From IMG/VR virus record IMGVR_UViG_3300017772_000036, positions 1-39,868 of that record: a DNA stretch of 39,868 bases; one strand, given 5' to 3'. Every line of letters starts with the position of its first letter. Positions within the stretch are counted from its first letter, which is position 1. Under the pieces are notes generated by a model. It worked only from the letters and a program-made list of their open reading frames with translations. It had not been told where the DNA came from and did no database searches. This document shows, in pieces, positions 1-39,868 of this stretch. Made by a program: the position numbers and the translations under genes. The DNA is from a virus.

Positions 1-323
1 CTGATCGTTGACGACAGTTTGTTGGTATCTACTGAGCCGTCCGTTGGGGTTACAGTGTTACCCACCTCACCCAAAGCCAACACATAATCAATGTTATCAG
101 ATGAAGATAATGCAGAGGCAAATATTAAGTTACTTCCACTAACACTATATGCATCATTAGGTGCTTGGGTTACGCCATTGAGAGATACAATTAGCTGTTC
201 AGCCGTAGCTGGCTTGTAAGCTGCGCCACTCACTGTCATGGCGTAGGTTGCTGTTGCTGATGCGCTAGGCACTGTTATTGTTTTAAATTGCCCACTAAGG
301 GGCTGTTTACCTATATATGGCAT
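1..323 (-). CDS. Tail appendage adaptor-like protein, cut by window edge
   Basis: The frame opens with ATG at 323 (MPYIGKQPLSGQFKTITV) and stays open to base 1, 107 codons. The ATG shares one base with the stop of the upstream 57-residue gene (TGATG). If the map is circular the frame continues from base 39868, adds SRIGG and stops at TAA, giving 112 residues, with the GGAGG-like site of the next gene overlapping the stop. The sequence resembles the N-terminal module of the 270-residue protein at 1553-2365: both have a beta-rich stretch with an 'NGV/NNV' turn, followed by a 'DGSV.T.KL' segment. Unlike that protein it has no C-terminal receptor-type domain. It probably belongs to the tail fibre or appendage set; an exact role is not known. 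Confidence 0.75.
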   Translation of the reverse strand, partial: MPYIGKQPLSGQFKTITVPSASATATYAMTVSGAAYKPATAEQLIVSLNGVTQAPNDAYSVSGSNLIFASALSSSDNIDYVLALGEVGNTVTPTDGSVDTNKLSSTI

Positions 324-496
324 CAGTCAGCCTCCTCAATTGTTAAAGTGCCAGCCGCTACTTGGCGTTGGATTTCTGCGTAGTCTGTGTTATCTGGGTC
401 AATTGGCACAAACAGAGTTACACCGTTAACCACAGCATGAATACAGACAGTTTCACCATCTAAATTGTTTTGATATTTTGCTGATGTAATATTCAT
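323..496 (-). CDS. Small hypothetical protein in tail appendage cluster
   Basis: A 57-residue frame starts at ATG 496, directly behind the stop of the 348-residue appendage gene (TAAATG), and ends at TGA 323, which overlaps the next ATG. It starts MNITSAKYQNNLDGETVCIH and ends in a short acidic stretch (TIEEAD). It has one cysteine and no membrane segment. The segment VVNGVTLFVPIDPDNTDYAEI resembles small proteins placed next to tail fibre genes in marine phages, but I do not recognise a named family. The tight coupling on both sides and the lack of any competing frame support it as a real gene. It is too short for strong homology arguments; a chaperone or accessory role for the neighbouring appendages is only a guess from position. 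Confidence 0.7.
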   Translation of the reverse strand: MNITSAKYQNNLDGETVCIHAVVNGVTLFVPIDPDNTDYAEIQRQVAAGTLTIEEAD

Positions 497-1543
497 TTAT
501 AACTCCGCGCTTGCTGTCCAACTTTCAAGATGATTATTAGCAGTTGTACTGTTAATGTATGGGCTTGCCATGTGTGGAGAAAGCAATTGAACGCCAGAAG
601 AACTAAAACTTGAGTTATTATTTACTACCGTAACAGTTGGACTTGACCTCATGCGAACCTGAAAATCAATTTGCGATCTGCCGTAACTCGCTCCTAACTG
701 TGCTACTTGAAAATACCAAGGCCCACTACCTGTTGAAACTGAACTTTGGTCATAGTATCTTTGACACTTGCGTAGCGTAGTTCCAATGTCCTCATGCTCA
801 AAAATAGGGTTGGCTACATCTCCGATTTCAAGCTGTACTTGCGCCAAGTAAAAGTTGTTAGATGTGCTATCCATCCAGTTGACTTGATTAGATGTGCCGT
901 AATGATTTCCATTGGTAGACCAAGTATTATTTGTGCCGTGAAAAGTTGAACCCCACGCTAAACCAAATACAACTTGCAAACCTAATACATTGTCGTTGGC
1001 TATTGCCCCACCTGATGCAGTAATCAATGATGTGCTTCCAGCAGTCGGAGTTATTGTGATTGTTTTCTTTTCCCAAGTGTTAGCACTATTAATAGTATAT
1101 TCATTGGGAATTACAGCAGAAGTATTATCTTGTTTATATATAGTTGCTGTGTATGTACCAGTTTTGTTAGATTTAACAAAAAATGACAGGGTTATAGTCT
1201 TAGCAGAGGAAGTCCCATACTGCAAAGGTTGAAGATTTTGCGCTTCAATGCTTTGACCAATAGAAATATACTGACCAGCCGCAAGGCTTGTATCAGCCGT
1301 TGTACATTTAGCAAGTAACGAATAGCCTGTACCTGTGGGTGTGTCTGTAGATCGTTCAGATGTAGCTGCGCCATCATTACTTAACAAAAAATAAAATCTA
1401 TCAACCGTGTTATAGGTGTTATTTGCAGCCGCAGTAGCTGCGGTGGCTCTTTGCCAAACTTGAAAATCACCGTTGATTATAAAATTTCTGTTACTTTGAG
1501 CAGCATCAGTCATGCTATCACTTCGTATTTTAGATAATGCCAT
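497..1543 (-). CDS. Tail appendage protein with carbohydrate-binding-like domain
   Basis: The 348-residue protein begins MALSKIRSDSMTDAAQSNRN, followed by an 'NFIINGDFQVWQRAT' segment and 'DRFYF', a pattern typical of phage tail or appendage proteins with a CBM-like beta-sandwich. The middle (TITLSFFVKSNKTGTYTATI, then 'W.KKTITITPT') and the later 'LAQVQLEIGDVANPIFEHEDIGTTLRKCQRYYDQS' are the usual hallmarks of that fold and its C-terminal edge. Beyond about residue 265 the sequence is more variable and may be the receptor-contacting tip. It lies in a row of appendage genes between the C1q-like protein and a 57-residue gene. It probably binds surface glycans during adsorption, inferred from fold and context; the ligand is unknown. 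Confidence 0.8.
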   Translation of the reverse strand: MALSKIRSDSMTDAAQSNRNFIINGDFQVWQRATAATAAANNTYNTVDRFYFLLSNDGAATSERSTDTPTGTGYSLLAKCTTADTSLAAGQYISIGQSIEAQNLQPLQYGTSSAKTITLSFFVKSNKTGTYTATIYKQDNTSAVIPNEYTINSANTWEKKTITITPTAGSTSLITASGGAIANDNVLGLQVVFGLAWGSTFHGTNNTWSTNGNHYGTSNQVNWMDSTSNNFYLAQVQLEIGDVANPIFEHEDIGTTLRKCQRYYDQSSVSTGSGPWYFQVAQLGASYGRSQIDFQVRMRSSPTVTVVNNNSSFSSSGVQLLSPHMASPYINSTTANNHLESWTASAEL

Positions 1544-1552
1544 GTCTGTTTC

Positions 1553-2365
1553 CTATCCTACTAAATGACCGCTAAAACCAGCCCAAGTATTTCCATATGT
1601 TTGAAGTTCATCTGCAACAAAAATTTGAAAGAAATCGTTAGCCGCAGCATTAACGTGAACATTTAAATGACAAGTATTCCATGTATCATTACCATCACTT
1701 GCGTATGATTGAGAATGATCGGTGCCATTTTGTCTTAATTTAGGTTTAGATGCGCTAGAAGATTGGAAGATTGCATAAAAAGAAAAGAAATAAACACCAG
1801 CTACAGGACAAGTAAATTTATAATTAGTTGTATCGTAGTTTGAGCCTATGTCAAAACCACCTCCTACACTTGTGCTATCAAAAGGAAAATAAGCACCATT
1901 TAAAGTAATATTCGTTCCGTTTCTTCTAGCCAAAAATGCTGGTCTTGCTGGCATAGTAACACGATTGCTGCTATCAATATTTATGGCTGTGCCGCTTGTG
2001 CTGGCACTAGTAATTCCCGCTACACCTTGTACGCCAGCGGCTAACTTAGCAGCAGTCACAGAGCCACTAGCTAACTTGGCTGTGCCAACAGACCCATCAG
2101 GCGGCACAACCGTACCCACTGCTTTTCCTTGAAATACAACATAAAAGTCATCTGTTGAAACCACGTTGCCTGTCATGTTTAAGGCAGTGCCGTTAGTAGT
2201 ATATGCGACATTTGGTTCTTGTCTGACGTTATTAACGTACACCTCAATCTCTTGAGCGTTAGCAACAGCATGAGACAATGTATAGCTTGTACCACCGTTT
2301 CCAGTAATATCCTGTTTATCCATAGAAGTGTATGCGTTTGTAGTTTGATTACCTACATATCCCAT
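1553..2365 (-). CDS. Tail appendage protein with C1q-like C-terminal domain
   Basis: The protein has 270 residues in two parts. Residues 1-105 are an adaptor-like module (MGYVGNQTTNAYTSMDKQDI, then 'EIEVYVNNVRQEPNVAY' and 'PDGSVGTAKL'), also seen in the gene cut by the window edge. Residues about 140-270 look like a C1q/TNF-type jelly roll: 'NGAYFPFDS', 'YDTTNYKFTCPVAGVYFFSFYA', 'KLRQNG' and a final 'GFSGHLVG'. Such domains trimerise and bind ligands at their tips. The gene lies between the 115-residue protein and the CBM-like appendage with gaps of about 10 bases. A trimeric receptor-binding appendage is the likely role; this is inferred from the fold. Confidence 0.8.
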   Translation of the reverse strand: MGYVGNQTTNAYTSMDKQDITGNGGTSYTLSHAVANAQEIEVYVNNVRQEPNVAYTTNGTALNMTGNVVSTDDFYVVFQGKAVGTVVPPDGSVGTAKLASGSVTAAKLAAGVQGVAGITSASTSGTAINIDSSNRVTMPARPAFLARRNGTNITLNGAYFPFDSTSVGGGFDIGSNYDTTNYKFTCPVAGVYFFSFYAIFQSSSASKPKLRQNGTDHSQSYASDGNDTWNTCHLNVHVNAAANDFFQIFVADELQTYGNTWAGFSGHLVG

Positions 2366-2374
2366 GTCTCACTC

Positions 2375-2722
2375 CTATGAACTAATTGCATCAACGGCAG
2401 ATACCCACACATCAAGTGAAGATGCTGTATCTGATTTAACCCACAGCCTATCGCCAGCCGCCACAACTATCTTTGCGCCACCATCAAGTAACTGCAAAGC
2501 ACCACCTGCGGCAATTGGTGCGCCTTTGATAAGATAAAAGTTAGTAACATTATTGTTAATTGTATGTTGAATATAAGCATCTACATTGATTGCTTGTGTT
2601 GTTGTGTTAGTCATATGAATACCTACGATAGTGTCATAGGAATCAAAGTTTGCGCCATCTGGAATGTCAGTAGCGTTTGTACCAATACCTTGTTCCATAT
2701 AGCGTCTAAAATTCTGTGCCAT
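2375..2722 (-). CDS. Small beta-rich virion or tail protein
   Basis: The 115-residue frame starts MAQNFRRYMEQGIGTNATDI and continues 'YDTIVGIHMTNTTTQAINVDAYI' then 'FYLIKGAPIAAGGALQLLDGGAKIVVAAGDRLWVKS'. This arrangement (N-terminal arm, then strands around 'LIKGAPI' and 'AGDRLWV') recurs in marine podo- and myovirus proteins encoded near tail genes. It has no cysteine and no membrane segment. A gap of 9 bases separates it from the tail fibre gene upstream and from the C1q-like gene downstream, so it is co-transcribed with them. It is likely a virion structural component such as a tail-tip or fibre-attachment protein. The recurring pattern is remembered rather than searched, so the functional label is tentative. 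Confidence 0.75.
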   Translation of the reverse strand: MAQNFRRYMEQGIGTNATDIPDGANFDSYDTIVGIHMTNTTTQAINVDAYIQHTINNNVTNFYLIKGAPIAAGGALQLLDGGAKIVVAAGDRLWVKSDTASSLDVWVSAVDAISS

Positions 2723-2731
2723 TTTTTACTC

Positions 2732-3937
2732 CTAAAGGGCTATTGCCATTGCGATACTGAAACCAGCGGAAGCAAAAGACGATGCGCTAACAGCTACATC
2801 TTCCCATTGGCTTCCATTGTAGACCCTCATATTTCCAGCCGAACTGGAATAGTAGATGTCTCCAGCTTCTAAGGCTGAACCATCAGGGTCTTGGCTAGGG
2901 TCAGAAGATAGCGCACCAAAATACTTGTTATCAAAAGTAGCAACGGACGCTTGTGCAGCTTCTGCCCAATATTTAGCGGAGTAACCAGCATTATCTACTG
3001 TTCCACCTGTGTATGTTGCCCAATCTTTTGCAGAACCACCACTGGCTTGTCCCCTGCGTTGTGCGCCAATAGCATATTCTTTGGCTGAATATTCTGTGGC
3101 ATCAGCCGTTGAAGCAGTCTCTGTTGCCCAATCCTTGGCATTACCACCACCTGATGCGTTAGAGACACCTGTGCCACCTATAGCCCAAGCCTTAGATGAA
3201 TAACCCTCACCTGTGACAGCTTCGCCATTAACTTTTTGCGCCCATGCTTCCGCTTCATCCTCAGAAGCTTGTGCATCTGTTTCAGAAGATGCTGCTGCTA
3301 CGGCTGCTGCTGAAGCTACACTTTGATAATGTTTAGCTGAGTAGTCTGTAGTGGAACCATCAGACAATGTGTATTGAGAATTAACAGGGTGTATAGCTAA
3401 CTTCGTAGCATCAGGTATTAGATTACCTGTAGCTGTGTTAACGGTATTTTGTGCCGCAGTGGTAGCTTGAGCTACAGCAGTAGTAACCACACCAGCTACT
3501 TCTGTATCAGTATACGCTTTAGTAGCTGCATCAGTGTTAGCCGTAGGTGTGCCTACGTTTTTAATAACGTTACCACCAGCATCCCATTTACTATCGTTAC
3601 CTAACTGGACTGAATCCCCTGCTAGGTCTGCTGATTCCTGTGCTGCGTGAAAGACTTGAATGTTACTATTATCTAAGTCTTCCTCAGTTAACACTGATCC
3701 AGATGTAAAGTCAATAGCACGTGATGTCAAGCTAGTAGTACGTCTGACTTGTACTAGGGAATTAGTTGCAACAGGAGATGCTAATTTTACTGTGGAGCTA
3801 GAAGGAAATGTTAGATTTGATTGGGCTACACCATTTACTGTTACACTAATCTCAGATTGAGCAGTGAATGTAAAAGGGATATTAAAGGTATCCGTAGTAT
3901 TGTTTGTTGGTTGGTAATTATGATATGAAAAAGCCAT
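2732..3937 (-). CDS. T7 gp17-like tail fibre protein
   Basis: The 401-residue protein begins MAFSYHNYQPTNNTTDTFNI, followed by 'VNGVAQSNLTFPSSSTVKL', 'VQVRRTT', 'DFTSGSVLTEEDLDNSNIQVFHAAQE'. This is the N-terminal tail-attachment domain of T7 gp17-type fibres (residues 1-150). Residues 150-350 are alanine-rich with repeated 'YS(S/A)K(A/E/Y)(W/Y)A' and 'AKDWAT' units, probably a trimeric stalk. The C-terminus (DPDGSALEAGDIYYSSSAGN, then 'MRVYNGSQWEDVAV') is short and lacks a large receptor tip. T7 gp17 is 553 residues, so receptor binding may be delegated to the separate appendage proteins that follow. It directly follows the gp16-like gene, as in T7. Confidence 0.9.
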   Translation of the reverse strand: MAFSYHNYQPTNNTTDTFNIPFTFTAQSEISVTVNGVAQSNLTFPSSSTVKLASPVATNSLVQVRRTTSLTSRAIDFTSGSVLTEEDLDNSNIQVFHAAQESADLAGDSVQLGNDSKWDAGGNVIKNVGTPTANTDAATKAYTDTEVAGVVTTAVAQATTAAQNTVNTATGNLIPDATKLAIHPVNSQYTLSDGSTTDYSAKHYQSVASAAAVAAASSETDAQASEDEAEAWAQKVNGEAVTGEGYSSKAWAIGGTGVSNASGGGNAKDWATETASTADATEYSAKEYAIGAQRRGQASGGSAKDWATYTGGTVDNAGYSAKYWAEAAQASVATFDNKYFGALSSDPSQDPDGSALEAGDIYYSSSAGNMRVYNGSQWEDVAVSASSFASAGFSIAMAIAL

Positions 3938-3946
3938 TTGTTTTCC

Positions 3947-6900
3947 TTAAAAACTTCCGTCTGTAGACTTGTAGCCTTGATTAGCGATAGCGTTTAACAA
4001 TTGCCTTACACCGTATAAGGATTGCATTGGTAGTAAACGTAGAAACCTTCTGTATTCTGCTTCTGTTAGCTTACCATCATTGAACGCTTTAGTCATTTGT
4101 AGTGCTGAAGACATATAAGATACTACAGGTGGTGTAATAGCATGAGTATTGCCACCCATAGCACCTGTAGTTATTTGATATATGTAACCAAATATAGAAG
4201 CAGCACCAATTTGACTTAAAGCACCAATAACAAAATTAGATGGTTTCATACGTTCTTTAATATATTCATCAGCATCGCCACGGCCTAATGCGTTCATTTG
4301 AACACGCGCTGTGTACATCATCATGCCTAACATAGCAGAGCTTGCCATAACTTTAGTTACAGCTTTAGCATCTCCTGCAATAAACCTTACACCTAAACGC
4401 ATAGTCTGCTGTTCTATAGAAGCCATAGTAAAGCTCAAGAACTGAAAGTAGGTTTTACCTATTTCACCCCTTAACCATTTATTAGTAGAAGCAATGTTCA
4501 TTTCTTGTACACTGTTTCTTACTTCTTTAAAACCAGCAGCCTGAAAAGCATCTCGTACATCCTCAGGCCATTCTTTAAGGTTCATCTTAACCAAAGTACC
4601 GTTTTGAATGTCTGCTTTGTCCTTGATTGTTTCCCTAATTCTTATAGCCATGTTATCAGTCAAACCTAGTTGCCTAAGTTTAACCGTGGCAAAAGGCATC
4701 TTATCTTTTAGCGAGGATGTAGCCCATTCTTGAGCAAAACCACGCATAGCTCTACGTCTTAAAACTTGGGTTACTCCTAATAAACCGGAATAGTAAGCTA
4801 CTTTTTGTTGGGCTACCTGCCCAAATGCAGTTACTTTACCAGCTCTAGGTACTATAGCACCTTCTAAGTTACCACCATCAAAACGATTAGTAGTAGAATA
4901 CTTACCTAGAAGTACCTCTTCACCAAGTCCAAGATCATCAATAAGTTCCTTTAACAAAGGTTCTTCTAATTGACCTTGAGAAGCTTTGGTATAAAACTTA
5001 TTCATAGATGAGTTAGTTTTTAAAATAGTACTAACACTATATTCAAAAACAGAGTTAGATAATTCCATTAGGGCTGACATACCTGACATACCCATGTTAA
5101 CAGCAAAACTAAAAGCTCTCAAGCCAATATGAAAGTCCTTAGTGCTTTTACTAAAAGGTTCTTTATGGGCTAATCTACCAGTTATTCCATCATACATAAA
5201 ATCCAAAGCATCTAGTTCTGATTTATATTCTGCTTCAGGAATGTTCTTTAACTTTGCTTCTTCTAATATAGTAGATTTAAATGAATCCCAACTTGAACCA
5301 GCTTGATTAGTATTAATACCATTTCTAGCTAGGCCAATGGCGTTTGATAGTTGGAAGATATAAGAATTATGTAATTGTTCAATATCGCTCTCAAGTAAAT
5401 CTTCAAACTTTATCTCAACAACTTCACCATCAGAACGTGTTACGCTAATAGAGGTACTTTCATCTAACAGTAAACGAGGACGGCTACGTTTATGTTCAGC
5501 CTTAGATGGTCTACCGTTTGCAAAGAGTTCAACAACGTCATCTATCTGATCTTCTGATAGTTCGTCTTTAAATTCTCTTTTCATAAGATCACCTAAGTCT
5601 TCTAGGGTCATCTCATTTAGACCTAATGGCCCACCAGTTTTACCATATGTACGATCAATAACACCTTTGGTATAACCAGCAGCTATACGTCTAATCATAT
5701 CGTTAGCTTCTGTTTCTATATCTTTAGTTGACTGTCTGGTTGGTTTTTTCTTAGCAGCTTTTTGAGCTTTCTTCATAATACTTGCAATAACATTCTCAAG
5801 TATTTCAGGTTGGCCTCTACGTAAAGCTTCCTCAACTAACTTAGTAATTTGTTCGTCAGCGTCAGGACCAAGTTTAGCACGTAACTGAGCAATTTTTTCA
5901 TCATTAAAGATACGAGGTAGGTAGTTTTTATGTTTGTTTAACATAGTAGGAGTAAAGCCAGATACATCATACTTAACGCCCATCTCAGCAAGTTCACGCT
6001 CTTGTTTTTTAACAAGCTCTGCTATTGCTTTAACTTCTGGTTCTGCATCTGTAATTATACCACGCACATATTTACTAACTAGATCATTAAAATCAGGAAT
6101 TGAAAGTCCTGTTCGTTTTACAAAGGCCGCTTGAGAATCATGTAGTAACTCAGCAAAGCCCTGCCTATATTGACCTTGGATACGTTCAGCAATTTCTGAA
6201 GCTGAATCATTAGCATGTAACTGACCACCTTTGTAGCCCACAGCATTAGCTCCCAAAGCCCTAGCACCCTGACGGATACGTGATAGGGGAGACATACCAG
6301 CCTTGTATCCAGAAGATATTAACTTACGTATACCAAAAAGACCTACACCAGCAACCTCAGGGATAGCTTCTGCAACTCCTAAGTCCGTCTGACCAAGAGA
6401 TGTACGTGTTGCTACACCCTCATCACTAACCTTAGTGGCAGCAGTGGTAGCATCAGATACGTTAAATATTTCATCATTAGCTAATGTTTCATTAATTAAT
6501 CTTTGTGCTGTTGCTTCCACATTATTGGCATCATAAAAAGCACGTTCAGCAGGAGTTAACTCCCCACCCTCTGCTACTTTTTTAGCTAGGCGAGATACAT
6601 TACCCCTTTTAATAAAGGTGGTTATACCAGCATTAAGAGTACCACCTAGTACTGAACCAGCACCCATAGCTATAAGTACATCGTTAGCGTCTACATCATA
6701 TTTTAGACCAGCACGTATACTTTCAAAAGCAGCTAACTCAGTACCAGTAACTAAAGCACCAGCCCTAAAAGCTTTAGCTGCACTATAGGCTTTTTTTGCT
6801 CTTAAAGCAGCCCCAGTAGTTAAGGCAGTCGTAGTTGTTAAAGGTGCAGCAGGGCCACTAAGAGAGGCTATAGCAGCCGTTGAAACCCCTATTGTAGCCC

Positions 6901-7354
6901 ATTCAACAGGATCAAACATAGTAGCAAAAGCAACGGCTGCTGTTCCACTCCAACCAGCGTCAGCTAGTTTCTGTCGGTTCTTCTGTGTCTCTAAGTGATT
7001 TTCTCTGAGGTTCATTGCACTAGCTAAGTTAGTCTCAGTAGCCTCATCTAGTACTTCACGTATAGCACGTTCATCAGTTAGACCATTGGTAAGTTCAAAG
7101 GTCATTTCGTCAGTTAAAATATCAACTGGTTTACCTTCGTAATCCCCCAACCTATCTAAATTTTTTAATACAGTAGGTGCTATTTGTTCTTCCATGACTG
7201 CTGTAGGCAAAGAAGAAAAAAAGCCACCTTTGGTTTTAATTTCCTCTTGTGCCTTAAATATAGTACCCTCGCTAACCATAGGGGTCAAGTCAGGGGCTGT
7301 AATCCCCGACTTAAATCCTAGACTTTTGAGAATATCTTTATTTGTATCAGTCAT
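3947..7354 (-). CDS. T7 gp16-like internal virion (ejection) protein
   Basis: The 1135-residue protein occupies the T7 gene 16 position, between the gp15-like protein and the tail fibre. In T7, gp16 is an inner-core protein ejected into the cell, where it helps form the trans-envelope channel. Hydrophobic alanine/glycine-rich stretches occur near residues 135-180 (AVAFATMFDPVEWATIGVS), 225-245, 770-800 and 1020-1080 (FVIGALSQIGAASIFGYIYQ), compatible with membrane contact. Basic coiled regions lie between them. The N-terminus (MTDTNKDILKSLGFKSG) shows no transglycosylase-like motif, unlike T7 gp16 (1318 residues). Here the wall-cleaving domains appear to be in the neighbouring gp15-like protein. 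Assignment rests on size, order and composition. Confidence 0.8.
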   Translation of the reverse strand: MTDTNKDILKSLGFKSGITAPDLTPMVSEGTIFKAQEEIKTKGGFFSSLPTAVMEEQIAPTVLKNLDRLGDYEGKPVDILTDEMTFELTNGLTDERAIREVLDEATETNLASAMNLRENHLETQKNRQKLADAGWSGTAAVAFATMFDPVEWATIGVSTAAIASLSGPAAPLTTTTALTTGAALRAKKAYSAAKAFRAGALVTGTELAAFESIRAGLKYDVDANDVLIAMGAGSVLGGTLNAGITTFIKRGNVSRLAKKVAEGGELTPAERAFYDANNVEATAQRLINETLANDEIFNVSDATTAATKVSDEGVATRTSLGQTDLGVAEAIPEVAGVGLFGIRKLISSGYKAGMSPLSRIRQGARALGANAVGYKGGQLHANDSASEIAERIQGQYRQGFAELLHDSQAAFVKRTGLSIPDFNDLVSKYVRGIITDAEPEVKAIAELVKKQERELAEMGVKYDVSGFTPTMLNKHKNYLPRIFNDEKIAQLRAKLGPDADEQITKLVEEALRRGQPEILENVIASIMKKAQKAAKKKPTRQSTKDIETEANDMIRRIAAGYTKGVIDRTYGKTGGPLGLNEMTLEDLGDLMKREFKDELSEDQIDDVVELFANGRPSKAEHKRSRPRLLLDESTSISVTRSDGEVVEIKFEDLLESDIEQLHNSYIFQLSNAIGLARNGINTNQAGSSWDSFKSTILEEAKLKNIPEAEYKSELDALDFMYDGITGRLAHKEPFSKSTKDFHIGLRAFSFAVNMGMSGMSALMELSNSVFEYSVSTILKTNSSMNKFYTKASQGQLEEPLLKELIDDLGLGEEVLLGKYSTTNRFDGGNLEGAIVPRAGKVTAFGQVAQQKVAYYSGLLGVTQVLRRRAMRGFAQEWATSSLKDKMPFATVKLRQLGLTDNMAIRIRETIKDKADIQNGTLVKMNLKEWPEDVRDAFQAAGFKEVRNSVQEMNIASTNKWLRGEIGKTYFQFLSFTMASIEQQTMRLGVRFIAGDAKAVTKVMASSAMLGMMMYTARVQMNALGRGDADEYIKERMKPSNFVIGALSQIGAASIFGYIYQITTGAMGGNTHAITPPVVSYMSSALQMTKAFNDGKLTEAEYRRFLRLLPMQSLYGVRQLLNAIANQGYKSTDGSF

Positions 7355-7365
7355 GGTTTTTCCTT

Positions 7366-10300
7366 TTATCCAAAGATATTATCATACATACTAGTAAGAA
7401 ACTTTTTAGCTTTCTTTATTCCTTTCCTAGCATATACACCTGCTTTTAGTTCAAGCATAGAGGGTAGGCTTTCAGTAGGAATATCAGATGCGTTCTGCAC
7501 TCTTCTGAAATTTATCTTTTTTTCAGTCATATTATAAGAAGACATAGTTACCCTATCACCAGTGTTTCCACCAATAAAGTATACCTCATCACCTTCTACT
7601 TTAACAACAATGCCTACATGACCATAACCTAACTTAAACTTCTTACGCTCATCTTTGGTATGTTGTTTAATCATAATATCACCAGCCTTAACTTGTGTAG
7701 GCTCAACTTCATTTCCTACTTTAGTGTAAGCCTTGGCTCTTATTTGGTCAAACTTGTCAGTACCAAATAAAGCCTTGGTATCTACTCCAGAATCACGTAG
7801 AACCTGTGTTAAGAACGCAGCACACCATGCCTTATTAGTAGCAAACTGTTCTGCTGTTTCTTGGTTAGGGTTCCAGTTACCTACAGATGTCTCAAAGAAA
7901 CCTTTGACAGCCTTTGCACCCTCTTCGGTGTTCTCATCAATACCATAGTATTTATAAGCAGCATCAGCAGGGTTTTGAGATAGGGCAATGTCAACCACAG
8001 CAGAAGCTGTTGGAACATCACCTACATTTAACTTCTCTACCTCTGGAATAACATCAGCATCAGCATGAGCTTTAGTTATAAAGCCATCAAAGATAGATGT
8101 AGCAGCATCACCTAAGTCTGCGCCTATTTCGTTAGCTACTTTCATAGCTCTGTCTGCTGTTTGTGTAGCCCATTTGGTAGCTGTTACAGTACCGTCCTCT
8201 GCTACATTGTAAAGCATATTAAATTTAGCTGTAGCCAAAGCAGAGGCTTGCTCTACTGAACCTTCAGCATACTGTGCAGCTTCTTTAATTGATGCCATAA
8301 ACCTAGGCCACTCCTTAGTGACATTAAATCTACCTAGCTGATAACCCATCTGAATCATACCAGACTTTGCTGCATCTGGTAAGTTCTGGAAACCATCTAC
8401 TACGTCAGTAAAGTAGTTATTAATTTTATCTACCTTGAGTGCTACAACAGCAGCAGATTCCTCTGGCTGTACATTGTTTATATCACTAATCAAAGCTTTC
8501 TCATCAGGCTCAAGGGATTCAATTTGAAGTCCATGACCTACAGAATCTTTGCCCATGTCATCGTAAGGAGTGTAAGAAAAACCTTCATCATCTATGATAG
8601 TAGCGGTAGCATTAGCTGTAGATACTCCAATGGTATTATCAATAAGATTAGTTACCACGTTTAAAGCATCATCCGCTAACGAGCTAGTTTTTTCTACCTC
8701 AGGCTCACCATTATCTACGTCAGGTGGCTCTACTTCACTAGGTTTAATATTCTCAGGAACCTGTGACGATTGATAAATAACAGACATACCATTAGATAGC
8801 GTACCTTTGTACAAATACTTACCAGTAAACTGACCATCAACATTGATAGGTTGTGCTGACGTAGCTGTAAAATTTTCTGGAAGTCTAAACACAGTCATAG
8901 CGTTTGTTTCTACAACAGCCTGATCGGACACATCTACTGGTGCGTTAGCAGGATCATTCTCTGGCGGTAATGAACCATTGTTGGCTGCTTTTGTTTTAGC
9001 TAGTGCTATAGCATTTTTATTAGCTGCTATTAATTTAGCTACTAACTGTGGATTATTAAACAAATCTTGTTTACTAACTATACCCAAAGGATACCTTGGC
9101 GCACCACTATCATCTATAATATTAATTCTAACAGAGTTTGGTTTACTACGATCTGGTGTAAAGGCAACTGCTGGATTTTCTACCATACCTAATTCGCCAT
9201 CCATGATAGCCTTAATATCTAAATTATTTCCTAGTATAGTAGACAAAGATTGTAGTTGATTTACTACAGGTACACTTACATTAGTATCAGTATTAAGTTG
9301 CTTAAATGAAAGCTGTACACCATTTGCAGCTTCGTAAATAACATTATCTTTCTTAAAAGATTCTACTGCCATAGCTGCTGCTTTTTCTAAATTCATATTA
9401 GGCATTTGCATTAGAAGACCTGTCATACGCGAAAGTTCTTCTAGGTTATCCCTAGCATTACCTGTTTCTGTGTGATCTGTAAACCCAAAACTACTTAAGG
9501 TATTTGCTAATTTTTCTTTCTGAGCCTCACTCATTGATTGGTCTAATGAAGTATCTGCTTGCTGTGCTAAAGACATAGCGTTGGCTATATCAACAGTACC
9601 ATCCTCATTACTACCTGTAGTAGCAATATTTAAGGCTAATATTTTGGTAAGCTCAAACCTTTCCATATCTTCAGAACTAACTAATGAAGGTGGAATGTCT
9701 ATATCCATAGCTTGTAATTTACGAATAGATTGGAAAGCTACTACAGCAGCCTGTGCATCATTAGCGTTTCCTTTTAAATCACCACTACCTAATGCAAAGA
9801 TACCATTACTAATATTATTCTTTAGTAATGTTGGAATAAGATTATTTTTTCTAAAAAAATCTTCTTGTACTTCCTTAGATAAATTATTACGAGCCGCATA
9901 TGATTCAAACTGTAATACTGTCTCATCATCATCCATGACAAGTTTAGTACCACCAGTACCAGTTAATGTTTCACCTCTAAAATAATCTTTCTGATTATTA
10001 GAACCTGCTACCCATTTATCAAAACCATTAGATAGTTGTTGTTGAATTTGAAGCGCATCGTTTTCTTTGGCAAACTGCTTGTCATAGGCAGCTAAATCAC
10101 GTTCTATCTGACGTACTGTTGTCTGATAACGAGAAACACCAAATAACTTTTGTGATTCTGCCCATTGATAAGCCGCATCTCTGCCATTCTCTCTTACTCG
10201 TGGGGCTATAATGTTTTCCATAATAAAGTCATTAACTTGAGCCTGATTATAACCATAAGCAGAAGCAGCTTTTTTTGCTAAGTCCTCAATCTGTTGTATC

Positions 10301-10893
10301 TGAAGAGAACGATTTTCTTCTATTGTTCCATCTTCTTCTGTCTGTGGTATAAAAGCAGTACTATCGCTGGTAGCAATAATCTCATCACCAATGGTTCCCA
10401 TGTTCTTATTGAACATATGAGTATACTTAGCTGGATCATAGTTCTTTGTAAACCATGCCAAGTTACCTACTTCTAAATCACCCTTTACAGCTTTGAATAG
10501 TATATCATCACCTGATTCTTCGGCTTGATTGATGAATGGCTGCATAATCTCAGAGCGTCTAGCAGCTACTTCCTCATCAGACATTTCTAGGTATTCTATT
10601 TGATTTAGCCGATAGTCTTCGTTTGCTGCACGTAGGGCTTTATTAACACCTATCTGAGCATCCAATGCTCTGGCAGACGCAATACCTTTTTCTGCTTCTC
10701 TCTGAAGTTTAAGCTGTTTCTGCTTTTCTACTTGAGCAAGGGTCTTAGCTGCTGGTGCAATAGCGGAGACAAAAGCACCAAGGTCACTTTGACCTACTGG
10801 CTGTTCAGCAGGACGTACATATGTCTCTACTGGCCTAGCAACGGCTTGTAGTTTTGCAGAAGGTCGCAACCTTTCTACTTGTTTTCTAGCCAT
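7366..10893 (-). CDS. gp15-like ejection protein with lysozyme-like and CHAP/NlpC-like domains
   Basis: The 1175-residue protein is in the T7 gene 15 position but is much longer than T7 gp15 (747). Residues 1-700 are helix-rich with an arginine/lysine N-terminus, like an inner-core protein. Around residues 765-920 there is a GH24-like lysozyme module: 'IDDEGFSYTPYDD' with candidate catalytic E770, 'DSVGHG', and a final 'WATQTADRAMKVANE' matching the usual 'W..QT..RA' ending. Residues about 1000-1140 look like a CHAP or NlpC/P60 cysteine peptidase, with 'NKAWCAAFLTQVL' (C1024), 'KAGDIM' and 'GYGHVGIVV' (H1092). Both would open peptidoglycan during DNA entry. This arrangement moves the wall-lytic function from gp16, where T7 has it. 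Activities are inferred from motifs. Confidence 0.85.
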   Translation of the reverse strand: MARKQVERLRPSAKLQAVARPVETYVRPAEQPVGQSDLGAFVSAIAPAAKTLAQVEKQKQLKLQREAEKGIASARALDAQIGVNKALRAANEDYRLNQIEYLEMSDEEVAARRSEIMQPFINQAEESGDDILFKAVKGDLEVGNLAWFTKNYDPAKYTHMFNKNMGTIGDEIIATSDSTAFIPQTEEDGTIEENRSLQIQQIEDLAKKAASAYGYNQAQVNDFIMENIIAPRVRENGRDAAYQWAESQKLFGVSRYQTTVRQIERDLAAYDKQFAKENDALQIQQQLSNGFDKWVAGSNNQKDYFRGETLTGTGGTKLVMDDDETVLQFESYAARNNLSKEVQEDFFRKNNLIPTLLKNNISNGIFALGSGDLKGNANDAQAAVVAFQSIRKLQAMDIDIPPSLVSSEDMERFELTKILALNIATTGSNEDGTVDIANAMSLAQQADTSLDQSMSEAQKEKLANTLSSFGFTDHTETGNARDNLEELSRMTGLLMQMPNMNLEKAAAMAVESFKKDNVIYEAANGVQLSFKQLNTDTNVSVPVVNQLQSLSTILGNNLDIKAIMDGELGMVENPAVAFTPDRSKPNSVRINIIDDSGAPRYPLGIVSKQDLFNNPQLVAKLIAANKNAIALAKTKAANNGSLPPENDPANAPVDVSDQAVVETNAMTVFRLPENFTATSAQPINVDGQFTGKYLYKGTLSNGMSVIYQSSQVPENIKPSEVEPPDVDNGEPEVEKTSSLADDALNVVTNLIDNTIGVSTANATATIIDDEGFSYTPYDDMGKDSVGHGLQIESLEPDEKALISDINNVQPEESAAVVALKVDKINNYFTDVVDGFQNLPDAAKSGMIQMGYQLGRFNVTKEWPRFMASIKEAAQYAEGSVEQASALATAKFNMLYNVAEDGTVTATKWATQTADRAMKVANEIGADLGDAATSIFDGFITKAHADADVIPEVEKLNVGDVPTASAVVDIALSQNPADAAYKYYGIDENTEEGAKAVKGFFETSVGNWNPNQETAEQFATNKAWCAAFLTQVLRDSGVDTKALFGTDKFDQIRAKAYTKVGNEVEPTQVKAGDIMIKQHTKDERKKFKLGYGHVGIVVKVEGDEVYFIGGNTGDRVTMSSYNMTEKKINFRRVQNASDIPTESLPSMLELKAGVYARKGIKKAKKFLTSMYDNIFG

Positions 10894-10905
10894 TAGTTAG
10901 TTCCT

Positions 10906-11448
10906 TTACTCAAAAGTTGGGTCATAATCGTCAGGTTGACTTACTTTAGTTGATTGATACGCAGCCGTAGCATTAGCCGCAGTTCCCACAGCCGCAGCTA
11001 GGAAGTTTGGCATCACACCCTGTTGTAGAGAGTTGGTTCTGTTTAGTGCTTCCGCAGACGCACCACGCTTTTCAAGCTCAATTTGTTTCTCTACGTTTTC
11101 AAGGTTTCTATTAATTGTTGTTACACCACGTAGTTTTTGTGCTGTGTAGTCCTGTAGTAATAAGTCTATTGTAGAACCACTAACACCAGCTTCACCTGTG
11201 GCTACTTTTGCTGCACCTTCACTCTCTAGGGCTTTGATACCTAAAGCTAGTTTTTCTTCTGAGGCTGCTTCTGCTTCTTGTGTTGCCCTTTGATTTAGGG
11301 TTTGTACTTTTAAATCTCTTGCATCGTTAGCAGCCAAGCGATTACGGTCAAACCTAGCTTGATCTGACTGTGCTTTTGCTACACCTTGTTGGTATTCAGC
11401 TACCCCACTAGCAACTGTTAACACAGCCATAGTTACTGGATCACACAT
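10906..11448 (-). CDS. T7 gp14-like internal virion protein
   Basis: The 180-residue protein starts MCDPVTMAVLTVASGVAEYQ, a short cysteine-containing hydrophobic N-terminus followed by 'QQGVAKAQSDQARFDRNRLA' and a long helical middle ('RATQEAEAASEEKLALGIKA', 'GVSGSTIDLLLQDYT'). T7 gp14 (196 residues) has the same plan: N-terminal 'MCW' with a hydrophobic segment, alanine/glutamine-rich helices, and a serine/glycine turn. In T7 it is the ejected core protein that forms the outer-membrane pore. Position between the gp13-like and gp15-like genes agrees. The start overlaps the gp13-like gene by 8 bases. The C-terminus is acidic (PDDYDPTFE). Confidence 0.85.
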   Translation of the reverse strand: MCDPVTMAVLTVASGVAEYQQGVAKAQSDQARFDRNRLAANDARDLKVQTLNQRATQEAEAASEEKLALGIKALESEGAAKVATGEAGVSGSTIDLLLQDYTAQKLRGVTTINRNLENVEKQIELEKRGASAEALNRTNSLQQGVMPNFLAAAVGTAANATAAYQSTKVSQPDDYDPTFE

Positions 11449-11905
11449 CTTGTATCCTCACAAATTCTAAAAAGGGTTTGTTTCCTACACCCCAAGTTTC
11501 ATGCCTTTGAATAAACGTAAATCCTACAAACTTTAACCAGTTAATAGCTACACTATAATCAGCATCACAGGCATTAGTTAGGATGGGATATTTCTTATTT
11601 GTTTCTTTTACCCATTTAAGAGAACCCCTAAGAAAAGGTAGCCAGACTTTAGTTATAGGTGGTGCTGTAAGAAGCCAAGGTACACCTATAAAATCAGTTG
11701 CAGCCACTACTCCGTAGATACCTGCTATCTCATCTGTATCCGTTACAACAATAGTCCAACATTCATCTGATTCATCTAGTCCCTGTTGTAAAGCTTCTTT
11801 AACACTACCGTGTGAGGCCAGTACTTCTTCTGTATCCTCTGGTCTTAAATTGGTTGCCAGATGGTCTACATCAGTTTGAGTACTAGCTCTCACATGGACT
11901 TTCAT
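11441..11905 (-). CDS. T7 gp13-like protein, GNAT-like fold (DUF2833 type)
   Basis: The 154-residue protein starts MKVHVRASTQTDVDHLATNL and continues 'EVLASHGSVKEALQQGLDES', 'CWTIVVTDTDEIAGIYGVVA', 'VPWLLTAPPI', 'YPILTNACDADYSVAINWLK', 'FVGFTFI'. This series of strand, helix and 'N..D......A..WLK..GF' resembles the acetyltransferase-like fold of the phage family containing T7 gp13 (DUF2833). T7 gp13 is needed for internal-core assembly but is not a major component of the mature virion. The ATG shares a base with the stop of the gp12-like gene, and the end overlaps the gp14-like start by 8 bases. Whether it has any acyl-transfer activity cannot be told. Confidence 0.8.
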   Translation of the reverse strand: MKVHVRASTQTDVDHLATNLRPEDTEEVLASHGSVKEALQQGLDESDECWTIVVTDTDEIAGIYGVVAATDFIGVPWLLTAPPITKVWLPFLRGSLKWVKETNKKYPILTNACDADYSVAINWLKFVGFTFIQRHETWGVGNKPFLEFVRIQDV

Positions 11906-14244
11906 TACATTCTCCTAGAACGCAAATGGAAATAACCTTCCCATTCTGCTGATTGGAACACACAAGGCAAGTGACTAGCACTCTCTATAGTTATAGATAT
12001 GTCGGTAGCCTTACCTAGTACACCAAAACTATATGTACCTGATTCAATAGCAGCTACGTTAAGTATGTTAGCACCGCTACCTACAACACGGCCTGTAAAA
12101 GTACGTGTGTATGTCTGACGCTTTAGGGGCTTTAGTATAATCTTAAAGAAACCTGTTTTGTTATACACAATAGCATAGTTTCTTAACTGCAAAGCACCTG
12201 TAGTTACTGCTTTATTATCTTCTTTAATAACTGGTTCAGAAAACTCATATTTAAACGTAAATGGAACACCCACATATACTTTTTCAGAGTTAGCTAGTTT
12301 TGCTGCTACCTGACTTACTGTAATTACTTTACCTGTTTGGTCAACATATATTGCATTACTATCTGTGTAAGGTATAGTAGTAGTACCGCCTGTTTCTAAC
12401 TGCACCCTTCTATCTAAATGAATAGAGAAGTTACCGTTTGTGTATACTGTAGCTTCATCAATAGATAGATTTATTCTTTCTAAGAAAAGGTTATTACCTC
12501 TTTTTATTAAGATGTACAGATCAGCGCGATTAAATGACATACCAATAACATCACCACCAAATACCCAACGTGACCAAGAAGCCTGTAGTTTTTCTCTACC
12601 TGACCAATAGTATCTATATACGTAAATAGCTGTGGGGTCATTATCTGTTTGTACTAATATCATATCCTCATTAGATGAGGCTTGCATATTTATAACTTCA
12701 CCATTCAGATACTCTGGTATATGTGATGATATTTCATTTGCGTCATTTACATCTGTATCTGTATCTACAAAGTATTCCCACATACCAGACCAAGCACCTC
12801 GTTTAGAAGCAAAGTAAACGTACTTACCCGCTTGTGCTGGTTTAGCTCTTAAGCTAGTTTCAAACTCTGTAGTGTTAGCTACGTTGACAGTCTCAGGTGT
12901 AAGCACAGGATCACCTGTAACTTTGAACTGAGTAAGATCAGAGAATAATAATAGTGATTCGTTAAAAGGTACAGCGTGTTTTAGAATACTAACTTTATTT
13001 GAGGACACAGCCACATCAATGGGGTCACTATCAATTATAGTTAGTGTAGACTTACGAAAGAAGTCAAAGTTTAAAAACTCTCCAGCCGTAGAAAAAATTA
13101 CATTTTCATCTGCTAATACCCCAAGCCTATTTTTATGGAAAAAGATGTCGGATAATTTAAATCCAACAAAGCTTGGAAAAGGGTTTGTATCATCATCTCC
13201 TACTAATCTATTAGCAAAGGATGCAGGATCAAATTGGAAATTTCCATTAGCAAGTTTAAATAATTTATGTGGTAGAGTAGCAGGATTCAAAGCAATTTCT
13301 ACATTAGAGGCTACTGTTTCTTTCCATACCCCATTTGTAAACTTAACATAAAAGTCATCTTGTGCTTTCTGGTTATCACCAGACACTTTTATTACAAAAT
13401 TGTTAGGCCCCTCAACAGGTAACTGTTTAAAATCAGGTGTTTCATCTTTAAACACCTTGAGGTGTGCGTTACCATGAGAATCACCTACCTCTACTACAAA
13501 GTCTGTAGTATCAGTAGACTGAATATGTATAACAGAGCCATACCTTGTTAAAGTTAAACCTGATACTGCTGATCCGTTAGTAATATTTTCATAGTAAGTA
13601 GTACTAACAGCAGTTCCAGAAAATGTATTTAAATTTGTAGAAATAAGGTCAGTTGATGCACCACGCTCTGCCTGTTGTGTTGCTGTAGAGTTACCTTGTG
13701 TACTAGATTTAGTAGCAAACTCTACTGTACTAGTGCTTCCACCTTTAGTTAGCTTTAGTCTGTACGTAGAAGCATAATCAGCATTCTTTACGTACACCAA
13801 GGCTTCAGGGTTTCTTGTTGGGGATACCGTAGATGCCTTTGTTACTGTAGTATTTTTGTTAATTATAAATGTAGCATCTGCAATAGAGACTGCTGATAAT
13901 TCTTCATTAGGATTAGTTAGTCCAGATAAATAGGAAGCGGCATTATTTGTTACAGTCTTAGATACTCCATTTTTATCAAATACTCTAATAGTACCAGCAG
14001 TATCAACCACCATAGAATAAAATTCATTCTCATCCCTACGAATAGTGTGAATAAAAGCTTTATCTAGGTTTGATATAACTCCAAGATCAGCTATATGCTG
14101 AGTGCTAGGGCGTTTAGATAAACCTGATACAACGCTAGACAGTCCATTCTCTTGTAATGATGCTTGAGTATTCAAGCGCAATGAGGGTGGCTGTTGTGAT
14201 ACACCGTTAATAAGGTTTGGGATTGATTGACTGATGAGTGCCAT
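11905..14244 (-). CDS. T7 gp12-like tail nozzle (tubular protein B)
   Basis: The 779-residue protein begins MALISQSIPNLINGVSQQPP and continues 'LRLNTQASLQENGLSSVVSGLSKRPSTQHI', close in pattern to T7 gp12 (MALISQSIKNLKGGISQQPD, 794 residues). Gp12 forms the hexameric tail nozzle beneath the gp11 gatekeeper. Recognisable internal segments include 'FHKNRLGVLADENVIFSTAGEFLNFDFFRKSTLTIIDSDPIDVAVSS' and 'LLLFSDLTQFKV', typical of the nozzle family. The gene shares a base with the gp11-like stop and the gp13-like start. Length and start match the family, with no sign of truncation. Confidence 0.95.
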   Translation of the reverse strand: MALISQSIPNLINGVSQQPPSLRLNTQASLQENGLSSVVSGLSKRPSTQHIADLGVISNLDKAFIHTIRRDENEFYSMVVDTAGTIRVFDKNGVSKTVTNNAASYLSGLTNPNEELSAVSIADATFIINKNTTVTKASTVSPTRNPEALVYVKNADYASTYRLKLTKGGSTSTVEFATKSSTQGNSTATQQAERGASTDLISTNLNTFSGTAVSTTYYENITNGSAVSGLTLTRYGSVIHIQSTDTTDFVVEVGDSHGNAHLKVFKDETPDFKQLPVEGPNNFVIKVSGDNQKAQDDFYVKFTNGVWKETVASNVEIALNPATLPHKLFKLANGNFQFDPASFANRLVGDDDTNPFPSFVGFKLSDIFFHKNRLGVLADENVIFSTAGEFLNFDFFRKSTLTIIDSDPIDVAVSSNKVSILKHAVPFNESLLLFSDLTQFKVTGDPVLTPETVNVANTTEFETSLRAKPAQAGKYVYFASKRGAWSGMWEYFVDTDTDVNDANEISSHIPEYLNGEVINMQASSNEDMILVQTDNDPTAIYVYRYYWSGREKLQASWSRWVFGGDVIGMSFNRADLYILIKRGNNLFLERINLSIDEATVYTNGNFSIHLDRRVQLETGGTTTIPYTDSNAIYVDQTGKVITVSQVAAKLANSEKVYVGVPFTFKYEFSEPVIKEDNKAVTTGALQLRNYAIVYNKTGFFKIILKPLKRQTYTRTFTGRVVGSGANILNVAAIESGTYSFGVLGKATDISITIESASHLPCVFQSAEWEGYFHLRSRRM

Positions 14245-14828
14245 TAGATTGTTCTCCGTCCCTGCCTATCAATAATACTAAAGGTGTCATAGTTATCAAA
14301 TATGTTGTGATCGTCAGCAGCTTTATCAAAATCTTTTAATTCTACTAACGCTCTATTTTCATCTTCTTTATGGAACTGATGTAAGGCACTGTCACCTACT
14401 ACACGATCTTGGAAGATGCGAGTAGAACGTAACACCATAAATCTTTTAGCTACCTCAGGTACATCGTCAAAGTCTAACTGTAATGTAACATCTAGTGCTA
14501 CGTCAAAACCTACATTAAATGTGTGGTTTTTTCTATCGTACATTTTTAAGCCACGCTGCACTAAATCAGGAGCGTTTGCTTTAGACGTAGCGTCTGCCCT
14601 TAAAATATTAGCAGGGAGAATTATCTCACCATTAGTATCTTGGGCAAAACTTTTATTTAATTCTGTATTAAAGTGCCAGCCCATAGACTGTACTTCTCTG
14701 TCAACTGTGTTTAAAATAGTCTCTGCTACCTCTGCTTCAATCAAGCCAGAGGAAAGACTGTTAACTGGTGCTTCGCCAATGGCAGAAAGCATTATGTTGA
14801 CTGCATCTAGTTTAGTTGTTCCTGCCAT
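14244..14828 (-). CDS. T7 gp11-like tail gatekeeper (tubular protein A)
   Basis: At 194 residues it is nearly the length of T7 gp11 (196). It begins MAGTTKLDAVNIMLSAIGEA and contains 'PVNSLSSG', 'AETILNTVDREVQSMGWHFN', matching the family pattern 'AVN.IL..IGE.PV..L' and 'IL....R..Q..GW.FN'. The C-terminus has the usual arginine-containing helix ('RTRIFQDRVVGDSALHQF' in part). Gp11 forms the 12-mer ring joining portal and nozzle. The gene shares one base with the gp12-like gene, and a 10-base gap separates it from the small basic gene upstream. There is no sign of interruption. Confidence 0.93.
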   Translation of the reverse strand: MAGTTKLDAVNIMLSAIGEAPVNSLSSGLIEAEVAETILNTVDREVQSMGWHFNTELNKSFAQDTNGEIILPANILRADATSKANAPDLVQRGLKMYDRKNHTFNVGFDVALDVTLQLDFDDVPEVAKRFMVLRSTRIFQDRVVGDSALHQFHKEDENRALVELKDFDKAADDHNIFDNYDTFSIIDRQGRRTI

Positions 14829-14839
14829 GTTGGTTTACC

Positions 14840-15094
14840 TTATGCTTTCCACTTCACCTTGTCGGCCCAATAAGCTGCGCTTGATGGCCCCTTGGCTATG
14901 TTCTTTCTATGTCTATCTTTGAAAGCTTTGCGTTGCTTGGCTGATTGATTTGTCTTAGCACCCTTTTCACCAAACCTAATAATCTTTGGTTTATCCTTTG
15001 TGCCTACCAATACAGCATGTGACTTTTTACCTTTAGGGGAACTCTTAGGTATTCGTAAACCTTTAAAAGTTTCTCCTGCGTGTTGAATAGCCAT
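14840..15094 (-). CDS. Small basic protein in capsid-tail interval
   Basis: The 84-residue protein is lysine-rich: MAIQHAGETFKGLRIPKSSP, then 'HAVLVGTKDKPKIIRFGEKG', 'AKQRKAFKDRHRKNIAKG', and a C-terminal 'SAAYWADKVKW'. The pattern 'R(F)G.KG...AFK.RH..NIAKG..SAAYW..KVKW' is common in small proteins near structural genes of marine phages. The start is one base after the stop of the 42-residue gene (TGATATG). No enzymatic motif is visible. It could bind DNA or decorate the capsid interior, but this is inferred only from charge and position. Confidence 0.75.
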   Translation of the reverse strand: MAIQHAGETFKGLRIPKSSPKGKKSHAVLVGTKDKPKIIRFGEKGAKTNQSAKQRKAFKDRHRKNIAKGPSSAAYWADKVKWKA

Positions 15095-15095
15095 A

Positions 15096-15224
15096 TCACT
15101 TCTTTCTTTTTTGGTACTTAGAACTCTTATGTCTTATAATAGTTCCTGCTTTGTTAGCAGCAGCTTTTGCCTCTTTCATACCTTCTTTAGTGTATTTGTA
15201 TTTTTTACCTGCAACTTCTGGCAT
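15096..15224 (-). CDS. Very small basic protein (42 residues)
   Basis: A 42-residue frame runs from ATG 15224 (MPEVAGKKYKYTKEGMKEAK) to TGA 15096, ending KSSKYQKRKK. About a third of its residues are lysine or arginine. It fills the space between the 78-residue and 84-residue basic genes, and its stop lies one base before the next ATG. Short proteins opening 'MPEV.GKKY.YT..G...AK' are common beside structural genes of marine phages. Nucleic-acid binding is plausible from charge only. Confidence 0.65.
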   Translation of the reverse strand: MPEVAGKKYKYTKEGMKEAKAAANKAGTIIRHKSSKYQKRKK

Positions 15225-15226
15225 AT

Positions 15227-15463
15227 TTATGTCCTATACTTTGCTGTTTTTTTAGCAATCTTGAGAGGTTGTCTTACAAATTGTTTACCCTGTTGTTTAC
15301 CTTTTCGTTTCGCAGCAGTTGTAGCTGCGTATTCCGCAGCAGATAAGCTCTTTATTGCAGCAGAAGGTAAATATCTTTCGCCAGTAGCACTTGATTTCTT
15401 TCCAGATTTTGTTCGCCATTTTTGCTTTGTCCACTTCTTTAAACTTTCCTGAGGCTTCTTCAC
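15227..15463 (-). CDS. Small basic protein, 'GERYLP...EYAATT' type
   Basis: The 78-residue protein reads MKKPQESLKKWTKQKWRTKS, 'SATGERYLPSAAIKSLSAAEYAATTAAKRKG', 'KQFVRQPLKIAKKTAKYRT'. The block 'SLK.WT.QKWRTKSGK.S..TGERYLP..AI..LS..EYAATT' is a recurring small-protein signature in aquatic phages (I associate it with DUF5872-like proteins, without certainty). Its ATG overlaps the end of the upstream 63-residue gene by 4 bases. It lies in a run of four tiny basic genes between capsid and gp11. Function unknown; lysine content suggests nucleic-acid contact. Confidence 0.75.
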   Translation of the reverse strand: MKKPQESLKKWTKQKWRTKSGKKSSATGERYLPSAAIKSLSAAEYAATTAAKRKGKQQGKQFVRQPLKIAKKTAKYRT

Positions 15464-15651
15464 GATGTATAGCCCCCACCTGCTTTCTTGTAACGTGATG
15501 CTAGTAGTTGTGCTTTCCTAGCAGACCATTGACCTGCGTTACCACCCTTACTTCCAGACTTAATACTGTTAAACATACGCTTACGCATAGTAGGTTTGGT
15601 GTAGTTACCTGCCTCGTTTACTCGTGACTTTTTAATTTTTAATTTTTTCAT
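15460..15651 (-). CDS. Small basic protein, 'KGGxxGQWSARKAQ' type
   Basis: The 63-residue protein starts at ATG 15651 (MKKLKIKKSRVNEAGNYTKP); a TTG-initiated extension upstream would fall in the terminator tract and is not used here. It continues 'TMRKRMFNSIKSGSKGG', 'NAGQWSARKAQLLASRYKKAGGGY'. The block 'KP.(M/L)RKR.F..IK.G.KGG..GQWSARKAQ.LA..Y..AGGGY' is well known as a small-protein or protein-end motif in marine phages. It is the first gene after the capsid terminator. Its function is unknown. Confidence 0.75.
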   Translation of the reverse strand: MKKLKIKKSRVNEAGNYTKPTMRKRMFNSIKSGSKGGNAGQWSARKAQLLASRYKKAGGGYTS

Positions 15652-15661
15652 AACACCATCC

Positions 15662-15692
15662 AAAAAAAGGGAGTAGCCATTAAGCTACCCCC
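15662..15692 (-). terminator. Rho-independent terminator after major capsid gene
   Basis: Read in gene direction, the capsid stop is followed after 7 bases by GGGGGTAGC, a six-base loop TTAATG, then GCTACTCCC and seven T residues. The stem has 8 pairs and one mismatch. This sits where T7 carries its main late terminator (T-phi, after gene 10), which lets capsid transcripts outnumber tail transcripts. Termination here would reduce, not abolish, expression of the tail genes. Confidence 0.85.
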
Positions 15693-15699
15693 AGTAATG

Positions 15700-16815
15700 T
15701 TAGGCTTGCGACAAAGCAATACATGATGCAGGACGCAGGACGTTATGTCCCATTGCGTACTTAGCAACCATGAGTGTACCTTGACGATTAATCTGGTACT
15801 CAGATTCCATACCCAAGTCAAGAAGTTTGACAGTAGCTACAGCATCAGGAGTAAAGACAAAGCCTTTGAACTTAGCAGCAAGTGCCACCATGTCAGCACC
15901 ATCTACGTTAGCAGTTGGTAGGTCATAGTGAGTTGCGCGGCCTGAACCAGCAGTGTTTGCTAGAGGTGCGTTATCAGAAGTCTTACCTTCGTTAGCGTTA
16001 CCTGTTACCAGTGAGGTGTATAGGTTAGCCACATTAACGTGGTTGGACATAAGAATAGGCATACCAGCAATAGAGGCTACAGTCGCATCTGCTACTGAAC
16101 CATTACCACCAAAGTCACGATTCATGTAGACAAGCTTGTTGCCATCAGTTACATCCATTAGCGCATAGTACTGGTCAGGAGCAAGAACAACACAAGCACC
16201 ATCAGTTGGTACGTTCTTTACTTCCATCTCTTTACGAGCGTCAAAGATAGCTTTTGCCAACTTTGCTGGATCAGTAATATCACCAGCAGCACTACCAACA
16301 GTTACGTTAGCAGTAAAGTCTTCCTCAGTGAAAGCCTTATAGTCCTGTACAAGACCAGCCGCACGAGTGGCGTTGGTAGACAGGGCAGCTTTAACAAGCA
16401 TACGAGCTACGTTCTTATCTGCTTCGTTAGCTAGTGCAATACCAGCTTCCTTAGAGTAGATTGAACGAACATCGTAGTGGTTGATAGCCTCATCAATATT
16501 AGCAATGAATTGGCTAGAGATGAGCAAGTCATCAATGGTTACGATACGCTCACCTGCACGAATTGCACCACCAGTAATTTCGTTTCCGGGGGTCAAGTAC
16601 TCAGCAGTTGCGCGGCCTGTCATTGGGAATGAAGCAGACTTACCTTTAGAAATAGTACGAGTACGTACTTTATCTGAAAGAACTTTCTTTTCCTCAAAGG
16701 CTGTTAGGACTTCTCCTGCATACAGCTTGAGAAATAGGTCACGTACGTCACCTGTGTTATTATTCTGGCCTTGAAAGCTTACGCTATAGGCCGGATTTGA
16801 AGCGGCTTGTGCCAT
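15700..16815 (-). CDS. Major capsid protein, T7 gp10-like
   Basis: The 371-residue protein is encoded directly after the scaffold gene and before the capsid terminator, as in T7. It starts MAQAASNPAYSVSFQGQNNN and contains 'LFLKLYAGEVLTAFEEKKVL' and 'RTISKGKSASFPMTGRATAEY', then 'ERIVTIDDLLISSQFIANIDEAINHYDVRSIYS', the family pattern of the N-arm, E-loop and spine helix of T7-type HK97-fold capsid proteins. T7 gp10A has 345 residues. A GAGG site precedes the ATG. No slippery sequence for a 10B-type extension is visible near the stop. The 274-base leader upstream is structured. Confidence 0.95.
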   Translation of the reverse strand: MAQAASNPAYSVSFQGQNNNTGDVRDLFLKLYAGEVLTAFEEKKVLSDKVRTRTISKGKSASFPMTGRATAEYLTPGNEITGGAIRAGERIVTIDDLLISSQFIANIDEAINHYDVRSIYSKEAGIALANEADKNVARMLVKAALSTNATRAAGLVQDYKAFTEEDFTANVTVGSAAGDITDPAKLAKAIFDARKEMEVKNVPTDGACVVLAPDQYYALMDVTDGNKLVYMNRDFGGNGSVADATVASIAGMPILMSNHVNVANLYTSLVTGNANEGKTSDNAPLANTAGSGRATHYDLPTANVDGADMVALAAKFKGFVFTPDAVATVKLLDLGMESEYQINRQGTLMVAKYAMGHNVLRPASCIALSQA

Positions 16816-17089
16816 TTTAAATTACCTCTTAGTAATGTTAATGTTGAGTTAAATTACACTCTGCATTACACTACATCCTTTCTCCAAGATTGTCCCTCGC
16901 AAGGGGTCAGGGGTAATCGTTTGCTATGTTTAGCTTCGTGTTCGTTAGAGTTAACAATCCTTTCTACACCCTACAGTGCGGATTGAACATTCCTGTAAGG
17001 TTTTGGGATATTATCCCTTCTAGGCACACCTTAATGTAACTAGAAGGAAGGGGGATTCTTATACAACCCCCCAACCCCATGCAACAATG
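16816..17089 (-). promoter_or_regulatory. Structured 274-base leader before capsid gene
   Basis: No gene is seen here. The interval carries a series of inverted repeats: a G5/C6 stem (17050-17054 with 17067-17072), CCTTCTAG with CTAGAAGG (17016-17023 with 17040-17047), the 13-bp palindrome GGGATATTATCCC (17005-17017), CCTACAG with CTGTAAGG (16970-16976 with 16993-17000, one mismatch), and CCCT-CGCA-AGGG (16894-16905). A weak relative of the candidate phage promoter, sharing TACCCCT in gene direction, lies near 16909-16919. The leader probably controls capsid mRNA start, processing or stability; this is inferred from position and structure. Confidence 0.5.
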
Positions 17090-17842
17090 TTAGAACAGGC
17101 TAGAACGAGCCAACTTATCAGCGACTGCTTGCCTGTAGGCGGGGTCTTTAGCGTATCTAGGGTCACTCATAGCAGTAGTTAATTCTGCATTACTTTCAAA
17201 CTTCCCGCCTGTGGATACAGCACCAGTACTACCTTGAATAAGGTTAGGTGCTGCCTCAGAACGATACCTAGCATTAAGACCTTGGATTGCAAGCCTAATC
17301 ATGTCAGGGTCTTGCGTTTCCATTGTTGCATTAAAAGCATCAATCTCTGCTTCAGGTAAGGCATCTGCTGCCCACCCTACCAGTTCTTGATACTGTTCTG
17401 TACCCCCTACAAGGGAGTGCATTTCGGATTGAACTTGTTGTGAGATAGCTTGTTGACCCGCTATCCATTGATCTACCACTGTTTCAGGAAAACCAGCTTC
17501 TTCTAAGGCTTTATAAGCATCTTCTGATAGCCCACCAAGTTCTTGGTATTCTTGTTGAAGAACATCAAAGTCAATACCATTAGCACCTAGTACCTCTGAT
17601 ACTTCAGACGCATCTGCTGATACTAAATCTTCTGCATCTTGTTGTTCTTCTTGAGGTTGACCTAGCTTACCCTCTAATGCAGAGTAAGCTTTAGCCATGT
17701 CTTCTGGTGATTTAAATTTCTCAGGCAACCACTCAGGACGTTCAGGGTCTTGTGTAGTTCCATCTACTTTTTGTAAGATTTCGTTTATCTGTTCCTGAGA
17801 TTCAGGTGCAGCTTCTTGATAAGTATTGATAGCATCAGCCAT
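17090..17842 (-). CDS. Scaffold (capsid assembly) protein, T7 gp9-like
   Basis: The 250-residue protein is acidic and rich in glutamate, glutamine and alanine, with no cysteine or membrane segment. It starts MADAINTYQEAAPESQEQIN. Internal 'PEWLPEKFKSPEDMAKAYSALE' is a typical podovirus scaffold N-terminal motif, and the C-terminus 'MSDPRYAKDPAYRQAVADKLARSSLF' matches the basic capsid-binding end common to the family. T7 gp9 has 307 residues. It overlaps the portal end by 8 bases and is followed by the capsid leader. In the procapsid it would shape the shell and then leave. Confidence 0.92.
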   Translation of the reverse strand: MADAINTYQEAAPESQEQINEILQKVDGTTQDPERPEWLPEKFKSPEDMAKAYSALEGKLGQPQEEQQDAEDLVSADASEVSEVLGANGIDFDVLQQEYQELGGLSEDAYKALEEAGFPETVVDQWIAGQQAISQQVQSEMHSLVGGTEQYQELVGWAADALPEAEIDAFNATMETQDPDMIRLAIQGLNARYRSEAAPNLIQGSTGAVSTGGKFESNAELTTAMSDPRYAKDPAYRQAVADKLARSSLF

Positions 17843-19403
17843 TACTCATTTGCTCCATAGCTTGTTGTACTTGCTCTGGGTCTATGGCTCCTGCTACAGC
17901 AGGGGCTGCTTTCTGCGCTACACCCATAGCACCTTGTTCTAACATTTGTTCTTGCATTGCTTGTTGTTGCATCATCTGTTCTTGCATTTTCTGTTCTTGT
18001 GATTTGATTAGACCAGAAGTGTCAATACCTAATGAAGCAGCAAGGCGATCAATGTAATCATTTAAATTCATTTCGCTCTGTATTACTTCAGGCCCAAGGG
18101 GTTGTAGATATTGTAAGAAAGATGCAAGCTTATTTAAATCTTGTCCTCTACCAAGGGCTTCAATACCTGTAACGACAGTAGGTTTAACACTATCTTTAGG
18201 CATCTTAGGCATCTTACCTTGCTTTGTTAGTGACTCCAATAGCAAGTTAATAAGAGGTAACTGGAACTCTTGGGATAGAATAGAGTATACACCACCAAGG
18301 GTAGTCTCTAGTTCTTGTGCCATGAACCGTACTTCTTCAGCAGTTACACGTTCCGCTGCACGTTGTACACTACTATTTAACAAGAACGCAGCAGAAAGAC
18401 GGTCATTAATCATACGCATAGTTTCTAGGGATACCCTAAAGTCTGCTGCTTTTTGTACTTGTAGTGTAGACACATCGTTGCTATCACCCTGTAGGAAAGC
18501 TCCATTAGGGGCAGCAGATAAGTCTTTAGTTTTTGTAGTACCATTTGGACGTACCAAAAATAATACTTTGGCTGATGCTGCGCTGCCTTGAACAATAGCT
18601 TTTGTTAAAGCTTCCAAGCTTCGCAAGTCACCAATGTATTCTTCTATAAAACCTCGTCCATAATCTTCCCCATCAATTCTAATAAAACGTAATGGAATAA
18701 ATGGGTTACTATCTGCTTTAAACTTACCACGTGAAGATTCAACAATGATACCAGCTACTTCCTGTATTACCTCAAACCCTGTTTTAACTCTAGTTAATCT
18801 GGTATACAGATCATAACTTTTAGCAGGGGTATCTGAAGGTGGTATCTGTGCTTTAATTTCTTCTGGTAATACAAGAGGGGACATAGATTCTTTGGTAATA
18901 ATCTCAAGTGTATTACCCATAGCATCACGTTTTACTACATAACGATCTGGCCTATATACTTTCATACCACCTTCTTTGGGCATATATACCAGCGCATTAC
19001 CAGTTACGATAAGCAGCTTTAGTGCCTCAAAGGTTGGTACGCGAACAGCTTTACCTTCAATCTCTGCCATAGCTGCACGTTCAATACGTGCTAGACCCTC
19101 TTCTACTTGACCACGGTTATCACCTGCAATTTGTTGCAAGTCAAAATCATCAATGGTTAAACGAAAGAAGGGGCTATTAGGTGGGAGTAAAGCTAGTAGA
19201 AGCTTAGATGCAAGGTTGTTTACACCCCTCGCTCCAATGCCTTGATATGGTGTGGCATAGATAGATGAACTACTATGTCCCTCGTCTGGCAAAAGAGTAG
19301 GAATAGTAAGCCTTGCTGCCTCACGGCCTCTCTCTAGGAAAGTATCTCGCTCTCCTTCTAGTTGGCTGTAGCGTTTAGCTACTGTACCTACATCTTGTTC
19401 CAT
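17835..19403 (-). CDS. Portal (head-tail connector), T7 gp8-like
   Basis: The 522-residue protein (T7 gp8: 536) begins MEQDVGTVAKRYSQLEGERD, followed by 'FLERGREAARLTIPTLLPDEG' and 'QGIGARGVNNLASKLLLALLPPNSPFFRL', which are signature segments of podovirus portals. Later 'YIGDLRSLEALTKAIVQGSAASAKVLFLVRPNGTT' and 'AERVTAEEVRFMAQELETTLGGVYSILSQEFQLPLI' correspond to the wing/stem regions. The C-terminus is glutamine/methionine-rich (residues 470-500), as is common. It forms the dodecameric ring at the packaging vertex. The 3-base gap to the gp7.3-like gene suggests coupling. Confidence 0.95.
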   Translation of the reverse strand: MEQDVGTVAKRYSQLEGERDTFLERGREAARLTIPTLLPDEGHSSSSIYATPYQGIGARGVNNLASKLLLALLPPNSPFFRLTIDDFDLQQIAGDNRGQVEEGLARIERAAMAEIEGKAVRVPTFEALKLLIVTGNALVYMPKEGGMKVYRPDRYVVKRDAMGNTLEIITKESMSPLVLPEEIKAQIPPSDTPAKSYDLYTRLTRVKTGFEVIQEVAGIIVESSRGKFKADSNPFIPLRFIRIDGEDYGRGFIEEYIGDLRSLEALTKAIVQGSAASAKVLFLVRPNGTTKTKDLSAAPNGAFLQGDSNDVSTLQVQKAADFRVSLETMRMINDRLSAAFLLNSSVQRAAERVTAEEVRFMAQELETTLGGVYSILSQEFQLPLINLLLESLTKQGKMPKMPKDSVKPTVVTGIEALGRGQDLNKLASFLQYLQPLGPEVIQSEMNLNDYIDRLAASLGIDTSGLIKSQEQKMQEQMMQQQAMQEQMLEQGAMGVAQKAAPAVAGAIDPEQVQQAMEQMSNG

Positions 19404-19406
19404 TAT

Positions 19407-19715
19407 TTATCCCTTCGGAATGTTAAGGCCAGAACCACCATCACTGCCACCACCTACTTGGGCAGCACCTTGGCCTAGAATTAGAGCCTTTTTACCTTTA
19501 CGCCTACGCTTTAGTTTAGCACCTGAGGTGTCAACTGTAGTTGCCACTTCTTCTTCTTGTTGTTTTGCCGCGCCTGTTGTTGGTGCTGCTGTTACGGCTT
19601 GGGGTGGTGGGGTTCCACGTGCTTTTGCTTTACCACCTTGTACAGCATAACTTGCTTTCTTAACTTGTTTTTTTACAGCCCTAAATACTTTTTTCAGTGG
19701 TTTTGGTGCGCCCAT
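19407..19715 (-). CDS. T7 gp7.3-like virion protein
   Basis: The 102-residue protein begins MGAPKPLKKVFRAVKKQVKK, with a proline/alanine/glutamate middle and a C-terminus 'LKRRRKGKKALILGQG', then 'GGGSDGGSGLNIPKG'. T7 gp7.3 has the same plan (basic 'KKVKKAVKKV' start, acidic linker, 'GKKSL' and a glycine-rich 'GGGINI' end) and lies at the same place, before the portal gene. T7 gp7.3 is a tail-associated virion protein required for infection. The C-terminal half resembles that of the adjacent 74-residue protein. Assignment is from pattern and synteny. Confidence 0.78.
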   Translation of the reverse strand: MGAPKPLKKVFRAVKKQVKKASYAVQGGKAKARGTPPPQAVTAAPTTGAAKQQEEEVATTVDTSGAKLKRRRKGKKALILGQGAAQVGGGSDGGSGLNIPKG

Positions 19716-19716
19716 C

Positions 19717-19941
19717 TTATTGCCCCTGTGTTATTTGTAGGCCAGCACCAGTGCTGCCTGTTTGAAGAGATTGGTCAGTAGTAGTAACTAACTGCTTCTT
19801 TCCCTTTCGTTTCTTTTTAATACCTAAAGCGGGTGTATCTACATCCGCAAGTTCTAAGTCTGGTGTCTTAGCCACCGCAGTCACTGGTCTAGCAGGAGCA
19901 GGTGGTGGGGTTGGCATCTTTGGTTTGAACAATCCACCCAT
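19717..19941 (-). CDS. T7 gp6.7-like small virion protein
   Basis: The chosen start is ATG 19941 (MGGLFKPKMPTPPPAPARPV), 9 bases after a GAGGA site; an upstream in-frame ATG at 19956 would overlap the previous gene. The 74-residue product has a proline-rich N-terminus, an acidic centre and 'KKKRKGKKQLV' then 'GSTGAGLQITQG'. The N-terminal 'F.PK.PTP' and its place upstream of the gp7.3-like gene fit T7 gp6.7, a virion protein ejected early in infection. Its C-terminus parallels the gp7.3-like neighbour ('RKGKK' then 'G.GL.I..G'), suggesting tandem duplication. Confidence 0.7.
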   Translation of the reverse strand: MGGLFKPKMPTPPPAPARPVTAVAKTPDLELADVDTPALGIKKKRKGKKQLVTTTDQSLQTGSTGAGLQITQGQ

Positions 19942-19942
19942 T

Positions 19943-20125
19943 TTAATTTTCCTCAAAATCTTGATCTTGTAATTCTACAAGTTTGTTTATCACAGACTGC
20001 TGACCCCTGAGGAAAGCTAAATCCTCAGAGGTAACTTGATTAAGCGGAAGTTTGTTAGGGTATAGTTCATAGAGTTTACGAATAAGCCCATCTGTGATAT
20101 TGAAATCGTTACCTAATACTCTCAT
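19943..20125 (-). CDS. Small hypothetical protein opening the late block
   Basis: The 60-residue protein starts MRVLGNDFNITDGLIRKLYE and continues 'LYPNKLPLNQVTSEDLAFLRGQQSVINKLVELQDQDFEEN'. It is helical and acidic at the C-terminus, with no cysteine. It lies first after the candidate phage promoter at 20147-20159 and just before the gp6.7-like gene, so it is the likely first late gene. No strong ribosome binding site is visible before its ATG (AAAGTTGTGTAAAAATG). T7 gene 6.5 occupies a similar position; I do not see enough sequence similarity to claim orthology. Confidence 0.7.
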   Translation of the reverse strand: MRVLGNDFNITDGLIRKLYELYPNKLPLNQVTSEDLAFLRGQQSVINKLVELQDQDFEEN

Positions 20126-20146
20126 TTTTACACAACTTTCGCTAAT

Positions 20147-20159
20147 AGGGGTACTTTAG
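20147..20159 (-). promoter_or_regulatory. Candidate phage RNA polymerase promoter, late block
   Basis: In gene direction this reads CTAAAGTACCCCT, followed by ATTAGCG. The same 13 bases occur at 28509-28521 and 34333-34345 and nowhere else that I found. It lies in the only gap between the ribonucleotide reductase and the virion block, 21 bases before the first late ATG. The GTACCCCT core resembles the GCACCCGT core that I recall for the promoter of the Syn5 phage polymerase. Its role is inferred from recurrence and position. Confidence 0.65.
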
Positions 20160-20160
20160 G

Positions 20161-22059
20161 TTAAATATCTACCAGTTCACAAGCACCAGCAGTGCAAGCT
20201 AACGTCTGACTACCACTTGTTGTATCCACTTTTTCGTACAACGACAAAGCTGACCAATCAATAGCATCAGGCATTTGTTTCTTGAGATCATCATATGTCT
20301 CCTTATCTATATCCTGATAGGGTGCTTGTGCATATGTGTGGTCACTATGAGGAAGGAAAGAGATGCCTGAACATATATCAAAGTTCTCATAGACCCATGC
20401 ACCCACTGCCATCCACTCTGCATCCTTGACTGTGATAGTTACAGATGGTTTATGTTCACACCAGTTTAGCGCATAGTTCTTCCATAGTTCTAGTTGTTCT
20501 ACAGCAGTCATATCGTTACGAGTAACAGCACCAGAGGGTGACTTAGTGGGAAAGCTAAACACTGTAGTAGAATCAGGTTTCATTACACAAGGTTCAGCAG
20601 GAATACCACTGTCTTTCATAAACTGTGTAAGTGGGTCTTTGTTATCACCTCTTACAGTACGAATGTAGTAATCACTATGCCTAGCATGAATACCTGAAGC
20701 ACTATCTACTAACTGTGATACTGTTCCAGAAGGTTTGACACAAGTGATAGCTGCACTAGCAGGAATACCAAGACGCTCTGCATAATCTGCATTGGTATCA
20801 ATAGCAATTTGCTTCATCTTTTTTAACCATGATTTACTATCAGAAGTCTTAGACAGTAAGTAGTTATCCATTATACCTGTTAGTGATACACCAAGCAGTC
20901 GTTCTTCTTCTGTGTTTCTCTGCCAAATCTTACGTAAGTAAGGCATCTTAGTAAAGGTAGACTGTGCTGTACCAAGGATGGTAGCTAGGCGTACCTTACG
21001 TATTAAACTATCTAGGTCATCACCCTGTCGTACTACTACTTCGGTAAGATTACAAAATTGATAAGGCCGTAAGATAATTTCAGAACAAGGGTTAGTTCCC
21101 CACTCATGCCCTGTCTCTCTACGTCCATTCATCTCTACGTGTTTGTCTGCTGCTATACGTGAAAAGATACCACGTTCACCAGACTTTGATTCAACAAGCG
21201 ATAACCACTCACGCATAAAACCTTCCATGTCAGGCTTGTCTGTGTAGGCTACAGAGTTGTTAGCTGACGCACGTTGACCTTCGTTCTCCCACCAGCTACC
21301 AGACTTGGCGTGTGCCATACGTCCATCACTTAAATTAGATAGGCTTATCATAGCTGATCTACGTACACCACCTACTACTACAACCTCACCAATTTTACAC
21401 ATAATATCGTGGCACTCAATACTAGTTAGTTTACGTCCTGATGCACCCTTAAACTTAGCCACTACAAACTTAAACAAGTCATCAAGGGGTTCAGGCCCAC
21501 TAGCCCTACCACCAAAAGTCTTTAACCTAGAACCTGCTGGACGAATAGCAGACAAATCCCACTTAGGTATACTGCCTGAGTACAGTGCAGAGATAAGAGA
21601 GTGTAGTGCAGTAGCCCAACCTTCTTTACTATCTTTAACTATGATAGGTGGATTACCATAGTCTAGTTGATTAGGTACGTCAGGTAACTTAGCTATAGAC
21701 TGACGTTCTACTGAGAAGCCTACACCTGTACCACATAATAGAATAAACATAGCCTCATCAAAAGCACGTATATGATCTACTGGTAAATAGCTACAGTTAT
21801 AAATGCAGGTGTTATCACGATCTGCTGCTACCCCTGCTGTCATCAATGCTCTCATACTTGGCATGACCTCAAGGTTAAGGATAGCTTCCTCTATTTCTTC
21901 TAGGTCTTTACCTGATATACCTGTCTTAGCAATATAGTCTATGTATCGTTGTACTGTTTCAACCCAAGTCTCTCGCCTGTTCTCATCTTCAAGCCATCTA
22001 GCATAACGACTAGTGGCAATAAATGTTTGGTAGTCTGTTGGTAGGTAGTTACTTATCAT
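20161..22059 (-). CDS. nrdJ: Class II (B12-dependent) ribonucleoside-triphosphate reductase
   Basis: The 632-residue protein makes deoxyribonucleotides from ribonucleotides using adenosylcobalamin. The active-site loop 'NPCSEI' (N323, C325, E327) and 'FCNL' (C336) have the C-X10-C spacing of the thiyl cysteine and its disulphide partner in Lactobacillus leichmannii reductase. 'NTCIYNCSY' (C85, C89) supplies the other active-site cysteine, and the C-terminal 'CTAGAC' (C622, C627) is the reductant relay pair. The length fits the monomeric type; no subunit gene is nearby. The ATG overlaps the MazG stop (ATGA). It needs cobalamin and a cellular reductant such as thioredoxin. Expressed as the last gene of the replication block. 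Confidence 0.93.
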   Translation of the reverse strand: MISNYLPTDYQTFIATSRYARWLEDENRRETWVETVQRYIDYIAKTGISGKDLEEIEEAILNLEVMPSMRALMTAGVAADRDNTCIYNCSYLPVDHIRAFDEAMFILLCGTGVGFSVERQSIAKLPDVPNQLDYGNPPIIVKDSKEGWATALHSLISALYSGSIPKWDLSAIRPAGSRLKTFGGRASGPEPLDDLFKFVVAKFKGASGRKLTSIECHDIMCKIGEVVVVGGVRRSAMISLSNLSDGRMAHAKSGSWWENEGQRASANNSVAYTDKPDMEGFMREWLSLVESKSGERGIFSRIAADKHVEMNGRRETGHEWGTNPCSEIILRPYQFCNLTEVVVRQGDDLDSLIRKVRLATILGTAQSTFTKMPYLRKIWQRNTEEERLLGVSLTGIMDNYLLSKTSDSKSWLKKMKQIAIDTNADYAERLGIPASAAITCVKPSGTVSQLVDSASGIHARHSDYYIRTVRGDNKDPLTQFMKDSGIPAEPCVMKPDSTTVFSFPTKSPSGAVTRNDMTAVEQLELWKNYALNWCEHKPSVTITVKDAEWMAVGAWVYENFDICSGISFLPHSDHTYAQAPYQDIDKETYDDLKKQMPDAIDWSALSLYEKVDTTSGSQTLACTAGACELVDI

Positions 22060-22379
22060 CTATTGTCACCCTCTCCATGCAGTGTTCCTGCTTCTTGTCG
22101 TTTCTTTAGTTTCTCTGCGTTCATCTCTGCAATAGTCTGTAGTGATAGACCACAGTCATGGGCTAGTGCTGCTAACATCCACAGTACATCACCCATCTCT
22201 GATGCAATAGCTTGCTTCTGATCCTGCATTGGTATCTCATCTCGCATCATCTTAGCAATCTTACCTGCTACCTCCCCTGCCTCTTCAGCAAGACCTAAGG
22301 CTGCATAGGATACAGCATACTTCTTAGGGTATACTGCTGTCTTTACTGCACCTATCTGGTACTCATAGAAGTTCATCAT
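22056..22379 (-). CDS. mazG: MazG-like nucleotide pyrophosphohydrolase
   Basis: The 107-residue protein has the all-alpha NTP pyrophosphohydrolase motif: 'GLAEEAGEVAGKIAKMMRDE' (EExxE helix) and 'IASEMGDVLWMLAALAHDCG' (ExxD helix), which bind magnesium. It begins MMNFYEYQIGAVKTAVYPKK. Enzymes of this type hydrolyse (d)NTPs to monophosphates; phage MazG may clean nucleotide pools or affect host signalling nucleotides, which remains debated. It sits between the DUF3310 gene and the reductase with overlaps on both sides, forming a nucleotide-metabolism unit. Confidence 0.9.
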   Translation of the reverse strand: MMNFYEYQIGAVKTAVYPKKYAVSYAALGLAEEAGEVAGKIAKMMRDEIPMQDQKQAIASEMGDVLWMLAALAHDCGLSLQTIAEMNAEKLKKRQEAGTLHGEGDNR

Positions 22380-22705
22380 TACCAGTTCACTCCCTTTGTC
22401 CTCTTCATTAGTTCTATCATCTTATCCAGATACCATGCAGCTTTCTCAGCATCTTCAATAGGATTACCTTTCTTCCATAAACGTGAACCTGTATACTTAA
22501 GAAGATTACCATGGCAATAGCTGATAGCTTCATACTCACCTAGTACATCTACTATGTAATCAATGGTTTCAATGTCACCCTCTGCATAATGGGCAGGACT
22601 ATTAACCATGTCTTTATCTTTATTCTTCCAATTAGTTTCTAGTTCTTCTGCCCTAGCTTTCATGTATTGTTCATGTCCTAGTGGGATACCAAAGGTGGTT
22701 GCCAT
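22379..22705 (-). CDS. DUF3310 protein (T7 gp1.7-related)
   Basis: The 108-residue protein carries the DUF3310 pattern: 'VNSPAHYAEGDIETIDYIVDVLG', 'ISYCHGNLLKYTGSRLWKKGNPIEDAEKAAWYLDKMIEL'. In T7 this domain forms part of gp1.7, reported to act as a nucleotide kinase on dTMP/dGMP; short stand-alone versions are common in phages and their activity is unproved. The ATG lies in a 28-base overlap with the exonuclease gene and is preceded by AGGAG at good spacing. Its MazG and reductase neighbours support a role in nucleotide supply. Confidence 0.85.
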   Translation of the reverse strand: MATTFGIPLGHEQYMKARAEELETNWKNKDKDMVNSPAHYAEGDIETIDYIVDVLGEYEAISYCHGNLLKYTGSRLWKKGNPIEDAEKAAWYLDKMIELMKRTKGVNW

Positions 22706-23406
22706 AATTTTACTTCTCCTGTATCTGTATCATACTCGCCATTACGTAGAATACGTGCCAGCCTTGCGTTCTCTAGTGCTACCTCTTCAGATAAACCTTT
22801 ACTCTCAAACGTAGCAACCACTTTATCCCATCCAAAATTAGAAGACAAAAGTTTATTAGCAGTCTTGGGGCCAATAGTTGGACAGCCGCTATAGTTGTCT
22901 GTACTGTCACCAACCAAAGTTTGGTAAAGGAAATGGTAGTTAGCCTCTCCTTCAGATATTTTAACAACCTCACCATTGATCCAATGATTAGCTGGTACAG
23001 TGAGTAGGTCTTTGTCTTCAGACCAGATAATAGTGTCAGGGTTTGATGTACCCAATATTCCAAGAACATCATCAGCTTCTAATCCTCTATATATAATTGT
23101 GTTGTATGTCTTTGCCAAATACTCTCTAGCCCACTCTAGTAACATAGGCTTACGTGTGTTCTTACGATTTGCTTTGTAGTAAGGGGCAAGCTTCTTGCGA
23201 TAGTTTTCTTTATCAGACAGGGCTATGATACAATCTGTGACAGGTGCTTCAGCAACTAACTTGTTTACCTGATCTTCTAATCTTATAGCAACTTCATTCT
23301 CATAGCTGTGTAATGTCCATAGACCATCACCCCAATTTACTGGTGTCTCAGCAGAGGCAGCAGCTTTATAGGCTATGATGTCTCCATCAATAAGCAGTAG
23401 GGTCAT
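22678..23406 (-). CDS. 5'-3' exonuclease, T7 gp6-like
   Basis: The 242-residue protein starts MTLLLIDGDIIAYKAAASAE, the metal-binding N-terminus of the FEN/T7 gp6 family. Further acidic sites are 'YRGLEADDVLG', 'IWSEDKDLLTVP' and 'LVGDSTDNYSGCPTIGPKTANKLL', the last being the helix-hairpin DNA-binding motif. In T7, gp6 degrades host DNA to nucleotides and removes primers. T7 gp6 is about 300 residues; this version is shorter at the C-terminus. It overlaps its upstream neighbour by 20 bases and the DUF3310 gene by 28, indicating translational coupling. Confidence 0.93.
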   Translation of the reverse strand: MTLLLIDGDIIAYKAAASAETPVNWGDGLWTLHSYENEVAIRLEDQVNKLVAEAPVTDCIIALSDKENYRKKLAPYYKANRKNTRKPMLLEWAREYLAKTYNTIIYRGLEADDVLGILGTSNPDTIIWSEDKDLLTVPANHWINGEVVKISEGEANYHFLYQTLVGDSTDNYSGCPTIGPKTANKLLSSNFGWDKVVATFESKGLSEEVALENARLARILRNGEYDTDTGEVKLWQPPLVSH

Positions 23407-23575
23407 CTGTTGTATCCTTCTCTGTTTTTCTAAGTATACGTAGTCCTGTCTGTACTTGTATGTAGTCTAGGTATGCCTCAACAATCCACTTAACACTTAG
23501 GCATATGCTCACACTCAAGAAGGAACAGGTTAGTATTAACTTCCATATAAAATCAAAGTCCATTTCTTTTATCAT
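23387..23575 (-). CDS. Small single-pass membrane protein
   Basis: Starting at ATG 23575 the product has 62 residues: MIKEMDFDFIWKLILTCSFL followed by 'SVSICLSVKWIVEAYLDYI' and a charged tail ending TDDPTAY. One membrane segment spans about residues 9-29. An AGGAG site lies only one base before this ATG; the next in-frame ATG (23563) gives 13-base spacing, so the exact start is uncertain. An in-frame extension to 23644 lies inside the endonuclease gene and is less likely. It overlaps the exonuclease start by 20 bases. Its function is unknown. Confidence 0.6.
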   Translation of the reverse strand: MIKEMDFDFIWKLILTCSFLSVSICLSVKWIVEAYLDYIQVQTGLRILRKTEKDTTDDPTAY

Positions 23576-23957
23576 GCTCCTGTAAGTAATGATACGCTTT
23601 GTGTACCAGTTGTTTAGAATCCTTGAACCTACCAAGACCATCATTACATAGTCTACATAACCAACCTCTGAAGGTGTTAGTAGTATGGCAATGATCCAAC
23701 ACCCAACTCTTCATCATGGGTTGGTTGTACTTACCTATCTCCTGTATAGTCTTGTCGCATATAGGACAACAATAGTCGGGTGGAGGTTCAGGGTTTTCTG
23801 CCCTTAGTTTTGCTATGACTTTCCTGTGTCCATTGGTGCAGGACTTACACATACTCTTTCTATCTGCATGATGTGAAGGAAAATTCCACACTGGCTGGAC
23901 TACATGGCAAGTACGACATTCATGTACCTCAATGTGTATCTGCCCAGTTTCTTCCAT
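23553..23957 (-). CDS. Recombination endonuclease VII-like nuclease
   Basis: From ATG 23957 the protein has 134 residues. It carries an N-terminal zinc ribbon (C14, C17, C37, C40) and then an endonuclease VII core: 'CCPICDK' (C64, C67), 'WVLDHCHTTNTFRGWLCRLCNDGLGRF' with D88, H89, C101, C104 and N105. This is the His-Me finger fold of T4 gp49, a resolver of branched DNA. The start is uncertain: ATG 24044, with an AGGGG site, would give 163 residues and a 116-base overlap with the polymerase gene. Many marine podoviruses have such a gene after DNA polymerase. It could also act as a homing-type nuclease. Confidence 0.87.
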   Translation of the reverse strand: MEETGQIHIEVHECRTCHVVQPVWNFPSHHADRKSMCKSCTNGHRKVIAKLRAENPEPPPDYCCPICDKTIQEIGKYNQPMMKSWVLDHCHTTNTFRGWLCRLCNDGLGRFKDSKQLVHKAYHYLQEHDKRNGL

Positions 23958-25638
23958 ACTTGTATTCACTGTCAAGTCTGCATCTGAAGTTGAATCTCTT
24001 TTCAACATCTCGCATACATTGAAGAATAAGTCTGCCTGTTGCATCTTCTTGCCCCTGTTTAACTAAAACCTGCACCTCATCATGGATGAAAGCTACAATC
24101 TGTGCGTCAAGCCCTGACTTCTTTAGAGCATCAGCAATAAATACATACCAAGTCTTGCATATTATAGCACCACATCCTTGTAGCAAACTATTCAAACTAG
24201 CATGGCTGTGTCGGATAGGGATGGTACGCCCATCAATACCCTTGATCCACCCTCGTTCACTTGCTGCTTTGGACACAGCATCACGTAGTTTCTTTAGTGC
24301 TGGTAATTTTTTCAGGAACTTAGCTTTGATAGCTTTACCTTCCTTCGCACCCTTGCCTATGATCTTACCTGTTTTCTCATCACCTGAACCATAAAGAAAT
24401 CCATAGATAAATGTCTTACTTTGGTTACGTGATTCAAGGCCAGCAGCCTGTTGGTTAGCAGTATGAATGTCACCATTCAGTACTACATCAGCGTAAGCCC
24501 CATCGTCATATGCAGCCATATAATGAGCAAGACAACGTAGCTCAAGACCACTAGCATCAGCCCCAAGAAGGCTGTATCCCTTAGGTGCATGAAAGAGGGA
24601 ACGACACTCTTTACCATACTCAGCACCAACACTTGGAACTTGCGCCATGTTTGGATTAGAGTGCGTACACCTTGAAGTGACAGCCCCCATGTGATTAACC
24701 CTACCATGTAACTTACCATCCTTTTCCATCTTTAGCCAAGCCTGTTTGCCTGTAGCTAGTTGGCCTATGCGTTTATTCAACAGTAGGTATTCATTAAGTA
24801 ACTTAGCCTCAGGCAATTCAATACCAGCAAGCACAGTCTCATCTACCTTAGGTTCACCACTGTCAGTAAACGCCTTTGGTTTCCATCCTCGTTTAATTAA
24901 ACGATCACCTATCTGCATACGTGATGCAGGGTTGAATGGTATGGTCTTAGTCTTGGTCTTCATCTCTACTATGGTAGGCTCAAAAGTTTCCTGTAACTCA
25001 GCCTCAAGGTCAGCCTTACGCTGTGCAAGTGAGGCGTACAATGACTGTGCCTTGGCTACGTCAAAGTGAAACCCATGCTCCTGTTGTTCTAACAGTAGAG
25101 TGTGTATCCTAGTCTCAAGGTCTAATGCTTCCTGACTAAAATTTTTTTCAATAATTTTATGATAGAGTTTTGCTGTAACTGTTGTGTCTTGGATGCAGTA
25201 CGTAAGCATCTCAGGGGTATATGTTGCAAAGCTCTCGCTACCACTATTGTAATCACCTTTTAATTCTCCTAGTCTGTGACCCCATGCTTTAAGTGAATGA
25301 CTGCCTATAAGTTTCATAGGATAGTTGCTACTCTTGTGTAGCTTAAAATCAATCTCTTTAATATCAGGCCAAATTGTTCTAGCGTATACCAACGTATCTA
25401 TTACTTTACCTGTGTAGGTATAGTTATATAATTTTCTCATCACACGTAGGTCATAGTCAATGATGTTATGTCCAATTAGTGTAGTAACATTGTCATCAAT
25501 AAACTGTAGTGCCTCTTGTGTCTGTGTTGGGTCAAAGGTGTGTACCTCATTAGTCTTTACATTTCGTAATACATTACACCATACCTGTGATACATCATCA
25601 AGTAGATGGTCTGCTTCTAAGTCCCATACGTATTCCAT
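23929..25638 (-). CDS. Family A DNA polymerase, T7 gp5-like, without thioredoxin-binding insertion
   Basis: ATG 25638 has a GGAG site at good spacing; a GTG at 25653 is less likely. The 569-residue enzyme has the exonuclease motif 'DLEAD' (D6, E8), polymerase motif A 'GADASGLELR' (D361), the O-helix 'KTFIYGFLYG' (Y412) and motif C 'FIHDEVQV' (D520). T7 gp5 has 704 residues. Much of the difference lies at about residues 215-235, where 'FEPTIVEMKTKTKTIPFNPA' replaces the long T7 segment that holds the thioredoxin-binding loop. The tyrosine at 412 aligns with T7 Y526. It should replicate the genome with the adjacent primase-helicase. Confidence 0.95.
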   Translation of the reverse strand: MEYVWDLEADHLLDDVSQVWCNVLRNVKTNEVHTFDPTQTQEALQFIDDNVTTLIGHNIIDYDLRVMRKLYNYTYTGKVIDTLVYARTIWPDIKEIDFKLHKSSNYPMKLIGSHSLKAWGHRLGELKGDYNSGSESFATYTPEMLTYCIQDTTVTAKLYHKIIEKNFSQEALDLETRIHTLLLEQQEHGFHFDVAKAQSLYASLAQRKADLEAELQETFEPTIVEMKTKTKTIPFNPASRMQIGDRLIKRGWKPKAFTDSGEPKVDETVLAGIELPEAKLLNEYLLLNKRIGQLATGKQAWLKMEKDGKLHGRVNHMGAVTSRCTHSNPNMAQVPSVGAEYGKECRSLFHAPKGYSLLGADASGLELRCLAHYMAAYDDGAYADVVLNGDIHTANQQAAGLESRNQSKTFIYGFLYGSGDEKTGKIIGKGAKEGKAIKAKFLKKLPALKKLRDAVSKAASERGWIKGIDGRTIPIRHSHASLNSLLQGCGAIICKTWYVFIADALKKSGLDAQIVAFIHDEVQVLVKQGQEDATGRLILQCMRDVEKRFNFRCRLDSEYKYGRNWADTH

Positions 25639-25656
25639 ACTGTGTCTCCGCACTAG

Positions 25657-27267
25657 TTAAAAGGGTATATCTTCTACATCCTCATTGTTGAAATAAGTCT
25701 CAACCATACGCCCTGTATCTTTCATGTACTCAAGCGCACAACATAGGCCAGTGTCACCTGACCACCTGTTCTTTAACACTCGTACCTGACTGACGTTTGG
25801 ACTGTCTGTATCCTGTTGGTTCCTTTCCAAACCAATAACAATATCTGATAGCTGACCAATGGCAGCACTGCCACGTAGCTGTGACATAGATGTTTGTGCG
25901 CCATCCTCATGTCCTCTGTCACCTGATGGACGCTTGAGGTGGGATACAAGTATCATACCACAATTAAGTTCCTCAACCAATGAGCGTAGGGCTGTCATAG
26001 TATTGTCAATGATGCGTCTTTCGTCACCACCTTCCATACCTGACACCACGATACTGATGTGGTCAAGGATGATATACTCACAACCACAACCACGCACCAA
26101 GTATCTTATCTTGGATAACAGGTTATCACTATCTGTACTACCCCAATGGTCATACAAGTACACCCTACCAGAGCCTACTGTACTGTCAAAAGCTTGACGC
26201 ATCTCTTCTTCTGGCACGTCATTATTTTGTAGGTGTAAGGGTTTGTTAAGTTCAATGGACATAAGACCTAGTGAGGTACGCTTTACGTTCTCTTCCAAGG
26301 CTATGTATCCAATGGTCTGCCCATGCTTGATAAACCCATGAGCAAACTCTCTAGCTAGTTGTGATTTCCCTATGCCAGAACCTGCTGTAAGAGTTACAAT
26401 CTCACCTCGCCTACAACCACCTGTTTTTTCCTGTATCCCTAAGTAGGGGTAAGGGACAGATAGCTTATCGTCTGTTGAGATAACCAAGTCCCACACATCA
26501 GTACCAGCTATGATACCATCAGGTCTGAAAACCTTGGCCTCATACAAAGCATTGATAAGTTCCTTAACCTTACCATCAACCAACATCTCGTTGGCATCCT
26601 TGTATGGTTCAGGTAGTCGTACTATCTTAGCCTTGTTAGGTGGTAGAACAGAGGCACATTCAATAGCTGCACGTTGTCCTTGCTCATCCATATCAAAGCA
26701 TAGTACCACATGGTCAAACTTACTAAGCCACTCAATAGATTTACCTACTGCTTTCTTAGCAGAGTTACAACCTGATGGCACAGATACACTAGCCCACTTG
26801 TTACCATTAGCCTGTGATACAGACATAGCATCTAGCTCACCCTCACAGATAGTAACAAACCTGCCACCATCACGCCATAAGTGTTCACCAAACAAGCCTA
26901 CCTGTTTGATGTTTCCCAATACTGAGAAGTCTTTGTTAGCAAAGCGTATCTTCTGTGCATGGAGTTTACCATGTGCATCACGATAGTTTGCAACCTGTAC
27001 CTTCTGCCCTTTGTAGGTGGATACACCATAGCCCCACATCTGACAGGTCTGTTGTGTTAGACCACGCTTCTTTAGTTCCTTGAAGTCAAGGTCTAAGAAC
27101 ATGGTGTCATCTGTTTCCATAGCAACCACAGCTTTCTCCTCATCTGATGGGGTGTAGGTTTCACATGAAAAGCAGTAGTAATGCCCATCGCTAAACAAAC
27201 TATTAGCATCACTACTGCCACAGTGAGGGCAAGGTGTGTGCCTTACAAACTCACTATCATTATCCAT
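25657..27267 (-). CDS. Primase-helicase, T7 gp4-like
   Basis: ATG 27267 is favoured by spacing to a GAGGA site; ATG 27276 is possible. The 536-residue protein has the primase zinc finger C13-C16-C32-C35 ('CPHCGSSDANSLFSDGHYYCFSC'-type), the TOPRIM segment 'ICEGELDAMSV' and 'VLCFDMDEQGQ', and a RecA-like helicase with Walker A 'TAGSGIGKSQL' near residue 295 and 'YIILDHISIVV' as Walker B. The acidic C-terminus ends 'NNEDVEDIPF', with a terminal phenylalanine as in T7 gp4, where it contacts the polymerase. T7 gp4 has 566 residues. It lies directly before the polymerase gene. Confidence 0.95.
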   Translation of the reverse strand: MDNDSEFVRHTPCPHCGSSDANSLFSDGHYYCFSCETYTPSDEEKAVVAMETDDTMFLDLDFKELKKRGLTQQTCQMWGYGVSTYKGQKVQVANYRDAHGKLHAQKIRFANKDFSVLGNIKQVGLFGEHLWRDGGRFVTICEGELDAMSVSQANGNKWASVSVPSGCNSAKKAVGKSIEWLSKFDHVVLCFDMDEQGQRAAIECASVLPPNKAKIVRLPEPYKDANEMLVDGKVKELINALYEAKVFRPDGIIAGTDVWDLVISTDDKLSVPYPYLGIQEKTGGCRRGEIVTLTAGSGIGKSQLAREFAHGFIKHGQTIGYIALEENVKRTSLGLMSIELNKPLHLQNNDVPEEEMRQAFDSTVGSGRVYLYDHWGSTDSDNLLSKIRYLVRGCGCEYIILDHISIVVSGMEGGDERRIIDNTMTALRSLVEELNCGMILVSHLKRPSGDRGHEDGAQTSMSQLRGSAAIGQLSDIVIGLERNQQDTDSPNVSQVRVLKNRWSGDTGLCCALEYMKDTGRMVETYFNNEDVEDIPF

Positions 27268-27505
27268 TAACACCATTCCTCAACATACGTACCATGAAAT
27301 CAAAGCCATCAGCTATGTCACTAAGCCTAACATCAGGATACTTGTCTCCATCTTCTAACATAGAGAGTGCCATGTTTTCATAATTTACTACCTGTTTAAA
27401 CTCAAGATCATCTACATATATAGAGACACTTAAGCCTTGGTCAGTAAACTCTGCGTTCATGTCAACCTCTGAGATTACCTCTTCTGTAACATCAATCACA
27501 CTCAT
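27260..27505 (-). CDS. Small acidic hypothetical protein between gp3- and gp4-like genes
   Basis: ATG 27505 is preceded by AAGGAG with 8-base spacing; a GTG at 27514 would lie too close to it. The 81-residue product starts MSVIDVTEEVISEVDMNAEF and is acidic, with 'SVSIYVDDLEFKQVVNYENM' and 'RLSDIADGFDFMVRMLRNG' predicted as strand and helix. It has no cysteine and no membrane segment. T7 has the lysozyme/amidase gene 3.5 in this interval; this protein has none of the zinc-amidase residues and is not equivalent. Function unknown. Confidence 0.75.
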   Translation of the reverse strand: MSVIDVTEEVISEVDMNAEFTDQGLSVSIYVDDLEFKQVVNYENMALSMLEDGDKYPDVRLSDIADGFDFMVRMLRNGVNG

Positions 27506-27876
27506 TGTAACCACTCCTTAGGCACTGTACCTTCTGCCCATGTAAAACCATTACGGTCTGCCCATTCTGCACAGGTCATCTTAGACCCATCCTTTCTTTT
27601 CTTAGCTCCTTGTACTGTAGCTTCTGCCTTCTGGAATACAAAGCGTACGTCCAACTCTGGGTGCTGTTCCTTAACAGCTTTCATCTTACGTTGTGCGTCT
27701 TGCCTAAAGTATCCCTTCAGTTCTACAATCATTGTGCCTACTGAGGTATGCACTGCTAAGTCAGGGATGTAGTGACGTAACACATAGTAAGCCAGCTTCT
27801 CTGGTTCATACTGATATGCTACGCCACGCTCATCAAGGTCACTGATGACCCTTGCCTCAAAAGTCCCCTTCGTCAT
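27502..27876 (-). CDS. Endonuclease I (Holliday junction resolvase), T7 gp3-like
   Basis: From ATG 27876 (MTKGTFEARVISDLDERGVA) the protein has 124 residues. Candidate catalytic residues are E7, D39 ('YIPDLAV'), E52 and K54 ('IVELKGYF'), corresponding to E20, D55, E65 and K67 of T7 endonuclease I. The later 'EQHPELDVRFVFQKA' and 'WADRNGFTWAEGTVPKEWL' match the family closely. T7 gp3 has 149 residues. The start overlaps the SSB end by 20 bases without an obvious ribosome binding site; upstream ATGs to 27924 exist. It resolves branches during replication and helps degrade host DNA. Confidence 0.92.
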   Translation of the reverse strand: MTKGTFEARVISDLDERGVAYQYEPEKLAYYVLRHYIPDLAVHTSVGTMIVELKGYFRQDAQRKMKAVKEQHPELDVRFVFQKAEATVQGAKKRKDGSKMTCAEWADRNGFTWAEGTVPKEWLQ

Positions 27877-28477
27877 TGGCTGTGCCAGTGTTGTTGTGTT
27901 CATCAAAGACATCAGTGGCATCATCCTTTGCTACTGCACTGGATACAAAGCCATCCTCTTCGTCAAAGATGTTAGCACCTGCACTGTATTGAACAAGGTC
28001 AATAACCTGAACAGCCTTGAGGCGTAGGCTTACACCTACTGACTTGGTTGACTGCATCATATAGGGTGCAGGTTCTACTGCTACCTTAATGACTGACCCA
28101 TTACCAATGAGTGTGTCCTTGGTAAGAGGATTACGTTTGGAATCTACCACAATAGGGTTCATGTTGAATGTCTTACCATCACGTGACTTAACAACGGCTT
28201 TCATCTTGGCGCGAAATCTTAAGTTACCTGTTGGGTTTCCATCATCATCTACCTCTGGTTGGTAGGGTTTTGCTGTGGACAGGACTGCCTTTAACTTAGG
28301 CTGCTCCTTGACAACTTTGGTATGGTGTGTATTAACCACCTCATCAAGTTGTTCACACAGTTCTGCTGCTTCTGTCTCTGGAACCATTACATCCACGGTG
28401 TATACACCATCAGGATCAAAGTGTGTATCTGGTTCAAAGACTTTAGCCCACATTGCTTTACCTGTAATGACAATCAT
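27857..28477 (-). CDS. Single-stranded DNA-binding protein, T7 gp2.5-like
   Basis: The 206-residue protein (T7 gp2.5: 232) begins MIVITGKAMWAKVFEPDTHF with AAGGAG at good spacing. It has an OB-type strand pattern ('YTVDVMVPE', 'RFRAKMKAVVKSRDGKTF', 'IGNGSVIKVAVEPAPYM', 'VGVSLRLKAVQVIDL') and a highly acidic tail ending 'TANDEGDF'. The terminal phenylalanine after an acidic run is the feature by which T7 gp2.5 contacts polymerase and helicase. First gene after the candidate promoter at 28509-28521, so it opens the replication block. Confidence 0.9.
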   Translation of the reverse strand: MIVITGKAMWAKVFEPDTHFDPDGVYTVDVMVPETEAAELCEQLDEVVNTHHTKVVKEQPKLKAVLSTAKPYQPEVDDDGNPTGNLRFRAKMKAVVKSRDGKTFNMNPIVVDSKRNPLTKDTLIGNGSVIKVAVEPAPYMMQSTKSVGVSLRLKAVQVIDLVQYSAGANIFDEEDGFVSSAVAKDDATDVFDEHNNTGTANDEGDF

Positions 28478-28508
28478 ATTTTCTCCTTCATGTTTGTCTG
28501 TTGGCTAG

Positions 28509-28521
28509 AGGGGTACTTTAG
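28509..28521 (-). promoter_or_regulatory. Candidate phage RNA polymerase promoter, replication block
   Basis: In gene direction this is CTAAAGTACCCCT, flanked by ATC upstream and CTAGCC downstream. It lies 4 bases after the stop of the RNA polymerase catalytic gene and about 30 bases before the SSB start, in a 48-base gap. It is identical to the copies at 20147-20159 and 34333-34345. Its position at the early-to-middle boundary matches the place of the phage promoters that follow gene 1 in T7-type genomes. Confidence 0.65.
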
Positions 28522-28525
28522 GATG

Positions 28526-30172
28526 CTAGGCAAAGAAGTAATCTGACCTGAGGACAGATGCTAAGTCTAGCTTACCCATCGCAGGTGGATAGGGTACGTC
28601 ATTAGTTCCTAAAGTTCTTACAGCATGATCCCTCAGTTCATTGAGAACATCATGTGTTTCGTACATATTAACAAACTCACTGCGTAGTATGTCAGACATG
28701 ATGGGCATAGATGTGCTGTGTGTACCATAGCTATCATGTACCATAGCAAAGTCACGTAGGCCATGCTGTCTGCATTTGTTAATAGTCTTGGTCATGGCTG
28801 CTGCATCCAGAGAGTGGATGAAGTTAGGGCTACTACCCAAACCTGTGCGCCTCTTGTTCACTGTATCCTTTAAGTCTTCAACGATGTTGAGGCGTACCAT
28901 CTCACCATTGATGTGTGTCTTGATACGCTTAGTCTCTGTGTCGCTGTAATGCTGGACAACTACCCAACCTGTAGGTGTGATCCATTCCATATGCCTTGTG
29001 TGGTCAGCATACACCTCACCTACCTGCTTGATGTATGTCATCACCTGACTAGCAGATTCAATCACATCACTGATAGCATCCCACACGTAGCCAGCTAGGT
29101 AGTTACTTGCAGGGAACAGGTCATCACCAAAGATGTTAGGCTTGCCTGTCTCTATCTGATCTGACATGGCCTCTTGTATGTAGGCACGACAGGCGTGGCG
29201 TGTACCACTGTAGGGTACGATCATAACAGGACGCTTGGTCAATGCTCTATCAATACCAAACTCCTGCCACTGCTTGGCAAGCTCACCATCATCCTGTTGT
29301 ACAAGTGCTAGTGCTTCTTCTGCTACCTCAGTATAAATATCCTGAGGCACAGAGGCTGGTATTAAATTGGTAGCCCTACCCCCACGCTCATCCCTTAGGA
29401 TAGCTGAGAGGTGCTGCAATCCATTACAACTACCATCTGCTGATACAGGGAAGCGTGATTCATAACCCCACCCATGCTTGACTAGGGCAGAGAACTCCAT
29501 ACACCAGCCAAGAAACTGGTATGGCTTGTCTGCTTCCAACCATAGTTGATTATCATATGGATTGTTAACAATCCTGTGTACCTCATCAGCCATGTCCCAT
29601 GCCCACGATTCACGCTGGTCTAATGTAATCTTGTCGTTACCATATAGGTTAGCACCATGAATACACAACCATCGTGCATCTTCCCAATTGTTAATAGGCA
29701 TTGGGCGATTGAACTCAAGTAATGACTTGCTCCAATCAGCAGACTGAGGTGAGAGGAACGTGCTACTAGCATACTTGCGAGAACGAAAGTCATTCTGCCA
29801 CACATAAAAGAACTCATCATACCCACTGTATGATTCAGCTACCTGTAGTGTACGCTCTACCTGTATGCGCTTGCTCACGCTTCGGTTGTTTATGGAGTAG
29901 ATACTATTCCTCTTGCGTGACCAATCACGGAACTCGCTCTTCTCACTCTCAGTCATCTCCTTAGGGTCTTTGGAAAAGGGATACTCAGGCAAGGGTACAT
30001 CATCCCTAGCTGGTAGCTTACCCCACTGCTGTCCATTGTCCCACACCTGTCGTATTACCTCAAGCAGAGGGCGATTGACACGCCATGCTGTGTGTTGCAG
30101 GGCATTGAGACACGCATACTCTTGGGATAAGTCAGCATCCTGTAGTCTTCTCAAGTGTTTCTTTAAGCTCAT
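28526..30172 (-). CDS. T7-type RNA polymerase, catalytic (C-terminal) part of a split enzyme
   Basis: The 548-residue protein corresponds to about residues 299-883 of T7 RNA polymerase. Catalytic residues are intact: D246 ('SADGSCNGLQH'), K313 and Y321 ('TKRPVMIVPYS'), D480 ('MVHDSYG'), matching T7 D537, K631, Y639 and D812. The end 'LDLASVLRSDYFFA' matches T7 'LNLRDILESDFAFA'. It begins MSLKKHLRRLQDADLSQEYA; ATG overlaps the stop of the N-terminal gene (ATGA), and GAGG lies 5 bases before it. The region equivalent to the T7 specificity loop differs, fitting a different promoter. It probably works only with the N-terminal protein. A one-base sequence error cannot be excluded. Confidence 0.93.
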   Translation of the reverse strand: MSLKKHLRRLQDADLSQEYACLNALQHTAWRVNRPLLEVIRQVWDNGQQWGKLPARDDVPLPEYPFSKDPKEMTESEKSEFRDWSRKRNSIYSINNRSVSKRIQVERTLQVAESYSGYDEFFYVWQNDFRSRKYASSTFLSPQSADWSKSLLEFNRPMPINNWEDARWLCIHGANLYGNDKITLDQRESWAWDMADEVHRIVNNPYDNQLWLEADKPYQFLGWCMEFSALVKHGWGYESRFPVSADGSCNGLQHLSAILRDERGGRATNLIPASVPQDIYTEVAEEALALVQQDDGELAKQWQEFGIDRALTKRPVMIVPYSGTRHACRAYIQEAMSDQIETGKPNIFGDDLFPASNYLAGYVWDAISDVIESASQVMTYIKQVGEVYADHTRHMEWITPTGWVVVQHYSDTETKRIKTHINGEMVRLNIVEDLKDTVNKRRTGLGSSPNFIHSLDAAAMTKTINKCRQHGLRDFAMVHDSYGTHSTSMPIMSDILRSEFVNMYETHDVLNELRDHAVRTLGTNDVPYPPAMGKLDLASVLRSDYFFA

Positions 30173-30942
30173 CTGCGCCTCACTATTGGTAGTTCATCTA
30201 TCACTGCACCATGATACCCACCACCTACAACGTCAGTCCAATCCTTAGGGACTATGATGCAGGGTGCATACCTTGGCTTGGCTGTCTCAGCATATTCATT
30301 GAACGCCTTGATCCAATCCTCTGTACCTTGGGTAGCCTTGACTATGGTAACAGTTTTGTTACGTGCTGTCACCTGTTTTGTTAGTCCTACTATACCAGTA
30401 CGTACTACAATCAAGTCAATCATACGCAGCCCTACGTGTATACGATCAGGCTTAGTCCATTCAGTATCCTTGTAGCCATCCTTGTTCATCTTGTGTGTTA
30501 GGCCATAGCGTCTAGCACCATATGATTTCTTCATGGCTTGCTTGATTGTGTTGGTAGCTATACTGCCCTCACTCTGTACCCACAGGTCTAGCCTGTTTTG
30601 TATCTCCAAGTTACCACCTATAGACTGTGCTACATGTAGCAATACAGACTTCTTACTGATAGCATCAACCAATGATACCACTGCAAGGTAGGCAACCTGT
30701 TCAGCATCCATGTCCTTTATACGTGCATGGGTTATGTCACGATTGGACTTAGGGTTTTGTTGTAGGTCTATGATACCCTTGGCTACTTCCTCTACGATAC
30801 GAGATACAATCACCCTACCATGTAACGTGTTGCTCTCCTTACCAGAGGCTATTGCTTTATCACGTGCCTTGCGGAACCTATCAATCCCACCTGTCATCAT
30901 GTCTGCTTCCAACTCAAGTTGAGTTTCTAAAGTACCTCTCAT
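30169..30942 (-). CDS. T7-type RNA polymerase, N-terminal part of a split enzyme
   Basis: The 257-residue protein begins MRGTLETQLELEADMMTGGI after AGGGGG and matches the T7 polymerase N-terminal domain (residues 1-298). Family segments include 'GRVIVSRIVEEVAKGII', 'RIHVGLRMIDLIVVRTGIVGLTKQ' (region of the promoter-melting hairpin) and 'APCIIVPKDWTDVVGGGYHG', like T7 'VVPPKPWTGITGGGYW'. It stops at 'ELPIVRRR', where T7 has 'PLALVR'; the next gene resumes at the following aligned residue. In T7 this domain binds the promoter and is remodelled on leaving it. Split and whole enzyme should be functionally equivalent only if the two parts associate. Confidence 0.92.
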   Translation of the reverse strand: MRGTLETQLELEADMMTGGIDRFRKARDKAIASGKESNTLHGRVIVSRIVEEVAKGIIDLQQNPKSNRDITHARIKDMDAEQVAYLAVVSLVDAISKKSVLLHVAQSIGGNLEIQNRLDLWVQSEGSIATNTIKQAMKKSYGARRYGLTHKMNKDGYKDTEWTKPDRIHVGLRMIDLIVVRTGIVGLTKQVTARNKTVTIVKATQGTEDWIKAFNEYAETAKPRYAPCIIVPKDWTDVVGGGYHGAVIDELPIVRRR

Positions 30943-30959
30943 AGAGAATCCCCCTAAGG

Positions 30960-31100
30960 TTAAACTATATATGTTAATGCTCCTACAACCACAGCCACAG
31001 ACAGTAATATCGTTTGTATACCTGATATGTCAGCATGATTATTGAACACACCAACTGTAGATACTAGCATCATAATTATAAATGTACATACTAACCACAT
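30960..31100 (-). CDS. Small two-pass membrane protein
   Basis: A 46-residue frame from ATG 31100 to TAA 30960 encodes MWLVCTFIIMMLVSTVGVFN, a short polar loop 'NHADISGIQT', then 'ILLSVAVVVGALTYIV'. Two membrane segments (about 3-18 and 30-46) are clear. The ATG is one base after the stop of the zinc-ribbon gene and has GAGG upstream. It is the last early gene before the RNA polymerase. Small membrane proteins in this position often alter host envelope or processes, but no specific function can be given. Confidence 0.75.
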   Translation of the reverse strand: MWLVCTFIIMMLVSTVGVFNNHADISGIQTILLSVAVVVGALTYIV

Positions 31101-31101
31101 A

Positions 31102-31287
31102 CTATTCCTCACCATAGTTACGCATCATCCAGCGTTGTTGTGCTGATACCTGTTCGTACTCAGTAGACTGCACTGCCCACCTCGCGTCACAATGAGGGCA
31201 AAACCACTCAATCATACCATCTACTGCGTATAGTGCTTCTGCCTCACCATCTCCACACATCTCACATTGCTTAAAGCCCATACTCAT
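31102..31287 (-). CDS. Small zinc-ribbon protein
   Basis: The 61-residue protein has two cysteine pairs, 'QCEMCGD' (C8, C11) and 'FCPHCDARW' (C30, C33), forming a probable zinc ribbon, then a glutamine/tyrosine-rich tail 'QSTEYEQVSAQQRWMMRNY'. It begins MSMGFKQCEM and its ATG overlaps the previous stop (ATGA). The fold suggests binding of nucleic acid or protein. Small zinc-ribbon proteins are common in early phage regions, and some target host transcription; this is only a possibility here. Confidence 0.75.
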   Translation of the reverse strand: MSMGFKQCEMCGDGEAEALYAVDGMIEWFCPHCDARWAVQSTEYEQVSAQQRWMMRNYGEE

Positions 31288-31556
31288 ATTGATTTCCGTT
31301 CCTCTTTCACACGCATAAGTTTACCTGCTGTGTACCCATGCTTAAACTTAATCCAGTACTGTGCTTGTTTGTCCTTGTCATACTGGTTGTCATACTTCAC
31401 AGCATGATAGCCGTTGTGATAACCCATAACAAAGGCATCATCGTATGTATTACGTTTGTTAGCCCAGCTTTTCCAAGCGTTCATCTGTGCATCTTGCATC
31501 GTACTAGTTCTCCTTCTTGATTGCATCACTGCCTTATGTACTGGTGTTATCTTCAT
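31284..31556 (-). CDS. Small basic early protein
   Basis: The 90-residue protein begins MKITPVHKAVMQSRRRTSTM and contains 'WKSWANKRNTYDDAFVMGYHNGYHAVKYDN' and 'YWIKFKHGYTAGKLMRVKEERK'. The 'F..GY..GY' and 'F..GY..GK' segments look like a repeated helical unit seen in small phage proteins ('AF..GY..G'). It is basic and rich in tyrosine and tryptophan. The start overlaps the upstream gene by 23 bases; the stop overlaps the zinc-ribbon ATG. Function not recognised. Confidence 0.75.
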   Translation of the reverse strand: MKITPVHKAVMQSRRRTSTMQDAQMNAWKSWANKRNTYDDAFVMGYHNGYHAVKYDNQYDKDKQAQYWIKFKHGYTAGKLMRVKEERKSI

Positions 31557-31893
31557 TGTTCACCACTAGGTCTAACATGGGTTGGTTGTCGTTGTCAACA
31601 TCTAATTCCACATGGTACTGGTTCAGGAAAATAGATAGCTCCCCATCATAGGCATCATGGATGATGTCGTACAACTCTTGTATATCATAGATAAAGATAG
31701 GCTCATTAACTAATACATAACCTTCCTCAGTATTGCTTAGTACACACAAGCCTATCTCATGCGTGATGTAATCACGGAATGAACCCTGATAGTCTGCCTG
31801 TACCTCGTGTGTAACTTGTGTTATTGATAAGAGATAATCCTCGCCACCCTCACCAATACCACTAGGTAATATTAGCTGTATATTTTTTATCAT
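31534..31893 (-). CDS. Acidic early protein of unknown function
   Basis: The 119-residue protein starts MIKNIQLILPSGIGEGGEDY after AGGAGG and is acidic throughout, with strands 'YLLSITQVTHEVQADYQGSF', 'EEGYVLVNEPIFIYDIQELY' and 'LSIFLNQYHVELDVDNDNQPML', ending NNEDNTST. It has one cysteine. Acidic early proteins of T7-like phages often mimic DNA or inhibit host enzymes (T7 Ocr is one), but no shared motif is visible here. It lies between two other small early genes. Confidence 0.75.
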   Translation of the reverse strand: MIKNIQLILPSGIGEGGEDYLLSITQVTHEVQADYQGSFRDYITHEIGLCVLSNTEEGYVLVNEPIFIYDIQELYDIIHDAYDGELSIFLNQYHVELDVDNDNQPMLDLVVNNEDNTST

Positions 31894-31906
31894 ATCCTGC
31901 CTCCTG

Positions 31907-32236
31907 TTAGTCCATTCTTGTTACAAAATAACCATCACTAGTAGGCAGTGCCACCATACCATAAGGATAGAAGTATACATTACCCCTAGCTGTACCCATC
32001 TTGCCTATGTGTACTAAGTCTTCGTCCTCATCGTACTTACTGCGATAGTCACCACTGTCTAGTACCTCACCCTCAAATTTATGAAGTCCCTGCCCATAAC
32101 ACCCTTCCATAAAGGCTAGTATATCATCGCCATTTAGTATATTAAACTCATTAACCCAATGAGGCAACACTCCTAGCCATTCTCTCAGGTATTCTTCCGG
32201 CTCATTATATTCTATTGTGTTTAGTTCTAACATCAT
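31907..32236 (-). CDS. Acidic early protein of unknown function
   Basis: The 109-residue protein begins MMLELNTIEYNEPEEYLREW and continues 'LGVLPHWVNEFNILNGDDILAFMEGCYGQGL', 'YRSKYDEDEDLVHIGKMGTARGNVYFYPYGMVALP', ending 'YFVTRMD'. It is acidic, with strands in the second half. AGGGAG precedes the ATG after the 35-residue gene. No family recognised. It is placed in the early block, so it is expected soon after entry. Confidence 0.75.
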   Translation of the reverse strand: MMLELNTIEYNEPEEYLREWLGVLPHWVNEFNILNGDDILAFMEGCYGQGLHKFEGEVLDSGDYRSKYDEDEDLVHIGKMGTARGNVYFYPYGMVALPTSDGYFVTRMD

Positions 32237-32242
32237 TTTACT

Positions 32243-32350
32243 TTACTCCCTAAAATAATCATTACATATTGACGCAATCATACTAGCTATGAACAAGGTA
32301 AACCCTGTTATACCTAGCACGAATATAAAAGCCATCACAATGTCTAACAT
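32243..32350 (-). CDS. Very small single-pass membrane protein
   Basis: A 35-residue frame from ATG 32350 to TAA 32243 encodes MLDIVMAFIFVLGITGFTLF, then 'IASMIASICNDYFRE'. Residues 4-29 form one membrane segment. A strong AGGGGT lies 7 bases before the ATG, 10 bases downstream of the GP88-like stop. It fills the gap to the next gene, which has its own AGGGAG site. The good ribosome binding site and hydrophobic design support a real gene. Role unknown. Confidence 0.7.
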   Translation of the reverse strand: MLDIVMAFIFVLGITGFTLFIASMIASICNDYFRE

Positions 32351-32360
32351 ATTGCTACCC

Positions 32361-33062
32361 CTATCCTATCACAAATCCACTCTCATCCTGCTTGGCTCTA
32401 CCCTTGGCATATAATGCTACCACTACGCCTTGTGGGTCTAGGAACCTCAGGTCATCCTTATCACCATCCACCACAGTGAAGCCCATGAATGTCTTAGGTA
32501 TCTTGTGCTTATGCCTAAACACCACAGCCATATTGTTGGTCATATTGCCACGCATCTCCTTCAACACCATAGAACTATACCTGCCACTGGCTTGGCTATA
32601 GGACAAGGTTAGGTGATAGTTATCCGGCAATGCCTTACGCACTCGCTTAATATCCTTGGTGTAGTCATAGAACTGTACATCAGGGAACTTATCCATAATG
32701 CCATAGCGTTCCCAGTGTATGTCACTAGTCCCATTTAATCTCACTACTGCCTTGATACCCTTCTTCCTGCAATACATCCTGAACTTGCTAATGTCCTGTA
32801 TCAAGTCGGCTATAAATATCTCAGGGAAATCACGCCACAAGATAGTCTTGCGCTGTCGTGCTGCCTGTACACTGTTCATGGCTCCTCGCCCTGCTGTATA
32901 CAAACACCCTGCCTTGCACCCTGCCAGCACAGCCATAGGGCATACGTTTATCCCTTTCACTGTATTGGCCGGAGCTAGATATAGGATAGCAGTAAGATAC
33001 TCACTGCCATCACCTTTTACTGTTTTGGCATTATTGCCAACACCTAATAGCTTTAGTTTCAT
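32361..33062 (-). CDS. GP88-like phage protein with cysteine cluster
   Basis: The 233-residue protein begins MKLKLLGVGNNAKTVKGDGS and has 'NVCPMAVLAGCKAGCLYTAGRG', then 'QAARQRKTILWRDFPEIFIADLIQDI', 'AVVRLNGTSDIHWER', 'FYDYTKDIKRV', 'LTLSYSQASG'. This is the pattern I associate with phage GP88-type proteins (Pfam 'Gene product 88'), whose function is unknown. The three cysteines (C..., GC..GC) could hold metal or an iron-sulphur centre, and the 'R.NG.SDI.W' and 'YDYTK' segments look like a TIM-barrel core. AGGGGT precedes the ATG; that site lies at the edge of a 20-base inverted repeat. Confidence 0.8.
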   Translation of the reverse strand: MKLKLLGVGNNAKTVKGDGSEYLTAILYLAPANTVKGINVCPMAVLAGCKAGCLYTAGRGAMNSVQAARQRKTILWRDFPEIFIADLIQDISKFRMYCRKKGIKAVVRLNGTSDIHWERYGIMDKFPDVQFYDYTKDIKRVRKALPDNYHLTLSYSQASGRYSSMVLKEMRGNMTNNMAVVFRHKHKIPKTFMGFTVVDGDKDDLRFLDPQGVVVALYAKGRAKQDESGFVIG

Positions 33063-33073
33063 GGTTTTTACCC

Positions 33074-33093
33074 CTAGCTGTTACAAGGTACAA
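33074..33093. repeat. Inverted repeat copy A in leader of GP88-like gene
   Basis: On the plus strand this is CTAGCTGTTACAAGGTACAA. Its exact reverse complement lies at 33361-33380. In the transcript it is the stretch directly before the AGGGGT ribosome binding site of the GP88-like gene, and pairing with the 33361-33380 copy would extend one base further into that site. A separate 6-bp hairpin (33094-33099 with 33109-33114) lies just upstream in the same leader. Confidence 0.9.
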
Positions 33094-33128
33094 CGATTGA
33101 AGGGAGAACAATCGCTGTCCTTTATACG

Positions 33129-33326
33129 TCATGCAGGACGTTTACAAAACGTGCCTTTTCTGTTGCCAGTAATAGGGCAATCAAAAGCAAGACGACTAAC
33201 AGATAGATAACCCTTGTTCCCGCTGAAAGAACCCTTGCGTCCATAACGCTTGGTCACTCTACGAAATTGCAGGTTATGCTTACCGATAGGATTTACAATT
33301 ACATTATTTTTTACTGTTTTAAACAT
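33129..33326 (-). CDS. First early gene: small basic protein
   Basis: The 65-residue protein starts MFKTVKNNVIVNPIGKHNLQ and continues 'FRRVTKRYGRKGSFSGNKGYLSVSRLAFDCPITG', ending NRKGTFCKRPA. It is strongly basic with two cysteines. ATG 33326 is about 9 bases after AGGAG; part of that site falls in the 3' arm of the hairpin at 33337-33381. The first genes of T7-like phages usually act against host defence or transcription, but no motif supports a particular function. Confidence 0.7.
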   Translation of the reverse strand: MFKTVKNNVIVNPIGKHNLQFRRVTKRYGRKGSFSGNKGYLSVSRLAFDCPITGNRKGTFCKRPA

Positions 33327-33336
33327 AGCATCTACT

Positions 33337-33381
33337 CCTAGTGCTGTTATAGGTACACCATTGTACCTTGTAACAGCTAGG
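33337..33381 (-). promoter_or_regulatory. Stem-loop in leader of first early gene
   Basis: In the transcript, CCTAG-CTGTTA-(CAA)-GGTACA pairs with TGTACC-(TA)-TAACAG-(CA)-CTAGG around a four-base loop, about 17 pairs with one internal loop and one bulge. The 3' arm ends in the AGG of the AGGAG site of the 65-residue gene, so the folded form could hide it. The 5' arm is also perfectly complementary to the leader of the GP88-like gene (33073-33093). The fold is read from the sequence by eye; its stability was not calculated. Confidence 0.7.
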
Positions 33382-33750
33382 CATTTTTGCGCTTGCTATC
33401 ACGCCCATGCCTAGCTTGGCCTAGCATCCTCGCAGCACATAGCCTAGCGGTACTGTCTATGGCTTGGGCTTCCCTTGCATATGGCAGGACTGCAAACCTT
33501 ATCCTTTATAGTGCTATCCGTTTAGGCTAGTACACTGCAAGCTTTAGGTGCTTCGTAACCTTGTATTCTCTTATTCTTGCATATTCTATTTAGTCTGTCT
33601 AGTCATATTCGTATTTTGTTTAGTCTCTTTTATTATTACAAAGGTTAGGCCTAGCATCTCGCATATTAGCTTTACGTGTCCGGTTGTCTATCTTGTAGCT
33701 GGCCTTAGGCCTTGTCGCTGATAGGAACCTTGTGTCCTTTGATGCTTAAA

Positions 33751-33778
33751 TCGTTACATATCCGAAAAGCATTTGCAA
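33751..33778 (-). promoter_or_regulatory. Possible second early promoter
   Basis: In gene direction TTGCAA (33778-33773) is followed 16 bases later by TAACGA (33756-33751). The match to sigma-70 boxes is only partial, but the site is inside the gene-free leader and preceded by an A-tract. T7 has several tandem early promoters, which makes a second one plausible. Confidence 0.3.
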
Positions 33779-34000
33779 ACACTTTTTTTAAGTTACTGAA
33801 AACAAAAAGAAAACAGATAGAGAGAGACACAAGAGAACACCAAAGAACACAAGCGCAAACCATAGTCAGCCACGTGTCGCGCCAAATCACACCAAAGTGA
33901 GCCAAGGTATTATTGCGTATTTTGCAATTATTGATCGGGCGCGTTCCTTAGTCGCGCGGGCGTAGGCGCGGGCATGCGGGGGTGTGCGCGTATTGCTTGT

Positions 34001-34030
34001 ATTATATACCCCCTCAGATTTTTTCGTCAA
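34001..34030 (-). promoter_or_regulatory. Sigma-70-like early promoter
   Basis: In gene direction TTGACG (34030-34025) is followed by TATAAT (34006-34001) with 18 bases between them; TATATA at 16 bases is an alternative. This is the best host-type promoter in the window. Transcription would start near 33993-33995 and run through the leader into the early genes, as the A promoters do in T7. Confidence 0.7.
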
Positions 34031-34032
34031 AT

Positions 34033-34221
34033 TTAAGTCTCCATGGCTCCCTTGATAGTACAAGTGTAGTCCACAGTCTTCCAATGACCATCTGGTTGTA
34101 TTTCTTCATGTACGTCTTTCATCTCAATACAGTCGCTACGCTCATCAAACCATTGTATGTCCTGTGTAAGACACCCAGAATCCATACACACTGTCAGTAG
34201 TAATGTCCAAATAACTTCCAT
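34033..34221 (-). CDS. Small cysteine-rich, possibly exported protein after terminase
   Basis: The 62-residue protein starts MEVIWTLLLTVCMDSGCLTQ, a short hydrophobic N-terminus that could be a signal or anchor, followed by 'DIQWFDERSDCIEMKDVHEE' and 'WKTVDYTCTIKG'. Four cysteines could form disulphides if exported. It lies downstream of the large terminase, where T7 has small gene 19.5. Its plan (hydrophobic start, C...W/F...D.C...W...C) resembles the 67-residue protein at 37311-37514, suggesting the same family. The ribosome binding site (AAGG) is weak. Confidence 0.65.
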   Translation of the reverse strand: MEVIWTLLLTVCMDSGCLTQDIQWFDERSDCIEMKDVHEEIQPDGHWKTVDYTCTIKGAMET

Positions 34222-34271
34222 AATATTGCCTTATTATAATGACCGATAGGTAAGACCACTGAGGAGCAGTG

Positions 34272-34345
34272 CTAAAGTACAACCTTGGCTAACTATAGTA
34301 TACCTATATATGTAACCAAGGCTCTTCCTTAAAGGGGTACTTTAG
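34272..34345. repeat. Large dyad around the terminase-end promoter motif
   Basis: CTAAAGTAC at 34272-34280 is the reverse complement of GTACTTTAG at 34337-34345. Inside them CCTTGG (34283-34288) pairs with CCAAGG (34316-34321). The centre is AT-rich (TATAGTATACCTATATATG). The outer arms are the first nine bases of the candidate phage promoter in opposite orientations, so the site could hold a second, partial promoter facing the other way. Confidence 0.75.
34333..34345 (-). promoter_or_regulatory. Candidate phage RNA polymerase promoter at terminase end
   Basis: In gene direction CTAAAGTACCCCT overlaps the large-terminase stop codon: the TAA is bases 2-4 of the motif. It is the third exact copy of the 13-bp motif. 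T7 has its phiOR promoter at the same relative place, between gene 19 and gene 19.5, used for late right-end transcription and replication start. The same role is inferred here. Confidence 0.6.
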
Positions 34346-36018
34346 AGATTCAACCATCCTGTTGAACCCTGCTCCTTGTGTCCTGAATTAATACCTGACA
34401 TGAACTTATCTAATTCCACATCCAGTAATTCTTCTTTTCTTGTTCTGATTTCTGTATCTGCATCAGCAGCCATTTGGTCCACCCAGTACTGGACTGCCAT
34501 AGCAAGAACGTCAAGTCTGTCGTCATGTGCTAACGCTCCTCTTTGTTTAGTAATCCTAGTCATCTGGTATGTGAGCATATACTTTATGCCCTTCTCAGGT
34601 GGCATAGACTGAACACTATCGTAATCCCTTTGGATAACCTTAGGGTCTATAACCAACCTATGCTGGTTCATTACAGGCTCAAGTGTATCTATAATCCTGT
34701 GTTCCTTCTGTTTACTGTGTCGGACCTCTTCTATCGTCACTGGATGTGTCTTCAACAAGTAAGGTTTAAGCAACTCAGTAAACATACCGTCACCAAAGTT
34801 ACTCTCAACAAGCACTAAGTTAACCTTATGTATTTTAGCTAGGTCACATAAATGCTGTAGTGTACTATCAGAGTACCCACCTTCTACCCCACCAGCATCT
34901 ACTACGTGCAAGAAACCATTAAGCATCTTTACAATAGCGTATGCAGTCTCATCAGAGCCTCTACCAGAGGGGTCAATAGCTAGAACGCTACCTGTATACC
35001 CTGTACGGCCTATAGTGTCCTCAGGGGCGTAGAACTTGTCTCCTGATAGTCCTACGTTTGGTAACTCATCTAGTGGTTTAAAGATACCATACACCAGTTT
35101 TTCAGGTGCAGTATCCTTATCACAGGAGTAGATCATTAAGTCACTTAGTTTAAGTGGGTATTTGTTTGCATCAGATAGTGAAGTATCCAACATAAATTGC
35201 AAAGCAAAACCACTTCTACCATAACTTAGTTCTCTTTCTAATAAATCTGTATCATCAAATCGTTCAGGGTCTGTAGGAAGCCCATACACAGCCTCTAGGT
35301 TTGTTTGTAAGGATTCATACAGCATAGGAGCTAACCTGCCCCCATACGCTTTCTCTGAGCGTTCTATGGTAGGGTAACGTGCGGGCCATACTCTCATTTG
35401 ATAACCACGCCCTAACAAAGTATTGTAGAGGGACATTTCATTCTGAGGTGTACCAAGGTATATAATCCTACCATCAGGCTTGAGAACAGCGTCAAACTCT
35501 TTGACAGTCTCTCCAAGCTTTTCCCGCATCATATGTGTCATGCTGTTGTTGGGTACTTCTACGTCATCAGCAATAATAATGTCTGCACGTGAACCTGTAA
35601 GCTGCCCTGTAACGCCCACAGACTTCACTGAGGGGCTTCCAGAGGCTTTAGCGGGGGCTACATCAAAGGCTATCTTAGACCACCTCTGGCCCTCTCTAGC
35701 AACCAGATGCTGGCATATAGGGAGTTCCATGATGATACGCTGAGTAAACGTAGAGAAGTCATCAGCACGTGCCTTAGACGCAGACACAACCATAAACTTT
35801 AGCTGTGGGTCTAGGAGTAGTTGATGTACTACGTAAGCAGCAGTGATGTAGGATTTACCTACACCACGAAAAGCCTCAATGATACAACGCTTGGGGCTAT
35901 CCTGTAGATAGTTTGCTATATCGTATTGTATAGGGGTAGGCTCTGGTAAGCCAAGGTGTTGCCACACAAGGTATGTAAAGTTTCTAAAGTCTTTTAATTG
36001 TTCTGGAACATTAACCAT
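34342..36018 (-). CDS. Terminase large subunit, T7 gp19-like
   Basis: The 558-residue protein (T7 gp19: 586) has Walker A 'RGVGKS' at residues 51-56, Walker B 'IIIADD' at about 147-152, and a nuclease domain with 'AIDPSGRGSDETAYAIVK' (D349) and 'ALAHDDRLDVLAMAVQYW' near the end. It pumps DNA into the procapsid through the portal and cuts concatemers. The start shares a base with the preceding stop. It ends at 'STGWLNL', where the stop lies within the candidate promoter. T7-type terminases usually make terminal repeats, consistent with ends close by. Confidence 0.95.
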   Translation of the reverse strand: MVNVPEQLKDFRNFTYLVWQHLGLPEPTPIQYDIANYLQDSPKRCIIEAFRGVGKSYITAAYVVHQLLLDPQLKFMVVSASKARADDFSTFTQRIIMELPICQHLVAREGQRWSKIAFDVAPAKASGSPSVKSVGVTGQLTGSRADIIIADDVEVPNNSMTHMMREKLGETVKEFDAVLKPDGRIIYLGTPQNEMSLYNTLLGRGYQMRVWPARYPTIERSEKAYGGRLAPMLYESLQTNLEAVYGLPTDPERFDDTDLLERELSYGRSGFALQFMLDTSLSDANKYPLKLSDLMIYSCDKDTAPEKLVYGIFKPLDELPNVGLSGDKFYAPEDTIGRTGYTGSVLAIDPSGRGSDETAYAIVKMLNGFLHVVDAGGVEGGYSDSTLQHLCDLAKIHKVNLVLVESNFGDGMFTELLKPYLLKTHPVTIEEVRHSKQKEHRIIDTLEPVMNQHRLVIDPKVIQRDYDSVQSMPPEKGIKYMLTYQMTRITKQRGALAHDDRLDVLAMAVQYWVDQMAADADTEIRTRKEELLDVELDKFMSGINSGHKEQGSTGWLNL

Positions 36019-36308
36019 TATCTATTCCCAAGTGCAAACTTTATTTTTTCTATGTCTATTTCTAGTTTATGCACTTTTTCAATAGTATCTTGTACATTCT
36101 TAGGTGGCTCAAAAGCATCAATCCATTGATCGTTTTCTTCTACTTCAGCCATAGCTAATTCAAGATTGTGTTCTAAGAAAGATATTCGCTCTGTCAAACC
36201 AAAATAAACCCAAACTGATACGGCTGTAAAAGCAATCATACTGATTAAGTTGCGTAGGGGTATGGTAACTTCTGAACTTTCATTTAACTTGTGAGCCATT
36301 TGTTTCAT
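36018..36308 (-). CDS. Spanin-position membrane protein (T7 gp18.5 place)
   Basis: The 96-residue protein has a short polar N-terminus (MKQMAHKLNESSEVTIPLRN), one membrane segment at about residues 21-39 ('LISMIAFTAVSVWVYFGLT'), and a coiled-coil C-terminal part ('RISFLEHNLELAMAEVEENDQWI', 'VQDTIEKVHKLEIDIEKIKFAL'). It lies between small and large terminase, exactly where T7 has the Rz-like gp18.5, and the N-in membrane plus coiled-coil plan fits an inner-membrane spanin. No embedded Rz1-like lipoprotein frame was found. Marine podoviruses often have this protein; its function has not been shown to my knowledge. Confidence 0.65.
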   Translation of the reverse strand: MKQMAHKLNESSEVTIPLRNLISMIAFTAVSVWVYFGLTERISFLEHNLELAMAEVEENDQWIDAFEPPKNVQDTIEKVHKLEIDIEKIKFALGNR

Positions 36309-36526
36309 TGTAATTGTTCTCCAACATCAAACGGCAAGTCTTTTAAAAGATTAGCCATAGGACTTTCTGCTGTAATTACATCAAGGGAAGCACCATTGTC
36401 TTTTAAAAACTTGACAGCTACTGACAGTTCACTTGCTGTTGCTTCTCCACCCTGTACTCGCATAAGCAGTTCTTTGGTGACTGCATCGTGCAAAGTATCC
36501 ATCAGTTCTTTTTCTGTCACTGCCAT
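36305..36526 (-). CDS. Terminase small subunit, T7 gp18-like
   Basis: The 73-residue protein starts MAVTEKELMDTLHDAVTKEL and continues 'LMRVQGGEATASELSVAVKFLKDNGASLDVI', ending 'LLKDLPFDVGEQLQ'. The 'A(T/S)...L......FLK.NG' segment is the DNA-packaging protein pattern of T7 gp18 (89 residues). It should recognise phage DNA and bring it to the large subunit. It overlaps the lysozyme end by 10 bases, and its stop forms ATGA with the next start. Confidence 0.87.
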   Translation of the reverse strand: MAVTEKELMDTLHDAVTKELLMRVQGGEATASELSVAVKFLKDNGASLDVITAESPMANLLKDLPFDVGEQLQ

Positions 36527-36927
36527 TCTCCTGTGCGAATTTGATCCGTCACTTCTATAGCTCTCTGGCCTACTTGTTTAGCCCACCTACTATTAAGAAA
36601 CTCGTCTGCTGCCATATCGTAACTTCCGTCCTTTAGCAGAGCCATTGCGTTTACGAACTTGCTCACTGTCCCTATCCCTACGTTGAAGGTAAAGTTGATA
36701 AGGGCTGCTAAACGTACCTCGTCTAGCTCTGACATCCAAGGAAACTTTGTCAGTAGTTGGTACTTGGCTTCTTGTATATCGTTTTGTAGAAGCATCTCTG
36801 CTTCCTCTTCCGATATTCCTACATCTTCCAGATTTCTTCCAATACCTATTGTGAGTTTGTTTGCTGTGCATTTGTAAGGTTTTAATTTTATTCCCTCATG
36901 GCGTTTTAGTTGTTCTATAAGGCTCAT
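36517..36927 (-). CDS. Endolysin, T4-type lysozyme (GH24)
   Basis: The 136-residue enzyme begins MSLIEQLKRHEGIKLKPYKC and continues 'TANKLTIGIGRNLED', then 'LAALINFTFNVGIGTVSKF' and 'RWAKQVGQRAIEVTDQIRTGEW'. Residues align with T4 lysozyme: E11 is the catalytic acid, T21 precedes the beta-hairpin, and position 20 is cysteine instead of aspartate, a natural variant in many phage endolysins. No signal peptide is present, so a holin would release it. T7 itself uses an amidase (gp3.5); this phage lacks one and uses lysozyme in the lysis cassette. Confidence 0.95.
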   Translation of the reverse strand: MSLIEQLKRHEGIKLKPYKCTANKLTIGIGRNLEDVGISEEEAEMLLQNDIQEAKYQLLTKFPWMSELDEVRLAALINFTFNVGIGTVSKFVNAMALLKDGSYDMAADEFLNSRWAKQVGQRAIEVTDQIRTGEWQ

Positions 36928-36930
36928 GTG

Positions 36931-37314
36931 TTATTTCTTTCCAAACATTTTTGTTGCACCTTTGATACCAAAGCTTGCAGATACAATAATTCCTAAGGTA
37001 TATCTATACCAATCTGGTGTCATAGACAAAGCCTCAAAGCCTCGCTCTACGTATTCTACAGTAAAAGGCAGGAAGCAAAGCAGCAAGGGTATGCTAAACA
37101 AAATTGTTAAATACTCGTCCTTCCAACTTTCTTTTGCGCCATCTATTGCTGCTTTATCCCAATCAATTTCACCAGATATTTTCTTTTCCATAATGCTAGT
37201 TTCTGCTTCAATCTTAACTAGCTTTTGTTTTGCTTTAGCTTTTTTGGTATCTACATAACCTTCTACGGCACTGCTGGCTACACCAAACAATCCCTGTAGT
37301 AATACACCCATCAT
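36931..37314 (-). CDS. Holin-like membrane protein (GTA holin type)
   Basis: The 127-residue protein begins MMGVLLQGLFGVASSAVEGY, with a charged coiled part (residues 20-70) and two clear membrane segments at about 70-87 ('LTILFSIPLLLCFLPFTV') and 105-120 ('YTLGIIVSASFGIKG'). The pattern 'W.DEY.T...S.P...CF.P' and 'P.WY...L......FG' resembles the three-membrane-segment holins of gene transfer agents and marine phages. It lies directly before the lysozyme gene, which supports a holin role. The start overlaps the previous stop (ATGATG). Confidence 0.78.
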   Translation of the reverse strand: MMGVLLQGLFGVASSAVEGYVDTKKAKAKQKLVKIEAETSIMEKKISGEIDWDKAAIDGAKESWKDEYLTILFSIPLLLCFLPFTVEYVERGFEALSMTPDWYRYTLGIIVSASFGIKGATKMFGKK

Positions 37315-37514
37315 AGCTTTTGTCCTTTTAGTTTCTTACAACGCCAATCTCTAGGACGCATATCTCCATGATCCATTTTTGTGATCTCGTTGCCCATTTC
37401 ATAAGCTCTAGTTTTACATTGATCGTATGTATCATACGGCCCACGTATGTCTACAAACTCCCAACAATCAGTGGGTACAGACAAACTACAAGCTAGTACC
37501 AGTGTTTTAAACAT
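37311..37514 (-). CDS. Small cysteine-containing, possibly exported protein
   Basis: The 67-residue protein starts MFKTLVLACSLSVPTDCWEF, a short hydrophobic signal-like segment with a cysteine at residue 9 that could be a lipid site, then 'DIRGPYDTYDQCKTRAYEMG' and 'MRPRDWRCKKLKG'. The remaining cysteines (17, 33, 59) could form disulphides. It overlaps both neighbours slightly, in the lysis cassette. A periplasmic or outer-membrane spanin-like role is possible, but it lacks the proline-rich Rz1 composition. It resembles the 62-residue protein after the terminase gene. Confidence 0.7.
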   Translation of the reverse strand: MFKTLVLACSLSVPTDCWEFVDIRGPYDTYDQCKTRAYEMGNEITKMDHGDMRPRDWRCKKLKGQKL

Positions 37515-38007
37515 AACTCGCTGCCCTTGCTATAGAAACCATAACTGCCAATACTAATCCAACAGCTACTGTTATTACAACACAAATTAATGCAACTGTC
37601 TTAAAGGTTTCTTCCATTTCTCTGGCCTTTTCCATAGCTAGTTTTCTAGCTTTAAATTCAGCCTCACGTTGTTCCTGTAACCTTTTTTGTCGTTCAGCCA
37701 AAATACTTTTCCAAGTACCATGACCAAAACGCATATCCACCATACTGGCTACTTCCTGCAACTTTTCTGCTGCTAGTTTTGCATCTATGACTTCTTTTGC
37801 TACAGTATCTACCCCAAATTGATCCCCAAGTCCTGTACCAGACTTTTTGTTTCTGGCTTGTTGAACTTGTTTTTCACCTGTAAACAGGTCATCAATCTGG
37901 CTTGCTATTTGTCCAATATCTTGAACAGTGCTAATGTGTGTCTTAATAAAGTCTACACTTTGTTTAACTAATGCAATCCCTGCTAGGGTAGTACTGATAG
38001 GTTCCAT
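37507..38007 (-). CDS. Membrane-anchored coiled-coil protein of lysis region
   Basis: The 166-residue protein begins MEPISTTLAGIALVKQSVDF and has a helical region, 'IASQIDDLFTGEKQVQQARNKKSG', a long charged coiled coil ('LAERQKRLQEQREAEFKARKLAMEKAREMEE') and a C-terminal membrane segment at about 137-160 ('TVALICVVITVAVGLVLAVMVSI'). It lies between the XhlA-like and signal-bearing small proteins. Similar proteins sit near lysis genes in marine podoviruses. It could be a holin partner or spanin-like protein, which the sequence alone does not settle. Confidence 0.75.
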   Translation of the reverse strand: MEPISTTLAGIALVKQSVDFIKTHISTVQDIGQIASQIDDLFTGEKQVQQARNKKSGTGLGDQFGVDTVAKEVIDAKLAAEKLQEVASMVDMRFGHGTWKSILAERQKRLQEQREAEFKARKLAMEKAREMEETFKTVALICVVITVAVGLVLAVMVSIARAASYV

Positions 38008-38016
38008 GATAGTTCC

Positions 38017-38220
38017 TTATAGCTTCATTAACAGAGAAGATGCCAAGCCAACGACAATAACCGTTGACCCCATAATCATTGCTTCTAAACGCCACATACG
38101 CCTATCTAAGCCAGACAGTTTGTCTTCTACTGCTTTATAACGCACAGCACATTCTTTTTCGTGTGCTTCTAGCTCTAATGCAACTCGTAGTTCTGGTGAA
38201 ACTTCCTGTGATGTTTTCAT
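38017..38220 (-). CDS. Small coiled-coil protein with C-terminal membrane segment (XhlA-like)
   Basis: The likely start is ATG 38220, which overlaps the stop of the last appendage gene (TAATG); an ATG at 38253 is inside that gene. The 67-residue product has a charged helical part with 'EAHEKECAVRYKAVEDKLSGLDRRMWRLEAM' and a C-terminal membrane segment 'IMGSTVIVVGLASSLLM'. This is the plan of XhlA-type haemolysin/holin-accessory proteins. It is the first gene of the lysis group. Function is inferred from shape and location. Confidence 0.72.
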   Translation of the reverse strand: MKTSQEVSPELRVALELEAHEKECAVRYKAVEDKLSGLDRRMWRLEAMIMGSTVIVVGLASSLLMKL

Positions 38221-38690
38221 TAGACCGCCATCTCTATTGCAATCATTGTCCACAATGCACTGTCAGAATGTCTAAGGTTGCCGCTTGAAGAAACTCCAGC
38301 TTTTATCTGAGCGTCATAAGTTGTTGCGCTTGTTGTTGAAGGAGTATCTAAATAGTTTACTGCCCAATTAATCGGAGCAAAATCGGAGCCATCGTGATAA
38401 CCAAATCTATTAGATTCATAGATTACAGTAGAGCCTCGCCGTATTCTTAAACCTGCATCACCAGTGTTTTTAGCCAAACCGCCAGCAGAATGAATTACTA
38501 AAATTTTACTTGATGCTGACGTAGGAGTAATTGTTATAGCAGCATCCGTTGTTGTCCAGCTAGTACCACTAGCAGCGACTTCCGTGTTTCCAGTTGTTTG
38601 AACAACTTGCAACACACTACCACTACGAATAGGAATACCAGCAGATGTTACTGCGCTAAGAGACTGATTGTTTAACTTTGTAAGTGCCAT
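38220..38690 (-). CDS. Short tail appendage protein
   Basis: The 156-residue protein begins MALTKLNNQSLSAVTSAGIP, a peptide pattern typical of small marine phage appendage proteins, followed by a beta-rich domain: 'GSVLQVVQTTGNTEVAASGTSWTTTDAAITITPTSASSKILVIHSAGG', 'RIRRGSTVIYESNRFGY', 'WTMIAIEMAV'. 'I.ITPTS.SSKIL' is a recurring motif of such proteins. It is the last of the run that starts with the tail fibre at 3937 (across the map junction). It probably contacts host surfaces or decorates the tail. Ligand not known. Confidence 0.78.
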   Translation of the reverse strand: MALTKLNNQSLSAVTSAGIPIRSGSVLQVVQTTGNTEVAASGTSWTTTDAAITITPTSASSKILVIHSAGGLAKNTGDAGLRIRRGSTVIYESNRFGYHDGSDFAPINWAVNYLDTPSTTSATTYDAQIKAGVSSSGNLRHSDSALWTMIAIEMAV

Positions 38691-38699
38691 ATCTGTCTC

Positions 38700-39287
38700 C
38701 TATTTTAATGCTGTTATAGTTAAAACTGGAAGGTCTATAGGAAGGTTAGAAGCCCCACCGTCCCAATAATGAGAGCGAAACAATCTGCCAGTGTAATTGC
38801 CATCATATCTTCTAACTGTCATGTCTATTGTTTTAGCTGATGTCCAACTGGCTACCCGTCCTGTTGCGGTAGAGGCAGAGCCGCCGATAGGAATACGCCA
38901 CTTGAAATAATGGTGAATTTGGTCGTATGAACCAGAAGCCCCAGTGGTTTGTCTTGACCCAGTGATTTGTGTTCCGTCTATTCGCATTGCCGAATGACAA
39001 ATACGAGCAGCAGTGCTATCCCATGCAATTTTATATTGAAACTCATAGATTACGCTAGTTGCACCTGTCGGCGGTGTATAAGCAATACTAGAGCCATTAA
39101 TAACAGCATGGCTATCAGTTAAATGAACCTCGGCGGTGACATTCGCTGGAGTATAAGTGCCACTGCCAACTGTTATTGGTTCACCATTGCCAACAAGTGT
39201 TAATGTTTCTAATATATTAGAGGTTGAAAAGCCATGCGAGCTACCATCTGCTTTTAGGAGGGAGTCTACTTTTAAAATACTTGTCAT
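38700..39287 (-). CDS. Short tail appendage protein
   Basis: The 195-residue protein starts MTSILKVDSLLKADGSSHGF and then is beta-rich: 'ITVGSGTYTPANVTAEVHLTDSHAVINGSSIAYTPPTGATSVIYEFQYKI', 'IHHYFKWRIP', 'MTVRRYDGNYTGRLF', 'LPVLTITALK'. The N-terminal 'V.SL...DG....' parallels the neighbouring gene ('VETLQHTNGTNAL'), suggesting a shared attachment peptide. The gap to each neighbour is about 10 bases. No enzyme motif is seen. Confidence 0.78.
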   Translation of the reverse strand: MTSILKVDSLLKADGSSHGFSTSNILETLTLVGNGEPITVGSGTYTPANVTAEVHLTDSHAVINGSSIAYTPPTGATSVIYEFQYKIAWDSTAARICHSAMRIDGTQITGSRQTTGASGSYDQIHHYFKWRIPIGGSASTATGRVASWTSAKTIDMTVRRYDGNYTGRLFRSHYWDGGASNLPIDLPVLTITALK

Positions 39288-39296
39288 GTGTATCTC

Positions 39297-39851
39297 CTAT
39301 GCCTCATCAGTTTGGTAAGTTACACTAAAGGCAAGTAACGAATTTGCGTTGTTTATGTAAGTTGTTAATATTTCTACAATACCGTCACCAGATGCGTTTG
39401 TTAATCGTATTCGTTTAGTGTTAGTTAAAGCATACCCCATTGGAGTGTAACCAGCACCCCAACCTGTCCACTCAGAAAACTCTCCGCAACTTATTGCCGA
39501 ATGTTGGTTTGCATTATTTGCAACATTAAAAGGAAGATTTATCACTTGTATTCCTTGACCACTTCCACCGCCATTTGTATAAGTCCTTGAAGCTGGAAGT
39601 TTGATACTGACTTGAGCGTGTACAATATCTCCAATTCTTGTGTAAAAACCAACTTGATGCGTGTACGCAGTAAAAATACTAGCATTTATGTCTGATGCAG
39701 AAGTAGAAGAATAAGCTGGCGTAAATGTGCCAGTGCGATAAAATTCCCCTGCTCCAACTTGATTTAAAATTACTTTTCCAGATGAGTTTATACTAAGCGC
39801 ATTTGTACCGTTAGTATGTTGGAGGGTTTCCACTCCTATAATTGAAGCCAT
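39297..39851 (-). CDS. Short tail appendage protein at right edge
   Basis: The 184-residue protein begins MASIIGVETLQHTNGTNALS, 'INSSGKVILNQVGAGEFYRTGTFTPAYS', a common opening of marine phage tail appendage proteins, then a beta-rich domain ('HQVGFYTRIGDIVHAQVSIKLPASRTY', 'VINLPFNVANNANQHSAI', 'LLAFSVTYQTDEA'). AGGAGG precedes the ATG; that site overlaps the stop of the cut gene at the left edge if the map is circular. It is likely a receptor-contact or decoration protein; specificity is unknown. Confidence 0.78.
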   Translation of the reverse strand: MASIIGVETLQHTNGTNALSINSSGKVILNQVGAGEFYRTGTFTPAYSSTSASDINASIFTAYTHQVGFYTRIGDIVHAQVSIKLPASRTYTNGGGSGQGIQVINLPFNVANNANQHSAISCGEFSEWTGWGAGYTPMGYALTNTKRIRLTNASGDGIVEILTTYINNANSLLAFSVTYQTDEA

Positions 39852-39868
39852 GTTATCCTCCTATCCTA

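Follow-up and report, generated by a model that had tools for sequence, protein, structure and literature searches.

In a virus from the IMG/VR collection (IMGVR_UViG_3300017772_000036; the 39,868 nucleotides analyzed are hereafter the window), one transcript segment is complementary to the leaders of two successive genes. The locus thus raises the question of whether these pairings are real, whether they exclude one another, and what they do to the two genes.

A long-range pairing around a small gene

The window phage is T7-like, with a split T7-type RNA polymerase, a T7-type terminase, and a family A DNA polymerase. The RNA polymerase is encoded as two overlapping minus-strand open reading frames (30942-30169, RPOL_N; 30172-28526, RNA_pol). 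On the minus strand the gene order is terminase, a sigma-70-like promoter, a long noncoding leader, gene 1, and the GP88-like gene 2, and by comparison with T7 we take this locus to be the left-end early region. The likely early promoter (TTGACG-N18-TATAAT, 34001-34030, minus strand; 11 of 12 consensus matches) would give a leader of ~660 nt. Gene 1 (33129-33326, minus) encodes a 65-amino-acid basic protein that has no Pfam or PHROG match and no tblastn match among phage isolates; AlphaFold modeled it only with low confidence (pLDDT 47.5). Gene 2 (32361-33062, minus) encodes the GP88-like protein (PF17338). Between 32900 and 34342 the minus strand showed nothing resembling a terminator, and so no intrinsic terminator formed by one of the alternative folds, as an attenuator or terminator-type riboswitch would have.

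The strand common to the competing pairings is segment A (33381-33361, minus; CCTAGCTGTTACAAGGTACAA). Its long-range partner, L2 (33093-33073, minus; TTGTACCTTGTAACAGCTAGG), lies in the leader of the GP88-like gene and complements A at 21 of 21 positions, forming a perfect inverted repeat whose arms are separated by 267 nt and enclose gene 1. Including wobble pairs and flanks, the predicted duplex comprises ~27 pairs (-45.6 kcal/mol) and extends into the AGG of AGGGG (33075-33071, minus), the Shine-Dalgarno sequence of gene 2 (SD2). The perfect 21-base match and its wobble extension to a ribosome binding site are thus as originally predicted. With loops of up to 400 nt allowed, no perfect inverted repeat other than A:L2 reaches 12 nt anywhere in the window; the longest in 200 Markov shuffles was 15 nt, and A has no second partner elsewhere in the genome at a threshold of at least 18 of 21 pairs. 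A 411-nt RNA spanning the region (33440-33030) folds with z = -3.95. The A:L2 repeat is therefore far above chance. The local alternative, proposed as a fold of about 17 pairs between A and the leader of gene 1 (L1), was also recovered: an extended A:L1 hairpin (33337-33381, minus; 18 pairs, -20.7 kcal/mol) ends, as proposed, in the AGG of AGGAG (33339-33335, minus), the Shine-Dalgarno sequence of gene 1 (SD1). In the window, then, both computed folds exist.

Conservation of the pairing in relatives

We collected relatives from viral contigs by GP88, gene 1, and DNA-pattern searches, obtaining ~60 loci with the window's layout, of which 41 are distinct in the paired segments. Because some loci were collected by the H1 pattern (the hairpin described below) and by complementarity to A, mere pairing among them is partly a product of data selection. 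The protein-based searches form the unbiased part, and their loci split sharply into those with the element (duplex scores of 47-64) and those without (28 or less). Four pattern matches (L126, L129, L135, and L152) were discarded as false positives.

A helix of the 22-bp class is kept despite wide sequence change, as in L102 (CCAGTGCTTACAAGGTGTAA/TTGCACCTTGTAAGTGCTGG); the arms in L191 read GACTGCTTACAGGATACAAT/GTTGTATCCTGTAAACAGTC. Across loci the predicted duplexes have 21-33 pairs (mean 25 pairs, -37.8 kcal/mol), and at some loci the helix extends to 30-35 bp. In 26 distinct composites of the 22-bp helix, 97.9% of cells are paired and 15 of the 22 pairs show double changes. The covariation score was 0.491, compared with 0.193 for shuffled alignments (0/500) and 0.03-0.12 for slid ones. 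On a gene 1 tree we counted 32 double compensating branch events in A:L2 and 9 pair breaks, against 0-2 for slid controls; these counts are approximate because the tree uses ~200 nt and ancestors were assigned by parsimony. Coordinated changes in dozens of relatives indicate that the A:L2 pairing itself is under selection, upholding the proposed RNA-level interaction, and on this comparative evidence the structure near-certainly exists and is conserved. Within the 21 core pairs, a locus has on average 1.98 G-U pairs and 0.12 A-C pairs, a ratio of 16 to 1, and this excess argues for selection on the mRNA-sense RNA rather than on a DNA site.

The element is seen where gene 1 comes first behind a long leader, except in L222 and L238, where A has been lost, and gene 1 homologs lying close behind another gene are without it. 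In most lineages the helix stops right at SD2 or close to it, and six different gene 2 clusters follow. Since gene 2 varies below one helix, the junction itself, rather than the gene that comes after it, should carry the function.

Two close comparisons bear on individual alleles. A differs between the window and L006 (G/A); L2 carries the compensating change (C/T), and L1 has no matching change. L157 combines the A allele of L105 with the L2 allele of other neighbors, leaving one A-C mismatch, which suggests either recombination or a change left uncompensated.

Local hairpins, partner exchange, and Shine-Dalgarno access

Three local hairpins adjoin or overlap the long-range helix. H1 (33351-33368, minus; AGGTACA-ATGG-TGTACCT) is a universal 7-bp hairpin joining the 3' half of A to the 5' half of L1. 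It is 98.9% paired in relatives, with five of its seven pairs doubly changed. The four-pair extension past H1 is only 69% paired in the family. The proposed A:L1 pairing thus holds for its covarying core; the longer form, in which the L006 change goes uncompensated, appears to be largely private to the window lineage. P0 (33375-33416, minus; AGCTAGGCAT..ATGCCTAGCT; -23.1 kcal/mol) overlaps the 5' half of A with its 3' strand, and a consensus P0 hairpin with a covarying upper stem occurs in most of 23 aligned relatives. The hairpin loops are conserved, as GAUAGCAA/GAUGACAA in P0 and AUGG in H1. The 5' half of A can pair with the 3' half of L2 or the 5' strand of P0, and its 3' half with L1, as H1, or with the 5' half of L2.

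The third hairpin, P3 (33085-33122, minus; AAGGACAGCGATTG..CAATCGTTGTACCTT), directly follows gene 1 and overlaps the 5' half of L2 with its 3' strand. It is universal, its core covaries, and its loop ranges from 3 to 10 nt among loci. A contest between its 5' strand (B) and A for L2 was considered and dropped: where P3 overlaps the remainder of L2, lineage matching is marginal (-18.6 for own and -18.0 for swapped strands), and we claim no such competition. Downstream of gene 1, at the position of P3/L2, L221, L222, and L238 have a perfected local hairpin (CTAGTGCAA..TTGCACTAG); all three are without segment A.

The original prediction held that the two pairings of A are mutually exclusive. 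When we calculated the folding of a growing transcript, A was on L1 and P0 (~0.5 and 0.3, respectively) while the 3' end stood at 33085 or before, and had moved to L2 (0.87) once the 3' end reached 33073. Folding with versus without long-range pairs favored A:L2 across the family by a mean of 9.3 kcal/mol, with a mean probability of 0.76. The full forms are incompatible, and in this thermodynamic calculation A does change partner. Exclusion is nevertheless partial: the minimum free energy (MFE) fold of the window combines H1 and P3 with a shortened A:L2 helix at the base, in preference to the full duplex, so that a duplex of 20 or more base pairs may not always form.

It was further predicted that hiding one gene would expose the other. 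For the window alone, predicted accessibilities move in that direction upon long-range pairing (SD1 from 0.52 to 0.75, SD2 from 0.26 to 0.19), whereas the family means are nearly flat (SD1 from 0.57 to 0.54, SD2 from 0.47 to 0.40). This negative carries only moderate weight, because Shine-Dalgarno positions were chosen by motif and a few loci lacked a usable site. Swapping A between loci cost A:L2 11 kcal/mol and left SD2 pairing unreduced, whether the outer part or all of A was exchanged. In the L102, L163, and L175 lineages, SD2 lies outside the continuous core helix, although bulged extensions can still reach it. With A:L2 kept while Shine-Dalgarno access barely shifts, selection appears to see the helix and no particular toggle of ribosome binding sites; reciprocal exposure of the two genes is thus not borne out as a conserved function.

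What the helix may do

Most likely, the helix governs cutting and reading of the early message. The account toward which we lean, tentatively, is that it forms a long-range stalk looping out the first early gene and serving most likely as an RNase III processing and insulation site. Host RNA polymerase would make the leader, in which A would fold locally into H1 and P0. About 290 nt later the polymerase would pass L2, which would capture A, looping out gene 1 with its Shine-Dalgarno sequence, coding region, stop codon, and P3, and holding the gene 2 leader up to SD2 in double-stranded RNA. RNase III could then cut the duplex in the fashion of a pre-rRNA stem, yielding separate gene 1 and gene 2 messages, the latter beginning at a new 5' end shortly before SD2; left uncut, the helix would insulate gene 2 and tend to close it. 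We favor this stalk because a long helix around gene 1 ends at SD2 and is followed by six gene 2 clusters. A:L2 also has the length that RNase III requires, more than simple Shine-Dalgarno occlusion would call for: the predicted covarying duplexes give some two helical turns or more of double-stranded RNA, at an early gene border (leader/gene 1/gene 2) of a T7-like phage. Counting against the stalk, translation of gene 1 could hinder A:L2 pairing.

Known systems offer partial parallels to such a stalk. The known RNase III sites of T7 are local hairpins rather than long-range helices, which also counts against the stalk. They resemble the element in placing double-stranded RNA at an early gene border before a Shine-Dalgarno sequence, in a polycistronic early mRNA that the host transcribes; the element differs in that its strands, 267 nt apart, stand on either side of an entire gene, in that local hairpins compete for them, and in that its cutting is putative. 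T7 early mRNA has five RNase III cut sites (PMC4858673). In the icaR mRNA of Staphylococcus aureus, a long-range helix likewise surrounds one open reading frame, and the duplex of its 5' and 3' UTRs over the Shine-Dalgarno sequence is an RNase III substrate (PMC3868564); there the enclosed gene's own site is hidden, whereas here the next gene's site lies at the helix, and gene and layout differ. Bacterial pre-rRNA stalks also use complementary flanking strands of ~25 bp to enclose a segment for release; in the element, which RNase III would cut similarly, the enclosed segment is a coding gene of a phage mRNA.

The main rival to processing is an uncut translational switch, in which A:L2 hides SD2 and frees SD1, the local fold does the reverse, and the order of the two early genes follows, much as in icaR or the hok fold-back. 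In the hok mRNA of plasmid R1, early leader hairpins similarly yield to long-range pairing once downstream RNA has been made; in hok the partners are the 5' end and the extreme 3' end, and the element has no known toxin or antisense gene. The duplex touches SD2 at most loci, A changes partner in the calculation when L2 is transcribed, and predicted accessibilities do toggle in the window itself, all of which favors the switch. It becomes the less probable account given that accessibility shows no family-wide toggle, that Shine-Dalgarno pairing is not lineage-matched in the swaps, that the A:L1 extension is unconserved, and that SD2 falls past the continuous core helix in the three lineages named above, even if bulges can reach it.

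A promoter between the segments had been named in advance as a finding that would refute the proposed control. Most relatives do seem to have one between gene 1 and L2, a TTGACA followed after 16-18 nt by a weak -10; the window's internal -35 is degenerate, with A:L2 intact. In relatives a gene 2 transcript without A may therefore be made, which would account for an escape of gene 2 from the helix or would permit pairing in trans. In the trans arrangement, a short early RNA containing A would act as an antisense on L2 at the 5' end of the separate gene 2 transcript, which the internal promoter would start just before L2. The c4 RNA of P1/P7 (RF01695) and the CI RNA of P4 provide phage precedents in which a leader segment complements a downstream ribosome-binding or leader region of the same transcript, c4 antisense and target lying on one transcript; the element lies in a T7-like phage and has no Rfam match, and an immunity function or processed small RNA would be putative here. 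The window's degenerate promoter despite its intact helix, and the lack of a terminator-like site after A on the minus strand, make antisense action in trans quite unlikely. An architectural platform, on which the basic gene 1 protein might bind, or which might serve antitermination or transcript stability, seems similarly improbable: several conserved-loop hairpins surround the helix and gene 1 proteins are small and basic, but there is no sign of a binding partner, gene 1 is modeled with little confidence, and some gene 1 homologs occur without the RNA. The perfect 21-bp repeat of the window, and the overlap of TTGACA with a dyad near L2 in relatives, could also suggest a DNA-level operator, recombination, or inversion site, an alternative raised with the original prediction. 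G-U pairs occur in the helix at all 41 distinct loci and A-C pairs are rare, so Watson-Crick symmetry of the DNA is not kept; the P3 loop varies in length and the arm sequences covary freely. We regard a DNA site as very improbable indeed.

Rfam, including c4, gave no match at gathering level and nothing beyond chance matches when the limit was relaxed to E = 5, and megablast of the region against phage records gave none. The element was not seen beside the GP88 genes of HMO-2011, Sieqvirus S42C7, HTVC134P, or Rhizobium phage TRX32-1, its exact pattern has 0 matches in bacterial genomes, and the open-access papers covered by an incomplete literature check do not describe it. Long-range mRNA pairing is known in principle; what appears new is this element, the gene-enclosing layout that it has in T7-like phages, and its breadth. 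As a structured RNA it lies outside Rfam, covaries with unusual clarity, and stands where the early program of T7-like marine phages begins; enclosing a whole gene would tend to hide such an RNA from motif searches for local structures. With considerable reserve, we suggest that the strand-exchange junction of P0, H1, P3, and A:L2 which spans the first early gene, could belong to a class of phage regulatory RNA that is new: L2 would capture A after transcription of gene 1 and so time the release or silencing of the remaining early operon, in many T7-like marine phages and with any second gene. The element offers a simple, testable handle on the order of first gene products in such phages.

Two smaller observations concern neighboring sequence. 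The close relative L006 has a tRNA gene downstream (1550-1620), Rfam reporting none in the window. After the terminase gene, the window (33990-34035, minus) carries a motif like AAAAAATCTGAG(A)GGGTATATAAT; it recurs in Sieqvirus S42C7, with a shorter match in Rhizobium phage TRX32-1, and may be an early promoter or a genome-end signal.
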